Assembly: GCF_009755885.1 (NCBI RefSeq)
Contig: NZ_VYIX01000002.1
Coordinates: 963,923-1,027,922, forward strand
Direction of reading: 5' to 3'
Length of the DNA: 64,000 nt
Source of the DNA: Brachyspira sp. SAP_772
Lineage (GTDB): Bacteria > Spirochaetota > Brachyspiria > Brachyspirales > Brachyspiraceae
Shown here: positions 1 through 64,000 of the stretch, in pieces
Layout of the letters: each line of letters opens with the position of its first letter
Numbering within the stretch: the first letter of the stretch is position 1
Program-made: the position numbers and the translations under genes
The notes under the pieces: generated by a model
Database searches by the model: none
Seen by the model: only the letters and a program-made list of their open reading frames with translations
What the model was told of the DNA's origin: nothing

Positions 1-372
1 TCCATTTATAGATGTAGTACCACTATATGGATTATAATCAATTCTTGATTCATTCATAGAATAAATACCAGCAATACCAAAATACATAGCATTATTTAAT
101 ATAGGCACGCCGAAAAATGCTTGTACAGCAGTAGAATCACTAGAGTTAAAACCGGGTACATAACCAGCTGAGAATATTGTTCTGTTTAAGTCAAATATAT
201 CTTTAGCGTTTAATTTATCAGTGTCTGTAGAAAACTCGCCAGCAGTAGCTCTTTTTACAGCAGAGTTATCCAAGTTATCTATAAAAGTATTCATATTAGC
301 AGTAGGAATTTGTGCGAAAGAATATGCAAAAGTTATACATAAAGCAGTAAGAATTAATATTAATTTTTTCAT
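1..372 (-). CDS. Secreted surface / outer-membrane protein, partial
   Basis: The N-terminal 124 codons of a minus-strand gene that leaves the window at base 1. The ATG at 372 follows a GGAG site 7 bases upstream. Residues 1-20 are a classic signal peptide (MKKLILILTALC..., likely cut after SFA). The rest is rich in Asn, Ser, Gly and Tyr and has a segment resembling a beta-barrel strand (FGVPILNNAMYFGIAG). This fits a spirochaete outer-membrane or variable-surface type protein, but the family cannot be named from the N-terminus. It starts 20 bases after the stop of the lipoprotein at 393-1166, so the two are probably cotranscribed. Confidence 0.75.
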   Translation of the reverse strand, partial: MKKLILILTALCITFAYSFAQIPTANMNTFIDNLDNSAVKRATAGEFSTDTDKLNAKDIFDLNRTIFSAGYVPGFNSSDSTAVQAFFGVPILNNAMYFGIAGIYSMNESRIDYNPYSGTTSING

Positions 373-392
373 TTTCAATCTCCGTTTTTATA

Positions 393-1166
393 TTAATAAA
401 GCCATAGTTTATAATTACCAGATGTTGTAGTTGTTGTTAATGATATTATTCCAGTAGATGGTACTATGTTATAAAAATATTCAGCTGTAGCAGAATTTGG
501 ATTAACTACACATATATAAGTTTTACCAGCATCATTTTGAGTTAATGTTATTGTAGTAGTAGTAGAAGAAATTGTACCTTCTTGGGTTGGTTTTTCTATA
601 ATTTTATCTATATCCATATATTGATATTTTATTGTTACATTTCCAGTTATATTGTCTGGTATAAGTACTGTAGGACCACCATAATAATTAAAATGTATAT
701 CATTTCCTGAAGCATCTTTTACAGAGATTACATTTTTTTCGAATAGGAATAATGGATCATTTATATTAACAGATCCGCTAGTGCCAACTGTTGCAATAGT
801 TGTTCTTGTTACTACAGGAGCTATTAAAGTTTTAGTATATTTATATATAACGCTACCATAACTTGGAGCAGTAACAGTAGTAGTAAATTGATATATGCTG
901 CCGTCTGTATTTTTTGTAACATTTGCTGCTTTATATACTTTACCAGCACTGTCAACTACTTCAACTATTTCTGTTACTTTTTCTCCAGCACTTGCAAAAT
1001 TTTCAACATTTACAGTAGTATTAACGGTTATAGAAGCTTTTTTTGTTCCTGAAGATACTTCTGTTTTTTTAAAGTTATAGGCATCTGATGGTTTTGTTGA
1101 GTCTGCTCCGCAGCTTATAACGAATAATGATGATACAAGCATTAGAGCTAATAAAGTGTTTTTCAT
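393..1166 (-). CDS. Lipoprotein of unknown function
   Basis: 257 residues. A hydrophobic N-terminus ends in the lipobox VISC with Cys19, so the mature protein should be lipid-anchored. The body is rich in Thr, Val and Ser (many TTT and TVN runs) and looks all-beta. A GGPTV motif near the middle (YYGGPTVLIP) recurs in the lipoprotein at 14960-15694, hinting that the two are related. The start is supported by AAGGAG upstream. The outer-membrane type gene at 1-372 follows 20 bases downstream. The function is unknown; a surface-exposed role is inferred from the lipid anchor and the neighbour. Confidence 0.85.
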   Translation of the reverse strand: MKNTLLALMLVSSLFVISCGADSTKPSDAYNFKKTEVSSGTKKASITVNTTVNVENFASAGEKVTEIVEVVDSAGKVYKAANVTKNTDGSIYQFTTTVTAPSYGSVIYKYTKTLIAPVVTRTTIATVGTSGSVNINDPLFLFEKNVISVKDASGNDIHFNYYGGPTVLIPDNITGNVTIKYQYMDIDKIIEKPTQEGTISSTTTTITLTQNDAGKTYICVVNPNSATAEYFYNIVPSTGIISLTTTTTSGNYKLWLY

Positions 1167-1258
1167 TTTACTTTTTCTCCTTGTTTTTTTTGGTTTTTTT
1201 TACTTTATTTGAATATTATTGTTATAATAATATCAGCGAGTAGAATAGATTTTAAAAT

Positions 1259-1298
1259 ACAAAATGCAGCATACTTTTTGTGTAATGCTGCATTTTGT
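1259..1298 (-). terminator. 14-bp inverted repeat, possible terminator
   Basis: Arms of 14 bp (ACAAAATGCAGCAT and its complement) flank a 12-base loop. Read on the minus strand the stem is followed by ATTTTAAAATC, a weak U tract. It lies between dnaN and the lipoprotein gene, both on the minus strand. It could end dnaN transcripts, although 460 bases from that stop, or it could be a regulatory palindrome upstream of the lipoprotein. Confidence 0.4.
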
Positions 1299-1377
1299 GT
1301 GTGCAATGAAAGTTTATAAATCTTTATGAAATAAATAAGATAATTGGCAATTTTTTTTAATGATGTGGTTATAGAAT

Positions 1378-1440
1378 TAGTGTAGTGTAGTGTAGTGTAG
1401 TGTAGTGTAGTGTAGTGTAGTGTAGTGTAGTGTAGTGTAG
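1378..1440. repeat. Pentanucleotide tandem repeat (TAGTG, about 12.6 copies)
   Basis: 63 bases of uninterrupted TAGTG units with no base change. It lies about 210 bases upstream of the minus-strand lipoprotein start at 1166. Perfect short tandem repeats like this change copy number by slipped-strand replication. The 320 bases from 1441 to 1760 hold no gene, only AT-rich sequence with one small TCAAAT/ATTTGA hairpin near 1515-1531. Confidence 0.95.
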
Positions 1441-1760
1441 TTACACATAGTAGTTATCCCAATAGCCATATTTGTAATTTTATAAGTGGTATTTTAATAT
1501 AAAAACCTTAAAAGTCAAATGAAAATTTGATATTTATTTAATTTTTTTAAAAAAATAACTTTTTTTTCTACACTTTTTTTAAAATTTTATTAAATTTACC
1601 TTAAAATATAGTAAAAAATATTTTTGAATGTAAAAAATGTTTTATGCTAATAAATAAAATATTCTCGCACTTTTTATTAAAAACTATACTAAAATACATA
1701 GTTATTACTTTATATTTTTATAAAACTATTCAAATGTATAGAAATATATTATAATAAAAA

Positions 1761-2888
1761 TTACTCTTCGCCAATACTCATAGGCATAATGATGAAATAA
1801 TAATCTTCTCTCTCTATTTCTCTCACTATAGTAGGGCTTGAATCTTTATTTACCATAAATGTAACTATTTCGGAATCTATTTGCTTTATTACATCTTGAA
1901 TATAAGTATAATTATAAGCAACAGAATGCTCTTCGCCTGTATATTTTATGTCTATCTCTTCTAAAGATTCTCCCATCTCTTGGTTTATACCTTTAACTTT
2001 TAAAGACTCCTCAGAAACAGTAAGTATCATTCTCTTAGAGCGAACATCATAAATCATAGGAACAACTCTTCTAATAGCATCAAGTAAGTCATTTTTGTTT
2101 ACTCTAAAACTATAAGCAAACTCTTTAGGTATAACCTGTCTAAAATTAGGATATTTTCCTTCTATAAGGCTAGATACAAAGTCATATTTACCAACTTGGA
2201 AATATACCTGCTGACCATCAACTCCCATTTTTACCTGTTCAACTTCGTCATAATTAGCAGTAACTAATATTTCATTTAATACTTTAGGCTCTATGATTAT
2301 TGAAAAAGAACCAGCTTCAATTCCTTCAAACTCTCTCTCTATAATAGCCATTCTTCTTCCATCTGTAGCAACTGCTAAAAATTTAGAGTCAGTTTTCTCA
2401 AAACATATACCTCTCAAAGCAGGCTTGAAAGGTTCTTTAGCTATTGAAGATATTGTTTTATTAATCATAGTAACCAATTCTTTTGTAGGAAGCATTATAT
2501 AATTAATATCACTATTGCTTTCAGGATAAGCAGGGAAATCATCAGTTTTCATACCAATGATTAAGTGTTTAGTTTTACCATTTTCAGATTCTATATTAAT
2601 TTTTTCATTTTCTTCAACGTTTATAGTAATCATACCATCAGGCATTTCTTTAAGTATAGAGCTTATTTTTTTAGCATATACAGCAACAGTACCTTCTCCC
2701 TCACAATCATCAAGCATAATTCTACTTCTTGCCCAAACAGAACCATCAGTAGCAGTTAATGTAAGCATATTACCAGCAAGATGAAAAAGCACATTACTTT
2801 CTATATTGTATATTACTTTTCCTTCAACAACGTTTTCTGTAACTCCAATAGATTTTACTATATCTTTTTTTAAACATCTAAATTTCAT
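1761..2888 (-). CDS. dnaN: DNA polymerase III beta subunit (sliding clamp)
   Basis: 375 residues, the usual clamp length. The clamp is a ring-shaped dimer that tethers DNA polymerase III to DNA. Recognisable features are the N-terminal MKFRCLKKDIVKSI..., the TDGRRMAIIERE segment in domain 2, the KYPNFRQVIP segment, and the C-terminal IIMPM typical of clamps. The start follows an AGAGGAAG site. dnaA and recF are not next to it in this window, and no cluster of DnaA boxes was seen, so an origin is not indicated. The gene is divergent from the SDR gene at 3066. Confidence 0.95.
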   Translation of the reverse strand: MKFRCLKKDIVKSIGVTENVVEGKVIYNIESNVLFHLAGNMLTLTATDGSVWARSRIMLDDCEGEGTVAVYAKKISSILKEMPDGMITINVEENEKINIESENGKTKHLIIGMKTDDFPAYPESNSDINYIMLPTKELVTMINKTISSIAKEPFKPALRGICFEKTDSKFLAVATDGRRMAIIEREFEGIEAGSFSIIIEPKVLNEILVTANYDEVEQVKMGVDGQQVYFQVGKYDFVSSLIEGKYPNFRQVIPKEFAYSFRVNKNDLLDAIRRVVPMIYDVRSKRMILTVSEESLKVKGINQEMGESLEEIDIKYTGEEHSVAYNYTYIQDVIKQIDSEIVTFMVNKDSSPTIVREIEREDYYFIIMPMSIGEE

Positions 2889-3000
2889 TGCTTCCTCTTT
2901 ATTCTATAGAATATTGTATAAAACACTAGTTTATATAAGGCATTATTTTAACATAAAAAACTTTTTTTACAACACATTATTATATTATTAATTTATCTTA

Positions 3001-3030
3001 TTGACCTATAAAAAATATTGTATATATTAT
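3001..3030 (+). promoter_or_regulatory. Promoter of the SDR gene
   Basis: TTGACC at 3001-3006, then a 16-18 base spacer and overlapping -10 candidates TATATT (3023-3028) and TATTAT (3025-3030). It faces the SDR gene whose ATG is at 3066. Confidence 0.5.
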
Positions 3031-3065
3031 AATTGATAGCTTTGAAATATATAAGGAGTGTAATT

Positions 3066-3866
3066 ATGAAACTAGTAGAAAATAAAATAGCATTAGTAAC
3101 TTCATCAACTAGGGGTATTGGTTTGGAATGCAGCAAGAAGTTGGCAGAAAATGGAGCTAAGGTTTATTTGGCAGTGAGAAGGCTTGATGCTGGTAAACAA
3201 ATAGCTGATGAAATTATAAAAAATGGCGGTGATGCTGATGTTGTTTATTTTGATGCTGCAAAAGAAGAGACTTTTACATCTATGGTAGAAGATGTTGTAA
3301 AAAAAGAAAACAAAATAGATATACTTGTTAATAATTTTGGTACTACTGATGTTAATAAAGATTTAGATTTAGTTAATGGAGATACTGAGACATTTTTTAA
3401 AATTGTAAATGAAAATATAAAAAGTGTTTATTTGCCTTGTAAGGCTGCTGTAAAAAACATGAAGGCAAATGGGGGAGGAAGTATAGTTAATATTTCATCT
3501 GTTGGAGGATTATTTCCAGATATATCTCGTTTGGCTTATGGCATATCTAAAAGTTCTATTAATTTTTTAACTAAAAATATAGCAGTTCAATATGCAAGAG
3601 ATAATATAAGATGCAATGCTGTACTTCCGGGTTTTGTTGCAACAGAAGCTGCTATGGAGAATATGTCTCAAGAGTTTTTAAGTGCTTTTTTGAAGAACGT
3701 TCCTTTAAATAGGCCTGCTACAACAGAGGATATAGCAAATGCTGTGTTATTTTTTGCTAGTGATATGTCTTCTTTTATTACAGGAGAGACTATGCCTGTT
3801 TCTGGAGGTTTTGGAGTGCCTTCTCCAATGTATGCTTTGTATCAGGATATGATGAAAAAAGGATAA
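3066..3866 (+). CDS. Short-chain dehydrogenase/reductase (SDR)
   Basis: 266 residues. A classical SDR oxidoreductase using NAD(P)H. Visible are the cofactor loop TSSTRGIG (residues 12-19), the NNFG motif, the catalytic Ser in NISSVGG, the YGISK (YxxxK) catalytic pair, and a C-terminal substrate loop ending PVSGGFG. An in-frame TTG at 3033 would add 11 residues, but the ATG at 3066 sits 7 bases after AAGGAG and matches the normal SDR N-terminus. It resembles FabG-like or dehydrogenase/reductase member 4-like enzymes. The substrate cannot be inferred. Confidence 0.9.
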   Translation: MKLVENKIALVTSSTRGIGLECSKKLAENGAKVYLAVRRLDAGKQIADEIIKNGGDADVVYFDAAKEETFTSMVEDVVKKENKIDILVNNFGTTDVNKDLDLVNGDTETFFKIVNENIKSVYLPCKAAVKNMKANGGGSIVNISSVGGLFPDISRLAYGISKSSINFLTKNIAVQYARDNIRCNAVLPGFVATEAAMENMSQEFLSAFLKNVPLNRPATTEDIANAVLFFASDMSSFITGETMPVSGGFGVPSPMYALYQDMMKKG

Positions 3867-3895
3867 TAAAACTTTAATTAACATAATTATTTTAA

Positions 3896-3970
3896 TTGAC
3901 AAAAAATAAATTTATAATACTATTAAATAGTTTATTTTTAACAATTTTACATTTTTGTTAAAAATAAACT
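3896..3970 (+). promoter_or_regulatory. mraY promoter and leader palindrome
   Basis: TTGACA at 3896-3901 and TACTAT at 3918-3923, 16 bases apart, point at mraY. A perfect 16-bp inverted repeat follows at once: AGTTTATTTTTAACAA (3929-3944) pairs with 3955-3970 around a 10-base loop. The predicted RNA start would fall at or just before the first arm, so the transcript would begin with this hairpin. It could alternatively terminate the upstream SDR transcript, but no U tract follows it. Confidence 0.5.
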
Positions 3971-4005
3971 TATAATAATATATTTTATTTAAAGGCTTCC
4001 TGTTT

Positions 4006-5154
4006 ATGCTATATGAGATTTTTTATCCGCTTAGAGAGAGTTTTTTTGGTTTCAATGTTTTTAGATATATTACTTTTAGAACTGCGGGTGCTGTTGCTAC
4101 TGCATTGATTTTGGTATTGGTATTTGCTCCGAGTATAATAGAAAAATTAAAGAGGTTACATTTTGGGCAGGTTGTAAGAGATGATGGGCCAGAGACTCAT
4201 TTAGTAAAAACTGGTACTCCTACAATGGGCGGCATATTTATAGTTGGAAGTGTGTTAATAAGTATATTATTATGGGGAAAATTGGATAACATAAAAATTA
4301 TACTTCTTACTATATCTTTAATTATACTTTCTATAGCGGGTTTTTTAGATGATTTTCTTAAGATTAAATATAAAAACTCTAAGGGGTTGCCCGGTAAATA
4401 TAAAATTGTGTTTCAGGTAATTGTTGGATTAATAATAGGTATATATTTATATTATTTTGATAAATCCACTTTTTTAATGAAGTTTGATTTGGAGAAGGGT
4501 ATAAGTGTTTTGGAGGCAGTAAAAGTTGCACAGGTTCCTTCATCTACTTTATTTATACCATTTTTTAGCAATATTTATATAGATTTAAAAATGCTTTATA
4601 TACCTTTTTCTATATTTGTAGTTGTGAGTATGAGTAATGCTGTGAATTTAACTGACGGACTTGACGGTTTAGCTATAGGTCTTTTAATAATAATGTCTAT
4701 GGCTTTTGCTGTGCTTTCTTATGTATCAGGTAACTCTCTTATTTCTACTTATTTAAAAATACCTTTTATATCTGATGCTGGAGAGGTTACTGTATTTGTT
4801 GGGGCTTTGATTGGGGCTGGTTTAGGATTTTTATGGTTTAATGCTCATCCTGCACAGGTTTTTATGGGAGATGTGGGTAGTTTATCTCTTGGAGGTGTTT
4901 TAGGTATAATTGCATTATTTATCAAACACGAACTTTTGCTTGTAATAGTTGGAGCTGTTTATGTATCTGAGGCTTTTAGCGTTGTTGTGCAAGTGTTTTC
5001 ATATAAGCTATTTAAAAAAAGAGTATTTAAAATGGCGCCTTTGCATCATCACTTTGAAAAGTCTGGTTGGAAAGAAACTCAGGTTGTTTTTAGGTTTTAT
5101 ATAATAGGTATAATAACTGCTTTAATTGGAATAGCAACTTTGAAAATAAGGTAA
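4006..5154 (+). CDS. mraY: Phospho-N-acetylmuramoyl-pentapeptide transferase
   Basis: 382 residues, a polytopic membrane enzyme that attaches UDP-MurNAc-pentapeptide to undecaprenyl phosphate, giving lipid I for peptidoglycan. Catalytic motifs are present: D115-D116 in FLDDFLKIKYKNSKG, NAVNLTDGLDGLA near residue 210, FMGDVGSLSLGG near 285, and the HHHFEKSGW motif near 340. Family length is about 320-380. It is not inside a mur/fts cluster here: an SDR gene lies upstream and tmk downstream. Confidence 0.95.
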   Translation: MLYEIFYPLRESFFGFNVFRYITFRTAGAVATALILVLVFAPSIIEKLKRLHFGQVVRDDGPETHLVKTGTPTMGGIFIVGSVLISILLWGKLDNIKIILLTISLIILSIAGFLDDFLKIKYKNSKGLPGKYKIVFQVIVGLIIGIYLYYFDKSTFLMKFDLEKGISVLEAVKVAQVPSSTLFIPFFSNIYIDLKMLYIPFSIFVVVSMSNAVNLTDGLDGLAIGLLIIMSMAFAVLSYVSGNSLISTYLKIPFISDAGEVTVFVGALIGAGLGFLWFNAHPAQVFMGDVGSLSLGGVLGIIALFIKHELLLVIVGAVYVSEAFSVVVQVFSYKLFKKRVFKMAPLHHHFEKSGWKETQVVFRFYIIGIITALIGIATLKIR

Positions 5155-5210
5155 TATAATTTTTAGTAAGTTATAATATTTATATATTTATGTAGGTGTG
5201 TGAAAGTTTT

Positions 5211-5822
5211 ATGAAAGGAAAATTGATAGTTATAGAAGGAATAGATGGAAGCGGCAAGTCTACAATTGCAAAAAAATTAGCAGAAACGCTAAATAAAAAT
5301 AATATAGAAACAATATACACCTTTGAACCTACCAATGCCTACTATGGTGCTAAATTAAGAGATACAATGCTTTCTAAAGACATGGATTTAAATAGAGAAT
5401 TAGAGCTATTTGTAGATGATAGAAAAGAGCATATAAGACTCATGATAAAACCAGCTTTAGAAGAAGGTAAAACTGTAGTACTTGATAGATATATGTATTC
5501 ATCTATTGCTTATCAGGGTGCTAAGGGTATTGATATAGAAAAAATAAAAAATATGCATGAAAGTTTCATTTTAACTCCAGATATAGTTTTTATTTTTCAT
5601 CTGCCTGTAGAAAAATCTTTAAATAGAATCATAGAAAAAAGAGGCTTCATAGACAGATTTGAAAATGAAGAATATCTAAAAAAAGTAGACAGCATATTTA
5701 GCAGTTTTAATGAGCCTTTTATATATCATATCAACGCTGATAAATCTATAGATGATATACACAAAGAACTCATTGATATATTAAAACAAACTAAAATGCT
5801 TGTTCCAAACTTTCCTCTATAA
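5211..5822 (+). CDS. tmk: Thymidylate kinase
   Basis: 203 residues. Phosphorylates dTMP to dTDP. The P-loop GIDGSGKST lies near the N-terminus and the DRYMYSSIAYQG signature near residue 95. An in-frame GTG at 5196 would add five residues (MCESF); the ATG at 5211 gives the usual start just before the first beta strand, though its ribosome site is weak. The last 32 bases overlap the end of the convergent ssb gene. Confidence 0.93.
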   Translation: MKGKLIVIEGIDGSGKSTIAKKLAETLNKNNIETIYTFEPTNAYYGAKLRDTMLSKDMDLNRELELFVDDRKEHIRLMIKPALEEGKTVVLDRYMYSSIAYQGAKGIDIEKIKNMHESFILTPDIVFIFHLPVEKSLNRIIEKRGFIDRFENEEYLKKVDSIFSSFNEPFIYHINADKSIDDIHKELIDILKQTKMLVPNFPL

Positions 5823-6207
5823 CATCCGATACAATTTGATTATTTGCACTGTTATAATAATTATTTTTTTCTATAGTTTTTTTATCTAAACTTTTTACTT
5901 CTAATGCAAGTATATAAATAGAGTTTTTTCTAGTTCCGTCTTTAGCAATATAAGAGTTCTGTCTTAATTCTCCATGTACTAATATATGTCTTCCTTTAAG
6001 AAGATTAATAGCAACTTTTTCTGCAGTAAATCCCCAAGATATTAAATCAAAAAAGTAAACCTCTTTTTGCAAACTTCCATTAACATAATAATATCTATTG
6101 TTCGCTATAGAAAACTTGCATAATGATTTGCCATTTTTAGTTTTTATATATGAAGGGTCTCTTGTTAGTCTTCCTTCTACTACTATTATATTAGCATTTC
6201 CAGACAT
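5791..6207 (-). CDS. ssb: Single-stranded DNA-binding protein
   Basis: 138 residues with one OB fold: N-terminal NIIVVEGRLTRDPSYIKTKNG, a central FDLISWGFTAEKVA and LLKGRHILVHGELR, all typical of SSB. It coats single-stranded DNA during replication and repair. The C-terminus is VIEESLEQAF. It keeps the final Phe after acidic residues, but lacks a classic DDDIPF tip. The start follows AGGAG. The last codons overlap the 3' end of tmk on the other strand. Confidence 0.92.
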   Translation of the reverse strand: MSGNANIIVVEGRLTRDPSYIKTKNGKSLCKFSIANNRYYYVNGSLQKEVYFFDLISWGFTAEKVAINLLKGRHILVHGELRQNSYIAKDGTRKNSIYILALEVKSLDKKTIEKNNYYNSANNQIVSDVIEESLEQAF

Positions 6208-6317
6208 AATTTTTACTCCTAATTTTTATTATACTATTAGTTAAACAAAAATTATGAAAAAATATGCCTGATTTTATTTTTATTTTTTTAAGAATTTATT
6301 AATTTTTATAAAAATTA

Positions 6318-6974
6318 TTAATCTTCAGAATCTTCGCCTTCATCATCATCATCTCTGTTTCCAGAAGCTTCTCTTAATACTTGTTTTATAGCATCAAAAA
6401 TCTCTCTTGCCTTAGCTTTATTTATTTCAGTAGTTTTAGTTCTTTTAGTTATAGAAGCCCTTTTTAATATCATATCTCCGTAAGTGTCTCCTATACCGCT
6501 TATTATAAGAGGGTTTTTAATAAGTTTCTCTACAGTTGTAGGATTATCCGCAAGCAATTGGCAAAATAAATTATAATTAAATTGCTTAGTGAGAGGGTCA
6601 TAACCTACTTGAGGCATTGTAGTATAATCTTTCCATATAGGTATAATGAGGGTAGCATCATCTTTATCTTTACTTTCATCTACAACAAAGAAATTGCCAT
6701 TATCTGTTTCTAATTTTATTATAGCATTTTTGTAAGTACTATTTTCTGTAAGTACAAAAGAACCGCCAGAACCCAAATCTACAAGCATAGCATCTTGTGA
6801 GAACTGAAAATGCATATATCCGCCATGTCTTAATACATCTATTATTTTCTGTCCCTTAACATCTTCAAGCTCTTTGTATTTTTTATCTAAAGCAACAACA
6901 TTATTAATATAAGAATAACAAATCTCACCCTTTAAAGCATTAATTAAATTAATTAAATATGGTAGTTCTTTCAT
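6318..6974 (-). CDS. Fpg/MutM-like H2TH protein lacking the catalytic proline
   Basis: 218 residues. Related to formamidopyrimidine-DNA glycosylases: ELPYLINLIN at the N-terminus matches the ELPEVE region, and GIGDTYGDMILKRASI matches the helix-two-turn-helix GIGNxYADExLFxA motif. In active enzymes Met1 is followed by Pro, the nucleophile; here Met is followed by Lys (MKELP). There is no C-terminal zinc finger; the tail is acidic (DDDDEGEDSED). The ATG at 6974 has GGAG 9 bases upstream, preferred to the TTG at 6983. It may bind DNA or ribosomes without base excision, or be a novel enzyme. Confidence 0.75.
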   Translation of the reverse strand: MKELPYLINLINALKGEICYSYINNVVALDKKYKELEDVKGQKIIDVLRHGGYMHFQFSQDAMLVDLGSGGSFVLTENSTYKNAIIKLETDNGNFFVVDESKDKDDATLIIPIWKDYTTMPQVGYDPLTKQFNYNLFCQLLADNPTTVEKLIKNPLIISGIGDTYGDMILKRASITKRTKTTEINKAKAREIFDAIKQVLREASGNRDDDDEGEDSED

Positions 6975-7152
6975 ACACTGCAACTCCGCATATATTATGT
7001 TTACTTTGATTTTAACATTTTTATAAAAAAAAGCAATCTGAATAAATGCTATATTGTTTTATAATGCAGTAATTTATTAAAATTATGTATATTATAGTTT
7101 ATTGTGAAAAAACTACAAAAATAGTATAATAAAAGCACTTTAAGGAGTATGC

Positions 7153-8631
7153 ATGAACCTAACTATTCCATATGAAAACAAAATAAAAGAATCTGACAAA
7201 AAAATAATAGAAGAATATATAGAAAATAATGTAGAAGAATATAAAAATAATTATGCTAAATTAACAGAGCTTACAATGGATGCTGTATCATCATTGAGTG
7301 CTTCTAAATCTAGAACACAATTTATTGCTAATCAGGGATTTATTAAAAATATATTAAATACAATTACAGGGCAAAATAGAAAAATAAGATATGAAATTGA
7401 TTATAATTATTCTATAGTAAAGAATGCTTCCATTAAAATGATAGAAACTTTAGCAAGACAAAATAAAATAACTTATGAGGGTATAATATATTTAAACAAC
7501 AAGCTCAACAACATAGGAAAAGATATAGATGAAGAATTAATAGCAGTATGCGAAAATGTGAGAGAGTCATTTAATGTTTTATTAAATAAAATAGATGAAC
7601 AATCAAGCAGAATAGATAATATAGAAAAGAAGGTTCAGTTATTAGAATTTAAGGCTGCTAAAAATATATTAGAATATAATGGAATAAAATATATTGAAAT
7701 GGACGATATAGAGAGATTAATATGCTTATCTAATGATTTGTATCATAGTATCACTTCAAATAATAAAAAAGATAATTTAGTGTTTAAAGATAATATTTTT
7801 ATGATTAAATCAATATTATTTGATTTTAATATAAACTTAGAAGGCTCTACATCTTTAAAAGATTTTTATCTTAAATTTATTGAAAGACCTTATTTAATAG
7901 ATAAATTATTTTTTTCAATTGATATTAATAATGATGTTGCTCAAATATTTATACCAATACTTGGTGCTGTAAAAAAATTAGAAAAGTTAAACGGTGAAGA
8001 GAGTTATATAGTATCATCCATATTAGAGAAACTTACTGCTTCAAATATAAAAGCCAATATAACAGATATAAAATTTGATTTAATAAAAGAATATGGAAAA
8101 AATATCTCAAATTTTGATTATGAAACAACTATTAATAATTATGAGCTTATAGTTTTAATAATGAATGAATTGAAAATAATATCAACAAAAATAGAAGCAC
8201 CAGCTATAAGTTTAGAAAATAGTTTGGAGTTAATAAAAGAATATTATTCTTCAAAACAATATTTAAAAGTTATATTAGAAAGTAGTAAAATAAAAGGAAA
8301 TAACAAAGAGATTTTAAATATGAAGATTGATTCTTTATATAAAATATTAATAAAAGAAGTATCCAAAACTAAAGACTATAAGGAAATTGCAAAAGTATAT
8401 TTAATGAAAAGCGAATATGATAAATCTATAAAATATTTAGATAAATATTTTGAAGAGCATTCTAATAATAAAGAATTGTATAAGTATAAAAATAGATTAA
8501 AAGAGCTATATGATAAAACAAAAAAATATCAGGATAAAATATCTAAGCAAATAGAAAAAACTAAAGATGATAATAAAAAAGAGTATTTAGATTTTTTGAA
8601 TGATTTTTGGGGACTTTATTTAAGTAAGTAA
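7153..8631 (+). CDS. Unknown cytoplasmic protein, helical, coiled-coil
   Basis: 492 residues, no signal peptide or membrane segment. Residues 1-130 are helical with a conserved-looking stretch SASKSRTQFIANQGF and ITGQNRKIR. A coiled coil follows around 150-170 (DEQSSRIDNIEKKVQLLE). The last 100 residues resemble two TPR-like helical hairpins (AKVYLMKSEYDKSIKYLDKYF). AAGGAG sits 5 bases before the ATG. I do not recognise the family with confidence; the N-terminal pattern occurs in poorly characterised bacterial proteins, some annotated as regulators. It may share a transcript with the patatin gene 37 bases downstream. Confidence 0.8.
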   Translation: MNLTIPYENKIKESDKKIIEEYIENNVEEYKNNYAKLTELTMDAVSSLSASKSRTQFIANQGFIKNILNTITGQNRKIRYEIDYNYSIVKNASIKMIETLARQNKITYEGIIYLNNKLNNIGKDIDEELIAVCENVRESFNVLLNKIDEQSSRIDNIEKKVQLLEFKAAKNILEYNGIKYIEMDDIERLICLSNDLYHSITSNNKKDNLVFKDNIFMIKSILFDFNINLEGSTSLKDFYLKFIERPYLIDKLFFSIDINNDVAQIFIPILGAVKKLEKLNGEESYIVSSILEKLTASNIKANITDIKFDLIKEYGKNISNFDYETTINNYELIVLIMNELKIISTKIEAPAISLENSLELIKEYYSSKQYLKVILESSKIKGNNKEILNMKIDSLYKILIKEVSKTKDYKEIAKVYLMKSEYDKSIKYLDKYFEEHSNNKELYKYKNRLKELYDKTKKYQDKISKQIEKTKDDNKKEYLDFLNDFWGLYLSK

Positions 8632-8668
8632 GATAAAATAGTTTGTATGATTTTTTGGAGATTATATA

Positions 8669-9559
8669 ATGAATAAATTAGGATTAGTTTTAGGAGGCGG
8701 AGGCGGACTTGGAAGCTATGAGATAGGGGTATGGAAAGCTTTGAGAGAATATAATATCGATAGACAGATAAAGGCTATATCAGGGGCTTCTGTTGGTGTA
8801 TTAAATGCATGCTTAATGGCACAAAATGATTATACTATAGCAGAGCATATTTGGACCAAAGAAATAGAAGATAAGATATTATCCAAAAAAAAGATAGACA
8901 GTAAAAACAAAAGCATATCAGCAAATGGAATATTCAGCAGAGAGGGACTGCTTGAGATTATAGATAAATATTTAAATATAGAGACTGTATCAAATTGCAA
9001 ATATCCAATATATGCTGCGGCGGTTAATTTAGAGAGCATTAATGTTGAGTATTTTAAGTTAAATGGAAAAAGTGTAAAAGAGATAAAAGAGATAATGATG
9101 GCTACTAGTGCTATACCTATAATATTTGGAAGGCAGGAGATTAATGGTGTTAATTATGTTGATGGAGGTATTGAGTTTCTAAATGGAAACAATTTGCCTC
9201 TTACTCCTTTATATGAATATGGGTGTGATGAGATTATAGTTGTTAATTTATATAGAGATGCTATAGTTGAAAAGTCTGAAACTTGTAAAGTTTATGAGAT
9301 TGTACCTAATGAAGATATAGGCAGTTTTACTAATGGAGGTTTAGATTTTACTTTAGATGGGGCTATGTATAGAATAGAGAGAGGATATATTGACACTATG
9401 GAGATATTGAAAGCCGTATTTGAGTTTAAAATTATGGAAGATGAAGTTAATTATATGAGTGATAAAATTAAAGATTATAATATGAAAAGTTATAATGAAA
9501 GAAGCAAATTAAAAAGTAAATTGTATAGAGCTATAGATGATTTGAAAATAGATGATTAA
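8669..9559 (+). CDS. Patatin-like phospholipase
   Basis: 296 residues. A lipid acyl hydrolase of the patatin/RssA group with a Ser-Asp dyad: oxyanion glycine loop GGGGGLG (residues 9-15), nucleophile elbow GASVG with Ser41, and the DGG catalytic Asp near residue 166. No signal peptide, so probably cytoplasmic. GGAG precedes the ATG. It is the first of four closely spaced plus-strand genes (patatin, histidine phosphatase, CbiB-like, nitroreductase) with gaps of about 20 bases. Confidence 0.9.
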   Translation: MNKLGLVLGGGGGLGSYEIGVWKALREYNIDRQIKAISGASVGVLNACLMAQNDYTIAEHIWTKEIEDKILSKKKIDSKNKSISANGIFSREGLLEIIDKYLNIETVSNCKYPIYAAAVNLESINVEYFKLNGKSVKEIKEIMMATSAIPIIFGRQEINGVNYVDGGIEFLNGNNLPLTPLYEYGCDEIIVVNLYRDAIVEKSETCKVYEIVPNEDIGSFTNGGLDFTLDGAMYRIERGYIDTMEILKAVFEFKIMEDEVNYMSDKIKDYNMKSYNERSKLKSKLYRAIDDLKIDD

Positions 9560-9580
9560 TAAAATATGGAGCAGCAGAAG

Positions 9581-10171
9581 ATGAAAATTTTATTTATAAG
9601 ACATGGTCAAACAAAAAACAATGCAGAGCAAAGATGGCTTGGCTCTACAGATGTTTCACTTTGGCAAGAGGGGATAAATGCTTTATTAAAAAATAAAAGC
9701 ACTATAGATAAATATAAGCCTTTTGATAAATTATATTCAAGCCCGATGAAAAGATGTGTTGAAACTGCTAAGATATATTTTGATGATATGAGTTTTGAAA
9801 TTATGAATGATTTAAGAGAGAGAGGATTTGGAAAGTTTGAGGGTATGACTTATAGTGAGCTTAAGGATAATCCTTATTATAAAGAGTTTATTAAAAGTTA
9901 TTGGAGAAGTGAAGTACCAAATGGAGAGCTATCTAATAATTTTTTTAATAGAGTTTATAATGTATATTTAAGTATAATAGAAGATATGAAAAAAAATAAT
10001 TTAAAATACACTGCAGTGGTTACTCATGGAGGAATAATTATGACTATATTAGATAAATATAATATAGAAAAACATCCATTTTATGATTATCTTTTACCTA
10101 ATGGTTGCGGATATCTTACCGAAATTATAGAAAATAACAATTTAAAAATAATAGAGAAAATTCTATTATAA
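9581..10171 (+). CDS. Histidine phosphatase family protein (CobC-like)
   Basis: 196 residues. The phosphohistidine signature RHGQT (catalytic His8) opens the protein, and VVTHGGI near residue 148 holds the second His. Members include phosphoglycerate mutase and alpha-ribazole phosphatase (CobC). The CbiB-like gene next door favours a cobalamin role, as an inference. An ATG at 9566 lies in frame, but the ATG at 9581 has GGAG 9 bases upstream, within the first ATG's own codons, so 9581 is preferred. A terminator is not seen before the next gene. Confidence 0.85.
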   Translation: MKILFIRHGQTKNNAEQRWLGSTDVSLWQEGINALLKNKSTIDKYKPFDKLYSSPMKRCVETAKIYFDDMSFEIMNDLRERGFGKFEGMTYSELKDNPYYKEFIKSYWRSEVPNGELSNNFFNRVYNVYLSIIEDMKKNNLKYTAVVTHGGIIMTILDKYNIEKHPFYDYLLPNGCGYLTEIIENNNLKIIEKILL

Positions 10172-10190
10172 AATAACGGAAATTAATTTT

Positions 10191-11183
10191 ATGCAAACTT
10201 TATTAATACTCCCTATATCATTTCTTTTAAATATTTTTGTGTATAAGTTTAAAATTGATATATTTCAATATATAAAGATTCCAATAGAAAAATTGCAATA
10301 TTTATTAAAAGATAAAGTTTATAAAAATAATGAAACATTAGAGCTTATTTTAGGAATAATAGTATCTTTAATAGTTTTATTTATTTCTTTTGTTGTGCCA
10401 TATTTTTTATTTTATCTTTTATATAAAGTTCATTTTTTATTAGGAATTATAATAGAGCTTATAGCGGCATATATTATTATAGGAATAAGAAAACCTTTTG
10501 AAGTTAGCTCTTCAATATATTCTTCTGTTAAATATGTGAATTTAGATGAGGCAAAGAATATTTTGAAAGAAAACACTAATATAGATGTTAATGATATTGA
10601 TAGAGAAAATATTATTAAAAAGACTATAGAATATTCTTCTATTAGTGTGGGAGAAGATTATATATATACTTCTATTTTCTTTCTTTTGGGAGGGATACCT
10701 CTTTGTTTCATGTATAAAATATTATGCATGCTTTCTGATATATCATCAGATAACGATGTTGCTATTGATGAAAACAGAGTTAAAGATAAATATGGAATGT
10801 TTAATATTAATTTTGCATACTATATTAATATGATACCTTCTATATTTGCATTTTTATCATATGCTGTAGCGGATTTTCTTTTGGGATATGATATAAAAAA
10901 GGCTTTTATGGTTTTTAAGAGAGATGGAAATGATAATAAAGCTAGGTTGGAATGTGCTGTTGCAGGAGCTTTGGATATAGAGCTTGGAGGAGAATATTTA
11001 AAAGATTCTGAGATTCATGATAGAATTTTAGTTGGAGATGCTGTTAACAAATTAGAATCTAGTCATATAGTAGCATCTAATAAAATACTTATTATGGGAG
11101 CTATATTTGCTTTATTTGTATTGATTGTTTTAAAACTATTATTTATGCTGTTTGGTATTATTTTTAATAAATTATTTTTTTAA
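10191..11183 (+). CDS. CbiB/CobD-like cobalamin biosynthesis membrane protein, divergent
   Basis: 330 residues with four or five membrane segments. CbiB joins aminopropanol phosphate to cobyric acid in the membrane. The match is clearest in LDEAKNILKENTNIDVNDID, in the YIYTSIFFLLGGIPLCFMYK stretch and in ARLECAVAGALDIELGGEY followed by the RILVGDAVNKLE end. Several residues usual in CbiB, such as the AENLSDG segment, are changed (SISVGED here), so activity may differ. The neighbouring CobC-like phosphatase supports the cobalamin assignment. Confidence 0.75.
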   Translation: MQTLLILPISFLLNIFVYKFKIDIFQYIKIPIEKLQYLLKDKVYKNNETLELILGIIVSLIVLFISFVVPYFLFYLLYKVHFLLGIIIELIAAYIIIGIRKPFEVSSSIYSSVKYVNLDEAKNILKENTNIDVNDIDRENIIKKTIEYSSISVGEDYIYTSIFFLLGGIPLCFMYKILCMLSDISSDNDVAIDENRVKDKYGMFNINFAYYINMIPSIFAFLSYAVADFLLGYDIKKAFMVFKRDGNDNKARLECAVAGALDIELGGEYLKDSEIHDRILVGDAVNKLESSHIVASNKILIMGAIFALFVLIVLKLLFMLFGIIFNKLFF

Positions 11184-11204
11184 TTATTTATTGGGGGAAT
11201 TTTT

Positions 11205-11714
11205 ATGCAAGAAGATATTTTATTTACAAGAAGAAGTATAAGAAAGTATATTAAAGACAAGGCAGTAGAAAAAGAAAAGATAGAGTATATATTAAAAGCT
11301 GCCATGTATGCTCCTTCTGCAAACAATAGAAGAAATTGGGAGTTTATAGTTATAGAGAAAAGAGAGACATTAGATAAAATAGCAGATGTTCACCCTTATG
11401 CTAAAATGCTATATACTGCAACTTTGGCTGTTATAGTATGTGGAGATTTATCTGATGAATCTGGAAAACTTTATTGGCAGCAAAACTGTTCTGCGGCAAT
11501 AGAAAATTTAATGCTAGCTTGTAAGGCAAAAGATTTGGGAAGCGTATGGCTTGGGGTGGCACCTCGTGAAGAGAGAATGAATGAGATTATCAAATTATTT
11601 AATTTACCAGATCATATAAAACCTCTTGGAATAGTTGCTGTGGGCTATCCTGACGGTGAAGTTGCTATGCCTGATAGATTTGAACCGAACAAAATTCATT
11701 ATGAGGCTTATTAA
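11205..11714 (+). CDS. Nitroreductase family protein
   Basis: 169 residues. An FMN-dependent NAD(P)H oxidoreductase fold: RRSIRKY at the N-terminus, the APSANNRRNWEFIVI FMN-binding segment, and the GSVWLGVAPREERMNEI and KPLGIVAVGYP motifs of the C-terminal half. GGGG precedes the ATG. It ends a four-gene run. BluB, the lower-ligand synthase of cobalamin, belongs to the same superfamily, but this protein is shorter and looks like a general nitroreductase, so that link is weak. Confidence 0.9.
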   Translation: MQEDILFTRRSIRKYIKDKAVEKEKIEYILKAAMYAPSANNRRNWEFIVIEKRETLDKIADVHPYAKMLYTATLAVIVCGDLSDESGKLYWQQNCSAAIENLMLACKAKDLGSVWLGVAPREERMNEIIKLFNLPDHIKPLGIVAVGYPDGEVAMPDRFEPNKIHYEAY

Positions 11715-11736
11715 TTTTAATTATTTGATTATTTTA

Positions 11737-11768
11737 TGAGGATTTATTTCCTCAATTTTATATTTTTA
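11737..11768 (+). terminator. Rho-independent terminator
   Basis: Stem TGAGGA/TCCTCA (11737-11742 with 11749-11754) and a T-rich run follow the nitroreductase stop. Confidence 0.65.
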
Positions 11769-11808
11769 TAATATGCATTAAATATATTATAAGAGATAAA
11801 TTAAAGTA

Positions 11809-11880
11809 AAAATGCAGTTCTTTTGGTTCTTTTATACCAATAAAAGAACTGGGGGTGCGGGGGCTAGTCCCCGCAAATAA
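11809..11880 (+). repeat. Intergenic module B (single copy)
   Basis: Two hairpins in a row: AGTTCTTTT with AAAAGAACT, then GCGGGG with CCCCGC around GCTAGT. The loop of the first carries TATACCAAT. The same pair of hairpins, with other loop contents, recurs at six further loci described below. It sits between convergent nitroreductase and recN and is far richer in GC than its surroundings. Confidence 0.85.
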
Positions 11881-11906
11881 TTAAAATATAAAATTTTTTC
11901 TATATA

Positions 11907-13634
11907 TTAAAATAAGCTAGATGACTTTTTGGCATGTTCCAACAATTCTTCTGCATGCTTTATGCTTGCATCTGTTATTTCTTTGCCTGTTATCATTCTT
12001 GCTATTTCATTTACTTTATTAGAATCATTTAACTCTTCTATTGTTGAAGTAACCACATCATCTTTTTCATTTTTTATTACTTTAAAATGATTATTAGCAT
12101 ATATTGCAATTTGTGCTAAGTGAGTAATGCTTAATATTTGTTTTTGTTTGGATAATGCGGCAATTTTCTCTCCTATAACTTCTGCAATTCTTCCGCCGAC
12201 ACCTACATCTATTTCATCAAACACACAAGTCTCGCAGTAATCTCCGCTAGAAAGCACGCTTTTTAATGAAAGCATAATTCTTGATATCTCTCCTCCAGAA
12301 GCAATCTTTCTTAAAGGCTGAAACATAGCTTGCTTATTTGGTGCTATTATAAACTCTATATTGTCTATGCCATTAGAGTTTGCTTTTAAGTTTGTGCCGT
12401 CTATATTAAGTATGCCGTCTTCATCATCTTCATCATATGTAATCTCAACATCAAATTTTGTAGAAGTCATTCCTAAGTCGCACATTTCTTTTTCTATAGC
12501 ATTTATAAAAACATCTTTCTTTGACTTTCTTATATCAGAAATCTCTTTTGCTAATATTGATGTTTTTGCTCTTATGTTTTCTATTTCCTCTTTTAATTTT
12601 AATATATCTTCTTCAGAAAAATTAAGAGACTCCAATTTTTCTTTAGCCTCTTTGGCATAATTAATAATTTCTTTTATATTGTTTCCATATTTCTTTTTTA
12701 ATGTATTTATAAAGAAAAGTCTTTCATTGAGAGCTTGTAATTCTTCTGGGTCGAATTTGGCTTTCGCTCTTATTTCGCTAAATACTGTTTTTATATCTTC
12801 AAGATTTAATGATATAGCTTCTATTTGTGATGCCAAATCTGAAAGCCTATCATCATATTGAGAAATTGATTGTAATGTATTAATGCTTCTTGTAAGTTTT
12901 AAATAAGCACCAGATTCATTTCCAAATATATCTTTATTTATAACAGACAAAGCAGATGCTATATTTTCTGCATTAGACATCATTGCTATATCGTTTTTTA
13001 TCTCTTCATCTTCATTATATTTTAAGTTAGCTTTTTCTATTTCTTCTATAGCATATTCTAAAAAAGATTTTTCTTTTAATATTGTATTTTTATTTTGTGA
13101 TATTTCATTATATTGTTTTATTAGCTTTGTAAGTTTATTATAATTATCTCTATAAACTTGCAGCTTATCTTCAATATTTAAATAAGCATCATAAAAATTA
13201 ATATGATTTGCAACATTAAAAAGAGATTGATGTTCGTGCTGACCATGTATATCTACTATTAAATCTCCTAACTCTTTTAACTCTGCCACACGCACACCAA
13301 TGTTATTTATAAAAGAACGGCTCTTACCATCTTTTGTGATTTCTCTTTTTATATTAAGTTCATTTCCTGTAATTTCTATATTCCATTCTTTTAATTTGCT
13401 TTTTACTATATTTAATGATGATTGCAAAAAGAAAGTCCCTATTACAGTTAGCCTATCTCCATTTAAGCCTACCATTCTTGTAGAGCCTTTCTCACCTGTA
13501 ATTAATTCTAATGCACTAATGATAATGCTTTTTCCAGCACCTGTTTCTCCTGTTAAAACATTAAATCCGTTTTCAAAATTGATTTTTACTTTATCTATTA
13601 ATACAAAATTTCTAATATCTAAATATTTAAGCAT
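11907..13634 (-). CDS. recN: DNA repair protein RecN
   Basis: 575 residues. An SMC-like ATPase acting in double-strand break repair. Walker A GETGAGKS sits near residue 30, a long coiled coil fills about residues 150-380, and the C-terminal ATPase half has SGGEISRIMLSLK and the Walker B VFDEIDVGVGG. Its ATG lies 2 bases after the nadK stop; a GGGG site inside the end of nadK supports coupled translation. The nadK-recN pairing is common in bacteria. Confidence 0.95.
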   Translation of the reverse strand: MLKYLDIRNFVLIDKVKINFENGFNVLTGETGAGKSIIISALELITGEKGSTRMVGLNGDRLTVIGTFFLQSSLNIVKSKLKEWNIEITGNELNIKREITKDGKSRSFINNIGVRVAELKELGDLIVDIHGQHEHQSLFNVANHINFYDAYLNIEDKLQVYRDNYNKLTKLIKQYNEISQNKNTILKEKSFLEYAIEEIEKANLKYNEDEEIKNDIAMMSNAENIASALSVINKDIFGNESGAYLKLTRSINTLQSISQYDDRLSDLASQIEAISLNLEDIKTVFSEIRAKAKFDPEELQALNERLFFINTLKKKYGNNIKEIINYAKEAKEKLESLNFSEEDILKLKEEIENIRAKTSILAKEISDIRKSKKDVFINAIEKEMCDLGMTSTKFDVEITYDEDDEDGILNIDGTNLKANSNGIDNIEFIIAPNKQAMFQPLRKIASGGEISRIMLSLKSVLSSGDYCETCVFDEIDVGVGGRIAEVIGEKIAALSKQKQILSITHLAQIAIYANNHFKVIKNEKDDVVTSTIEELNDSNKVNEIARMITGKEITDASIKHAEELLEHAKKSSSLF

Positions 13635-13636
13635 TA

Positions 13637-14509
13637 CTATATGCCCCAGTTAAGTTTGTTTCTAAGTATATCATAAAATAGTCTATTTGCACTCTGAAAT
13701 ATGTAACAATTTTTATCGCTTATACTTGCTTTTACAGTATCAGTTTTTCCAAATTTATATATATCATAACCATCTATTGTTATCATACCTTTTTTTGATT
13801 TTTGAGAAAGCTTTATCTCTACACTGTCGCCTTTAGGTATAACAAGCGGTCTAAATGTGAGCGAATGAGGTGCTATAGGTACAAAAGACATAGCATCTAT
13901 TGTAGGAGCAATGATTGGACCTCCTGCACTTAAAGCATAGGCAGTAGAACCTGTAGGAGTAGCCACCACCACACCATCTCCAAGTATAGATGATATTTTT
14001 TTACCAGATATATTTATGTCCATATATATAGTTCTTCCATCTAGTTTGCATAATGCAAGTTCATTTATTGCTAAATAATTTTTTGTAGTTTTTGATGTTT
14101 TTATTTCTATGTCTAAAAGTGTTCTAGGCTCTATTTCATATAGAGTCTTTTTATTATTAAAATATTCCTCTATAATAAGATATGCTTCTTCTGGAGGAAT
14201 TTCTGATATGAAGCCTAATGTGCCATTATATATAGGTAAAACAGATATATTATATTTAATAGCTATTTTTAATGCTGATAATAATGTGCCGTCTCCTCCT
14301 ATGGATATAAGCATTGACACATTTTTTAATGTTTTTATTGCTTTATTAATATTATTATAAGATGATATATCATAATCTATAAGTATAGCATCTACATTAT
14401 ATTTGTTTATAATAGTTTTTATTTTTTTTACTATGCTATCAGTATTATTTCTGCTTTTATTTATTATGATGCCTATTGATTTATTTTCTAAATTATTATT
14501 TTTTCTCAT
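13637..14509 (-). CDS. nadK: NAD kinase
   Basis: About 290 residues. Phosphorylates NAD to NADP. The GGDGTLL motif near residue 70, NELAL, and the GDGVVVATPTGSTAYALSAGGPI region are diagnostic. Two starts are possible: TTG at 14539 (ten more residues, KTLYFKKSK...) or ATG at 14509. Neither has a strong ribosome site; the ATG is chosen because the family fold begins just after it. Overlaps operationally with recN downstream. Confidence 0.92.
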   Translation of the reverse strand: MRKNNNLENKSIGIIINKSRNNTDSIVKKIKTIINKYNVDAILIDYDISSYNNINKAIKTLKNVSMLISIGGDGTLLSALKIAIKYNISVLPIYNGTLGFISEIPPEEAYLIIEEYFNNKKTLYEIEPRTLLDIEIKTSKTTKNYLAINELALCKLDGRTIYMDINISGKKISSILGDGVVVATPTGSTAYALSAGGPIIAPTIDAMSFVPIAPHSLTFRPLVIPKGDSVEIKLSQKSKKGMITIDGYDIYKFGKTDTVKASISDKNCYIFQSANRLFYDILRNKLNWGI

Positions 14510-14727
14510 CTTACTTTTCTTAAAATAAAGAGTTTTCAATTAGAATATTATATAAAACTTTTATTAATATATCAAGTAAAATAAAAATATATAATGTATT
14601 TAAAAGGCACAAAATATTATTTTTTATATTTATCTATGTTTTAACTCTATTCTAATTCCCTCCCTATTAACCTTTTTATATTATTAAAAATTTTTGCTTC
14701 AATATTTTATAATGCTTAATAAAAAAG

Positions 14728-14852
14728 CACTCCCGCCCAAGGTTTTTATTAAGCTTATTATATTATAATACCGCACGTTAAATAAAATAATAAATATAAT
14801 TAAAATTGCATTTCAAATTAATTTATATTTCTTGCTTAGTTTACCGTGCGGT
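14728..14852 (-). other. Structured intergenic element, copy 1 (long-loop inverted repeat plus CTTGGGCGGG box)
   Basis: Read on the minus strand: an arm ACCGCACGGTAAA (14840-14852), a 57-base AT-rich loop with a further internal stem, the opposing arm TTTAACGTGCGGT (14770-14782, one mismatch), a 27-base linker, then CCTTGGGCGGGAGTG (14728-14742). The copy at 32354-32476 has the same order and nearly the same spacings. It lies between the lipoprotein terminator and nadK, in a 450-base stretch (14510-14959) without a gene. Confidence 0.65.
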
Positions 14853-14918
14853 GAGTTGAATTTTAAAAATTATAAATGTTTTTTAAATTGAAAAATATTA
14901 TTATTTTTTATTTAAAAG

Positions 14919-14940
14919 GAGGGGATTAAAAATCACCCTC
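14919..14940 (-). terminator. Rho-independent terminator of lipoprotein gene
   Basis: On the minus strand GAGGG-T-GATT pairs with AATC-CCCTC and is followed by CTTTTAAAT. It lies 20 bases after the lipoprotein stop. Confidence 0.7.
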
Positions 14941-14959
14941 TCAATTTAAATATTTTAAT

Positions 14960-15694
14960 TTATTTAACTTCTTTTAAAGTACCTTTTAGTGTGAGAATAT
15001 CATTTTCAAAAGTACCTTGTAAATCTCCTTGCCAATAAGTAATTCCATCTTTTGCCTTATCTGTAACCATTTCAATATTTGCAAAGTCTATATCATTAGA
15101 AATTTGTAATTTGCTCATTTTATTGTTTTCTAAGCCATAACCAATTTTAAATATTCCATTAGTATCAGACTTTAATTCATAAGCCCAAGGATAAACAGTA
15201 GGACCGCCTGCATGTGCATATCTAATGGTGATAACTCCAGTCTCATCTTTTGTAACACCTGTTCCTGTAACTTTTGGTCCATTAGTGCCGTCTAAAGTTT
15301 TTTGTGATATACCAGTTCCTGTCATACCGTCAAAAATGTAAGTTTGTGCAGGTGCAACTCCGTATAACACAAAAAATCCTAATCCTCTTTCAATTTTATT
15401 ATTAGCAAATTGCTTATTTTGATATCTATATGAATCCCAAGATTTTGTAGCTCCTGTAGGTGTAGAAGCTCCTGTAACAGCATCTACTTTAGCATCTATG
15501 TCTCCATAACTTCCTGTAACTTTTAAATATGAGTTTTGCATTATAGTATTATCATCATTAGCTTTTTCACCAAATATAGCTTGAAAGTCTATAGCGAGTG
15601 TTGCAGGCTCTGTTGTAGTTTGATTGTTTGTTTCAGTGTTACTGCCACATGAAATAATAAAAACAGAGAGTGCTAAAATTATTAAATGTTTCAT
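14960..15694 (-). CDS. Lipoprotein of unknown function
   Basis: 244 residues. Lipobox FIISC with Cys16. A Thr/Asn-rich linker leads to a domain beginning about residue 30 (LAIDFQAIFGEKANDD) with several aromatic residues and the motif HAGGPTVYPW, whose GGPTV core is shared with the lipoprotein at 393-1166. The C-terminus is a strand pair, WQGDLQGTFENDILTLKGTLKEVK, suggesting a beta fold. No family recognised. AAGG lies upstream, and a terminator follows the stop. Confidence 0.85.
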   Translation of the reverse strand: MKHLIILALSVFIISCGSNTETNNQTTTEPATLAIDFQAIFGEKANDDNTIMQNSYLKVTGSYGDIDAKVDAVTGASTPTGATKSWDSYRYQNKQFANNKIERGLGFFVLYGVAPAQTYIFDGMTGTGISQKTLDGTNGPKVTGTGVTKDETGVITIRYAHAGGPTVYPWAYELKSDTNGIFKIGYGLENNKMSKLQISNDIDFANIEMVTDKAKDGITYWQGDLQGTFENDILTLKGTLKEVK

Positions 15695-15771
15695 AAATAT
15701 TATCCTTTTTATGTATTTTTAATTGATTATATATTATATACAAAAAAAATAAAATATTTTGAAATTTTAAT

Positions 15772-15808
15772 AAAAAAGAGAGAAGCATAAAAACCTCTCT
15801 CTTTTTTT
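15772..15808. terminator. Terminator of the PepSY-like gene
   Basis: AAAAAAGAGAG and CTCTCTTTTTT arms with a 13-base loop; A and T tracts on both sides make it work on either strand. It separates two minus-strand genes, so it mainly ends the PepSY-like transcript. Confidence 0.8.
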
Positions 15809-15830
15809 TAATATTAATTTCTATTTTCTA

Positions 15831-16265
15831 TTAATCTAATTTATCTCCTACAATTTTACCACTATTATCTACATAAACTTCTCTATTGTTTCCTAGTTTT
15901 AATTTGTAGCTGCTATATTCTTTGCTTACTTCTAAAACAGGAACTTGAGGGTACTTAGTTTCTACTGCTTTCATTACAGCTGCAGGTATGAATTTTGTAG
16001 GTAAGGGCATTTTAGCAGATACATCAGTCCAATCACCATTTCTATCAAAGTCTATTTCAACTCCGCTAGCTAATTCCACCTTAAAGCTGTTTCTATCTTG
16101 TTCAGCATAAACTATCTGATCGCTTGGGAAATTAGCTGATACAAAATCTTGTGCTTTTTTTGGAAGCTGATTAGCCTGTATAGGCATGTCTGCTGCAAAT
16201 ACCGTAGCTATAGATAGCATCATAATAGAAGCAATTAGAATAATTTGTTTTACTTGTTTTTTCAT
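15831..16265 (-). CDS. Periplasmic PepSY-like (DUF2874) protein
   Basis: 144 residues. Signal peptide MKKQVKQIILIAS... likely cut after VFA (residue 24). Two tandem PepSY-like repeats follow, each with a helix and a strand pair: LPKKAQDFVSANFPSDQIV then VEIDFDRNGDWTDV, and IPAAVMKAVETKYPQVP then REVYVDNSGKIVG. Secreted proteins of this type are common in anaerobes and bind unknown ligands. It is expressed from a near-consensus promoter (16303-16331) and followed by a strong terminator, so it is monocistronic. Confidence 0.88.
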   Translation of the reverse strand: MKKQVKQIILIASIMMLSIATVFAADMPIQANQLPKKAQDFVSANFPSDQIVYAEQDRNSFKVELASGVEIDFDRNGDWTDVSAKMPLPTKFIPAAVMKAVETKYPQVPVLEVSKEYSSYKLKLGNNREVYVDNSGKIVGDKLD

Positions 16266-16302
16266 TTTACTCTCCTTAACGGTTTTATTTAAGTATAATA
16301 AT

Positions 16303-16385
16303 AGTATAGTATATTATTTAGCGTTTGTCAAGTTTTTTTACATTTTTTTGTAAAAAGTAAATTATTTTTACATAAAAAATGTAAA
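16303..16385 (-). promoter_or_regulatory. Promoter of PepSY-like gene with nested palindrome upstream
   Basis: On the minus strand TTGACA (16331-16326), 17 bases, TATACT (16308-16303). Immediately upstream of the -35 lies a two-level inverted repeat: outer arms TTTACATTTTTT (16337-16348) and its complement (16374-16385), inner arms GTAAAAA (16350-16356) and TTTTTAC (16365-16371). This is operator-like and lies in the space shared with the divergent marR gene. Confidence 0.65.
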
Positions 16386-16474
16386 ATTCTTTTTGTATTA
16401 TATAAAAATCTTAATCTTTCAAATCTAAATATAGCATTTTATATATAAAAATTCTACAAGTAATAATAATTTAT

Positions 16475-16502
16475 TTGACATTTTTTTTAAGCATTATATA
16501 AT
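16475..16502 (+). promoter_or_regulatory. Promoter of the marR-yczE operon
   Basis: TTGACA (16475-16480), 16 bases, TATAAT (16497-16502). Two TTATAA blocks (about 16514-16533) between the -10 and the start could be an autoregulatory MarR operator, as an inference. Confidence 0.65.
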
Positions 16503-16545
16503 AAGCTATCTCATTATAACAATACTTATTATAAGGATGCTCACA

Positions 16546-16962
16546 TTGGAGAATCTGCACTATTTACTAATGAAAGCTAATTCTATGTTTGCAAAAAGAG
16601 TAATGCTTGAAGCAAACAAAATAGGACTTACATCTGGTCAGCCTAAAGTATTATACTTTTTATCTAAGTTTAAAGAAGCGGATCAGAAAACTATAGCAAA
16701 CTACTTAGAAATAGAGCAGACAACTGTAGGAAGCATATTACTAGGAATGGAAAATGCTGGGCTTATTGTGAGGAAGCAGCATGATGGCAATAGGCGTTCT
16801 CTTTATGTTTCTCTAACAGAAAAAGGAGTAGAAGCTTCAAATTATATGGAGAAAGTTTTTGAGGATATAGAAAGTATTGCTGCAAATGAGATATCAAAAG
16901 AAGACGAAGAAAAATTAAAAGAACTGTTAATGAAAATGTGTCAGTCGCTTAAGGGAGTTTAA
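16546..16962 (+). CDS. MarR-family transcriptional regulator
   Basis: About 138 residues. Winged-helix DNA-binding protein: dimer helices at both ends, recognition helix region DQKTIANYLEIEQTTVGSIL and wing GLIVRKQHDGNRRSLYVSLT. Start choice matters: AAGGA (16533-16537) overlaps the in-frame ATG at 16537, which is too close, whereas the TTG at 16546 lies 8 bases after it, so TTG is preferred (MENLHYLLMKAN...). The YczE-type membrane gene follows after 2 bases and is the likely target. Confidence 0.88.
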   Translation: MENLHYLLMKANSMFAKRVMLEANKIGLTSGQPKVLYFLSKFKEADQKTIANYLEIEQTTVGSILLGMENAGLIVRKQHDGNRRSLYVSLTEKGVEASNYMEKVFEDIESIAANEISKEDEEKLKELLMKMCQSLKGV

Positions 16963-16964
16963 TT

Positions 16965-17624
16965 ATGAACAGAGAAATTTTTAAAAATCGTTTTGTTGAG
17001 AGATGTATAATATTAGTGATAGGTCTTGCTACTATGTCTTTAGGTATAGCTTTTTCTATTAAAGCGGCACTTGGTACTTCTCCGATTTCTAGTGTGCCGT
17101 ATGTGGCAAGTTCAATATCAGGTTTATCAGTAGGGGCAACAACTATTATAATCAATCTTTTATTTATATTAATACAAATATTGCTTCTAAGAAAAAAGTA
17201 TGATTTATTTCAGCTTTTTCAAATACCAGCACTTATTTTATTTGGATTTATGATTGATTTTTCTGGTTATTTAATAAAAGATATAACATATACAAATTAT
17301 ATTCAGCAATGGGTTTTATGTATATTAGGAATAATATTAGTTGGTTTAGGAGTAAGCATAGAAGTAATGGCAAAATTAGTTACTACACCCGGTGAAGGAG
17401 TTGTTTTAGCTATTTGTAAAATATTTTCTGTAAAGTTTGGTAATACAAAAATGGTATTTGATATATTTTTAGTAGCAGTATCAATTGTTATAGTATTATC
17501 ATTTTTAGGACATTTGGAAGGGGTTAGAGAAGGTACTATTGCGGGAGCTGTATTTGTGGGATTATTAGCTAAACAATTCAGTAAGCCTTTAAAAGCTTTA
17601 GAAGAGAAATATTTGTTATCTTAA
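16965..17624 (+). CDS. YczE/YitT-type membrane protein
   Basis: 219 residues with about five or six membrane segments. The GIAFSIKAALGTSPISSVPY motif and GVSIEVMAKLVTTPGEGVVLAI are hallmarks of the YczE/YyaS family (often annotated DUF6198), whose role is unclear though some members are efflux-related. It is coupled to the upstream MarR gene, a common layout in which the regulator controls the membrane protein. Confidence 0.88.
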   Translation: MNREIFKNRFVERCIILVIGLATMSLGIAFSIKAALGTSPISSVPYVASSISGLSVGATTIIINLLFILIQILLLRKKYDLFQLFQIPALILFGFMIDFSGYLIKDITYTNYIQQWVLCILGIILVGLGVSIEVMAKLVTTPGEGVVLAICKIFSVKFGNTKMVFDIFLVAVSIVIVLSFLGHLEGVREGTIAGAVFVGLLAKQFSKPLKALEEKYLLS

Positions 17625-17671
17625 AATATTTTAAAATTATAATATATTAATATTATATAAAATTAAAATAT

Positions 17672-17740
17672 TTGTACTTTTTGCTACGGGAAAAAGTTGA
17701 TAGCGTTTATAAAAATAAAAATTGACAAAATATAATTCAA
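17672..17740 (-). repeat. Partial intergenic module A
   Basis: On the minus strand CTATCAACTTTTTCCCGTAG followed by CAAAAAGTACAA, a short form of module A. The TTGACAAAATATAATT tail usual after module B lies next to it. It sits between convergent genes. Confidence 0.6.
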
Positions 17741-17769
17741 TTTATCCTAATCAATTATTTTTTATATAA

Positions 17770-17798
17770 AAAAGGGACTTTATTTTAAAGCCCCTTTT
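17770..17798. terminator. Bidirectional terminator
   Basis: AAAAGGG-A-CTTTA pairs with TAAAG-C-CCCTTTT, with A and T tracts outside. It separates convergent yczE-type and glyS genes. Confidence 0.8.
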
Positions 17799-17816
17799 AT
17801 TTTACAATAATAATTA

Positions 17817-19904
17817 TTATTTTACCAAACTAGAGAAGTCAAGCATATTCTTGAAAATCTTATCAACTGATGAAAGTAAAGCTATACGGTTATTTTTTAT
17901 TTTCTCATCATCTACATTTACCATAATATCTTTAAAGAACTTATCTAATGGTTCATAAAGACTTGCCAATAAAGCAAATGTTTTTTCATATTCTCTCTTT
18001 TCCATAAGCTTATTAACTTCATTTAATTTTTCTTTATAAATATTGTATAAAGATTTTTCTGCCTCTTCTTTTAATAATGATTCATCTAAATTAACTTCTT
18101 TAGAAGATTTAATCATATTCTTAATTCTCTTGAACACTAATAAAAGATTAGAGAATAGTTCCTCGTTTTTATTTCTAAATGCATCAATAGCCTCTATCTT
18201 TAAGTAAGCATCATACATATCATCTATACCAGTAGAAAGAACTCCAGCAACAGAATCTTTTGCAAAGTCAATATCATTCTCAAAACGAGATTTAAAGAAC
18301 TCAAATATATCATTCAATAAATCATTGCTCTTATTTACTTTAGCATCTTTAGGCATAGAGTTAATAGAATCTTCTATTAATTTTTTAAGATTAACATGCT
18401 TTTTAGATTTTATAAGAATGTTTACAATACCAAGAGCCTGTCTTCTTAAAGCATTAGGGTCTTGAGAGCCAGTAGGTATATCAGCAACATAAAAACCAGC
18501 TACAATATTATCCATCTTGTCAAGTATAGCTATAGCCTTACCAGTATCATTTGAAGGTATTTCATCAGCAGCAAATAAAGGTCTATATTGTTCATTAATA
18601 GCCAAAGCCACATCATCATTAAAATTCATAGACTTAGCAAAATAACCGCCCATTATACCTTGAAGCTCTGGGAAGTTGTAAACCATATTACTTACCAAAT
18701 CTGATTTCATATATTTTATAGCTTTAAGTATATTTTCTTTATCTTTATCATATCCTAAAAGTTTTATTAAAAGCTCAGAGTTTCTCTCAAGTCTTTTTAC
18801 TTTGTCAGTAACACTTCCAAGCTCTTTTCTAAACATAAGCATTTCAAGTCTTTCATTCATTTCGTCCATGCCCTTTCTAATATCTTCTTGATAAAGGAAT
18901 CTACCATCAGAAAGTCTTGCTGTTAATACTCTTATGTTTCCTGCTATTATTTGAGGAGTTTTAGGCTGATTAGCAGTAATTACAAATATATTAGTTAAAG
19001 AACCATCTTTTTTACATAACGGGAAATATTTCTGATGCTCAATCATTTCACTTGTTAAAACTTCTTTAGGCACTTCTAAAAACTTAGAGTCAAATTCAGC
19101 AGTAAGCAAATAAGGCTCTTCCACCAAATCAACAACTATTTCAGAAACTTTTTTCTTTGATACTGCTTCAAAACCAAGCTCTTTTTCTATCTTTTCTAAT
19201 TGGCTAACTATATTTTCTAATCTTTTCTCTCTTGAAACAATTACATGTTTTTCTTCTAAAGTTTTTTCATAATCTTTAGGGGTATTAATTTCTTTAAACT
19301 CTGGAGAGAGTAGTCTATGTCCAGTTACTTTATTGTTAGTATCTATTCCAGCAACGGTAGTCTTTATAACTTCATTGCCAAATAAAGCTAATACATTTCT
19401 AATAGGGCGTACAAATGCAAAGTCCTTATCTGCCCATCTCATCTTCTTTTTAAAATCTATTTTAGCTACAATATCTTCCAATACTTCTTCAAATAATTTT
19501 TTAGTATCTACACCTTTTTTTTCTTTTTTTACAAATAAATATTTTTTTCCGCCAACTTCTTTTATATATGCTTTATTAAAATCTTCTTTTTCATCTATGT
19601 TTTTAATATTTTCAATATTATGAGATTTTAAAAAACCTTCTCCTGCTTTGGTTAAAGCACCGTCTTTTATAGCACTTTCTAATAAAGGTCCTCTTGATTC
19701 TACAACTTCATCTTTTGACTTTTCTTCTACTTCTTCAACAAGAATAGATAATCTTCTTGGAGTTGTGTAGGCTATTATGGATTTAAAACCTATACCATTA
19801 TTTTTTAGGGTATCTTCCATAATTTTCTTAAAACTCATACTTGCAGGATAGGCAAAATCTGCAGGTATCTCTTCAACTAATATTTCAATAAGTAAATCTT
19901 TCAC
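17817..19904 (-). CDS. glyS: Glycyl-tRNA synthetase beta subunit
   Basis: 695 residues, normal length for the beta chain of the alpha2-beta2 enzyme that charges tRNA-Gly. N-terminal DLLIEILVEEIPADFAYPA and TPRRLSILVE, then EHQKYFPLCKKDGSL and TARLSDGRFLYQEDIR are characteristic. A C-terminal helical anticodon-binding part follows. The start is GTG, with AAGGA 8 bases upstream. The alpha chain gene glyQ is not adjacent and not in this window. Confidence 0.95.
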   Translation of the reverse strand: MKDLLIEILVEEIPADFAYPASMSFKKIMEDTLKNNGIGFKSIIAYTTPRRLSILVEEVEEKSKDEVVESRGPLLESAIKDGALTKAGEGFLKSHNIENIKNIDEKEDFNKAYIKEVGGKKYLFVKKEKKGVDTKKLFEEVLEDIVAKIDFKKKMRWADKDFAFVRPIRNVLALFGNEVIKTTVAGIDTNNKVTGHRLLSPEFKEINTPKDYEKTLEEKHVIVSREKRLENIVSQLEKIEKELGFEAVSKKKVSEIVVDLVEEPYLLTAEFDSKFLEVPKEVLTSEMIEHQKYFPLCKKDGSLTNIFVITANQPKTPQIIAGNIRVLTARLSDGRFLYQEDIRKGMDEMNERLEMLMFRKELGSVTDKVKRLERNSELLIKLLGYDKDKENILKAIKYMKSDLVSNMVYNFPELQGIMGGYFAKSMNFNDDVALAINEQYRPLFAADEIPSNDTGKAIAILDKMDNIVAGFYVADIPTGSQDPNALRRQALGIVNILIKSKKHVNLKKLIEDSINSMPKDAKVNKSNDLLNDIFEFFKSRFENDIDFAKDSVAGVLSTGIDDMYDAYLKIEAIDAFRNKNEELFSNLLLVFKRIKNMIKSSKEVNLDESLLKEEAEKSLYNIYKEKLNEVNKLMEKREYEKTFALLASLYEPLDKFFKDIMVNVDDEKIKNNRIALLSSVDKIFKNMLDFSSLVK

Positions 19905-20056
19905 TTCTATAATCCTTAAAAATAATTATGCTATATATTTTATATTTAGTATGTAAAAAAAACAATATTTTTTATTGCAAATAAAAATTAAAATTATGTT
20001 GAAAACTAGTTAAATTTTTTATATAATTTTGTTTATAAAAAATGGAGAATATACAA

Positions 20057-21055
20057 ATGCAAATAAAAAACTTTAATAACGGCTATTTACTTTATGAATT
20101 AAAAAATAAAAATGATATGGTATTAAAACTCACAGATATTGGAGCTTCAATAGTTGGGGTATTTATAAAAGATAAAAATAATAATGATGTTCAGGTTTCT
20201 TTTGGAAGTGATGATATTAATTTTTATCTTAATCCTCATGATTATATAGGGTCTTCTGTGGGAAGGGTTGCTAATAGAACTATAGATGCAGAGTTTACAT
20301 TAGATGGCGTAACATATAAATTAGCTAAAAATGACAACAATAAACATCATCTTCACGGAGGTGTTGAGGGTATATCTTTTAAGAAATTTGATTCTAAATG
20401 TATTAATAATAAAACAGTATTATTTTCTTATTTTTCAAAAGATGGTGAAGAAGGTTATCCCGGAAATGTAAATATTGATATTACTTATACTCTTACTGAT
20501 GATAATGAGATAATAATGGATTATTTTGTGAAAACAGATAAAAGAACGCCTTTAAACTTTACCAATCATGCCTATTGGAACTTAAATGGTGATGGCACTA
20601 TATATGAACATGAATTATTTATAGATTCAAAATATTATCTTCCTGTAACAGATGAATGTGTATCTACCGGAGAGATTTTAAAAACAGAGAACACTCCTTT
20701 TGACTTTACAAAAAATAAAAAAATAGGGTTAGACATAGAAAAATGCGGAGGCTATGATAATTGTTTTATATTTACTAATAATGATGTAAACAAATTAAAG
20801 GCTAAAGCTTATAGTGATAAAACAGGCATAAGCTTAGAGTTTTATACAACAAAACCTGCTATGCATTTTTATTCTGGAAACATGCTTAATAATAGAGAAG
20901 TTAGAAACACTGTATTAAACAAACATATGGCTTTTTGTTTTGAGAGTGAGTATTTGGCTTGTGCTTTGAATTTTTTACATTTTCCAAGTATAATATATTC
21001 GCCTGATAAGGATTATAAAGAGAGAACTATATATAAATTAAGTTTAAATAAATAA
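20057..21055 (+). CDS. galM: Aldose 1-epimerase (mutarotase)
   Basis: 332 residues. Interconverts alpha and beta aldoses. The catalytic residues are visible: the His of KHHLHGGVEG, the His of FTNHAYWNLNG and the Glu of FCFESEY. PGNVNIDITYTLTDDNE is also typical. Two in-frame ATGs exist: 20042 and 20057. The second has GGAG 9 bases upstream, formed by the codons of the first, and is preferred. Confidence 0.92.
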   Translation: MQIKNFNNGYLLYELKNKNDMVLKLTDIGASIVGVFIKDKNNNDVQVSFGSDDINFYLNPHDYIGSSVGRVANRTIDAEFTLDGVTYKLAKNDNNKHHLHGGVEGISFKKFDSKCINNKTVLFSYFSKDGEEGYPGNVNIDITYTLTDDNEIIMDYFVKTDKRTPLNFTNHAYWNLNGDGTIYEHELFIDSKYYLPVTDECVSTGEILKTENTPFDFTKNKKIGLDIEKCGGYDNCFIFTNNDVNKLKAKAYSDKTGISLEFYTTKPAMHFYSGNMLNNREVRNTVLNKHMAFCFESEYLACALNFLHFPSIIYSPDKDYKERTIYKLSLNK

Positions 21056-21086
21056 TTAATGAACTAATTAAAGAGAGATTGTATTT

Positions 21087-21722
21087 ATGGAAGAAAGCAG
21101 AAAATCTATAATAGTTGATCATTATATAAACAGAGTAAATGATTTAAATATACCAGATTATAAAGTAGTTGACTGGGAGTCTGAAGAGGCACAGAATTTA
21201 AGGTTTAAGGCGTTAATAGAGCATTTTAATATGAGAGGAAATGTTTTGCTTGATGTTGGATGCGGGGTTGGAAGTTTGGCAGAATATATAGATAAAAATG
21301 ACATCAACTTATATTACATAGGTATAGATATTATGCCTGAGATGGTTGAGAGAGCTAAAGCAAAAACTTATAAAAATATTAGCCCTCAATTTATGACTAT
21401 GGATTTCTTTAAAAAGACTGATATAAAGAATGATGTTGATTATATATACACTTCTGGAATATTTAATTTAAACTTGGGAAACAATGAAGAGTTTTTAAAA
21501 GAGGCTATAGAAGCATTTTTACTAGCAGCAAGAAAGGGCGTTTGTTTTAATTTGCTTGATATATCTTGTAAAGAAAAATACGGAGATAAATATTATTATT
21601 ACAAAAAAGATGATATACTTCTGCTTACTCAAGATATATTAAAAAAGCTTAATTTAAATTATAAAATACACATAGAAGATAAATATTTGCAAAACGATTT
21701 TTCTGTATTTATAGATTATTAA
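21087..21722 (+). CDS. SAM-dependent methyltransferase, class I
   Basis: 211 residues. Motif I LLDVGCGVGSLAEYI near residue 55, an acidic YIGIDIMPEMVERA loop for SAM ribose binding, and a motif IV-like YIYTSGIFNLN. The substrate is unknown. AGAGAG precedes the ATG. It follows galM by 31 bases and may be cotranscribed with it. Confidence 0.85.
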   Translation: MEESRKSIIVDHYINRVNDLNIPDYKVVDWESEEAQNLRFKALIEHFNMRGNVLLDVGCGVGSLAEYIDKNDINLYYIGIDIMPEMVERAKAKTYKNISPQFMTMDFFKKTDIKNDVDYIYTSGIFNLNLGNNEEFLKEAIEAFLLAARKGVCFNLLDISCKEKYGDKYYYYKKDDILLLTQDILKKLNLNYKIHIEDKYLQNDFSVFIDY

Positions 21723-21768
21723 ATTAAAGCTATTTTATAGTAAAAATTTTTAAGTTTGTTATTTTTTC

Positions 21769-22085
21769 TGTTCTTTTTCCCGCAACTTGCACCCATACCT
21801 AAAGGTACTTCCTACGGTCGCGGTGCGGACTTCGTCAAAAGAACCAAAAAGTGCAAGTGTAAAATTAGTACCGAATCATACTAATTCTGTTTTATATGTA
21901 ATATAAATTATTAAATTTAAATAAAATATAGCCTTTTTGCTTCTTTGTGGCAACAAAAGAAGTGGGGTGCGGGGCAAAGCCCTGCAAATATTTTCAATTT
22001 AATAAATTTATTTTTGACAAAATGTAATTGTTTAGGCATATAATTTCATATCAACTTTTCCCGTGGCAAAAGTTGCAAAAGCACA
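21769..22085 (+). repeat. Intergenic A-B-A module array
   Basis: Module A at 21769-21864 has GTTCTTTT/AAAAGAAC and CTTGCAC/GTGCAAG arms and a long loop packed with micro-palindromes (ACCTAAAGGT, CCTACGG, GACTTCGTC). Module B follows at 21931-21990 with CTTCTTT/AAAGAAG and GGGGCAAAGCCC. A short A copy lies at 22048-22085. The whole gene-free stretch 21723-22257 is otherwise AT-rich with no gene seen. Confidence 0.85.
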
Positions 22086-22257
22086 TATTACTTTTTATTA
22101 TACAGTGAAATATTAATAAAAAATTAATACCACAATAAAAACAATGATTATACTAACTTAAGCTTTCTAATATTTTTAATAATCCCAAATAAAGTTTTTC
22201 ATTCAATTTTTTTGTTTATATATTATTTGTGTTTATAAAATATCCATTTTTAATTTA

Positions 22258-22554
22258 TTAATATATATCAATAATGTTTTCTACTTTAAAAACTATTTCA
22301 TCGCCATATTTTATACTTTCAATATAGTAAGGATTATTATCTAATATACCAACAAAATTGTCTTTATTGATTTCTATGATTTTTACCCACATTCTCTCAG
22401 GTATTGTTTCAGAGCTATCATTTTCCTCAACAAAAATTAATTTAACTAAATCATTAACTTTTAAAGAATCAATTTCTTTTTTGGAAGGTATTTTAAAAGT
22501 ATCAGGATATTCTTTGTTTAATTCAAATGCATTTTCTAAATAATATTCACTCAT
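22258..22554 (-). CDS. Small DUF2314-like protein
   Basis: 98 residues. The segment ERMWVKIIEINKDNFVGILDNNP and the closing KYGDEIVFKVENIID match the general pattern of DUF2314 (YegJ-like) domains. These are small cytoplasmic proteins, some found as immunity or regulatory proteins. AGGTG lies 6 bases before the ATG at 22554, preferred over a GTG at 22563. No partner gene is adjacent; the radical-SAM gene downstream is on the same strand but in the opposite order of transcription. Confidence 0.7.
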   Translation of the reverse strand: MSEYYLENAFELNKEYPDTFKIPSKKEIDSLKVNDLVKLIFVEENDSSETIPERMWVKIIEINKDNFVGILDNNPYYIESIKYGDEIVFKVENIIDIY

Positions 22555-22646
22555 ATAATACACCTATATATTGAAATTATGATTTAGTAATTAAATTATG
22601 TTTTTATATATAAAACTTATTATATCAAAGCCTATAAAATAAACAA

Positions 22647-25070
22647 TTAAATCAAATCTAGTTTCCTAATATTTTTTATATTGATATTATTCTTTGAAAG
22701 ATAACTTTTTATGTCGCGTACTCTTATAGCTTTTTCATTGCTTTCTAAAAGTGTTATGAGTAAGTCATTATCTTTCTTTATAGCTAAATAATCGCCTTTT
22801 CTCTCCTCGCTTGTTCTTAATTCTTCCTTATTTGATAATATTTTTAATGCTTCTTCATCATTATCAGTTTTTATCTTGTAAATAGTGTTTTTGGGAAGAG
22901 CTTGAATATTTTTAGCATTTAAAGGAGTAGATACTGCACTAATTATTTCAATTCCTATATGAGAAAGTAAGTTATTTATTTTGTTTTTTAATAAGTCTAT
23001 GTCTATAGGGTCAGTTAAACTTACTTCCATATATTCAGCCTCACTCTCACATGCAAATGGGGTAGGCGGAGTAAACACAACTTTTTCTAATGGGTGAAAA
23101 CCTCTGCTTAATGCTATACTTGCACCTGCTATCTTTAAAGCACAAACCATTACACGTGATAAATCATGCATACCCAAAAGCGATGATATACCTTCTTTTT
23201 TGAATTTCATTAATACTTTATAGTTTACAGCGAATATATCTCTTTTCTTTAAAGTTTTTAATTCTTCAACCATTTGAGTAAAATTTGTATTTAAAACTTC
23301 TTTTTTGTATTTATGGCAATATTTTTTATAATCTATACCGCAGTTTTGACAGTTTCCCGTAAAGCAGTAGTCTGTAAACTTTCCGTTTTGAAATCTTTCA
23401 TATTCTTTGTCAAAGAATTGCTGGCTTACAAGAGTGTCAATGCATTTCCAAGGCATGTTTATTTTTTTGCTTAATAATTCTTTTATAGTGTATCCGCTCT
23501 CTTCTATCACTTCTTTCCAAACATCATATTTAAAATATTCAACCCAAGCATCGAACCTTGCACCTTTTTTATATGCTTTATAAATAATACCTCCAATCTT
23601 TTCATCGCCTCTTGATATTATGCCTTCAATTTCTGCCATTCTTGGAGGATGATATTTTATAGCTACTTTGCTTCCTCTGAAATGGTCTCTTACTTTTCCT
23701 ATATAGTAAATAGCTTCTTCATCTGTAAGCTGATTATTGTTTTCTAAAGGTGTATGAGGCTTTGGAATAAATACATTAATAGCGGCATTTATTTTTACTT
23801 TCTTTTTTGATACTTCCAGCATTTTTTCTAATGCTTCTATTATTTCATCAGCTTCTTTTTCTGGGTTATCGGTGAATCCTATCATAAAATATATTTTTAC
23901 TATCTTCCAGCCCATTTTCTGAACATCAGCAAGTATATTATAAATTGCATCTTCATCCATTGATTTATTTATTTTTTCTCTAAGCTCATGGCTTCCTACT
24001 TCTAAGGCAAACGTTAATCCTGTTTTTCTAAATTGAGCGATTCTCTCAGCAGTTTCTTTATCGAATGAATCAATTCTTAATGAAGGCAGAGAGAGAGAAA
24101 ATCCCTTATGCTCTCCTAGTGTCTGTAAATATTCTATTAATTCACCAATATGCGGATAATCATCAGCAGAAAGAGAAAATAAATTTAAAGTGTTTGCCCC
24201 AGTGGCTTCTAAAGACTCCATTGCTATATCAACAATTTTTTCTATAGTGCGGTTTCTTACAGGCCTATAAGTAATACCAGCTAAACAAAATCTGCAGCTA
24301 TGAGTGCATCCTCTAGCTATTTCAACTGATATTCTATTTTGTATACCTTCAACAAGAGGAACTAAAGGTTTCTTCACATAAGGCATTTCATTAATATTTT
24401 CAACGAATATTCTCTTTACATTCTCTCTTGGATATTTCGGCACATAAGCATATTCAAGTTTTGAAAGCTCTTTTAATATATCATCTCTTTTAGCACCATT
24501 TTTCTTGAGATTATAAATTATATCAACAAAGTTTTTCATCTCAAAATCAAATTCCCCAAACAAAAACACATCAATAAAATCAACCAAAGGAAATGGATTA
24601 AATACACTAGGTCCGCCTGCTGCTATTATAGGTACATCTTCTCCTCTTTCATCTCTATGCATAGGTATTTGACTTAATTCAAGCACTTGAAGTATGTTTG
24701 TATATATAAGCTCATACTGCAAAGTAAATCCCAAAACATCAGCATCTTTTACCCTGCTGAAAGTTTCTAAAGTATAAAGCGGTATATTTTTTTCTCTTAA
24801 AAGTTCCTCAAAGTCTTCAGCAACGGCATACACTCTCTCGCAAGAAGCATATTCAATAGAATTAATAACCTCATAAAGTATAGAAAGTCCCAAATTGCTA
24901 ATTGCTACTTCATACATATCAGCAAAACACATAACAAATTTAAAAGGCATATTAGGTTTTATTATAGCATTTATCTCACCGCCTAAATATCTAGTAGGTT
25001 TTACTATGTCTTCACTTTTTACAAGATTTAATATCTCTTCTCTCATGCTGCTGCTTGAATTATTGTTCAT
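22647..25070 (-). CDS. B12-binding radical SAM protein fused to a DUF2344 domain
   Basis: 807 residues. Matches the TIGR03960 type: an N-terminal B12-binding-like region, a radical SAM core with the CTHSCRFCLAG cluster motif near residue 260 and a second Cys group (CFTGNCQNCGIDYKKYCHKY) near 590. From about 610 a DUF2344 (TIGR03936) domain follows (MHDLSRVMVCALKIAGASIALSRGFHP). Some organisms encode the two parts separately. Substrate unknown; a role in RNA or cofactor modification is often supposed. AAGGA precedes the ATG. It starts 13 bases after the B3/B4 gene. Confidence 0.88.
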   Translation of the reverse strand: MNNNSSSSMREEILNLVKSEDIVKPTRYLGGEINAIIKPNMPFKFVMCFADMYEVAISNLGLSILYEVINSIEYASCERVYAVAEDFEELLREKNIPLYTLETFSRVKDADVLGFTLQYELIYTNILQVLELSQIPMHRDERGEDVPIIAAGGPSVFNPFPLVDFIDVFLFGEFDFEMKNFVDIIYNLKKNGAKRDDILKELSKLEYAYVPKYPRENVKRIFVENINEMPYVKKPLVPLVEGIQNRISVEIARGCTHSCRFCLAGITYRPVRNRTIEKIVDIAMESLEATGANTLNLFSLSADDYPHIGELIEYLQTLGEHKGFSLSLPSLRIDSFDKETAERIAQFRKTGLTFALEVGSHELREKINKSMDEDAIYNILADVQKMGWKIVKIYFMIGFTDNPEKEADEIIEALEKMLEVSKKKVKINAAINVFIPKPHTPLENNNQLTDEEAIYYIGKVRDHFRGSKVAIKYHPPRMAEIEGIISRGDEKIGGIIYKAYKKGARFDAWVEYFKYDVWKEVIEESGYTIKELLSKKINMPWKCIDTLVSQQFFDKEYERFQNGKFTDYCFTGNCQNCGIDYKKYCHKYKKEVLNTNFTQMVEELKTLKKRDIFAVNYKVLMKFKKEGISSLLGMHDLSRVMVCALKIAGASIALSRGFHPLEKVVFTPPTPFACESEAEYMEVSLTDPIDIDLLKNKINNLLSHIGIEIISAVSTPLNAKNIQALPKNTIYKIKTDNDEEALKILSNKEELRTSEERKGDYLAIKKDNDLLITLLESNEKAIRVRDIKSYLSKNNINIKNIRKLDLI

Positions 25071-25083
25071 AAATATCCTTTAA

Positions 25084-25788
25084 TTAAAACTCTTCAGATT
25101 CATTGTTTTCTTTGCTTAAAAAACCTTTTATAGTAGTGCAATTAAATAAGTCTTTTAAAATTGTTTCAAGTTCATCTCTTGCCTCTATTACTTTTTTATC
25201 ATTAACTCCAACAAAACCATCTATTGGAAAAATAATATTAGTTGTAGTCTCTACAATCTTTCCATACTCGCTTTGTCTCCATATCCATCTTCTTGTTCTT
25301 ATATCATTTCCACAAGTATATACAAGTTCATTGTCTTCTAATAATTCTATTTCAGTCTCACCAAAAGGTAAAAACTTATCACCCTTAACAGAATATCTTA
25401 CATAAAAATCATCATTCATAGAATCAATATCATGCGAACCCATAGGAAGTCTGTATTTTATAGATAAAGCATTAACTAAATCTACTATTTTGTTTATATG
25501 AGGAAAACCCTTACCTTTTGAAACCCTTGTAAGTATAGCTTCTATAGATGATAAAAACTTATTAGGGTTAATAGATAATTTTTCAAAAGCATTTCTATAA
25601 CATAATATTTCACTATATTCTTTTATCTTTATATTTTCTAATTCTTTTTGAGCCTCTGATAAGTTGTTATCAAGTAAATCCATAACATATTTATCATTTT
25701 CTTTATTGTCTATATTTTTAGCAACAACAAATGCTATGCATAAATTGTCTAAAGTGTTAAATACTTTCTCTTCTATTTTGAATTTCAT
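25084..25788 (-). CDS. Stand-alone B3/B4 (tRNA-editing-like) domain protein
   Basis: 234 residues. Resembles the B3/B4 editing module of phenylalanyl-tRNA synthetase beta chain, as a free protein: NAFEKLSINPNKFLSSIEAILTRVSKGKGFPHINKIVDLVNALSIKY is the typical core, followed by RYSVKGDKFLPFGETE. It probably edits or binds mischarged tRNA or amino acids; function is inferred from the domain only. It is followed after 13 bases by the radical-SAM gene. Confidence 0.85.
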   Translation of the reverse strand: MKFKIEEKVFNTLDNLCIAFVVAKNIDNKENDKYVMDLLDNNLSEAQKELENIKIKEYSEILCYRNAFEKLSINPNKFLSSIEAILTRVSKGKGFPHINKIVDLVNALSIKYRLPMGSHDIDSMNDDFYVRYSVKGDKFLPFGETEIELLEDNELVYTCGNDIRTRRWIWRQSEYGKIVETTTNIIFPIDGFVGVNDKKVIEARDELETILKDLFNCTTIKGFLSKENNESEEF

Positions 25789-25984
25789 TATTATATTAGC
25801 TCCTTTATATAATTATATAATTTTATTTTTATGATTCTATAAAGAATATAATAAAATTACTCATTTGTCAAAGTGGTGAAAAACATAAAAAATATAAAAA
25901 AAAATAATTTTTTGGGAACTTTTTTCTGTAACAATCGTCTAATATAATACACAACTTAAGAATAATTACTCATAATTTACTCAA

Positions 25985-26060
25985 AACTCCGTGTAATATT
26001 TTCTATTATGCGGAGTTATTGAATTTATTTTTACTATTTGTATAATTAATATATACGGAG
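25985..26060 (+). promoter_or_regulatory. Leader hairpin that can compete for the ribosome site
   Basis: AACTCCG (25985-25991) pairs with CGGAGTT (26011-26017), extended inward to 14 pairs including two G-U. The same 5' arm (CTCCGT, 25987-25992) can instead pair with ACGGAG (26055-26060), which is the ribosome site of the gene at 26069. A TATAAT-like -10 lies upstream near 25942. Confidence 0.5.
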
Positions 26061-26068
26061 GTAAAACA

Positions 26069-26530
26069 ATGAAGAAATTATTTTGTATATTTTTTATATT
26101 ATCATTTAATTTATTTTCACAATACTATTATTCTCCAACACCAAGAGTGGGTAATGTAAAACCATTAATACCTAATCAAAGAATACCAATGTATCAACCT
26201 CGTTATGACTTGTATAATAAAAGATATAAAAATTACGGATACACAAAAACGTATTACAAAAATGGTAGGTTCTATAAATTTGGAAACGGATATATGACTT
26301 ATCAAGAGAGAGAAAAGCTAAAAGCAATAGACGGCAGATATTCTCCAAGAATTAGAATGCTTGAAGATAGAATGAGAGTAAATAATTCTAAGATACTATC
26401 AGAAATATATCAGAGAACTCCAAATAATAATGCTGTAAATAGTGCTGTTAATGATAATTTTAGAATACAAATGCAAATACAGATGCTAGAAACATTAAGA
26501 AGTCTAGATATAGACAGAAATTTTAAATAA
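26069..26530 (+). CDS. Small secreted protein, unknown
   Basis: 153 residues. Signal peptide MKKLFCIFFILSFNLFSQ, then a very Tyr-, Arg- and Lys-rich basic region (about residues 20-90: YYYSPTPRVGN, YDLYNKRYKNYGYTKTYYKNG) and a helical end (IQMQIQMLETLRSL). Probably periplasmic. CGGAGG sits 8 bases before the ATG. No family recognised. It has a structured leader. Confidence 0.8.
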   Translation: MKKLFCIFFILSFNLFSQYYYSPTPRVGNVKPLIPNQRIPMYQPRYDLYNKRYKNYGYTKTYYKNGRFYKFGNGYMTYQEREKLKAIDGRYSPRIRMLEDRMRVNNSKILSEIYQRTPNNNAVNSAVNDNFRIQMQIQMLETLRSLDIDRNFK

Positions 26531-26638
26531 ATATTTAACATATAAAACTATTTGCAAAAAGCCCCTTGCTATATTATAATATATCATCAATGTATATAAT
26601 TTTTATTATCAAATAATTATAAGGATATATTTTAATAA

Positions 26639-28450
26639 ATGTCATACGCAGAGAAAATTAGAAATTTTTGTATTATAGCACATGTTGACCATGGAAAAAG
26701 CACATTAGCCGATAGAATCATAGAACATACCAAAGCTGTATCAAGCAGAGAGATGAAAGCACAAATTTTGGACTCTATGGATATAGAAAGAGAGAGAGGA
26801 ATAACAATAAAGAGCCAAGCTGTAAAACTTTCTTATCAGGCTAAGGACGGAGAAGTATATACTCTTAATTTGATTGACACACCGGGGCACGTTGACTTTA
26901 ACTATGAGGTTTCTCGTTCGCTTGCTGCTTGTGAGGGAGCTATACTTGTAGTGGATGCTGCTCAGGGAGTTGAGGCTCAAACTATTTCTAATTTTTATCT
27001 TGCTTTTGAAAATAATTTGGAGATTGTACCTGTTATCAATAAAATAGATTTACCTGCTGCCAATATTGAACTTTGTAAAGAGCAAATGGAAAAAGAGTTT
27101 GGAGTTAATAAAGATGATATTGTTTTAGCGAGTGCAAAAAATGATATAGGAATAGATGAGATACTTGAAGCAGTAGTTAAGATGATACCAGCTCCAAAAG
27201 ACAATACTGATAAAAAGACAAGGGCTTTGATATTTGATTCTTATTATGACCCTTTTCGCGGTGCTGTTATGATAGTGAGAATATTTGACGGCTCTATAAA
27301 GAAAAATGATAAATTACTTTTGATGGAGACTAAAGCAGAGTATGAAGTTGAAGAGTGCGGTACACTTTTATTAGGGCTTAAATCTGCTAATGAACTTAAA
27401 AGCGGTGAAGTAGGATATATTATTGCGGGCATTAAAAATATATCAGACATAAAAATAGGGGACACTATCACTCTCGAAGAAAACCCTTCTGATGAACCTT
27501 TGATAGGATATAAAGAAGTTTTACCTATGGTATTTGCGGGCATTTTCCCTGCAGAAGATGAAGATTACACAAACCTACAAAAGGCATTAGAAAAATTAAA
27601 ACTTAATGATGCTTCTTTGGTTTATGAGCCTGAGCGTTCTATTGCTTTAGGGTTTGGATACAGATGCGGTTTCTTAGGGCTCTTACATTTAGAGATTGTT
27701 CAAGAACGTCTTGAGAGAGAGTTTAATCTTAACCTTGTAATAACTAGTCCTTCTGTAGAAGTGAAATTAAAACTTACAAACGGAGAAGAGAAACTCATTG
27801 ATAACCCTGCAGATTTTCCTTCTGCACAGTATATAGAAAAATGTTATGAGCCTTTTATTAATGCTCTTATAATAGTACCTACTGATTATTTAGGAAATAT
27901 TATATCTCTTTGTATAGACAGAAGAGGCACTCAAACTTCTCTCACATATTTAGATGATAAAAGAGCAGAAATAAAATTTGACTTACCTTTAATAGAAGTA
28001 GTATATGATTTTTATGACAAATTAAAATCAATATCAAGAGGATACGCTTCTTTCGATTATGATTTTTCAGATTTTAGAGAAAGCCAAATAGAAAAAATAG
28101 ATATACTTGTTCATGGAGAAGTAGTTGATGCATTATCATTTATGTCTCATAGAAGCAATGCAGAAAGCAGAGGAAGACAGATTATAGAAAAGTTAAAACA
28201 TCTCATACCAAAGCATATGTTTCAGATTCCTCTACAAGCGGCAATTGCAGGACGCATAATAGCAAGAGAAAATATAAGTGCATTAAGAAAAAATGTTACA
28301 GCTAAATGTTATGGTGGAGATATCACAAGAAAAAGAAAATTATTAGAGAAACAGAAAGAAGGTAAAAAGAGAATGAAAGCTATTGGAAACGTAGAAATTC
28401 CGCAGGATGCATTTATTAGCGTACTTAAAACTGATGATAATAATAGATAA
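26639..28450 (+). CDS. lepA: Elongation factor 4 (LepA)
   Basis: 603 residues, the normal size. A ribosomal back-translocating GTPase. G1 [10 protein letters not shown]3 DTPGH and G4 NKID lie in the first 130 residues. The LepA-specific C-terminal part has the [23 protein letters not shown] tail. The ATG at 26639 has a somewhat distant AAGG. Convergent with the toxin-like gene at 28550; a 10-bp stem at 28491-28516 lies between. Confidence 0.95.
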
Positions 28451-28490
28451 TTTTTAGTAATAGTTAATAAATGATTATTATATAAATATA

Positions 28491-28516
28491 GTATGACATA
28501 AAAATATATGCCATAC
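28491..28516. terminator. Possible bidirectional terminator
   Basis: GTATGACATA (28491-28500) pairs with TATGCCATAC (28507-28516) with one mismatch. It lies between the convergent lepA and toxin-like genes. No strong U tract. Confidence 0.4.
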
Positions 28517-28549
28517 CATATTAATTTGATATTGAATAATATTAGACGA

Positions 28550-28900
28550 TTAATTTATAATCATTTTTAATTCATTATATTTTTTTCTAACAATATATAT
28601 TTCATCACCTATTTTATCTGATTTCTTTATCATAGCATGATATAAAAACCAATTATTATTTTCTTTATAACAAAATATTCTTATATCATGATGTCTTATT
28701 TCCCATATACCATCTTCAATTTTTTTATACAGTTTAGATGACATAATGATTTTATTAGAAAAAGAATTAATTAAATAGTTTATTTTAGATTCTATAGTTT
28801 CTTTTCTAATACTATTTTCAATAAATGATAGAACATCATCATCTATCATGCATACTATATTGCCTAAAGATAAATATTTTTTTATATTTAATTTTCTCAT
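28550..28900 (-). CDS. HigB/RelE (Gp49)-like toxin without a protein antitoxin
   Basis: 116 residues. The C-terminal half carries the Gp49/HigB pattern: IWEIR (65-69), R74 followed by IFCY, then WFLYHAMIKK (84-93) with His88 and Lys92-Lys93, and a helical end with RKKYNEL. This fold is used by mRNA-cutting toxins. The first 60 residues are helical. AAGGA lies 8 bases before the ATG. HigB toxins normally sit beside higA, but lepA lies downstream (convergent). Upstream is a stem-loop and an array of 86-nt non-coding repeats with its own promoter. The toxin activity is inferred from the fold. Confidence 0.7.
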   Translation of the reverse strand: MRKLNIKKYLSLGNIVCMIDDDVLSFIENSIRKETIESKINYLINSFSNKIIMSSKLYKKIEDGIWEIRHHDIRIFCYKENNNWFLYHAMIKKSDKIGDEIYIVRKKYNELKMIIN

Positions 28901-28950
28901 TTATATTATCCTTTTATATCATAATAACTTTTATATTACAAATATACCAT

Positions 28951-28978
28951 CATTGTACTTAAATAATTAAGTACAATG
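28951..28978 (-). terminator. Palindrome between repeat array and toxin gene
   Basis: Perfect 12-bp arms CATTGTACTTAA (28951-28962) and its complement (28967-28978) around ATAA. It is 50 bases upstream of the toxin ATG. On the minus strand no clean U run follows (ATGGTATATTTG), so it may be a leaky terminator or a processing site. The TGTACTTAA arm resembles the stem of the 86-nt repeat unit. Confidence 0.5.
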
Positions 28979-29063
28979 ACGTTTTAATTATGTAGGGAGT
29001 TTTCCCAAGTAGACCCATAAATATGGTCGCAAATGTACTGTCATATAGTCAATTAAGACTGTT

Positions 29064-29580
29064 TCTTCTGACAGCTACGCAAAATATGATAGCTCATGTA
29101 CTTAATTATATAAGCACATGAGCTATGGCATTAAGCCGTTATGACGAGTTTCCTCTGACAGTTACGCAAGATACGTAGTAAATGTACTTAATTATATAAG
29201 CACATGAGCTATGGCATTAAGCCGTTATGACGAGTTTCCTCTGACAGTTACGCAAGATACGCAGTAAATGTACTTAATTATATAAGCACATGAGCTATGG
29301 CATTAAGCCGTTATGACGAGTTTCCTCTGACAGTTACGCAAGATACGCAGTAAATGTACTTAATTATATAAGCACATGAGCTATGGCATTAAGCCGTTAT
29401 GACGAGTTTCCTCTGACAGTTACGCAAGATACGCGGTAAATGTACTTAATTATATAAGCACATGAGCTATGGCATTAAGCCGTTATGACGAGTTTCCTCT
29501 GACAGTTACGCAAGATACGCAGTAAATGTACTTAATTATATAAGCACATGAGCTATGGCATTAAGCCGTTATGACGAGTT
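29064..29580 (-). repeat. Tandem array of six 86-87-nt units
   Basis: Units begin at 29064 (87 bases, diverged), 29151, 29237, 29323, 29409 and 29495; a 6-base stub follows at 29581. The last five are identical but for single changes (GATACGTAG at 29151 and GATACGCGG at 29409 against GATACGCAG). On the minus strand each folds into GAG-GAAA-CTC, GGC-TTAAT-GCC and a 9-bp stem ATGTGCTTA/TAAGTACAT with one G-U pair. The 29064 unit, transcribed last, extends that stem to 14 bp (AGCTCATGT/ACATGAGCT). Confidence 0.95.
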
Positions 29581-29626
29581 TCCTCTTAGTCACTATGTTA
29601 TATATAATTACAAACATAGTCAGTCA

Positions 29627-29691
29627 TATAATCTATAAAGGAAAGTTTCCTTTATAGATTATAATATAATAAATATGTTTATATTTGTCAA
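29627..29691 (-). promoter_or_regulatory. Promoter of the repeat RNA and 18-bp palindrome
   Basis: On the minus strand TTGACA (29691-29686), exactly 17 bases, TATATT (29668-29663): one of the best promoters in the window. An 18-bp inverted repeat with a single central base (29627-29644, 29645, 29646-29663; arm TATAATCTATAAAGGAAA) begins at the -10 edge, so the RNA would start inside its first arm. The promoter points at the 86-nt array and lies 20 bases past the stop of the gene at 29711. Confidence 0.75.
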
Positions 29692-29710
29692 GTATTTTTT
29701 ATATGGTATT

Positions 29711-30106
29711 TTAATTTTTTACAATAAAAATTCCTAGATATATAAGTACTAATCCTGAAACTATTAATAATATACCAATGCAGCTTTCAGAAAAAGGAAG
29801 TTTTATATTTCTTGGTTTATTTGGATCAAACCATAAAGGTAATTTATCCCCAACCTTTCTGAATGGATAATGGCTTTTAAGTTTTGCATATAGTTTTCCG
29901 TATTTTTCAGTTTCATAACTTATAATCATTGTATTTTGGTGTCTTAATTTTCCAGATTTATATACTTTTTCACTATTACATTGTTCAACTATACATACAG
30001 TATGCACATACGTTTTTGAAACAATAACAATAGAAGAAAGTTTTTTTACTCCTCCTAAGATCGATAATATTCCTAATACAAATACTGCTATTATTTTTAT
30101 ATTCAT
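29711..30106 (-). CDS. Small membrane protein (DUF3592-like)
   Basis: 131 residues with one membrane segment at each end (residues 5-25 and about 108-128) and a beta-rich loop containing SYETEKYGKLYAKL, VGDKLPLWFDPNKPRNIKLP. This two-helix layout with a VGDxLPVxYDPxxP loop is typical of DUF3592 proteins. Function unknown. The ATG has a GGATT site upstream. Whether it belongs with the repeat/toxin locus is unclear because the locus has its own promoter. Confidence 0.75.
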   Translation of the reverse strand: MNIKIIAVFVLGILSILGGVKKLSSIVIVSKTYVHTVCIVEQCNSEKVYKSGKLRHQNTMIISYETEKYGKLYAKLKSHYPFRKVGDKLPLWFDPNKPRNIKLPFSESCIGILLIVSGLVLIYLGIFIVKN

Positions 30107-30185
30107 AATAATCCAATAAGTAAAAAATTTAGTAATATAAAAAAAATATATAATATTATATACTAAAAATTTTTAAGTTTGTCAA

Positions 30186-30435
30186 TTTTTTTATTGTTCT
30201 TTTTCCCGCAGCACACGGTGTGGACTTCGTCAAAAGAACCAAAAAGTGCAAGTGTTTTTGTATGTTGGTAAATATATAAATAAATGTAAGATATTTTTAT
30301 CTATGCATAAAAAGCTATACTTCATTAAATGCAGTCTTTTTGCTTCTTTGGGTCACGCCTCCGGCACTCCCTTCGGTCGCAAAAGAAGTGGGGGCTTACC
30401 CTACGGGTACGCTTCGCGGGAGGCAAAGCCCCAGA
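30186..30435 (+). repeat. Intergenic A-B module array
   Basis: Module A (30196-30255): GTTCTTTTTCCCGCAG, loop with ACACGGTGT and GACTTCGTC, closing CAAAAGAAC and AAAGTGCAAG. Module B (30326-30435): GCAGTCTTTTTGCTTCTTT, loop with CTTCGG, closing AAAAGAAGT, then GGGGC with a loop holding CCCTACGGG and TTCGCG. It fills most of the gene-free stretch 30107-30665. A small open frame across it is judged spurious. Confidence 0.85.
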
Positions 30436-30665
30436 TATCAAAACAAAAATATAATTTTATTTTTAACAAAATATAGTTGTTTAGGTATATATAAAAAATA
30501 ATCAAGCTATAAGCATCTATATTTTTAAGCGTATTGGTTAATTCTTATAACTTGTATAAATTTGTATATGTTATATTATAACAATATATTCTTTAATGTT
30601 TTGAGTTTTTATATAATCAATAAAAAACGCAGTTATAAAAAATAATAAAATCTAGGTGTAATAGT

Positions 30666-32342
30666 ATGGACAAAGAATTGAAATCACGATTAAAAAGATT
30701 ACGCAGTGAAGAAAAGTATAATGATATAATAGAATTAATACTTTCATTGCCTGATGAAAAAGTAGATGATTTTGTACTTAATATGCTTTATTTGGCTTTA
30801 GAGATTCAATTATCTAATATGCATAATGAAGCTAGGCATCATGATATAGTTAAATTTATATTAGCTATTCCTAAGAAATATTTAAATGATGATGTTAAGG
30901 GTATTCTTGCCGTAGCATATAACAATACTGGTAAATTTGATTCAGCAATAGAGGTTTTGAATTCGCTTTCTGAGGAAACTAGAAATCATCATACTTGGTT
31001 TTATAAAATTTCTTATGCTTATTTAGGAAAATGCGACAGAGATAATTCTACTAAATATATAGAAAGGGCTATATATACTCTTGAAATGAATAAAGATAAT
31101 ATAAGCGAAGATGAATATAATCATTATAATGAGATTTATAATAGATTAAAAAAAGAAATAACTAAAGATGCTTTGCATTATGAGGCTAATAGTGTTAATG
31201 CTGATGATACTGATGCTGTTATAAAAGATATAGCTTCTATACTGCCTGATGATATTGAGCATGAAATAATAGAAGGAAGCATAGTTATAAAGAAATGGAA
31301 TATATTGATAAATGCCAATATTGATAACTTAACAGATGAAAGTGCTGTGATTAATTATTATATATCAAGTCCCAATTGGGATAGAAATATATTTGAATGC
31401 TGTGCAAGTACTGGAAAAGACACTAATGCTGCTATAGGAATTTCTAATGGAAGTTTTGTATTTGGCATAATGACAGGTATAAAAGCTATGAATGAAGGGA
31501 ACCTTCTTGATGAAGCAGAAACTGAGTTTGCTGGTAAAAAGCATAAATGGAAAGTGTATACAAGCAATCTTGTTAATATAGGAAATGATAATAAAACTCC
31601 TAAGAATGTTAATACTTATTGGAACATGTTTAAAGATGATATATTAATGAGAATAGGAAATCAGAAAATTTGCTACATAAAAATATATGGAGCAAAAGCA
31701 AGAAATAATTATTCTATTGGGGAGCTTCGCATAAATGATGTTAATATACCAGAACTTTCTAATAAAATGAACGAGTATGTAAAAACTTGGGAAGAAACAG
31801 ATTTTGCTTCAGATAAGCAGTTTTTCTTTTTAGTTCAAGATGATGAAACTTACACACCTTATCCGCATACTGATGAAGAGATTATGAATTATGTTCAAGA
31901 GTATGCAAATATAGTTCTTAATTCAGAGGAGACAGAAGATTATTATGATAAACTTGGAGATTTAGCTGAAAACTTAACTAAAGATTATAGTCTTGCTTCA
32001 GATTTATTTTTATTCCTGCCTGAAATTTGTGCTGATAATGAATTTTATAATGAGCTTCATTCAGGGGAAAGGGTAAATTTCCATTTCAAAACAAGTGATT
32101 GTTTAGTTTATAAAACACAGCTTTATACTTATCATTTGATAGGGGGATATCTTTTTGAGCTTTTTAAAAGCGGGGTTTTTAATGGAAAAGAAAACGAGTT
32201 ATATGCAAGATTCATAAATATGAGTGCAGGATACAGCATATATTCTCAGGTTAAAGCGGATTATGAAAAGAAAAATCAGAAGCTTGAAAATTTTGAAGTG
32301 AATATTAGTTTTAATGTAGATGATAATTATGAGATTAGATAA
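30666..32342 (+). CDS. TPR protein with an unrecognised C-terminal domain
   Basis: 558 residues, no signal peptide or membrane segment. Residues 1-170 form about four TPR-like helical pairs (VAYNNTGKFDSAIEVLNSL). The rest is a globular domain: WNILINANIDNLTDESAVINYYISSPNWDRNIFECC, then GNQKICYIKIYGAKARNNYSIGELRIND, where a glycine-rich alpha/beta fold is likely. It resembles DUF6348- or immunity-type domains only loosely. The stop is 13 bases before a structured intergenic element. Confidence 0.75.
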   Translation: MDKELKSRLKRLRSEEKYNDIIELILSLPDEKVDDFVLNMLYLALEIQLSNMHNEARHHDIVKFILAIPKKYLNDDVKGILAVAYNNTGKFDSAIEVLNSLSEETRNHHTWFYKISYAYLGKCDRDNSTKYIERAIYTLEMNKDNISEDEYNHYNEIYNRLKKEITKDALHYEANSVNADDTDAVIKDIASILPDDIEHEIIEGSIVIKKWNILINANIDNLTDESAVINYYISSPNWDRNIFECCASTGKDTNAAIGISNGSFVFGIMTGIKAMNEGNLLDEAETEFAGKKHKWKVYTSNLVNIGNDNKTPKNVNTYWNMFKDDILMRIGNQKICYIKIYGAKARNNYSIGELRINDVNIPELSNKMNEYVKTWEETDFASDKQFFFLVQDDETYTPYPHTDEEIMNYVQEYANIVLNSEETEDYYDKLGDLAENLTKDYSLASDLFLFLPEICADNEFYNELHSGERVNFHFKTSDCLVYKTQLYTYHLIGGYLFELFKSGVFNGKENELYARFINMSAGYSIYSQVKADYEKKNQKLENFEVNISFNVDDNYEIR

Positions 32343-32353
32343 GTAATATTTTT

Positions 32354-32476
32354 AACACACGTTTAGTATAGTTTTTAATATAAATAAATTGCTGTTATTC
32401 ATTAAATTTATATTTTTAATTTTATTAAACGTGTGTTGTATGCATTATAAATTTAAATAACACTTGGGTGGGTGTT
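32354..32476 (+). other. Structured intergenic element, copy 2
   Basis: AACACACGTTTA (32354-32365), a 60-base AT loop, the perfect complement TAAACGTGTGTT (32426-32437), a 25-base linker, then CTTGGGTGGGTGTT (32463-32476). AATATAAAT and ATTTATATT inside the loop form a further stem. Copy 1 at 14728-14852 matches in order, spacing and inner stem. A related box GGGCGGGAATG occurs near 32544. Confidence 0.65.
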
Positions 32477-32595
32477 AACATTCATAATTAAACAATAAGA
32501 AAATAAAAAATATAAATTGCAAATTAAAATTATAAAGCTTAAAGGGCGGGAATGTAAATAAATTTAAAAACTTAATTATATACAATCTATATTTT

Positions 32596-33399
32596 TTATT
32601 TTCTGTTTAAGAAAAATTTTATTATTGCAATTAATACAAAACTTATTACGCTTATTAAAACTATAGTAGAGCCCGGTTTTAATCCCTCATAATATGAAAG
32701 AAATATTCCTAAAACAGTAAAAACTAAATTAAATAATACAGCATAAATAATAGTTTTTTTATAGCTATTAGCCACCTGCATAGAACAAGCAACAGGAACC
32801 ACCATCATAGACGAAACAATCAAAGCCCCAACCGCCCTTGCAGATATAGAAACTACTATTGCTGTAAGTATTGTAAAAATAAAGTTTATCCTGTTTACAG
32901 GCACCCCAGAGAGTTTTGCAAGCCTTTCATTGAATGTTATATAAAATATTTCTTTGTATAAGAATATAAATATCAATATAGAAATAATACTTATAATTAC
33001 AACTAGCTTTAATTCAAAATCACTAATAGCTACAATGCTTCCAAACAAAAAACTATTAAAATTAGCATTGTTAGAAACAAACCCAGATAATAATCCCGCA
33101 AGTCCAATTGCAAAAGACATGATTATCGCTATAGACATCTCTCCATATCTTGCAATTTTTTTTCTTATAAACTCTATAGATAAAGCAGATAAAACACAAA
33201 ATATCATAGAAGCAAGTATTGGATTAATATTAAACACAAGACCAAAAGTCACCCCCGCAAGAGAAGTATGAGATATAGCATCTCCTATCATAGAAAGCCT
33301 TTTTAATACAACTACAACCCCAATAGAAGGTATTATAATGGCTAAAAGCACCCCCACCAAAAAAGCCCTACGCATAAACTCATATTGAAATATTTCCAT
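32596..33399 (-). CDS. znuB: Zinc/manganese ABC transporter permease
   Basis: 267 residues, about seven or eight membrane segments, of the ABC-3 family (FQYEFMRRAFLVGVLLAIIIPSIGVVVVLKRLSMIGDAISH). The SHTSLAGV motif is diagnostic for metal permeases. Last gene of a three-gene operon with the ATPase 24 bases upstream and the binding protein before that. Substrate, zinc or manganese, is not settled by sequence. Confidence 0.92.
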   Translation of the reverse strand: MEIFQYEFMRRAFLVGVLLAIIIPSIGVVVVLKRLSMIGDAISHTSLAGVTFGLVFNINPILASMIFCVLSALSIEFIRKKIARYGEMSIAIIMSFAIGLAGLLSGFVSNNANFNSFLFGSIVAISDFELKLVVIISIISILIFIFLYKEIFYITFNERLAKLSGVPVNRINFIFTILTAIVVSISARAVGALIVSSMMVVPVACSMQVANSYKKTIIYAVLFNLVFTVLGIFLSYYEGLKPGSTIVLISVISFVLIAIIKFFLNRK

Positions 33400-33423
33400 T
33401 TGTAAATAACCCTTTATATATTA

Positions 33424-34161
33424 TTAGCAAGAACAACTGCTTCCATCTGGATGCTTGTGCTTATGTGATAATTCCATATTTATCTGATTTTTATCAAGTT
33501 CAACTAATGTACCATTTTCAAAACAAAACACTCTGTTTGATATTTTTGACATTCTCTCAATATCATGTGTAACCATTACAATAGTTATTTTTTTTTCTTT
33601 ATTTAAAGTGTGAAGCAGATTATATAAAAAATTAATAGTTTCAATATCAACACCATTAGTAGGTTCATCTAATATTAATAGATTAGGATTTTGCACTAAA
33701 GTTCTTGCTAAAAAAACTCTCTGTATCTGCCCGCCTGAAAGTTTTGATATAAGCCTCTCTTTATAATCATACATACCTAAAAGTTTTAATGCTTCAAATA
33801 CTTTTTCTTTATGCTTTTTATTTGGAAACTTAAATAAGCCAATATCAGCAAACATATTAGACATTACTATCTCATAAACAGTTGCAGGAAAGTTTAATAT
33901 TTTGTAGTATGCATTCTGCTCTAAATATCCAATGTGCTGCCAATTCTTAAATCTCTTAATGTCTTCACCGTATAGTTTTATTTCGCCTCTATACTGATTA
34001 ATTTCACCTAAAATAAGTTTTAATATAGTGCTTTTACCCGCCCCATTAGAACCTATAATAGAAACAAAATCTCCTTTGTTTATTTCAAAACTTATGCATT
34101 TTAATATATCCTCTTGAGTGTATCCGAAATGCACATTCTTAAAACTTATTATATTTTTCAT
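33424..34161 (-). CDS. znuC: Zinc/manganese ABC transporter ATPase with a Cys-His tail
   Basis: 245 residues. Walker A GSNGAGKST, signature LSGGQIQRV, Walker B LLILDEP, and TMVTHD-like VMVTHDIERM. The C-terminus has an extra metal-binding-like tail, HKHKHPDGSSCSC, with three His and two Cys. Such tails can sense or carry the substrate metal; inference. Gap to the upstream gene is 22 bases. Confidence 0.93.
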   Translation of the reverse strand: MKNIISFKNVHFGYTQEDILKCISFEINKGDFVSIIGSNGAGKSTILKLILGEINQYRGEIKLYGEDIKRFKNWQHIGYLEQNAYYKILNFPATVYEIVMSNMFADIGLFKFPNKKHKEKVFEALKLLGMYDYKERLISKLSGGQIQRVFLARTLVQNPNLLILDEPTNGVDIETINFLYNLLHTLNKEKKITIVMVTHDIERMSKISNRVFCFENGTLVELDKNQINMELSHKHKHPDGSSCSC

Positions 34162-34183
34162 TTATATAACCTTAATTAATTAT

Positions 34184-35044
34184 TTAATTATTAAGACCAT
34201 TTGTTATAGCTTCGAGATTTTTTTGCATTATAGAAAAATAATCCTCTCCAGATTCAATATATTCTTCGCTTAAAGACTCTATTGGGTTTAATGAACTTAC
34301 TTTTACTCCTGTTTCTTTTGCAATAGAATCTACAAGTTTAGAACTTGAGAAGTCTTCATAAAATATAGTTTTAATATTATTGTTTTTTATAAAATTAATT
34401 GTTTCAGCCATAGCTTTAGCATCTGCCTCATCTCTTGCTATTGCTACTTGATTAAGATTATATTCTTTGCAAAAATGTCCGAATGCAGGGTGAGTTACAA
34501 CCAAATTAGTATTTTTTATATTTTGTAAATTATCTCTAAAACTCTTATCAAGTTCATCCAATTTATTTGCATATAAATTGTAATTAGAATTATAATAATC
34601 AGCATTTTTACTGTCTAATTCTATTAACGCATTCTTTATATTTTCCATTTGAACTTTTGCCTTTTTAGGAGAAAGCCAAAAATGAGGGTCTAACTCTTCA
34701 TTGTTTATATTTGAAGAAGCCTCTAAATATTTTAAATCTTTTATTGTCTCTTTTACAGTATCTGCCCAATGCTCCATTGAAGCACCATTATATATAAATA
34801 AATTAGCCTTACTTAAATTAGCCATATCTTTTGATGTAAGTTCAAAGTCATGAGGCTCAGAACCTGCTGAAGTAATATTATAAATATCTATTTTCTCTCC
34901 GCCAATTTTTTTAGCAAAATCATAAATAGGATATATACTTGCATATACTTGAAGTTTGTCAGTTGCGTTTTGATTATTATTATTGTTATTGCTGCAAGAA
35001 ATTAAAGAAACTAATATTAGTAATAAATAAAAAACATTTTTCAT
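34184..35044 (-). CDS. znuA: Metal-binding lipoprotein of the ABC transporter
   Basis: 286 residues. Lipobox LISC ends the signal, then an Asn-run linker. A cluster A-I solute-binding fold: TSAGSEPHDFELTSKDM (His ligand), ELDPHFWLSPKKAKVQ (His), LVVTHPAFGHFCKEYNLN (His). These three His and a late Asp/Glu bind zinc or manganese. Start at 35044 chosen, with AAGGA 9 bases upstream; the first ATG at 35050 is only 3 bases after it. Confidence 0.92.
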   Translation of the reverse strand: MKNVFYLLLILVSLISCSNNNNNNQNATDKLQVYASIYPIYDFAKKIGGEKIDIYNITSAGSEPHDFELTSKDMANLSKANLFIYNGASMEHWADTVKETIKDLKYLEASSNINNEELDPHFWLSPKKAKVQMENIKNALIELDSKNADYYNSNYNLYANKLDELDKSFRDNLQNIKNTNLVVTHPAFGHFCKEYNLNQVAIARDEADAKAMAETINFIKNNNIKTIFYEDFSSSKLVDSIAKETGVKVSSLNPIESLSEEYIESGEDYFSIMQKNLEAITNGLNN

Positions 35045-35058
35045 CTGCATTTATCCTT

Positions 35059-35107
35059 ATAGTATTATAATGTTCGGATATTATAATACTATAAAAATAA
35101 ATTTCAA
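35059..35107 (-). promoter_or_regulatory. znu promoter with 13-bp operator-like palindrome
   Basis: On the minus strand TTGAAA (35107-35102), 16 bases, TATAAT (35085-35080). The -10 is part of a perfect 13-bp inverted repeat: ATAGTATTATAAT (35059-35071) with 35080-35092. Another TAATACTATAA half-site lies near 35112-35122. The palindrome resembles Fur/Zur/PerR-type boxes and would block the -10. Confidence 0.6.
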
Positions 35108-35126
35108 TGTTTTAATACTATAACAA

Positions 35127-35795
35127 TTATTCTACCTTTTCAAAATTGCTCTTAGGCTCTCCACATAATGGGCATTTCCAATCACTAGGAAGTTCTTCAA
35201 ATGGCACACTTCCCTTATATTCAAATCCGCAAGTTTTACATCTATAAATTGCTTTAGGCTTTTCTGTTTCTTCCTTTTTTTCTGTTTTGTTTTCGTATGC
35301 ATTAGCAGTAGAGGCATTAGGAGGAGTTTTGCCTTTTATTACTGTATGATAATAAGAATAAGTCATAGAGTTAGTGTTATTATCAAATATATCAGCATCT
35401 ACCAATTCACCTATAAATAAAGTATGAGTAAATACATCAAAACTGTTTACCACTTTACATACAAAATAAGCATTGGTATCTTTTATAACGGGAAGACCTT
35501 CTTTCATTTCATAATTAACATTTTCAAATTTATTACAATCTTTTGAGCTTCTAAAACCAAAACCGCCTATTAAAGCAGGGTCGCTTTTTTCTGAAAGAAC
35601 TGATAAAGCAAATTTACCGCTTTTTTTGATACATTCATTGGTATAATTATTTTTGTTTACACTAATCATAATTGTAGTTGGAGTTGATGTTATTTGTGTG
35701 GAGGTGTTTATAGTACAGCCTACTGGTTTATCACCGTCCATTGTAGTTAAAATATACATTCCATAAGATAATTTTGTTAATGCAAATGTATTCAT
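35127..35795 (-). CDS. High-molecular-weight rubredoxin (flavin reductase-rubredoxin fusion)
   Basis: 222 residues. N-terminal flavin-reductase-like domain (residues 1-165; [26 protein letters not shown]) joined by a Glu/Lys linker to a C-terminal rubredoxin domain with two Cys pairs, [10 protein letters not shown] and [11 protein letters not shown]. In anaerobes such proteins pass electrons from NADH to flavodiiron proteins for oxygen or NO removal; the partner is not in this window. Monocistronic by spacing. Confidence 0.92.
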
Positions 35796-35866
35796 AGCTT
35801 TTACTCCTTATTAGTAATAATTATTATTAATTATACAATATTAATTTATTATATCAATATTATATT

Positions 35867-36865
35867 TTAAATATTATCATTTTTATACAATTTATATCTG
35901 TTTTCTCTGTACCTAATAGAAACATTTTGCTTAAATATTGTAAATCTTATGTAATTGTATTTATATTTTATAATAGAGTAGTATTCTTTAATTGTATTAG
36001 ATTCTATTAAACATATAAACTCTTTAGAAAAGCATTCATAATCCTCTTTATTGACATTGACCATTATTTTTTTTAATATATTTTTAAACATATCAAAAAC
36101 TTTTCTTTCATCATCGGCAGTAAAGTTTTTTGTCCTAAAAGCTAAGAAAGCCTCTTGCTCTACAAACTTAGCAAAAGACAATGATTTTGTCTGCCAAAAA
36201 TTATATTTAGTATAAAACTCATCTAAAATATCAAACCATTGTTTTATAGCATTTAATAATATTTTTGGTTCTTTTACTGCCTTTGATGAATCTTGACCTT
36301 CTCTTTTTATATAGTGATAATGAGTATTATATTCATAGCTTATATTTTTTGTGTACATTAAAAGTTCATGAGAGAATATGCCGTCTTCTCCGGGCTGAAC
36401 ATTTAGAGGATATCTTAAATTATTATTTTCTTTTAGAATGCTTGTTTTTATAAACATAGAACAGGTAGGAAGTGCTGAATGATATTTTGTTGTAGCTCTT
36501 TTATCAAGCCCCCAAAAATTACTAAGTATAACTAAATCACTATTGTTTTTTTTAGCATTATTATAAAACACTTCCAAAAAATCTCTATCTATATAATCAT
36601 CACTGTCTAAACAAAATAAATATTCACCTGTTGATTTTTCTATACCGTCATTTCTTGCAGCAGAAACTCCAGCATTTTCTTTATTTATTATTATAATTCT
36701 TTTGTCTTTTTTTGAATATTCTTCGAGTATAGAAAGCGAATTGTCTTTAGAGCCGTCATTTATGCATATTATTTCTAAATCTTTATATGTTTGACTTATT
36801 ACACTATTCAAACAATCTCTTAAATATTTTTCTACATTGTATACTGGTATAATTACACTAATCAT
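35867..36865 (-). CDS. Family 2 glycosyltransferase
   Basis: 332 residues. GT-A fold: N-terminal SVIIPVYNVEKYLRDCLNS, ICINDGSKDNS and the metal-binding FCLDSDDYID near residue 88. The C-terminal third is helical and Lys/Tyr-rich. Transfers a sugar to an unknown acceptor, perhaps lipooligosaccharide or a surface glycan. Single gene, no sugar-synthesis neighbours. Confidence 0.9.
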   Translation of the reverse strand: MISVIIPVYNVEKYLRDCLNSVISQTYKDLEIICINDGSKDNSLSILEEYSKKDKRIIIINKENAGVSAARNDGIEKSTGEYLFCLDSDDYIDRDFLEVFYNNAKKNNSDLVILSNFWGLDKRATTKYHSALPTCSMFIKTSILKENNNLRYPLNVQPGEDGIFSHELLMYTKNISYEYNTHYHYIKREGQDSSKAVKEPKILLNAIKQWFDILDEFYTKYNFWQTKSLSFAKFVEQEAFLAFRTKNFTADDERKVFDMFKNILKKIMVNVNKEDYECFSKEFICLIESNTIKEYYSIIKYKYNYIRFTIFKQNVSIRYRENRYKLYKNDNI

Positions 36866-36988
36866 AAAAATATATTATCAAAATAACTAAAAAACTCAAG
36901 CTATAAACAAACTTATTATTTTACAAAGTATTGTTTTTTTTGAGATTAATTTATAAAATATGAAAAAATATATAATTATGGATTATTT

Positions 36989-37768
36989 ATGAAAAGAATT
37001 GGTGTTTATATAGATTTAGAAAATATTGCTCATTTAAACTTTAATGTTAATTTTAAATTGATACTTGAAGATATAATTAAATTTTATAGAAGCAATTTAA
37101 AAGACAAAGATATTTATTATTCAATAAAAAAAGCCTATGGAGATAATAAATCTATAAAGCTATACGAAAAAGAACTTAGAGATTTGCATATAGATATAAT
37201 ACATTCTGTGCATATAAATAAAGCAAAAAACATGTCTGATATGATTTCTTCTATAGATGCTTTTGAAGATTTTGTATTTAATAAAAATATAGATATAATA
37301 GTATTTGTAAGCAGAGATGTTGATTATACTATTGTAATGGAGAGGGTAAAAAGGCACGGTGCTATAACTGCTATAGTTACAACTATTACTAATGCTAATA
37401 GAGATATTTTTAAAAATGTTTCTAATAAGATTTTTAAAATAGAAAAATATAAATCAAAAGAAAGTGATAAAAATAATTTATTAGACGAATATAGTTTACA
37501 ATATTTAAAGTTTTTTTATAATAGAATTATTGAAGTTTATAATAAAACAGAAAGTAAAAAATTTTCTATATCCGATATATGTAATAGAGTAAATATGGAT
37601 TTTAAGCTAGAGCAAGGGGAAAGTGCCATAGAAAAGACTTATTTTAAAAAGATAAAAAAGTTATTTAAATATTTAATAGAAAATGATATAGAAATAAAAG
37701 TCGATAGAGATTATTTTAGTATAGATGATATAGAAAAGCTTCATTATTTTTTTAGAAGTTTAGATTGA
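36989..37768 (+). CDS. NYN-domain (LabA/DUF88) predicted RNase
   Basis: 259 residues. N-terminal NYN/PIN-like nuclease: GVYIDLENIA (Asp9 and following acidic/Asn residues), then SSIDAFEDF and VFVSRDVDYTIVM with the second acidic pair. The C-terminal part (about 165-259) is helical and could be a LOTUS/OST-HTH-like RNA-binding domain, but this is uncertain. Precedes prephenate dehydrogenase by 34 bases. Confidence 0.85.
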   Translation: MKRIGVYIDLENIAHLNFNVNFKLILEDIIKFYRSNLKDKDIYYSIKKAYGDNKSIKLYEKELRDLHIDIIHSVHINKAKNMSDMISSIDAFEDFVFNKNIDIIVFVSRDVDYTIVMERVKRHGAITAIVTTITNANRDIFKNVSNKIFKIEKYKSKESDKNNLLDEYSLQYLKFFYNRIIEVYNKTESKKFSISDICNRVNMDFKLEQGESAIEKTYFKKIKKLFKYLIENDIEIKVDRDYFSIDDIEKLHYFFRSLD

Positions 37769-37802
37769 ATAATTAATTAAAAATATATTTGGAGATTTGT
37801 TT

Positions 37803-38639
37803 ATGATTAATATTGCAGTTATTGGTTTGGGTTTAATGGGAGGTTCTTTAGTTAAGGCTTTAAATGGTTATAATATATGGGCTTTGGATACTAATAAAGA
37901 AGCTATAGACAACGCTTTGGAAGATAAATATATACAAAAAGGAAGTTATGATTATTCAAATATAGAAGAGATGTTTTCGTGGTCTAATATAATTATGATA
38001 TGCACTTTGCCTTCTATAGCTTTGGATATTATAAACAAATATTCTTCATTTATAACAGATGATAAGATACTGTCAGATTTTTGCGGAGTTAAGACTGATA
38101 TATTTAATGCTGTAAAAAACAAAAAATATGTATCGCTTCACACTATGGCCGGTAAAGAAAAGGGAGGATATAATAACTCAAGTGAATCATTATTTAAAAA
38201 CTCTAATGCCATAATAATCGCTAATGATAATGCAAGTAAAGAAGACATAAAAAAAATAGAAGATTTAGCTTTAAATATAGGCTGTAAAAATGTAATTGTA
38301 TCAACAGAAAAAGAACATGATAAAATGATAGCTTTTACTAGTCAGCTTATGCATATAATAGCTTGTTCTATAGTTAATCACAAAGATTTTTTAGCTTCAC
38401 TTGGTTTTGAAGGAAATAGTTTAGGCGATCACACAAGGGTAGGAACAATAGATGCCAATATGTGGAGTGAACTTTTTGCAAGAAACTCTCATTATTTATC
38501 TTTATCTTTGGGAGAGTATATAAAAAGGCTAGAAGATTTTCAAAATGCATTACAGAATAATGACAGAGAAAAACTTAGAGAATTAATGTTAAGCTCTAAT
38601 AGCATAAAAGAGGAATGGAACAATTTTAAAAGCAAGTGA
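37803..38639 (+). CDS. Prephenate dehydrogenase
   Basis: 278 residues. NAD-binding VIGLGLMGGSLVKAL at the N-terminus and the catalytic region SLHTMAGKEKGGY (HxMAGxE) near residue 115. Makes 4-hydroxyphenylpyruvate for tyrosine. GGAG is 8 bases before the ATG at 37803, so the in-frame TTG at 37797 is rejected. No other aromatic genes are adjacent. No ACT domain is seen at the C-terminus. Confidence 0.9.
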   Translation: MINIAVIGLGLMGGSLVKALNGYNIWALDTNKEAIDNALEDKYIQKGSYDYSNIEEMFSWSNIIMICTLPSIALDIINKYSSFITDDKILSDFCGVKTDIFNAVKNKKYVSLHTMAGKEKGGYNNSSESLFKNSNAIIIANDNASKEDIKKIEDLALNIGCKNVIVSTEKEHDKMIAFTSQLMHIIACSIVNHKDFLASLGFEGNSLGDHTRVGTIDANMWSELFARNSHYLSLSLGEYIKRLEDFQNALQNNDREKLRELMLSSNSIKEEWNNFKSK

Positions 38640-38684
38640 TTTTTTATGTAACTAAACAACTATAATTTATGTTTTTATTTTTAT

Positions 38685-38847
38685 TCAACTTTTTCCCGCA
38701 GCAAAAAGTGCAAACATTTTTACTCTATATATTGGAATATATATAAAATTATAAAATAATAACCCATATTTTAATCTAAAAATGCAGTCTTTTTGGTTCT
38801 TTTGGCCACAAAAAGAACTGGGGGCGTGGGGGCAAAGCCACCACAAA
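38685..38847 (+). repeat. Intergenic A-B module pair, minimal loops
   Basis: Module A is in its shortest form (38685-38714: CAACTTTTTCCCGCAGCAAA then AAGTGCAAA). Module B (38779-38847) is AAAATGCAGTCTTTTTGGTT, a CCACAAA loop, AAAAGAACT and GGGGGCGTGGGGGCAAAGCC. Lies between convergent genes. Confidence 0.85.
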
Positions 38848-38889
38848 AAAAACTTGAATTTTTTTAGTATTTACAATTCAAATCAAAAA

Positions 38890-40509
38890 TCACTTATTTT
38901 TGAATTTTTTAGCAGCCTCTATAAACCCAACAAATATAGGATGAGGGTTTGTTATTCTTGATTTTAATTCTGGGTGAAACTGAACTCCTATCATAAATGG
39001 ATGGTCTTTTATCTCTGATATTTCAACCAAATCAGCATCTTTTGTTTTTCCTGTAATTATAAATCCTGCTTTTTCCATTTCACCTATATATTTATTGTTA
39101 AACTCATATCTATGTCTATGTCTTTCACTTATTGTTGTTGAGTTATAAAGTTTATGAGCTAAAGAACCCTCTTTTATAATACACTCAAAAGCACCAAGCC
39201 TCATAGTGCCGCCTTTAAGCATAATTTTCTTTTGCTCTTCCATCATGGTAATTATTGGGTTTTTACAATTTTCATTTATCTCTATTGTGTTTGCATCTTC
39301 AAGTTTCAACACATTTCTTGCAAACTCTATACTCATAAGCTGCATACCCAAACATATTCCCAAATAAGGAATTTTGTTTTCTCTAGCATATTTAATAGCT
39401 TTTATCTTTCCCTCTATTCCTCTCTCTCCAAATCCTCCCGGTATAATAAGACCGCTAACATCTTTAAAATATGCAGATATATCTTCTTTATCTTCTAACT
39501 CTTCAGCATTTATCCATTTTATATCAACATTAATGTCATTATATATTCCTCCATGATTTAATGCCTCTATTAATGATATATAAGCATCTTTCATAGATAT
39601 ATATTTTCCAACTATAGCAATACTAACTCTTTCATTTTGTATAGCTATGTTTTTTTGTTTAGCTACCAATTCTGTCCAATTAGATAAGTCTATTTTAGCT
39701 GTTTCTAATTTGAAATGCTTACATACCACATCAGAAATCCCCTGAGCCTCAAGCATTAATGGTACAGAATATATATTAGGTTCATCAAAGTTTTCAAATA
39801 CATTTTGTTTTGGTAAGTTACAGAATAATGCTATTTTAGATTTATGAGATTCTTCTAAATGTTTATTTGTTCTGCATACTAATATATCAGGTATAATACC
39901 GCTTTGCATAAGTTCTTTTACACTATGCTGAGTTGGTTTTGTTTTTATCTCTTCAGATGAACTTATAAAAGGTATTAACGTAACATGTATATATAAAACA
40001 TTATCCTGTCCTAATTCTGTTTTTACTTGTCTTATAGCTTCAATATACGGCAATGATTCTATATCTCCAATAGTTCCGCCTATTTCTGTGATTACTATAT
40101 CAGTTTTTTTAGTATCATTTTCTCTGTATATTCTTCTTTTTATTTCATTTGTAATATGAGGTATAACCTGAACAGTTTCTCCAAGGTATTTACCTTCTCT
40201 TTCCATATTTATAACATGCTGATATATTTTACCAGTAGTAACATTGCTGTATTTATTTAAATTTTCATCAATAAATCTTTCATAATGCCCAATATCCAAA
40301 TCTGTTTCAGCTCCGTCATCAGTAACAAAAACTTCACCATGCTGAAAAGGACTCATAGTACCCGGGTCAAGATTGATATAAGGGTCTAATTTTTGTATAG
40401 TTACACTTAAACCGCGAGCCTTTAATAGTCTTCCAAGTGAAGCAGCTGTTATACCTTTACCAAGTCCAGATACAACTCCGCCTGTTACAAATATGTATTT
40501 AGTATCCAT
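38890..40509 (-). CDS. pyrG: CTP synthase
   Basis: 539 residues, normal size. Converts UTP and glutamine to CTP. Synthetase domain first: [20 protein letters not shown] and [20 protein letters not shown]. The glutamine amidotransferase domain follows with [10 protein letters not shown] (catalytic Cys) and the GVQFHPE triad His-Glu. An upstream in-frame start would add 16 residues, but ATG 40509 has AGAGGAAAC just upstream and the expected [11 protein letters not shown]. Confidence 0.96.
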
Positions 40510-40654
40510 AGTTTCCTCTGTTATTCCTTTAATAATTTTGATGATAAACAATATCATTAAAAAAACATAAAATCAAGGTAAATTTTTTATTAATTTTAAT
40601 ATTTTTTGTTATATATTAAAAATAAAAAATAATTATTTTTAAGAGGTGTTAGTT

Positions 40655-41161
40655 ATGATGAGATTGTTTATTAGTTTAGTTACAGTTTTGTTTTTAGCTT
40701 CTTGTACAGCTTCAAACAAGAAAGAAGAAGATAATACTGTTGCAGAAGTTGTTGCTGATTATGTTCAAGTGGATTCTCCAAACTCTTTTATTCCTTTAGG
40801 CATAGGTATTACAGTAACTCCTCCGGAACATGGGCAAAATGCTAAATATTTTATAGCTAATAAAGATGTTGCCGAAGTTAATTTTGACTATATGAATAAT
40901 AATTATACTTACAGAGCTTCAAAAAATACTAATAATTTACTTTCATTTTATGGTGATTATATTAATAGCGGAAAAAATTTTACAGAAGAAGAAAAGAACA
41001 TTGTTGTAGAATATAATACCACTTCAAATAATGAAAAGTTTACCTTATGGAGAGTAGATGATATTTATTATATATTGTCAACACAGGCAGAAGATGATAA
41101 GGATTTAACTAATCTTTCATCGCTTTATATAAAGTCTATATATTGGCATAAAGGCAAATAA
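40655..41161 (+). CDS. Lipoprotein of unknown function
   Basis: 168 residues. Lipobox LASC with Cys17, then a Lys/Glu-rich stretch. A beta-rich body (YVQVDSPNSFIPLGIGITVTPPEHGQNAKYF, NYTYRASKNTNNLL, FTLWRVDDIYYIL) follows. No family recognised. AGAGG is 8 bases before the ATG at 40655. A terminator at 41192-41225 ends it. Confidence 0.82.
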   Translation: MMRLFISLVTVLFLASCTASNKKEEDNTVAEVVADYVQVDSPNSFIPLGIGITVTPPEHGQNAKYFIANKDVAEVNFDYMNNNYTYRASKNTNNLLSFYGDYINSGKNFTEEEKNIVVEYNTTSNNEKFTLWRVDDIYYILSTQAEDDKDLTNLSSLYIKSIYWHKGK

Positions 41162-41191
41162 ATATAAATAAACATAATAAAATATAAAATT

Positions 41192-41225
41192 AGGCATATG
41201 GATTTTTTATCTGTATGCCTTTTTT
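41192..41225 (+). terminator. Rho-independent terminator
   Basis: AGGCATA (41192-41198) pairs with TATGCCT (41214-41220), with an inner GAT/ATC, then TTTTT. Confidence 0.85.
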
Positions 41226-41226
41226 A

Positions 41227-41254
41227 TTGACATTTTTTATAGTGTAAATATAAT
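41227..41254 (+). promoter_or_regulatory. Promoter of the ABC-F gene
   Basis: TTGACA (41227-41232), 16 bases, TATAAT (41249-41254). It lies directly after the upstream terminator. The leader is about 75 bases. Confidence 0.75.
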
Positions 41255-41269
41255 ATAACTATGTGATAA

Positions 41270-41338
41270 ATATATTAACCAAAAATAAAAAACATTTTTT
41301 TGTTTAAATTAATTATTTTTTATGAGGGGTTAATATAT
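41270..41338 (+). promoter_or_regulatory. Leader stem hiding the ABC-F start codon
   Basis: ATATATTAACC (41270-41280) pairs perfectly over 11 bp with GGTTAATATAT (41328-41338). The second arm holds the last two G of the GAGGGG ribosome site and the first two bases of the ATG at 41337. The loop is 47 bases and AT-rich. Confidence 0.55.
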
Positions 41339-42851
41339 GTTTGTGAAATTCAATAAAGTTTCTTTTTCTTATGATAGTTCTGATAATATATTAAATGATG
41401 TTTCTTTTCATATAGATAATACCTGCACTGCAATAGTAGGCGAAAACGGATGTGGTAAAACTACGCTTGCTAAACTTATAACAGGTATATTAAAGCCTAA
41501 TTTTGGAAGTATAGAATATTCAAATAAAAATATTATAAGTGCTTACTGTAATCAAGAGTGTGTTGATTTGCCCAATAATGCTGAAAGTTTGTTTTATGAT
41601 AACAGTTCATATTCAGGATATTTAACATCAATATTTAAAATAGATTATAGTTATTTATATAGGTTTGATACTCTTAGTTTTGGAGAGAGAAAAAGGCTTC
41701 AAATAGCTTCTGCATTATATTCTAATCCTGATATATTAGTATTAGATGAACCTACTAATCATATTGATAATGAATGTAAAGATATACTTATTAATGTTAT
41801 AAAAAGGCTTGATTGTATTGTTATAATTATTAGTCATGATATTGATTTTCTTGATGAATTAGTTTCTAAATGCATATTTATAAGGAATGGGGAGTGCAAA
41901 ATAAGAATAGGCAATTATACGCAATGCAGAGGCTATGAAAGAGATGAGGAAAAGTATAATTTCAGTTTATATGAAGAAAGTAAGAAAAAATCTAAAATAT
42001 TAGAAAATAGATATAAAAAACTTCAAAATGAGTCAGATGCTAAAAAAAGCAAATTTGGAAGTAAAAGACATATAGATAAAAAAGACCATGATGCTAAAGC
42101 AAAAGTTGATGCTGCAAGACTTACAGGAAAAGATGCAAAACTTGCTGCAAAAGCTAAGCAGGCAAAAAGTTTATATAATAAAAGTATAGTAGAAAAAGAG
42201 GCTATATATATAAAAAAGAGAGAAGTTATGAATATGGAGTTTATAGGAGAAAAATATAAAGGGAAGTTTTTATTTTATCTTGAAGCTGGAGAAACAAAAA
42301 TAAATAATATAGTTTTTAAAAATCCTGAACTTATAATAAAGAAAGACAGCAGAGTAGGTATTGAAGGAGTAAACGGTGCAGGCAAAACTACTTTATTAAA
42401 TTATATACTAGAAACAATGTATGATAATTCTATAAGTAAAGAGAAAATAGTATATATACCTCAAGATATAGACAGAGACGATTGGAATGACACTTTTAAT
42501 AATATAAAAGCATTAAATCATGAATCATTGGGCTTTTTAATGAGCTTTGTAAACAGACTTGGAAGCAATGCTAAATCTGTTATTAATTCATTAAATCATA
42601 GCCCTGGAGAAATGCGTAAAATAATGCTTGGTATGGCAGTTATAAAAAATCCATATATTATAATATTAGATGAGCCTACTAATCATCTTGATATAGATTC
42701 TATAGAGCGTTTAGAAGAGGCTTTAATTTCTTTTAATTGTGCTTTGCTTATAGTAAGTCATAATAAAAATTTTTTAAAGAGAATAGTTGATACAAAATGG
42801 ATATTAAATAAAACTAATGATTATACTATTATTAATATAGAAAATAAATAA
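41337..42851 (+). CDS. ABC-F ATPase, probable ribosome protection / antibiotic resistance type
   Basis: 504 residues with two ABC domains and no membrane segments. Walker A GENGCGKTT and GVNGAGKTT; signature LSFGERKRLQI in the first domain and a degenerate HSPGEMRK in the second; Walker B ILVLDEPTNHID and IIILDEPTNHLD. A Lys-rich linker (about 205-320) separates them and would reach the ribosomal exit-site region. ABC-F proteins of about 500 residues include drug-resistance factors; Brachyspira carries one, tva(A), for pleuromutilins, and this could be that gene or a relative. Not provable without comparison. Confidence 0.85.
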   Translation: MFVKFNKVSFSYDSSDNILNDVSFHIDNTCTAIVGENGCGKTTLAKLITGILKPNFGSIEYSNKNIISAYCNQECVDLPNNAESLFYDNSSYSGYLTSIFKIDYSYLYRFDTLSFGERKRLQIASALYSNPDILVLDEPTNHIDNECKDILINVIKRLDCIVIIISHDIDFLDELVSKCIFIRNGECKIRIGNYTQCRGYERDEEKYNFSLYEESKKKSKILENRYKKLQNESDAKKSKFGSKRHIDKKDHDAKAKVDAARLTGKDAKLAAKAKQAKSLYNKSIVEKEAIYIKKREVMNMEFIGEKYKGKFLFYLEAGETKINNIVFKNPELIIKKDSRVGIEGVNGAGKTTLLNYILETMYDNSISKEKIVYIPQDIDRDDWNDTFNNIKALNHESLGFLMSFVNRLGSNAKSVINSLNHSPGEMRKIMLGMAVIKNPYIIILDEPTNHLDIDSIERLEEALISFNCALLIVSHNKNFLKRIVDTKWILNKTNDYTIINIENK

Positions 42852-42942
42852 AATGTGTCATAGCTATTATATTTTGTTGACATTTATTTCTTATGTTATA
42901 TATTATGTTAAGTTGTATTATTGCATCTAATTGGGGATTAAA

Positions 42943-45531
42943 ATGAAATATAATAATAAATTCTTTTTTTTAATAATATTCACTATATTAATTTCATGTT
43001 CTAATAATAATCAAGAAGAAATAAGCGAGATAGATAGAGGCGGGGCATTAATAGATAAGATAATATATGAAGTGAGAACCGATATGACAATAGCTATTAA
43101 AGATGTGGCAGATGGACGTGCTGATTTAATGGCTAGCGGAATAGATGGAAGCACATATTTATCATTAAGTGAAAGTGATTTGGAGAAACTTGATACTTAT
43201 GCTGTGCCTTCTGGTTCTTGGTCTTTGCTTTTTAATCCTGTTCCAAATAAAGCACCATACACAGTTACTACAAGAGACGGCAAAACTCATTTTAATCCTT
43301 TAGCTATAAAAGAAGTAAGATTTGCAATGAATTTTTTGATAGACAGAAAAAAGCTTGTTGATGAAATTTTAAGAGGGGCAGGGGAGCCTTCATTTACTCA
43401 GGCAACACCAGGTCAGCCAGGCACTTATAGATATAATCTCATTCCTTCAAAAATGGGTATGACAGCAAACGGCAATGAAGAGAAAGCTATTAATGATATA
43501 AATAAAGCTATGGAAAAAGCTGCTAATCTTCCAGAAAATAGAGGAAAGCTAAAAAAAGAAAATGGCTGGTGGAAATATAATGGTGAAGTAGTAACTATTA
43601 AATTTGTTATAAGAGTTGATGACCCTACAGGAAGACTTCCTGCAGGCAATGCAATATCTGATTTAATAGAAAAAACAGGCATAAAAGTAGAAAAATTATT
43701 ATACGACAGAAACAAATCCACCCAAGTTGTGTATGGTTCAAACCCAAAAGATTATGAATGGAATATTATAACAGAAGCTTGGGGAGCAGGGGCGACAAGA
43801 GCTTGGTGGGACGTTACGCTTAGGCAAATGTATGTAAGAGAAGGAAACTATATGCCAGGCGGAAACATTGCAGAGTTTTGGAATTATGACAACAAAGAAG
43901 CTTCTAAAATAAGCGATAAAAATTCAAACGGCTGGTTTTTAACTGCTGATGAATATTGGAATGGTAATATGCGTTTGCAAGAGATTGGGCTTGAAGATGC
44001 TGTGCGAATATATTTAAACTCTCAAACACAGTTTTTTGTAGCAAACAAAGAAAGATTTAACAGAAGAATGCTTTACGGTGTTGGCGATGGTGTTAATGAT
44101 TGGTCTATAAGAAGTGCCGACATAAAGCCAAATAGAAACGGTGAAAAAGTATTAAGAGTTCTTCAGCATTCTGCTCAGGGTTCATTGTTTATAAGCCCTT
44201 GGGACCCTGTTGGAGTAGGCGGATTTTCTGATGCATATTCTGCTATAATGATAGGTCCTTGCTCTGATGCTGGTGCTACATTTGAATCGCCTTCTACAGC
44301 TAAAACAGAGTTTATACTTGGGGACGCTGATACTAATAGTTTAGAGATAGGTGTTAGAGCGGGTGATAATGGTATACCTGTAGGCACTGTAAAAGTTCCT
44401 AATAATGCTAAAATGTATAACCCTTATACTCAAAAATGGGAAGAGGGTTTAACTACAAAAGTTGAAAATGGGGAGATAATTTATAAAAAAGCTGATAATC
44501 TTACTGCTTATGTAAAATGTGATTTTAAGCCTAGATATTTTAAATGGCATCATGGCATAGATTCTTCTTTAGTTGATTTGATGTATGGAAGTGTATTTAT
44601 TGCAAACATAATAACAAAGACAAATGAAAATGATAAGTATTATGATTCTGCTATGGCTGGAAGATATACTTCGGCTATGGATAATGCAGTTGGAAGTGTA
44701 ATAAATGAAGATGGAAGTTTTACTCTTTATGGAAACTATTACTGGCCAATGGATATGAATAGGCAAATTGCTATTGCAGCAGTTGGTCCTAAAATAGGCA
44801 ACCCTAATAGAAACACTGTTATTCCTTTTGAGATAAATGAGGCTATAATGAAAATAGTTCTTGAAGGCTCTAAATCTGGTAATGTTTATACTATTTCACA
44901 GGATCAATCATTGACTGCTATAGATGTAAAAAATCCTACTTGCGTTTCTGACATAAAAGAAAAATTAATTGAGATGAGAGACAGAGAATATATACCTGCG
45001 GGAATAGAAGATTTTATCACAAAAGAAGAGGCGGTTAAAAGATATCAGGCTGCTATTGACTTTATAGATAAATACGGGCACGCTTATATATCAAACGGAC
45101 CTTTCTTTATTTCAAGAATAGATTCAAAGGCTAATTATATAGAATTAACTGCATTTAAAGATTATGGATATACTGCAGAATATTGGATAGAAAAATTATC
45201 AACAAAAATGAGCAGAATAGAAGACATTGAAATGCCTGCAATAGTAAATAGAAATAGTGATATGAATATATATATTTATGTTTCATCATACAATTATCCT
45301 AATAATGCTTTAGAGATGCCAGACCCTAATACTAAAGTAAAATTGCTCCTTCAATTACAAAATGGAGGCGAAAGAGAATATAATGCTGTTTTAGAAAATG
45401 ATGTGTTTAAGCTAACTATAACAAAAGAGGAATTAGCGACTCTTCCAAAAGGAAATTATATTTTTGTGATAGAATCTTATATTGCTGATGAAACGCCTTA
45501 TATAGAAACAAGAAATTTTATATTACAATAA
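42943..45531 (+). CDS. Family 5 extracellular solute-binding lipoprotein, large
   Basis: 862 residues, longer than OppA/DppA (about 500-600). Lipobox ILISC. The peptide-binding family signature is present in diffuse form: KEVRFAMNFLIDRKKLVDEILRGAGEP and later RMLYGVGDGVNDWSIRS. A C-terminal beta domain (YVSSYNYPNNALEMPDPNTKVKLLLQLQNGGEREY) follows. It lacks a clear N-terminal TWSDG motif. ATG 42943 follows GGGG. No permease or ATPase genes are adjacent, so the transporter, if any, is elsewhere. Confidence 0.85.
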   Translation: MKYNNKFFFLIIFTILISCSNNNQEEISEIDRGGALIDKIIYEVRTDMTIAIKDVADGRADLMASGIDGSTYLSLSESDLEKLDTYAVPSGSWSLLFNPVPNKAPYTVTTRDGKTHFNPLAIKEVRFAMNFLIDRKKLVDEILRGAGEPSFTQATPGQPGTYRYNLIPSKMGMTANGNEEKAINDINKAMEKAANLPENRGKLKKENGWWKYNGEVVTIKFVIRVDDPTGRLPAGNAISDLIEKTGIKVEKLLYDRNKSTQVVYGSNPKDYEWNIITEAWGAGATRAWWDVTLRQMYVREGNYMPGGNIAEFWNYDNKEASKISDKNSNGWFLTADEYWNGNMRLQEIGLEDAVRIYLNSQTQFFVANKERFNRRMLYGVGDGVNDWSIRSADIKPNRNGEKVLRVLQHSAQGSLFISPWDPVGVGGFSDAYSAIMIGPCSDAGATFESPSTAKTEFILGDADTNSLEIGVRAGDNGIPVGTVKVPNNAKMYNPYTQKWEEGLTTKVENGEIIYKKADNLTAYVKCDFKPRYFKWHHGIDSSLVDLMYGSVFIANIITKTNENDKYYDSAMAGRYTSAMDNAVGSVINEDGSFTLYGNYYWPMDMNRQIAIAAVGPKIGNPNRNTVIPFEINEAIMKIVLEGSKSGNVYTISQDQSLTAIDVKNPTCVSDIKEKLIEMRDREYIPAGIEDFITKEEAVKRYQAAIDFIDKYGHAYISNGPFFISRIDSKANYIELTAFKDYGYTAEYWIEKLSTKMSRIEDIEMPAIVNRNSDMNIYIYVSSYNYPNNALEMPDPNTKVKLLLQLQNGGEREYNAVLENDVFKLTITKEELATLPKGNYIFVIESYIADETPYIETRNFILQ

Positions 45532-45540
45532 TAAATATTT

Positions 45541-47799
45541 TTAAATCTCATTATATGAATTATCATTATTCATTTTGTATAGTTTTATGTTTTCATTTTT
45601 TAGTATGCATTTCATAAGGTTTATATCAGAATCATCAAAACTATATGATAAATATACTGCTTTTACTTTTAATTGTAACTCTTTTTTATATGATATTATT
45701 TTATCACTATCTTTATAAAAAATAGAAAGTAAATTGCCATATTCTATATTTTCATTAGATGATAAAAATTTAGCCTTTTTGCCATATGCATTAGCATTAT
45801 CATTTTTATCAATAATGTATACATTAGAGTCTAATAATTCATACTCTACGCATATAGTATCAGTATTCCAATTATTAATATCATCTATACTTTTATGAAA
45901 TGAAATTATATTTGTCTTTTCTAATATAGGTTTTAATGCTCTTAAATGATTTTCTGTAAAGTCGTCTTTTAATATAGTGTTAGAATCACAAAATTGTATT
46001 CTGTTTTCAAATATGGTTTTTAAAGTGTTGGTATCATATTTAAGAGTTTGATATATTGTTTTTGTATAATTTGTATATGTGATACTTTTCTCTAAACATT
46101 TATCTGTTAGCTTTAAAAAATCATTATAGCTAATTTTTTTGTTTGCAAGTAAGCTATATGAAAGTAAAAATATATTATAACTAGCTAAACTATTATTCTC
46201 TAAATATTTTAAATAAGTTTCTACAATAGAAGTGTAGTCATTTTTTAAGAAAAACAAAATGGCAATATTATTATAATAAATAAAATTATCTTTGTTTGTT
46301 TCTAAAAGTTTTTTATAATATTCTATAGCTTTATCATAGTTTTTAGTATAGAAATATGAATTAGCTATAATCTCATTATCATTAACTGCATTATTTTTAT
46401 TAATTTCATTATTTTCTTCAAACAAAGCTATTATTTTTGAATACTCTTTTTTATCATACAAAATATTTATAAGCTTATCATAATATTTATTATTTTTTCT
46501 AACGCATACAAATGCTTTATCATAATCTTCTAAATCTATATAAATATTAAAAAGCATATCTATGTAATTTTCATTTATGTTATCAATATTTTTATTTAGA
46601 TAATATGCCGCAGTTTCTTTTTCACCTTTATTATAATAACAAATGGCTATTCCATAATAAGCCTCATCAGTATCATTAATTTCTATAGAAGATTTAAAAT
46701 ATTTTATAGCTTCATCATAATCTTTTAAATTTAAATATGCATTAGCTAAATTATTGTAAGCCTTATAATACATATCATTTGTTTCTATAGCCTTTTTAAA
46801 ATATTCTATAGATTTATCGTATTCTTCATTTGATGAGTAGCAAAGCCCTATAAAATTATAAGCCTTATATGGATTAGGATTTCTTTCTATTACTTTATTA
46901 AAATGTTCTATTGCTTCATAATAATATTTTTTTGAATAATAACTAACTGCCAATTTATAATAATCTGTAAAAGAATCTAAATCAAACTTTCTTGCTTTAT
47001 CAAAATATAATGCTGCTTTATCAAAGTTTTTTTTGTTAAAAAATATTAATGCGAGGTTATTGTAGGCATTAGCATATTTAGGATTAATTTCTATTGCCTT
47101 ATTAAAATATTCTATTGCTTTATCATAATCTTTTAAGTAGGAATATATTGCTCCTAATGTATTTGATATTTTGTATGAGCGGCTGTTGCTTTGCAAATAT
47201 CTATTCAAACATTCTATTGCTTTATCATAATTGTCAATATTATAATAACACATTCCAAGCATATCATAGGCTTTAAAAGTCATTTCATCCATGCTCTTTG
47301 AGTTTTCAAAAAAGTTTATTGCTGCTTCATAATTTTTACTTCTATAATGATATAATGCTAAATTGTTATAGGCTTTATCATATTTTGGATTAATTTCTAT
47401 TGCTTTATTAAAACATTCTATTGCTTTTTCATGTTGATTTTTTTTGTAATAACTTATGCCGAGTAAATTGTATGCAGTATAAGATTTTGGCATTATTTTT
47501 AATGTTTCATAAAAGCACTCTATAGCTTTGTCATAGTTTTTTATTGCATGATAGCTTATGCCAAGTAAATTGTATGATTTAAATGTGTTAATATCTACTC
47601 TTTTAGCTTCCTCGAAATATTTTATAGCATCATCAAATTTTTTTATTTCAACACATACTTGTCCTTTGTATAAATTGGCTCTATAATTTTTTGGTACTTT
47701 TTTTAGAATATTGTCTAATGCTTCTAAAGTTCCTTCATAATCTTCATTTTTAATATTATAGGATATATGATTTAAAATATTATCCATATAGTTTTGCAT
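45541..47799 (-). CDS. Long TPR protein
   Basis: 752 residues, made almost wholly of about fifteen tetratricopeptide repeats (pattern YNNLALIYFNKKNFDKAIEYF, with A-Y-N at each turn) up to about residue 540. The rest is a mixed domain (KYLENNSLASYNIFLLSYSLL to the C-terminal YLSYSFDDSDINLMKCILKNE). A scaffold for protein interactions; partner unknown. No signal peptide. GAGG lies 8 bases before the ATG. Confidence 0.85.
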   Translation of the reverse strand: MQNYMDNILNHISYNIKNEDYEGTLEALDNILKKVPKNYRANLYKGQVCVEIKKFDDAIKYFEEAKRVDINTFKSYNLLGISYHAIKNYDKAIECFYETLKIMPKSYTAYNLLGISYYKKNQHEKAIECFNKAIEINPKYDKAYNNLALYHYRSKNYEAAINFFENSKSMDEMTFKAYDMLGMCYYNIDNYDKAIECLNRYLQSNSRSYKISNTLGAIYSYLKDYDKAIEYFNKAIEINPKYANAYNNLALIFFNKKNFDKAALYFDKARKFDLDSFTDYYKLAVSYYSKKYYYEAIEHFNKVIERNPNPYKAYNFIGLCYSSNEEYDKSIEYFKKAIETNDMYYKAYNNLANAYLNLKDYDEAIKYFKSSIEINDTDEAYYGIAICYYNKGEKETAAYYLNKNIDNINENYIDMLFNIYIDLEDYDKAFVCVRKNNKYYDKLINILYDKKEYSKIIALFEENNEINKNNAVNDNEIIANSYFYTKNYDKAIEYYKKLLETNKDNFIYYNNIAILFFLKNDYTSIVETYLKYLENNSLASYNIFLLSYSLLANKKISYNDFLKLTDKCLEKSITYTNYTKTIYQTLKYDTNTLKTIFENRIQFCDSNTILKDDFTENHLRALKPILEKTNIISFHKSIDDINNWNTDTICVEYELLDSNVYIIDKNDNANAYGKKAKFLSSNENIEYGNLLSIFYKDSDKIISYKKELQLKVKAVYLSYSFDDSDINLMKCILKNENIKLYKMNNDNSYNEI

Positions 47800-48018
47800 A
47801 CATAAAACCTCAAAATGTATAAAATGATATATTATATATTACAATATATATGTATATTATGTCAACTAAAAATATTTTTTTATATGTATAAAATATCTAA
47901 TAAACTATTGATTTATATGAAAAATAGTATATAATTTTATGACTTTTAGATTTACAGCTACTATTTTTTAAATAGTTAAAGGAGCGAAAAAAACTTTAAT
48001 TTTATTGGGGGTGAAATT

Positions 48019-48576
48019 ATGAAAAGAATTGTAATTATTTTTAGTATAATACTGTGTGCTGCGAATTTAGAGACACATAGTTTCAACATTAATAATTATT
48101 CTTTTGTAACAAGTAATTGGGTTAATTTAATACAAGACATTTCTAATCATTATAATCAAGATTTTTGGTTTGTTAAAGATATTTTTGATATTTCTCAAAG
48201 CTATGATATAGATCCGCTGCTTATGATAGCATTAATAAAAATAGAAAGCGATTTTATACCAACTGCATTATCTAAGAAAAATGCTTATGGGTATTGTCAA
48301 ATTACACCTATAGCCAATGAAGATGTTGATCCTAATCTTAATAGATATAATCATAGAGAAAATATTATACTTGGCACTAGATTTATAGCAAAACTTTTAG
48401 ATAGATTTGACGGCAATATAATACAGACTCTTAGATATTATAATGCTGGAAGTAATTATGATGAAACAAGACTTTCTTATTCTGAAGACATTAAAGAAGA
48501 GTATGATATGCTTACATCGCTTTATGCAAGTAAAGAAGATATTTATGGTGATATATATAGAAAAGAGAGCTTTTAA
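48019..48576 (+). CDS. Lytic transglycosylase (SLT domain)
   Basis: 185 residues. Signal peptide then the SLT fold: SQSYDIDPLLMIALIKIESDF with the catalytic Glu, SKKNAYGYCQITPIA and YNAGSNYDE. Cleaves peptidoglycan, perhaps to let flagella or secretion apparatus pass, given the nearby flgG; an inference. GGGGGTG precedes the ATG. The stop codon lies inside the terminator stem. Confidence 0.88.
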   Translation: MKRIVIIFSIILCAANLETHSFNINNYSFVTSNWVNLIQDISNHYNQDFWFVKDIFDISQSYDIDPLLMIALIKIESDFIPTALSKKNAYGYCQITPIANEDVDPNLNRYNHRENIILGTRFIAKLLDRFDGNIIQTLRYYNAGSNYDETRLSYSEDIKEEYDMLTSLYASKEDIYGDIYRKESF

Positions 48577-48598
48577 TAATTAATTAAAAACTCTCTTT
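48562..48598. terminator. Terminator overlapping the transglycosylase stop
   Basis: AAAGAGAGCTTTTAAT (48562-48577) pairs with ATTAAAAACTCTCTTT with one mismatch; the TAA is inside the first arm. Works for both convergent genes. Confidence 0.85.
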
Positions 48599-48623
48599 AT
48601 TTTTTAATAATTATTTAATTAAA

Positions 48624-49418
48624 TTATCTTTTTAAATTTACAACAGTAGCTAATAAATTATCACTAGTTTGCACAGCTTTAGAGTTCATTTCATAAGCTC
48701 TCTGTGCAACTATCATATCTACCATTTCATCTACTACTTTAACATTAGACATTTCAACGAAGCCCTGATGTATTCTAGGGAAACCTTTAGAACCAGCCTC
48801 GCCTTCAAAAGCAGGTCCGCTTGCTATAGTTTCTTTATATAAGTTATCACCTATAGATAGTAGTCCAGCTTGGTTTATAAATCTATGTAATGTAATGTTT
48901 CCAAGCTCAACAGGTTCGTTTTCATCTCCTATTGTAACAGAAACAACCCCCTCTCTTGATATACTAATTTTTTCTAGAAGGAAGTTCTCTGGGAAAATAA
49001 TTTCAGGCACTAATTTATATCCATTAGAAGTGACAAGCTGACCATTAGCATCCACTTTAAAAGAACCATCTCTTGTGTATGATACGCTTCCATCAGGCAT
49101 CAATACTTGAAAGAATCCTTCTCCCTCTAATGCTAAATCTAATTTATTTCCTGTAGCCTGTAATGAACCTTGATCAAACATTTTTTGTGTAGCAGCACTT
49201 TTTACACCTAAACCAGTTTGAAGTCCAACAGGTGTTACAGTGTCTTCTGTTGCAGGAGTTCCCTGTATTTTTAAGTTTTGATATATTAAATCTTCAAAAT
49301 CTGCTCTTACTTTTTTATATCCAATGGTGTTTACATTAGCAAGGTTATTTGCTATAGTATCTGTTTTAAATTGCATACCATTCATACCGCTAGCAGCAGT
49401 CCATAGTGAACGTAACAT
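48624..49418 (-). CDS. flgG: Flagellar distal rod protein FlgG
   Basis: 264 residues, the family length. N-terminal LRSLWTAASGMNGMQFKTDTIANNLANVNTIGYKKVRADFEDL and C-terminal VVDEMVDMIVAQRAYEMNSKAVQTSDNLLATVVNLKR are the conserved ends that form the rod helices. In spirochaetes the filaments are periplasmic, so FlgG links the basal body to the hook. It is a lone flagellar gene in this window; flgF and flgH are not adjacent. Confidence 0.96.
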   Translation of the reverse strand: MLRSLWTAASGMNGMQFKTDTIANNLANVNTIGYKKVRADFEDLIYQNLKIQGTPATEDTVTPVGLQTGLGVKSAATQKMFDQGSLQATGNKLDLALEGEGFFQVLMPDGSVSYTRDGSFKVDANGQLVTSNGYKLVPEIIFPENFLLEKISISREGVVSVTIGDENEPVELGNITLHRFINQAGLLSIGDNLYKETIASGPAFEGEAGSKGFPRIHQGFVEMSNVKVVDEMVDMIVAQRAYEMNSKAVQTSDNLLATVVNLKR

Positions 49419-49500
49419 ATTTATTTTACTCCATTATAATTTGTTATATTATATTTTCGGTATATACTAAATTCGCTTTATAAATTTTTGTAGTAATAAA

Positions 49501-49532
49501 AAAGAGGCTATTGCAAATTACAACGCCTCTTT
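49501..49532 (-). terminator. Terminator of pgi
   Basis: AAAGAGGC and GCCTCTTT arms with an inner TTGC-containing stem, and A/T tracts outside. Lies between pgi and flgG. Confidence 0.85.
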
Positions 49533-49553
49533 ATTTATTATTATATAAAAAAA

Positions 49554-50885
49554 TTATTTATTTAATCTTGCTTTTAATTCTCTTCCCATCTTTTCATAGC
49601 CTTTTTTTCCAAGCATAGCAAACATATTTTTCTTATAAGCCTCAACACCAGGCTGATCAAATGGATTAACCCCAAGCATATGTCCAGATATACCGCAAGC
49701 CTTCTCAAAGAAATACATAAGTTCACCAATAGTAAATGGAGTAATCTTGTCTATATCTACTATTATATTAGGAACTCCTCCATCAACATGGGCTAAAACA
49801 GTAGCTTCTAATGCAGATTTATTTATTTGATGTAAAGATTTTCCTTTTAAGTAGTTAAGTCCATCTAAGTCAGATTCTTCTTTTTTTATTTTCAAATCTA
49901 TTTCTTCTTCATCTACTCTTATAACAGTTTCAAATAAACCTCTTCTTCCATCTTGTATAAATTGACCTAAAGAGTGCAAATCAGTAGAGAAATCCACAGA
50001 AGCAGGGAATATACCTTTTTTATCTTTACCTTCGCTTTCTCCATATAATTGTTTCCACCATTCAGATATATAATGCATTCTTGGGATGTAATTTACCATT
50101 ATCTCTGTATTGAAACCTTTACTATAAAGAGCGTTTCTTAACATAGCATAAAGCATAGAAGGATTTTTCTTGTAATCTGCTTTTTTTGTAGCCTTAGCCA
50201 TAGAGTCAAAACCTTTTATAAACTCTTTAATGTCTATTCCAGCAGCTGCTATAGGTATAAGACCAACAGGAGTAAGTACAGAATATCTACCTCCAACATC
50301 ATCAGGTATTACAAATGTTCTGTATTTATTTTCTGTAGATAATGTTTTTAATGCTCCTTTTGCCTTATCTGTGGTAGCTATTATTCTTTTTGCTGCTCCT
50401 TCTTTACCGTATCTTTTTTCAGCATATTCTTTTAATACTCTAAAAGCTATAGCAGGTTCAGTAGTAGTTCCGCTTTTTGATATAACATTAATATAAAAAT
50501 CTTTGTCTTTTAAATAATCCAACAAATGTTTGAAATACTCACCATTCATATTATGACCAGCATATACAACTTGAGTATTTCCTTTTTTAGCAGTAGTAAA
50601 AGGATTTAAGAAAGATTCTATAACAGCTCTCGCACCCAAATAAGATCCGCCAATACCAACAGATACTAATACTTCAGCATTCTCTCTTATTTCTGCTGCC
50701 AAAGTTTCTATATCTTTTACCATCTTCATAGCTTCAGTTGGAAGATTAACCCAACCTAAAAAGTCATTGCCAGCACCTTTTTTATTTTCTAAAAGCTCAT
50801 TAGCATATTGTGCTGAACTTGCTAAATACTCTAATTCATATTCTTGCAAAAAATTTAATACATTCTTATAATTTATAGATAGCAT
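49554..50885 (-). CDS. pgi: Glucose-6-phosphate isomerase
   Basis: 443 residues, the short bacterial form. Glycolytic aldose-ketose isomerase. GIGGSYLGARAV binds phosphate, VISKSGTTTEPAIAFR is the PGI signature, GGRYSVLTPVGLIPIAAAGID and FSTDLHSLGQFIQDG carry the active-site residues. AGGTG-type site upstream. Monocistronic. Confidence 0.96.
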   Translation of the reverse strand: MLSINYKNVLNFLQEYELEYLASSAQYANELLENKKGAGNDFLGWVNLPTEAMKMVKDIETLAAEIRENAEVLVSVGIGGSYLGARAVIESFLNPFTTAKKGNTQVVYAGHNMNGEYFKHLLDYLKDKDFYINVISKSGTTTEPAIAFRVLKEYAEKRYGKEGAAKRIIATTDKAKGALKTLSTENKYRTFVIPDDVGGRYSVLTPVGLIPIAAAGIDIKEFIKGFDSMAKATKKADYKKNPSMLYAMLRNALYSKGFNTEIMVNYIPRMHYISEWWKQLYGESEGKDKKGIFPASVDFSTDLHSLGQFIQDGRRGLFETVIRVDEEEIDLKIKKEESDLDGLNYLKGKSLHQINKSALEATVLAHVDGGVPNIIVDIDKITPFTIGELMYFFEKACGISGHMLGVNPFDQPGVEAYKKNMFAMLGKKGYEKMGRELKARLNK

Positions 50886-50983
50886 TTTTTACACCTCGTG
50901 ATATAGTTTTATAATACATAAATTATACAATAATAATACCGAAAAATAAAGAAATAAATATAAAAAATTAAGGTACAAATAAA

Positions 50984-51502
50984 ATGATTTTGTCTGGACT
51001 TGAAATAGAAAAGAATTTAAATAAAAATATTATAATAGAACCTTTTAACAGGAAACAATTAAACTCAAATAGTTATAATGTAAGGCTTCATAATAAACTT
51101 TTAGTATATAAAGATAATGTATTAGATATGAAAAAGCCTAATGAAACTAAAGAAATCATTATACCTGAAACAGGATATCAGTTAGAACCTAATCAGCTTT
51201 ATTTGGGAAGAACTTTAGAATATACAAAAACAAAAAAATATGTGCCTATGATAGAGGGTAGGTCATCCATAGGAAGGCTTGGAATATTTATACATATTAC
51301 TGCTGGGTTTGGAGATGTTGGTTTTGCAGGTTATTGGACTTTAGAGATTTTTTGCATTAAGCCTATAATAATATATCCTGAAGTGGAGATTGCTCAACTT
51401 TATTATCACACTATAGACGGTGAATATGAAGAGTATGCAAGCAGCAAATATCAAAACAATACTGATGTTCAGCCTAGCATGCTTTATAAAGATTTTAAAT
51501 AA
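50984..51502 (+). CDS. dcd: dCTP deaminase
   Basis: 172 residues. Makes dUTP from dCTP. EGRSSIGRLGIFIHITAGFGD and GYWTLEIF (catalytic Glu) are diagnostic, with SNSYNVRLHN near the N-terminus. Normal length about 170-190. Followed after 19 bases by the pseudouridine synthase gene. Confidence 0.94.
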   Translation: MILSGLEIEKNLNKNIIIEPFNRKQLNSNSYNVRLHNKLLVYKDNVLDMKKPNETKEIIIPETGYQLEPNQLYLGRTLEYTKTKKYVPMIEGRSSIGRLGIFIHITAGFGDVGFAGYWTLEIFCIKPIIIYPEVEIAQLYYHTIDGEYEEYASSKYQNNTDVQPSMLYKDFK

Positions 51503-51521
51503 TTATAAATAAATCCAAATT

Positions 51522-52511
51522 ATGAAGAAATCCAAAAATAAACTCCATTCTACTAATAAAGAATTATATGAAGGTGCTGTTATAAGAAAGTGCCGCATTG
51601 AAGAAGATATTGAATCTATGCGATTAGATAAATATATGGGAAATAGGTTTTCTTATTATTCCAGAAACAAGTGGCAGGATTTGATAGGCGAGGGGCTTGT
51701 ATTAGTAAATGGTGAGAAAATAAAATATACTCGAAGTGTTTCTAAAGGTGATGAAATATCATACTATTTTAAAGATATGAAAGAGCCTGAAGTAAATAAA
51801 GATATAGAAATAATTTATGATGATGGCGATTTAATAATAGTAAATAAGCCTGCTAATTTGCCTGTGATTCCTTCTGGAAAATATTATTACAACACTTTAC
51901 ACACAATCATGCAAGAGAGATTAGGCTGTCATTTGAATATGATTAATAGAATAGATAGAGAGACAAGCGGATGTGTAATACTTTCTCGCGGTTCTTTGGT
52001 GGCTTCAAAGTTTTGTGCTATGCTTGCAAACAAAAATAATAATATAAAAAAAACTTATATTGCTATAGTGGAGAATGCTAAAGATATAGAAGATTCTTTT
52101 ACTGTTGAAGGATATATGCAAGAGGTAGGAGATAAACTTTATAGAAGGTATCAAATACTTCATAAAGAGAATGTTGAAGACTCAAAATATTCAAAGACAA
52201 AGTTTAAAACTGTAAAAAGAATAGGCGATTATGCCATATTAAAAATAAGACTCTATACTGGACGAATGCATCAAATAAGGGTGCATCTTCATTCAAAAAA
52301 TCTTTATATGGTTGGAGATAAAATATACGGCAAGTATGGCCCTAAAGTTTTTAATTCTTTTATAGAAAAAAGCATTATACCTGAAGGATTTTTTTATAGG
52401 CAGGCACTTCATTCTTATATGTTGGAGTTTAATCATCCAATCACTAATGAGCGTATAAAAGTAAAAGCAAAAATACCAAAAGACTTAAAAGATTTTATTG
52501 CTAGTATATAG
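51522..52511 (+). CDS. RluA-family 23S rRNA pseudouridine synthase
   Basis: 329 residues. An N-terminal S4-like RNA-binding part (RLDKYMGNRFSYYSRNKWQDLIGEGLVLVNGEKIKYTRSV), then the RluA core with INRIDRETSG (catalytic Asp), VILSRG and LYTGRMHQIRVHL. Modifies uridine in rRNA; the exact site is not decidable. The ATG at 51522 has a weak ribosome site. Confidence 0.92.
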   Translation: MKKSKNKLHSTNKELYEGAVIRKCRIEEDIESMRLDKYMGNRFSYYSRNKWQDLIGEGLVLVNGEKIKYTRSVSKGDEISYYFKDMKEPEVNKDIEIIYDDGDLIIVNKPANLPVIPSGKYYYNTLHTIMQERLGCHLNMINRIDRETSGCVILSRGSLVASKFCAMLANKNNNIKKTYIAIVENAKDIEDSFTVEGYMQEVGDKLYRRYQILHKENVEDSKYSKTKFKTVKRIGDYAILKIRLYTGRMHQIRVHLHSKNLYMVGDKIYGKYGPKVFNSFIEKSIIPEGFFYRQALHSYMLEFNHPITNERIKVKAKIPKDLKDFIASI

Positions 52512-52579
52512 TGAAAAAATTTAAGTTTGATAAAAATTAATTTTTTATTTTATAATATTCCAAAATATATAGCATTAAA

Positions 52580-52972
52580 ATACTTGCACTTTCGCGAAGC
52601 GTACCCGTAGGGTAAAAACTTTTTGCGGCGGGAAAAAGTTGATAGAAAATTATTGTTTTAATATATTCTTTAAATTTTTAATTTTTTTATTTTAATTATT
52701 TGCGGGGACTAGCCCCCGTGCCCACACTTCTTTTGCTGATAGGTACTTACTCGGTATTGGTATAAAAGAAGCAAAAGAACTGCATTTTTATGAAATATAG
52801 CTAAAAATATATGGTATTATTTATATATTTCCTTTATATAAAGATATTAAATTTGCACCTTTGACGAAGTCCGCACCGCGACCGTAGGAAGTGCCTGCGA
52901 CCGAAGGGAGTCCTTCAGGGCGACCGTAGGAAGTACCTTTAGGTATGGGTACGAAGGTGGGAAAAAGTTGAA
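52580..52972 (-). repeat. Intergenic A-B-A module array, minus orientation
   Basis: On the minus strand: A (52851-52972) with the longest loop seen, then B (52699-52790), then A (52580-52645). The long loop repeats CTACGG, GACTTCGTC, CCTTCGG and ACCTAAAGGT blocks. It occupies most of the gene-free stretch 52512-53006 between convergent genes. Confidence 0.85.
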
Positions 52973-53006
52973 TAAAATAAAAAATCTACTGCAAAATATA
53001 TTTATT

Positions 53007-54584
53007 TTAGTATATAAAACCATTCTTTATTATAAATACATTCTTGCCGTCTGAGGCTATTGATATCGCTTCACTACTATACATATCTATTTCTGATATA
53101 TAATCATAGCCGCCTAACTCTTTTCTTGTAGCTGTTTCTTTATTCCATATAAAATAATACTTTCTTCCAAGTCTGTCTGCTGTAAAAGCAAAAGAATCCC
53201 CATAAAACTTAAATGAAGTTACAAAGTTATATGAAGGGCTTTCAAAGTTGTCGGATATAATATATTCTCTGTTATTTTTTGAGGCATTGTATACTAATTC
53301 ATTGTTGTCAGAAAAATATATATCATTTATTTTATTATAATCCTCATTAATTCTTTTGTTATTGAGAATTATAAAAGATATATTATTGCTGCTTACTCCA
53401 TATGCAAAGTTTTTTGAGTCCTTTGAATATTGATAGGTATATATATTATCATAGCTTCCTAACATATTTCCTCTAACATATAATTGCATCATATCGTTTG
53501 TATCTATATTAATAAATACCAAACTTTGACCATCTGGAGAAAAACTCATATTTGTAATTAGATTAAACTCACCTATATTTCTATTGTTTATTAAAATGCT
53601 TGTGTTTATAAATTCATTTGTAATAATAAGATTATTATTTGTGTCTGTAAAATTCAATGTGTTTTCTACTATGTTTGTAATAACATTTGTAACCATCATC
53701 AATGCTATAGTGTTTGATTGTCCTTTTACAGTTATTCCTTCTTCATTTGTATAAACACTTATATTAGATAGATTATAATTTGTAACAGTAGATATATTTG
53801 TAAGAATAGTATCGTTTGTATTAATATTTGTAGACATCATATTATTTATATTATCATTTGTAGTTAAATTAGTGTCTATTTGAGGCATTAATTTAACAGC
53901 ATATGCCTGATTTTGTAAGTTGTATGAAGCTAAATCATCAACAGATATAAAACTTTCTGTATCATTATTGCCATTATATATAAGAGCACTTCCTTCACTA
54001 TTTACAACATACATTAAAGTTCTTTCGTCATTAGCATATTTCATTTTTTCTGCTTTGCCTGAAACAGCTTTTTCTTCGCCATTTATATTAACAAAATATT
54101 CTCCGTCTCTAGAATAAGAAAATGCATAATTATTATTATTTATAACATATTCATATAATTCAGAGTATTGTGTTTTTGCTTCTCCGTTAATAACAGCAAT
54201 TCCATAATCCATAAGTCTTGCAAATATTATAGAGTTGTTTCCAGCAAAGGCAGATGCTTCTATAGAGTCGAATTCTTGTTCTTTATTACCGTATATAACA
54301 ACCCACATATCTTTACCAATAGAAGGTTTAAGCATAGTAGCAACCAATGTAGTGTTTGGTAAAACTTTTATTATACCAGCATCTTTATATCCTTCTAATC
54401 TGCTGTTTTTATAAAGTATATCATAGGTTATATTATTAGCGTTGTTCTTTTCTATAACGATTGCATAGTTTGTATCGCTTAATATATGTGCATTTTTTAG
54501 AGTTTCATTGTTTTGTAATGTGTATATTTGAGAAAATAGTAAATTGCTTATTAATAAAAAATAAATAGCTATGTATTTTTTCAT
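53007..54584 (-). CDS. Secreted beta-propeller-like protein, unknown
   Basis: 525 residues. Signal peptide MKKYIAIYFLLISNLLFSQ. Repeated strand motifs such as YSKDSKNFAYGVSSNN, SFSPDGQSLVFIN and FSDNNELVYNASKN suggest a WD40-like or TolB-like propeller in the C-terminal half. A Thr/Asn/Ile-rich low-complexity linker (about 235-330) separates two halves. Function unknown. Confidence 0.82.
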   Translation of the reverse strand: MKKYIAIYFLLISNLLFSQIYTLQNNETLKNAHILSDTNYAIVIEKNNANNITYDILYKNSRLEGYKDAGIIKVLPNTTLVATMLKPSIGKDMWVVIYGNKEQEFDSIEASAFAGNNSIIFARLMDYGIAVINGEAKTQYSELYEYVINNNNYAFSYSRDGEYFVNINGEEKAVSGKAEKMKYANDERTLMYVVNSEGSALIYNGNNDTESFISVDDLASYNLQNQAYAVKLMPQIDTNLTTNDNINNMMSTNINTNDTILTNISTVTNYNLSNISVYTNEEGITVKGQSNTIALMMVTNVITNIVENTLNFTDTNNNLIITNEFINTSILINNRNIGEFNLITNMSFSPDGQSLVFINIDTNDMMQLYVRGNMLGSYDNIYTYQYSKDSKNFAYGVSSNNISFIILNNKRINEDYNKINDIYFSDNNELVYNASKNNREYIISDNFESPSYNFVTSFKFYGDSFAFTADRLGRKYYFIWNKETATRKELGGYDYISEIDMYSSEAISIASDGKNVFIIKNGFIY

Positions 54585-54722
54585 AGTAAAATCCCATTCT
54601 TTAAAGAAAATTATTTATATACTCGGTAATATTATAAACTAAAATTAATAATATACAAAATTATCTTATTAAAAAAAATTGAATTTTTACGATTATTTTT
54701 ATATAAAACACTTGAGGTTATT

Positions 54723-55118
54723 ATGAGATATTTTATTATAATATTGCTTTTTATTTATTCTTGCAGCTCTGTAAACACTAAAACTGAGAGTCTTAATAAT
54801 GGTTGGATTAATGAAAATAAATTTAGCATTAATTCAATAGGCTATCCAAATACTGATAATAATGCCACATCAGAAGAAAATAAAAATAGTGCCTATAATG
54901 CTGCTTTATCTCTTTCTATAGTAAAAATTGAGAATGCTTTTGCAAAAGAATTGCCAGAAAATTATAAATATTATGATGATTTGAAGAGTTTTATATCTAA
55001 TAATGTAAAAATAGAGCATGCAAATTATGTGGATAATAGATATTATAATATAATAGCTTCTGTAGAACATGATAATTTATTAGATAGCTTAAGAAAAGGT
55101 AAAAAAATAACAAAATAA
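54723..55118 (+). CDS. Small lipoprotein
   Basis: 131 residues. Lipobox IYSC with Cys14. A helical stretch NKNSAYNAALSLSIVKIENAFAKELP followed by VKIEHANYVDNRYYNIIASVEHDNLLDSL resembles the LPP20/outer-membrane lipoprotein fold loosely. Divergent from 53007-54584. Followed 83 bases downstream by the FMN-binding gene. Confidence 0.78.
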   Translation: MRYFIIILLFIYSCSSVNTKTESLNNGWINENKFSINSIGYPNTDNNATSEENKNSAYNAALSLSIVKIENAFAKELPENYKYYDDLKSFISNNVKIEHANYVDNRYYNIIASVEHDNLLDSLRKGKKITK

Positions 55119-55201
55119 TGTAATTTTTTTTATATTTATTTTACATTTAAATTAAATATAAGTTTATTATAATAATAAAAAATACATATTAGGAGAAAAG
55201 T

Positions 55202-55558
55202 ATGAAGTCTACTAAATTGATTGCATTTGTAGGTTCAATTGCATTATTGTTTGGTATGATAGCTTTTGCTCAGGCTAAAATTGATTTAGCTAAAATACCT
55301 GATGGTACTTATTTGGGTAACTACAAAGCTACTTACAAAACAAAACAAGGTGACTACCAAGCTAAAGTAACAGTTCAAGGTGGTAAATTAACTAAAGTTG
55401 TAATGACTAAATGTGCTCATTCAAGCGGTCCTGCTAGAGCTAAAGCAGCTTATGATAAAATGATTGCTGCTAACAATATTTATGTTGATGGTGTTACTGG
55501 TGCTACTTGGACAGCTCTTATTGAAGATGCTTTAACTAAATTAACTCCAGCAAAATAA
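55202..55558 (+). CDS. Secreted FMN-binding domain protein, minimal
   Basis: 118 residues. Signal peptide cut near FAQA (residue 25), then one FMN-binding domain with VDGVTGATWTA: Asp96 and the TGAT (99-102) whose last Thr is the covalent FMN site in ApbE-modified proteins. So probably a periplasmic flavin electron carrier; the ApbE enzyme is not in this window. AGGAG before the ATG; terminator follows. Smaller than RnfG/NqrC, without a membrane anchor. Confidence 0.88.
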   Translation: MKSTKLIAFVGSIALLFGMIAFAQAKIDLAKIPDGTYLGNYKATYKTKQGDYQAKVTVQGGKLTKVVMTKCAHSSGPARAKAAYDKMIAANNIYVDGVTGATWTALIEDALTKLTPAK

Positions 55559-55590
55559 TCTTAAATAGGATATGAAAAATTGTATTAGAG

Positions 55591-55620
55591 AGTGTATTCA
55601 TAATTGAATACACTTTTTTT
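55591..55620. terminator. Terminator of the FMN-binding gene
   Basis: GTGTATTC/GAATACAC around ATAATT, then a run of T. Confidence 0.9.
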
Positions 55621-57166
55621 ATATTCTTTTATTTATTTTTATATTTAAAAATAAGCCTATTAACATAATTATAAAAGTTATAAGTATTGCTATATACATG
55701 TTTAATTCAAAATTGTATCTTAAATGTTGAAAATCAGAAATTTTCCTAGATAATTCTATTAAAACATTTGCAGCAAACTCTGTTGTCTTTGCTGGGTATA
55801 TTGATATAGTATTAAATATTTGATATGTGAATATAGTTATTAATGATGATGATAATATAATAAAAGATAATGGTACAGCGAATATATTTGCTATTATAGA
55901 GTTAAGATTTAAAATTTCAAAATGATATATATTTAATGGCAATATAGAGATAAGAGATATTATATTGATTGCCAAAAAACCTAATAAAGTTATAAATATA
56001 TTTTTTAGAAATGGCTTTATTTTTAAGTTTTTTATTTTTGTTATTATAAAGAAATTATAAATAGGGTAGTATAATATTATTCCCAATGTTGCTAAGAATG
56101 AAAATTGAAAACTTATCTCTCTTATAGAGTTTGGGTCTATGAGTAATATTATTAATGCTGCTAAAAATAATGAGTTTACATTGTTTCTGTCTCTATCAAA
56201 ATAATAGGATATTAATATACAAAAAGCCATTATACTTGAACGCACTATTGAAACAGAGAATATACTTACTGTTGGATATATTATTATAGTGATGATTGTA
56301 GCAATAAATATTTTATTATAAAAGTTTATTGGCAAGAATGATAATGCTGTAAATAATATAAAAAGTATCATAGATATATGAAGACCTGATATTGAAAGTA
56401 TATGAGATATTCCAGAGTTTATGAAGTATTGATTAATATATGCTGGTATAATATGTTTATCGCCTGTAATGATGCATTGAGCAACAGAATAGCTTATAGG
56501 CTCTATATGTTCACCTAAAGACTTTTTTATTGTGTTTCTAAAATGTAAACCAATTTTGTTTAGAGAGTTCAATATTGAAAAACTTTCTTTTTGCACAGTA
56601 AAATTAATATATGGATAAATACTACTTACACCATAAAGCATTTGATTTTCTAATGCTTTTACTATATTAAGATTATTTGTTAGTATATTTTTATATAGTC
56701 TGATTTTAGCGTAAACTGTAATAATGTCGTTTATATATATTGGTTTGGCTGAATTATGATATAGTCTAATTTTTCCAGCATATTTGTGCCAATTTTCCCC
56801 ATCATAAACTCTATCAACATATGCAATATATCTATCTCTAAAATTAACTACTCCATCATAATCTATTATTTTACAGCTGTATGCTTTAATTTCTTTGTTA
56901 AATTCTTTTAATGGTGATGAAAATATATCATAATACCTAGAAATTGTATAACTGTATCCCAAGAAAAATACTGAAATTATTAAAATAAAAAAACTGTTTT
57001 TATTATATATGGCAAGTATTATTGATATTACTATGAGAATAAAAGATATTATTAATGATATATTAAAAAAATAATTACTGCTAAGTTTCAATGCAATAGA
57101 TATACCTAAAGCAAAGCTCGTTGTGATATAAAGTATATAAGTAATAGGATATACGCTTTTCATCAT
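55619..57166 (-). CDS. ComEC/Rec2-family competence protein
   Basis: 515 residues with many membrane segments. The HILSISGLHISMILFILF motif is the hallmark of the ComEC core, which carries DNA across the inner membrane in competence. An N-terminal soluble region with KAYSCKIIDYDGVVNFRDRY is OB-like. The C-terminal metallo-lactamase domain of large ComEC is absent. It starts 4 bases after the TetR gene stop, so the two are one operon. Confidence 0.88.
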   Translation of the reverse strand: MMKSVYPITYILYITTSFALGISIALKLSSNYFFNISLIISFILIVISIILAIYNKNSFFILIISVFFLGYSYTISRYYDIFSSPLKEFNKEIKAYSCKIIDYDGVVNFRDRYIAYVDRVYDGENWHKYAGKIRLYHNSAKPIYINDIITVYAKIRLYKNILTNNLNIVKALENQMLYGVSSIYPYINFTVQKESFSILNSLNKIGLHFRNTIKKSLGEHIEPISYSVAQCIITGDKHIIPAYINQYFINSGISHILSISGLHISMILFILFTALSFLPINFYNKIFIATIITIIIYPTVSIFSVSIVRSSIMAFCILISYYFDRDRNNVNSLFLAALIILLIDPNSIREISFQFSFLATLGIILYYPIYNFFIITKIKNLKIKPFLKNIFITLLGFLAINIISLISILPLNIYHFEILNLNSIIANIFAVPLSFIILSSSLITIFTYQIFNTISIYPAKTTEFAANVLIELSRKISDFQHLRYNFELNMYIAILITFIIMLIGLFLNIKINKRI

Positions 57167-57170
57167 AATA

Positions 57171-57737
57171 TCATCTTTTTACTATTCCGTAGAAGATAAT
57201 ATTAATTATCATGTCTAAATCTTTTTCATTATTTTCTATATTTTTATTTTTTGCCCACTCCATTTCAAAGCCTTTAATTATTGCTAATATGGATTCTGTG
57301 GCAAGCCTTAAATCTATATTAAATAATCCCTTTTTTACGCCTCTTCTTAATATCATTTTAATAGTGTCATATTCTTCTTTATGATATTTTGCCCTCATAT
57401 GTTCTATTAAAGTAAAATCTTCAAATATTTCGCTATGAAGTGCCTCATAAAGGTTGGCTAATTTAATATATCCTTTTTGTCTTGTTAGTATATAGGCTCT
57501 TATTTTAGCTTCGGCTGTATCTTCTTTTTTTATTGCTTCGTATATAGATCTTTTTAAATCTGCTGCTTCATTTTCAGCTATGGCAAAAAAAATTTCTTCT
57601 TTACTTTTAAAATAATGATAGATACTGCTTTTTGATTTATGAACCATTAAAGCAATATCACTCATAGAAGTCTTTTTAAATCCGTATTTTTTAAATAGCT
57701 CTTTTCCAGCATTAACAATTTGTTCTCTTGGATTCAT
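57171..57737 (-). CDS. TetR-family regulator
   Basis: 188 residues. N-terminal HTH: NAGKELFKKYGFKKTSMSDIALMVHKSKSSIYHYFKSKEEIFFAIAE. The ligand-binding C-terminus is helical and ends GIVKR. The ATG is 5 bases after AAGGA. Cotranscribed with comEC, a rare pairing that may hint at regulated competence or be incidental. Confidence 0.9.
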   Translation of the reverse strand: MNPREQIVNAGKELFKKYGFKKTSMSDIALMVHKSKSSIYHYFKSKEEIFFAIAENEAADLKRSIYEAIKKEDTAEAKIRAYILTRQKGYIKLANLYEALHSEIFEDFTLIEHMRAKYHKEEYDTIKMILRRGVKKGLFNIDLRLATESILAIIKGFEMEWAKNKNIENNEKDLDMIINIIFYGIVKR

Positions 57738-57846
57738 TTCTATCCTTCATATAACTTTCTACTAATAATTATATATAATATTTTTTATTTGTCAAAAGTT
57801 ATATGAGAATAGCTTATATTATGAAGATTTTTATTTATTTTTTAAT

Positions 57847-58515
57847 TTATTTCTCTATAGTAGATTGATTAACATTAAGCACTGTATTATCAGGTAAAGA
57901 TACTATACTTCTATAGAAATTTACTTGAGTAACATTATTAGCATAAGGCATATTAATTATTTCATTTAAATAACTTTTAGTATTTGCATCTAAAATTACA
58001 TTTTCTGTAGTTACTTCTGCGCTTGATATATTAGCCTGCATAAATGCACCAAGCTGTAAGTTATTATTAACTGTTGCAGAGCCAGATAATACTTTAACAG
58101 TGGTTGTGCCATTATTATTAGCTATTATAACAGTACCTCTCATAGAAATATTAGCATTTTGAGTAACTATATTAATAGAATCAAGTTTTGTAATTGCTAT
58201 AATTTCTCCAGAAGACAATGTGAATTTTATTTTATTATTTCTATCTAATGACTCATCTATATTTAGAGAAGTGTTTTGTTTTAGTTTAAATAAAGAATTA
58301 TTTTGTATATAATAAGTTAGATAAGAATTTTCTTGTAAAGTTAGTCTATCATTACTAAATAATAAATCGCCAATATTAGCAGGTTTAGCTATTATATCTT
58401 TTGATGTAATTTTTACTTCACCTTGAACAGATACTATTTCCATATAATTAGCATTATATTGTGCATTTAAAGCAAAAGCACATACAAATATTATAGCAAT
58501 TATTTTTTTACACAT
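57847..58515 (-). CDS. Secreted FecR-domain protein
   Basis: 222 residues. Signal peptide MCKKIIAIIFVCAFALNAQ then a FecR domain (VQGEVKITSKDIIAKPANIGDLLFSNDRLTLQENSYLTY, SLNIDESL, ISMRGTVIIANNNGTTTVKVLSGSATV). No sigma factor or anti-sigma helix is near, so it is a spirochaete-type free FecR protein. ATG 58515 has GGAG 8 bases upstream; an earlier in-frame ATG at 58536 precedes it. Confidence 0.82.
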   Translation of the reverse strand: MCKKIIAIIFVCAFALNAQYNANYMEIVSVQGEVKITSKDIIAKPANIGDLLFSNDRLTLQENSYLTYYIQNNSLFKLKQNTSLNIDESLDRNNKIKFTLSSGEIIAITKLDSINIVTQNANISMRGTVIIANNNGTTTVKVLSGSATVNNNLQLGAFMQANISSAEVTTENVILDANTKSYLNEIINMPYANNVTQVNFYRSIVSLPDNTVLNVNQSTIEK

Positions 58516-58587
58516 CTGTGAAACTCCATAATACATTTTTACTATAAAATATTATCGGAAATATTTTTATATATACATAATATTTTT

Positions 58588-61026
58588 TTATTGTACGAAT
58601 ATATTTACTTTTATGCTGTTTAAATTTTGATTGTCTTTATTAACTGCTTTTATATAAAAACTATGCTCTCCGCCTTCTAATTGCCATCTAATATTTCCAT
58701 TTTTTAATTCTTCAATGCTCGCTATAATTTTATCATCGCAATATAGATTTGCTGAGACAATATTTTCTGGTATATAAGTTTTTATAAATATGTTTTGATA
58801 TTCTTTTGGAAGGGTAGAATCTATTTTATATACTGAGTTATCTGTTGGAGAAGTTATCATAATATTTTGTGAGTAGGTATCTCTTCTGCTATAGGTTAAA
58901 TTATAAGTATTATTAACTTTTACCCAATCTCTTGTTGGAGTTTCTATTTGCTGTTCTTTTATCCAGCCATTATATTCTGAAGGAAGGCTTACAAACACTT
59001 TTTTGCTTATACTTCCATCTTCATTATTTTTTATATATAAATTATGAACATCGCATTCTTCTGTCGGCACATATTCTTTAGAAAACTCTTCATTTCTATA
59101 CTCTTTACAAAACTCTCCTCTTAGTTTGCCGCTTATTAAACATATATCTCTGTTTACTATATTCGCTGGTTTATTCCATATTGTTTCTTTTTGACTTTTA
59201 TTAAGCATAGTGAATAAATCATATATTATAGGTACAGCTCCGTTTCCGCCTGTAATATTTATCATTTCGCTCCCCTTAAAATCTCCAAGCCAAATACCAA
59301 CTATATAGTTTTTAGTATAACCAATTCCCCAAGCATCTCTTGAGCCTTTTGATGTACCTGTTTTTATGGCTACAGAAAAAGGATAAACAATTCCTCTATA
59401 GCTTCTAAAAGAGCCCATTCTTGCATTTCTGTCTGATAATATGCTTGTTATAAGATAGGCACTTTCTTTTGATATTACCTGCCTTGTGCTTTTTTTAGGT
59501 ATATTAATTATTTCGCCATTTTCTTTTTTTAATGATTTTATAGAGTAATGATTTATAAACTTACCTTCATTTGGGAATATAGTATATGCAGAAACCAAAT
59601 CAACTAATCTCACCTCAGCACTTCCAAGCACAAGAGAATAACCATAATAATCTGGATTTTTATTTATAGAACTTAAACCAGATTTTAATAAAATATTTTG
59701 AAAGTCTTTTATACTGTATCTTGCAAGCCATTTTACAGCTGGTATATTTAGAGAATTAGCAAGTGCATCTCTTATGGTAACAGGGCCATGATATTTATGA
59801 TTAAAGTTTTCTGGTATGTAATCTCCTCCCGGTGAGTTTATATAAGTTTTAACATCAGCTATAATAGATGCAGGAGTTTCTCCTTTATCAAACAAATATC
59901 CATACAAAAAAGGTTTTAAAGTGCTTCCAGCCTGTCTTAAAGAAGTAGCTCCATTAACAGCTCCATCGACTTCCTTATCAAAATAATCCATAGAGCCTAT
60001 CATAGATAATATTTCACCTGTTTTGGCATTTAATATAACACATGAAATATTTCTTACATTGAATGTGTGAAGCGATTGACTTGCATTGCTTATTACTGTT
60101 ATTGCTTCTTGTTGTAGTTTATAGTCTAAAGTGGTTTTTATTTCTGTTATGTTGTTGTATTTTAATTGTGCTAATGATTCTTTTGTATACATTGTAAAGT
60201 GAGGTGCTTTGAATGTGTATTCTTCTTTGTTGTTGTAAACGATAATTTTTTCTTCAATATTTTTTTGATACTCTGCATCATCTATATAGCCGTTATTTTT
60301 CATTTCATTTATAACATACATTCTTCTATCATTTAATCTCTCTTCATATTTGTATGGGTTAAACTTTGTTCCTGATTTTATAATTGAAGCTAGTATTGCT
60401 GATTCATTGACATTTAAATCTTTTGCCTCTTTTTTGAAATAAACTTGAGAAGCAGCCCCCACACCATAACAGTTATTTCCTAAAAAAACTCTGTTTAAAT
60501 ATTCTGTGATGATTTCTTCTTTTGATAGGTTTCTTTCTAATCTTATAGCGTCTAATGCTTCATATAATTTATTAATATATGTTCTCTCTCTTGGTATTAT
60601 ACTTTTTGCTAGCTGCTGAGTGATAGTGCTTCCGCCTGATACCACTTTGCCGTTTATTAAATTAGCTAAAAATGCTCTCATTATTGCTTTATAATCTATT
60701 CCATCATGTTTAAAAAAGTTTTTGTCCTCCGCACTTATAACTGCATTTATGAGGTTTGTTGATATATCACTATATTTTACTTCACTATAAAAACCACCAT
60801 GCTTTGGAAAGAGTGTTGATATTAGAATATTGTTTCTGTCATATATTTTTAATACTCTCTCTTCATCTAATTTTAATTCATCTTTTGTAAATGGTATATT
60901 TATATAATCCTTACAATACTTATAAAAATTATATCCCTTTGGAATAAATATTACTGACAATACTAAAACAGAAATTAATAAAATATATATTATAGCTAAT
61001 GATATTCTTCTAATTATTTTTTCCAT
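58588..61026 (-). CDS. pbpC: Penicillin-binding protein 1C
   Basis: 812 residues. A bifunctional peptidoglycan enzyme: membrane anchor at 10-30, GT51 domain (EDKNFFKHDGID and GGSTITQQLAKS), transpeptidase with GSTLKP (Ser-x-x-Lys, near 365), SLN and KTGTSKGSRDAW, and a C-terminal BiPBP_C domain (about 720-812). PbpC is the 1C class. Not adjacent to a macroglobulin gene as in some bacteria. Confidence 0.95.
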   Translation of the reverse strand: MEKIIRRISLAIIYILLISVLVLSVIFIPKGYNFYKYCKDYINIPFTKDELKLDEERVLKIYDRNNILISTLFPKHGGFYSEVKYSDISTNLINAVISAEDKNFFKHDGIDYKAIMRAFLANLINGKVVSGGSTITQQLAKSIIPRERTYINKLYEALDAIRLERNLSKEEIITEYLNRVFLGNNCYGVGAASQVYFKKEAKDLNVNESAILASIIKSGTKFNPYKYEERLNDRRMYVINEMKNNGYIDDAEYQKNIEEKIIVYNNKEEYTFKAPHFTMYTKESLAQLKYNNITEIKTTLDYKLQQEAITVISNASQSLHTFNVRNISCVILNAKTGEILSMIGSMDYFDKEVDGAVNGATSLRQAGSTLKPFLYGYLFDKGETPASIIADVKTYINSPGGDYIPENFNHKYHGPVTIRDALANSLNIPAVKWLARYSIKDFQNILLKSGLSSINKNPDYYGYSLVLGSAEVRLVDLVSAYTIFPNEGKFINHYSIKSLKKENGEIINIPKKSTRQVISKESAYLITSILSDRNARMGSFRSYRGIVYPFSVAIKTGTSKGSRDAWGIGYTKNYIVGIWLGDFKGSEMINITGGNGAVPIIYDLFTMLNKSQKETIWNKPANIVNRDICLISGKLRGEFCKEYRNEEFSKEYVPTEECDVHNLYIKNNEDGSISKKVFVSLPSEYNGWIKEQQIETPTRDWVKVNNTYNLTYSRRDTYSQNIMITSPTDNSVYKIDSTLPKEYQNIFIKTYIPENIVSANLYCDDKIIASIEELKNGNIRWQLEGGEHSFYIKAVNKDNQNLNSIKVNIFVQ

Positions 61027-61134
61027 AAGCAGTTTTCCATAAACCTATATTTTTATTTTACAATAAAATGAACAATAGTCAATTTTTTGTTATATATTTA
61101 AATTATTATGTTTTAATATATAAGTTTTTGTTTT

Positions 61135-61624
61135 ATTCAACTTTTTCCTGCCTTTGCTCTGCGGACTTCGTCAAAGTTGCAAAAAGTGCAAGTACTACAA
61201 CTTTATATTTTACAATATATTTTCAATATAATATAACATCTAAAATTTAACGTACACCTAAAGGTAGATTTTATAAAAATGCAGTCTTTTTGCTTCTTTG
61301 TGTCAATACCGAAGGTACTTCCTTCGGTCGCAAAAGAAGTGGGGGTGTGGGGGCTAGTCCCCACAAACAATAAAAAACAAAAAAATTTTATTGTTCTTTT
61401 TCCCGCAGCAAAAAGAACCAAAAAGTGCGAATGTTTTAACTTTATCTTTTTGGAATATATAAATCTAAAATAAAGTTTATATTTTATTTGCACATAAAAA
61501 GCTATACTCTATTAAATGCAGTTCTTTTGGTTCTTTTATACCAATACCAAGTAGGTGCCTATCGGCAAAAGAACTGGGGTGCTACCCTACGGGCACGCTT
61601 CGCAGGGGGGGCAAAGCTCTGCAA
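61135..61624 (+). repeat. Intergenic A-B-A-B module array
   Basis: A (61135-61194), B (61277-61369), A (61391-61433), B (61513-61624): a direct tandem of the two-module unit. Loops differ: GACTTCGTC; CCTTCGG with AAGGTACTT; none; and TACCAATACCAAGTAGG with CCCTACGGG and TTCGCAG. It fills the gene-free stretch 61027-61746; a small minus-strand frame inside is judged spurious. Confidence 0.88.
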
Positions 61625-61746
61625 ATAATTAAAATAAAAAACAATTTTGACAAAATATAATCATAATCCATAAATACTTTACAATTTGTAATTATAATTT
61701 ATAATTCATTCTCAAACATTAATATACCTACAGAGGCTATCTCAAT

Positions 61747-62943
61747 ATGTCTGAAAATAAATTAATTAATAACAGTACCAAAAAAATATTATATTTTTTA
61801 TTAGTATTTACTCTTATGATATTTTCTTCTATTCCTATGGATATACAAATATTGTTGTTTGATACCACATATGATTCTGAAAAATTAATTTATAATATAA
61901 TTTTCAATAGTTTTTATTTTCAAGTGTTTTATTTTTTTTGTTATTCATTTTTATTTAGTATAAACAGCAATTTTGAAAATGTTAATAAGAGAACTGTATT
62001 AATAACATTTTTATCATTTTTACTTGTGCTTTTGCTTGGCATATTTACTTCAGCTCCTTTAAAAAATGAAATACCTAATATGCTTGATTTTTTTATGTCT
62101 AATATAATGATTAATAAAAGCATATTATCTTATATAATGTTTTTTATTATAATAGTTTTAGCTGACAATAATTTCAAAAACAATATATCTAATAGTTTTA
62201 CTAAATTGGGAGATATAATTTTCTTTTCTGCAATAGCTGCAATTATTGCGTTTATATTTTGGATATTTATTGTTTTTTTATATGACAGATTTATTTTTAG
62301 AACTGATATAGTAAGTGATTTAGAACCATTAATTGAAAAGTTTATTTTTATCTCTATTATATTTGTTCTTTCTATAATACCTTTTATATTTTTCTTTGTA
62401 CAAAATAGATTTAAAACTGTTTTGTCAATATATATTTCTAGAGTCTTATTATTTATATATTCATTTTTAATATTTATTTTATTTTTTGCATTATTTTATG
62501 GACCTATAAGACCTTTTGAAAATATGAAGTCTTTTATAATTTATAATATATTATTATATTTGTTTGTATTTACTCTATATTTTGTGAGGGCTGATTATAA
62601 GGCTGGAATAATAACAAAAGCGATGTATATAATATTTCCAATACCAGCATTTTTATTTAATATATTAGTTTTATGGGCAAGTATATACAGAGTGATTATT
62701 TCTGAGGTTAAAATAAATGAAATTTCTATTGCTGTACTTAATATAATAATAGCTGTTAATTTAATATATATAATAGTACAAAATATAAAGTCCATAATAA
62801 AAATATTAAAAGAGAACATCAATATAAATGAGGCAGTGATTGGAAATAATAAAATATATAGTTTTATTTATGTTTATGGAATTTACTCATTTATTTTTTC
62901 TTTTATAGCTCCTATAATAATGGTATTTTTAAAAGACAAATAA
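61747..62943 (+). CDS. Multi-pass membrane protein (DUF4153-like)
   Basis: 398 residues with about ten membrane segments. The layout and a late segment LWASIYRVIISEVKINEISIAVLNIIIAVN suggest DUF4153, of unknown function; the match is weak. The next gene starts 31 bases downstream in the same direction. Confidence 0.72.
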   Translation: MSENKLINNSTKKILYFLLVFTLMIFSSIPMDIQILLFDTTYDSEKLIYNIIFNSFYFQVFYFFCYSFLFSINSNFENVNKRTVLITFLSFLLVLLLGIFTSAPLKNEIPNMLDFFMSNIMINKSILSYIMFFIIIVLADNNFKNNISNSFTKLGDIIFFSAIAAIIAFIFWIFIVFLYDRFIFRTDIVSDLEPLIEKFIFISIIFVLSIIPFIFFFVQNRFKTVLSIYISRVLLFIYSFLIFILFFALFYGPIRPFENMKSFIIYNILLYLFVFTLYFVRADYKAGIITKAMYIIFPIPAFLFNILVLWASIYRVIISEVKINEISIAVLNIIIAVNLIYIIVQNIKSIIKILKENININEAVIGNNKIYSFIYVYGIYSFIFSFIAPIIMVFLKDK

Positions 62944-62974
62944 AAGTTTAATAATCTAAATAGGTTTATGAATT

Positions 62975-64000
62975 ATGAAAAAGTTAATATTTATTTTATT
63001 TTTATTTAGTATGTGCTTATACAGTCAAAATAATAATAAAAGTAAAGCTTATGAAAAATTAAGAGAATATGTGAATGAAGGTAATGTTAAAGAAGCTGAG
63101 AATATTCTTAAAAAATATAACGTTAATATAAATGATCTTGATTATGAAGATTTTACATTATTATCACATGCGGTTATGGATAATAATATAGAAATGGCTG
63201 AGCTTCTTCTAAAATATAAAGCGGATGTTAATACTGTAGTAAATGACGGCGATACTGCATTGATACTTGCAGTTGATAATAATAATATGGAAATGGTTAA
63301 ACTACTTTTAAGTTATGGTGCTGATATTGATTATCAGGGCTTTAGAGGAAGAACTGCATTATTTTCTGCTTTAGAATATAATAGAAAAGAAAATACTGAA
63401 ATGGTAAAACTCTTAATAAAAAATAAAGCCGATGTTAATATAGCTTATGATGGAGATTATGGGAATGAAGAAACCCCTTTAATATATGCTGCTATGAAAG
63501 GCTATAAAGAAACTGTAAAAATATTAATTGAAAATAAAGCTTTTGTAAATAAAAGAAACAGAAATAATGCAAATGCTTTGATTTACGCTTATATGTATGG
63601 ACATGATGATATAGCAGATATTTTACTTCAAAATGGTTCTGATTCTTTGGATAAAAGTTTGAAAGGTTGTAAGCTTATTAATAAAGAAACTTTATTTAGT
63701 TATAGATTAATAAATGCTGCAGTATATTCTACCAATGAAGTTTTTTTACAAAATCTGATTGATAATGGTGCAGATATAAATTATAAAACTTATGATAAGA
63801 AAACTGCATTAACAGAAGCGGCTTCTTATAATAATATTAATGCTGTAAAAGTGCTTCTTAAAAATAATGCCAATGTAAATGTTCAAGATTACTATGATAT
63901 GACAGCATTGATGTTGGCTTGTCGTAACGGAAATTTAGAGATGACAAAAATGCTTTTAGATGCTGGTGCAGATAAAAGTATAAAAAGAGGTAATTATGAT
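62975..64000 (+). CDS. Secreted ankyrin-repeat protein, partial
   Basis: 342 codons, running off the right edge. Signal peptide MKKLIFILFLFSMCLYSQ, then a long helical linker and about eight ankyrin repeats (pattern GDTALILAVDNNNMEMVKLLLSYGADI, and TALMLACRNGNLEMTKMLLDAGAD near the edge). Spirochaetes carry many such proteins; partners are unknown. AGGT precedes the ATG at 62975. Confidence 0.85.
   Translation, partial: MKKLIFILFLFSMCLYSQNNNKSKAYEKLREYVNEGNVKEAENILKKYNVNINDLDYEDFTLLSHAVMDNNIEMAELLLKYKADVNTVVNDGDTALILAVDNNNMEMVKLLLSYGADIDYQGFRGRTALFSALEYNRKENTEMVKLLIKNKADVNIAYDGDYGNEETPLIYAAMKGYKETVKILIENKAFVNKRNRNNANALIYAYMYGHDDIADILLQNGSDSLDKSLKGCKLINKETLFSYRLINAAVYSTNEVFLQNLIDNGADINYKTYDKKTALTEAASYNNINAVKVLLKNNANVNVQDYYDMTALMLACRNGNLEMTKMLLDAGADKSIKRGNYD

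What the first reader, a model, noticed from the sequence alone, without database searches (positions are those of the whole stretch)
41227..41339. Leader stem that masks the start of an ABC-F resistance-type gene
An 11-bp perfect stem joins 41270-41280 with 41328-41338, burying part of the GAGGGG site and the first two bases of ATG 41337. A consensus promoter gives a 75-base leader. Drug-resistance ABC-F genes are often controlled by leader structures that open when the ribosome is inhibited. Here an in-leader ATG AGG GGT TAA (41322-41333) overlaps the ribosome site.
Basis: partly seen in the sequence, partly recalled or inferred. Interest (0 to 1): 0.55.

Follow-up and report, generated by a model that had tools for sequence, protein, structure and literature searches.

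The report
Start-stop leader of a resistance gene
The gene for a probable pleuromutilin-resistance protein in a gut spirochaete is preceded by a conserved RNA hairpin that hides its start, and the messenger appears to begin with a start codon followed at once by a stop codon, which could let a drug-trapped ribosome switch the gene on.

Summary
The stem is real: 41270-41280 pairs perfectly with 41328-41338 over part of the GAGGGG site and AT of the ATG. The promoter is 12/12 consensus and the scan finds no terminator inside the leader. The gene is a tva-type ABC-F. In eight Brachyspira loci (seven long open frames, one ending early, plus one broken copy; five upstream contexts), the leader accompanies the gene, its key blocks are conserved far beyond synonymous sites, and the stem persists: perfect in four, weakened in four. 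What is conserved in 8 of 8 is ATG-T(A/G)A, a start codon followed at once by a stop, 6 nt after the -10 box (predicted +1), between variable bases. Blocking +1..+16, a ribosome footprint on that AUG, eases opening of the hidden ribosome site in 7 of 8 folding calculations; in G014 it does not. Leaderless genes with this spacing look common in Brachyspira. Best reading: a translational attenuator in which a pleuromutilin-type drug traps a ribosome on a 5'-terminal AUG-stop and opens the stem. Known relatives (vmlR, cplR) use 3-codon uORFs and a terminator. No transcription start or induction has been measured.

The parts
41192..41220 (+). intrinsic-terminator-like hairpin (12 pairs) with T run, end of the upstream gene; would insulate the tva promoter
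   Evidence: the only terminator-like site in 41150-41400; shuffles mean 0.0
41227..41254 (+). sigma-70-type promoter TTGACA - 16 nt - TATAAT
   Evidence: 12/12; promoter-like hexamers at the same place in the aligned loci, with base changes
41261..41266 (+). AUG-UGA start-stop at the predicted transcription start, 6 nt after the -10 box
   Evidence: ATG-T(A/G)A in 8 of 8 leaders at the same spacing; transcription start predicted, not mapped
41270..41280 (+). 5' arm of masking stem P1
   Evidence: TATATTAACC identical in 7 of 8; mean pairwise identity 0.977
41290..41305 (+). apical hairpin AAACA-loop-UGUUU; arm letters change together in other leaders
   Evidence: suggestive only, hand-compared
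41324..41329 (+). Shine-Dalgarno GAGGGG of the ABC-F gene, partly inside P1
41328..41338 (+). 3' arm of masking stem P1, overlapping SD and AT of ATG
41337..42851 (+). tva-type ABC-F ribosomal protection protein, 504 aa
   Evidence: (NF000355, 414.5 bits, cut-off 380)
41322..41333 (+).

Best explanation
Translational attenuator triggered at initiation. Transcription starts at or next to A41261, so the mRNA begins AUG-UGA. Without drug, a ribosome that binds the 5'-terminal AUG finds a stop codon next and leaves without elongating; stem P1 stays closed over the Shine-Dalgarno and start of the ABC-F gene and translation is low. A drug that holds initiating ribosomes on start codons (pleuromutilins, probably other peptidyl-transferase inhibitors) pins a ribosome on the leader AUG. 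Its downstream edge (about +16) lies over the 5' arm of P1, the stem cannot form, and the resistance protein is made. The immediate stop keeps a ribosome from running into P1 and opening it when no drug is present. Shown by computation: the conserved elements, their positions, and the predicted relief of masking. Inferred: transcription start, leaderless initiation at this AUG, drug trapping there, induction.
For: ATG followed by TAA or TGA in 8 of 8 leaders, always 6 nt after the -10 hexamer, with no other leader start codon shared by all. That 7-mer (ATGTRAT) is 92% identical pairwise, only the A/G inside the stop varying, and the 5' arm 98%, against 42% for the 6 nt between -10 and ATG and 39% upstream of the promoter (ungapped; 26 of 28 pairs, two close pairs left out). 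Fourfold-degenerate columns are invariant in 23 of 80 across 7 genes. By my parsimony on the gene tree (some branches weakly supported) the A/G position changed three times, always stop to stop, while the other six positions never changed. Positions +1..+5 are unpaired in 8 of 8 minimum-energy folds, so pairing does not explain their conservation (+6 and +7 pair with codon 3 in several). Cost of opening SD-to-AUG falls when +1..+16 is blocked in 7 of 8 leaders, e.g. 9.3 to 4.0 kcal/mol in the window; the relief is reached by 0 of 200 shuffled leaders in five, 4 and 10 of 200 in two more. Leaderless initiation is plausible: 22 of 40 sampled promoter-ATG sites with this spacing in two Brachyspira genomes open into frames of 60 aa or more. 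Precedent: retapamulin traps ribosomes on start codons and induces the E. coli toiL-controlled topAI reporter about 600-fold (PMC12121999, passages); vmlR-cognate drugs stall initiating ribosomes, and the vmlR uORF start gives a toeprint at +16 (PMC9226507 section 23).
Against: No transcription start, translation of the AUG-stop or induction has been measured. G014 shows no predicted masking or relief (3.4 kcal/mol; relief -0.6; 160 of 200 shuffles as good), and G022 and G021 are not masked more than shuffled leaders (53 and 62 of 200). Control blocks: the next 16-nt block, which also covers the arm, lowers the cost about as much, and in G022 several other blocks do too, so there the effect is not specific. 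P1 shows almost no covariation: 0 of 10 pairs change on both sides and the covariation term is unfavourable, +0.53. ATG-stop at +1 is not enriched genus-wide: 33 ATGTRA hits against 585 ATG hits (my sum), about 6%, by my rough estimate no more than base composition gives. One other gene of this genome (Rex-like, my reading of the frame) has ATGTAA 6 nt after a second, overlapping TATAAT (L159). Only eight leaders, related to each other.
Confidence: 0.5

Rival explanations
1. A constitutive damping hairpin: P1 lowers basal translation of a costly ABC-F protein, is not drug-responsive, and the AUG-stop is irrelevant or merely stabilises the 5' end.
For: Stem kept in consensus; masking above most shuffled leaders in 5 of 8.
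Against: Does not explain the unpaired, invariant AUG-stop at +1 in 8 of 8 nor the near-invariant 5' arm.
Confidence: 0.22
2. The conserved ATGTRAT is a DNA or transcription element (operator half-site or initial transcribed sequence), and regulation is at the promoter.
For: Two other recurrent ATGTRA-at-+1 promoter families in the genus look like palindromic operators (ATGTAACCGGTTACAT before a PTS-like gene; GTAAAGATAATTTAC before a small exported protein).
Against: The tva element is not palindromic and the linker to the next conserved block varies from 3 to 5 nt; every change in it keeps a stop codon; among 100 listed strong promoters of this genome (of 118) I found ATGTRA 5-7 nt after the matched -10 only at tva (read by eye; the Rex-like gene in L159 has it only if an overlapping second -10 is used).
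Confidence: 0.13
3. Transcription attenuation with a longer uORF from another transcription start, as in vmlR or cplR.
For: vmlR and cplR, the two PLSA ABC-F leaders whose descriptions I read, combine a uORF with a terminator.
Against: No terminator-like site inside the leader; the only one (41192-41220) lies upstream of the promoter; no shared longer uORF; likeness between loci with different neighbours falls off upstream of the promoter, apart from the T run of a terminator-like hairpin in some.
Confidence: 0.08
4. Chance: an AT-rich leader with an accidental stem and accidental start-stop.
For: Fold z only -1.44; 11-bp inverted repeats arise in 7% of shuffles.
Against: Conservation in 8 of 8 across several genomic contexts with synonymous sites much diverged.
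Confidence: 0.05

Closest known systems
Bacillus subtilis vmlR leader (PMC9226507; abstract and sections 18 and 23 read)
   Same: ABC-F for pleuromutilin, lincosamide and streptogramin A; cognate drugs stall initiating ribosomes on a very short uORF and free an otherwise hidden SD
   Different: 219-nt leader with SD-driven uORF Met-Ile-Asn, antiterminator and intrinsic terminator; here a 76-nt leader, no terminator found, no SD, and the 'uORF' is AUG-stop
Clostridioides difficile cplR leader (PMC10201436; passages)
   Same: short uORF, SD hidden in a stem, retapamulin and lincomycin response needing the uORF start codon
   Different: uORF MR[I/M] and premature transcription termination; 212-nt upstream region; firmicute
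E. coli toiL uORF of topAI-yjhQ (PMC12121999; passages and section 13)
   Same: uORF pairs with the downstream ribosome-binding site; retapamulin, which stalls ribosomes at start codons, induces about 600-fold
   Different: full uORF with SD, Rho termination, toxin-antitoxin gene rather than a resistance gene
Start-stop sites seen by retapamulin ribosome profiling (Meydan 2019, not held; seen as cited in PMC11955535, passages)
   Same: an initiation codon followed directly by a stop, found by trapping with a pleuromutilin
   Different: E. coli sites, and 18 putative Campylobacter sites of 2-3 codons described as internal out-of-frame; not known to me as a leaderless sensor before a resistance gene
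tva(A)/tva(B) of Brachyspira (PMC6018095; abstract and passages)
   Same: 505 vs 504 aa, ABC-F, Brachyspira; locus L039 has the published tva(A) neighbours
   Different: leader regulation not mentioned in the passages seen; 'promoter' and 'attenuation' occur 0 times in the main text

Membership tests
Antibiotic-resistance / ribosomal protection ABC-F | two ABC domains matching the ribosomal-protection ABC-F model above its cut-off | tested here: met
   NF000355, 414.5 bits against cut-off 380; named resistance subfamilies (Msr, Sal, Vga, Lsa) far below their cut-offs
Antibiotic-resistance / ribosomal protection ABC-F | confers ribosomal drug resistance | not testable with these tools
   only the tva(A) literature (title of the E. 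coli study seen in a reference list)
tva(A)/tva(B) | Brachyspira ABC-F of about 505 aa, about 86% between the two named variants | tested here: inconclusive
   504 aa; 81.5-86.4% to six other Brachyspira copies; one copy (L039, 1518 bp) has the published tva(A) neighbours MATE, oxidoreductase, cell-division protein (frames read by me); the named sequences themselves are not held
uORF-controlled PLSA ABC-F leader (vmlR/cplR kind) | short uORF of 3-4 codons with its own SD | tested here: not met
   the only shared start codon is followed by a stop and has no SD
uORF-controlled PLSA ABC-F leader (vmlR/cplR kind) | intrinsic terminator inside the leader | tested here: not met
   (window leader only)
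uORF-controlled PLSA ABC-F leader (vmlR/cplR kind) | SD of the resistance gene masked by a stem that a start-codon-bound ribosome would break | tested here: met
   relief predicted in 7 of 8 leaders (not G014); masking above most shuffles in 5 of 8
uORF-controlled PLSA ABC-F leader (vmlR/cplR kind) | drug induction | not testable with these tools
   no expression data held
Rfam families | match to a curated RNA family | tested here: not met
   two sub-threshold matches, neither over the leader

The most novel reading that the evidence does not exclude
A drug sensor reduced to its minimum: a leaderless mRNA whose 5' end is AUG-stop, so that the only event sensed is whether an initiating ribosome gets stuck, with no nascent chain, no Shine-Dalgarno and no terminator; conserved before a pleuromutilin-resistance gene that sits at several places in Brachyspira genomes together with this leader.
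Probability: 0.42. Interest if true: 0.75.

Novelty: new variant of a known kind. Interest (0 to 1): 0.6.

Why it matters
If true, tva-type resistance is inducible, which bears on isolates that carry tva(A) but test susceptible (four such isolates noted in PMC12131820, passages). It would be the shortest drug-sensing uORF I know of, a translational attenuator in a spirochaete, and a kind that searches for encoded leader peptides would overlook. It also gives a clean test of what a leaderless start codon senses.

Tried and rejected
The in-leader ATG AGG GGT TAA as a uORF: not conserved. A 14-codon GTG frame at 41263: cut short or absent in other leaders. A longer shared leader peptide: none. 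Known RNA family: none. ATG-stop at +1 as a general rule of Brachyspira promoters: not enriched. Another gene with ATG-stop near +1 (L116 and L089) does not keep it in B. alvinipulli (L155). Copies of the leader away from tva: the DNA search gave the eight tva loci first; 23 of 26 genomes had some match, but the best elsewhere is 50 bits over partial AT-rich stretches, which I did not inspect. The AUG-stop-plus-arm pattern gave ten matches, eight at tva and two in G008 and G010 in near-identical sequence, in G010 inside a coding frame. Relatives outside the genus (L059-L062) are other ABC-F types whose leaders I printed but did not analyse further. Relatives in IMG/VR and plasmids: none found. 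Apical hairpin covariation (AACA/UGUU, AGUG/CACU, AAGC/GCUU, AAGC/GUUU, AAGU/GCUU) rests on a hand comparison; single hairpins are matched by 4-20% of shuffles, and in G021 that hairpin is not among the three best listed, so it is called suggestive. PADLOC matches look like ordinary ABC/AAA ATPase cross-matches.

Full report
What is there. At 41337-42851 it encodes a 504-aa protein with two ABC domains that passes NCBIfam's ribosomal-protection ABC-F model, 414.5 bits against a cut-off of 380. Upstream come, in order, a terminator-like hairpin 41192-41220, a 12/12 consensus promoter 41227-41254, and a 76-nt leader. By energy alone it is not remarkable (z -1.44). A perfect partner for the fixed 3' arm is rare in shuffled leaders (10 of 20000), though 11-bp inverted repeats as such are not (137 of 2000).

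The gene. Of 26 genomes of the genus, seven including this one hold a near full-length match at 82-100% identity and one (G012) a broken copy; G023 ends early. A transposase-like frame lies downstream in G012 (L016). Pairwise protein identity among the seven is 80-96%. Length and identity fit tva(A)/tva(B), the pleuromutilin genes of B. hyodysenteriae and B. pilosicoli (505 aa; 86% between them; PMC6018095, abstract and passages). Locus L039 (1518 bp) has the neighbours published for tva(A): MATE exporter, oxidoreductase and cell-division protein (my reading of the frames). The window copy sits elsewhere, beside a CTP-synthase-like gene and a lipoprotein-like gene on one side and a peptide-binding-protein-like gene on the other (names from recall). 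The named tva sequences are not held here, so 'tva-type' is an inference.

Leader conservation. All eight leaders align. By the nearest upstream frame there are five contexts (oxidoreductase in three, sugar-permease-like in two, and one each). Upstream of the promoter the loci share little (39% mean pairwise identity, ungapped), apart from the T run of a terminator-like hairpin in some; the six bases between -10 and ATG share 42%; the 7-mer ATGTRAT is 92% and the 5' arm 98% identical (two close pairs, G022-G023 and G014-G012, left out, 26 of 28 pairs used). Fourfold-degenerate columns are invariant in 23 of 80 over seven genes (G012 left out). Promoter, leader and gene therefore appear to move and be selected as a unit.

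The start-stop. Listing every ATG, GTG and TTG in the eight leaders gives one start codon common to all: an ATG exactly 6 nt after the -10 hexamer, where transcription should begin, followed at once by TAA (5 leaders) or TGA (3). On the gene tree this needs three A/G changes by my parsimony (G012 placed by its likeness to G014; some branches have low support, and another order could need two), each keeping a stop, with no change in the other six positions.

Is ATG-stop at +1 a general promoter feature? No. TTGAC-N17-19-TATAAT-N5-7-ATGTRA occurs 33 times in 26 genomes (reversed-pattern control 1; 4 are tva; the four other tva leaders deviate from this strict pattern). The same promoter followed by any ATG occurs 585 times (my sum of the counts). 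The 33 include two recurrent families that look like palindromic operators (20 loci read). In this genome, among 100 listed of 118 promoters (read by eye), only tva has it 5-7 nt after the matched -10; a Rex-like gene has ATGTAA 6 nt after an overlapping second TATAAT (L159), and L116 has ATGTGA at 4 nt. The case rests on conservation, not on enrichment. The same searches showed that leaderless genes look common: of 40 promoter-ATG sites sampled from G001 (the first 20 of 48) and G002 (20 of 27; the seven left out include tva and one other ATGTAA site), 22 open into frames of 60 aa or more, one of them repetitive (L140).

Structure. RNAalifold finds the 10-bp P1 as the consensus of eight leaders, with no pair changed on both sides, so covariation does not support it; the window, B. 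alvinipulli, G023 and G012 keep it perfect, G015 has one wobble, and G014, G022 and G021 have a mismatch or deletion. In the minimum-energy folds of seven leaders (all but the window's) the helix extends through the AUG into the first codons, and +1..+5 stay unpaired in all eight. The cost of opening SD-to-AUG exceeds that of most shuffled leaders in five (window 7, B. alvinipulli 0, G023 4, G015 0, G012 8 of 200 shuffles as high) but not in G022 (53), G021 (62) or G014 (126). Blocking +1..+16 lowers this cost more than in most shuffles for seven (0/200 in five, 4/200 in G012, 10/200 in G022) and not for G014 (160/200). As controls, 16-nt blocks were slid along the leader: the block next to the footprint, which also covers part of the arm, lowers the cost about as much; blocks further on mostly do not, except in G022 (several) and G014 (no effect either way). 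An apical hairpin (41290-41305 in the window) has arms that differ but stay complementary in several leaders; this is suggestive only.

How it probably works. Pleuromutilins hold ribosomes on start codons: passages in PMC12121999, PMC9841429 and PMC11955535, and section 23 of PMC9226507, where the toeprint on the vmlR uORF lies 16 nt downstream of the A of its AUG. In the tva-type leader, +16 from the 5' AUG falls inside the 5' arm of P1. A trapped ribosome would keep P1 open and expose the ABC-F start. The immediate stop would make undisturbed ribosomes leave without elongating through P1. Start site, leaderless initiation, trapping and induction are inferred; none was measured.

Comparison. 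It works like the vmlR, cplR and toiL leaders but fails two features of the vmlR/cplR kind: a multi-codon uORF (vmlR MIN; cplR MR[I/M]; VmlR2 MK[L/Q]; LsaA MAGN), with its own SD in vmlR, and an internal terminator. I file it as a new variant of ribosome-stalling control of PLSA ABC-F genes. Literature searches (open-licence PMC papers only; listings, and passages of the papers named here) showed me no description of the tva leader or of an AUG-stop as a resistance sensor; Meydan 2019 and the E. coli tva(A) study are not held.

Verdict. Observation confirmed; interpretation right in kind, wrong in its uORF; mechanism committed to at 0.5.

Noticed in passing
L110 (G000:C2:878800), L112 (G000:C2:361360), L113 (G000:C2:752830); L119-L158: Many strong promoters in Brachyspira have an ATG 5-7 nt after the -10 box opening directly into a long frame (22 of 40 sampled), often members of one recurring family ('..LNDYFIRYLF..'): leaderless mRNAs look widespread.
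   Followed up: partly
L104, L106, L108: Perfect palindrome ATGTAACCGGTTACAT at +1 before a PTS-like gene in several Brachyspira: probable repressor operator.
   Followed up: no
L091, L092, L094, L096, L100, L103, L105; L118 in the window's genome: GTAAAGATAATTTAC at or near +1 before small exported proteins: probable shared operator.
   Followed up: no
L116, L089, L155: A gene starting MPKIEDLERLGS has ATG-stop near +1 in two genomes but not in B. alvinipulli.
   Followed up: partly
L159 (G000:C2:70700-71960, minus strand): A Rex-like gene (my reading of the frame) has ATGTAATAAAA between its promoter and its start, 6 nt after a second, overlapping TATAAT; no tva-type arm follows.
   Followed up: partly
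L016 (G012): tva-type gene broken, with a small deletion near its start and a transposase-like frame downstream; leader still intact.
   Followed up: no
window 41192-41220: Terminator-like hairpin whose T run almost touches the -35 box; similar hairpin-plus-T-run sequence, by eye, at the same place in B. alvinipulli, G022, G014 and G012.
   Followed up: no
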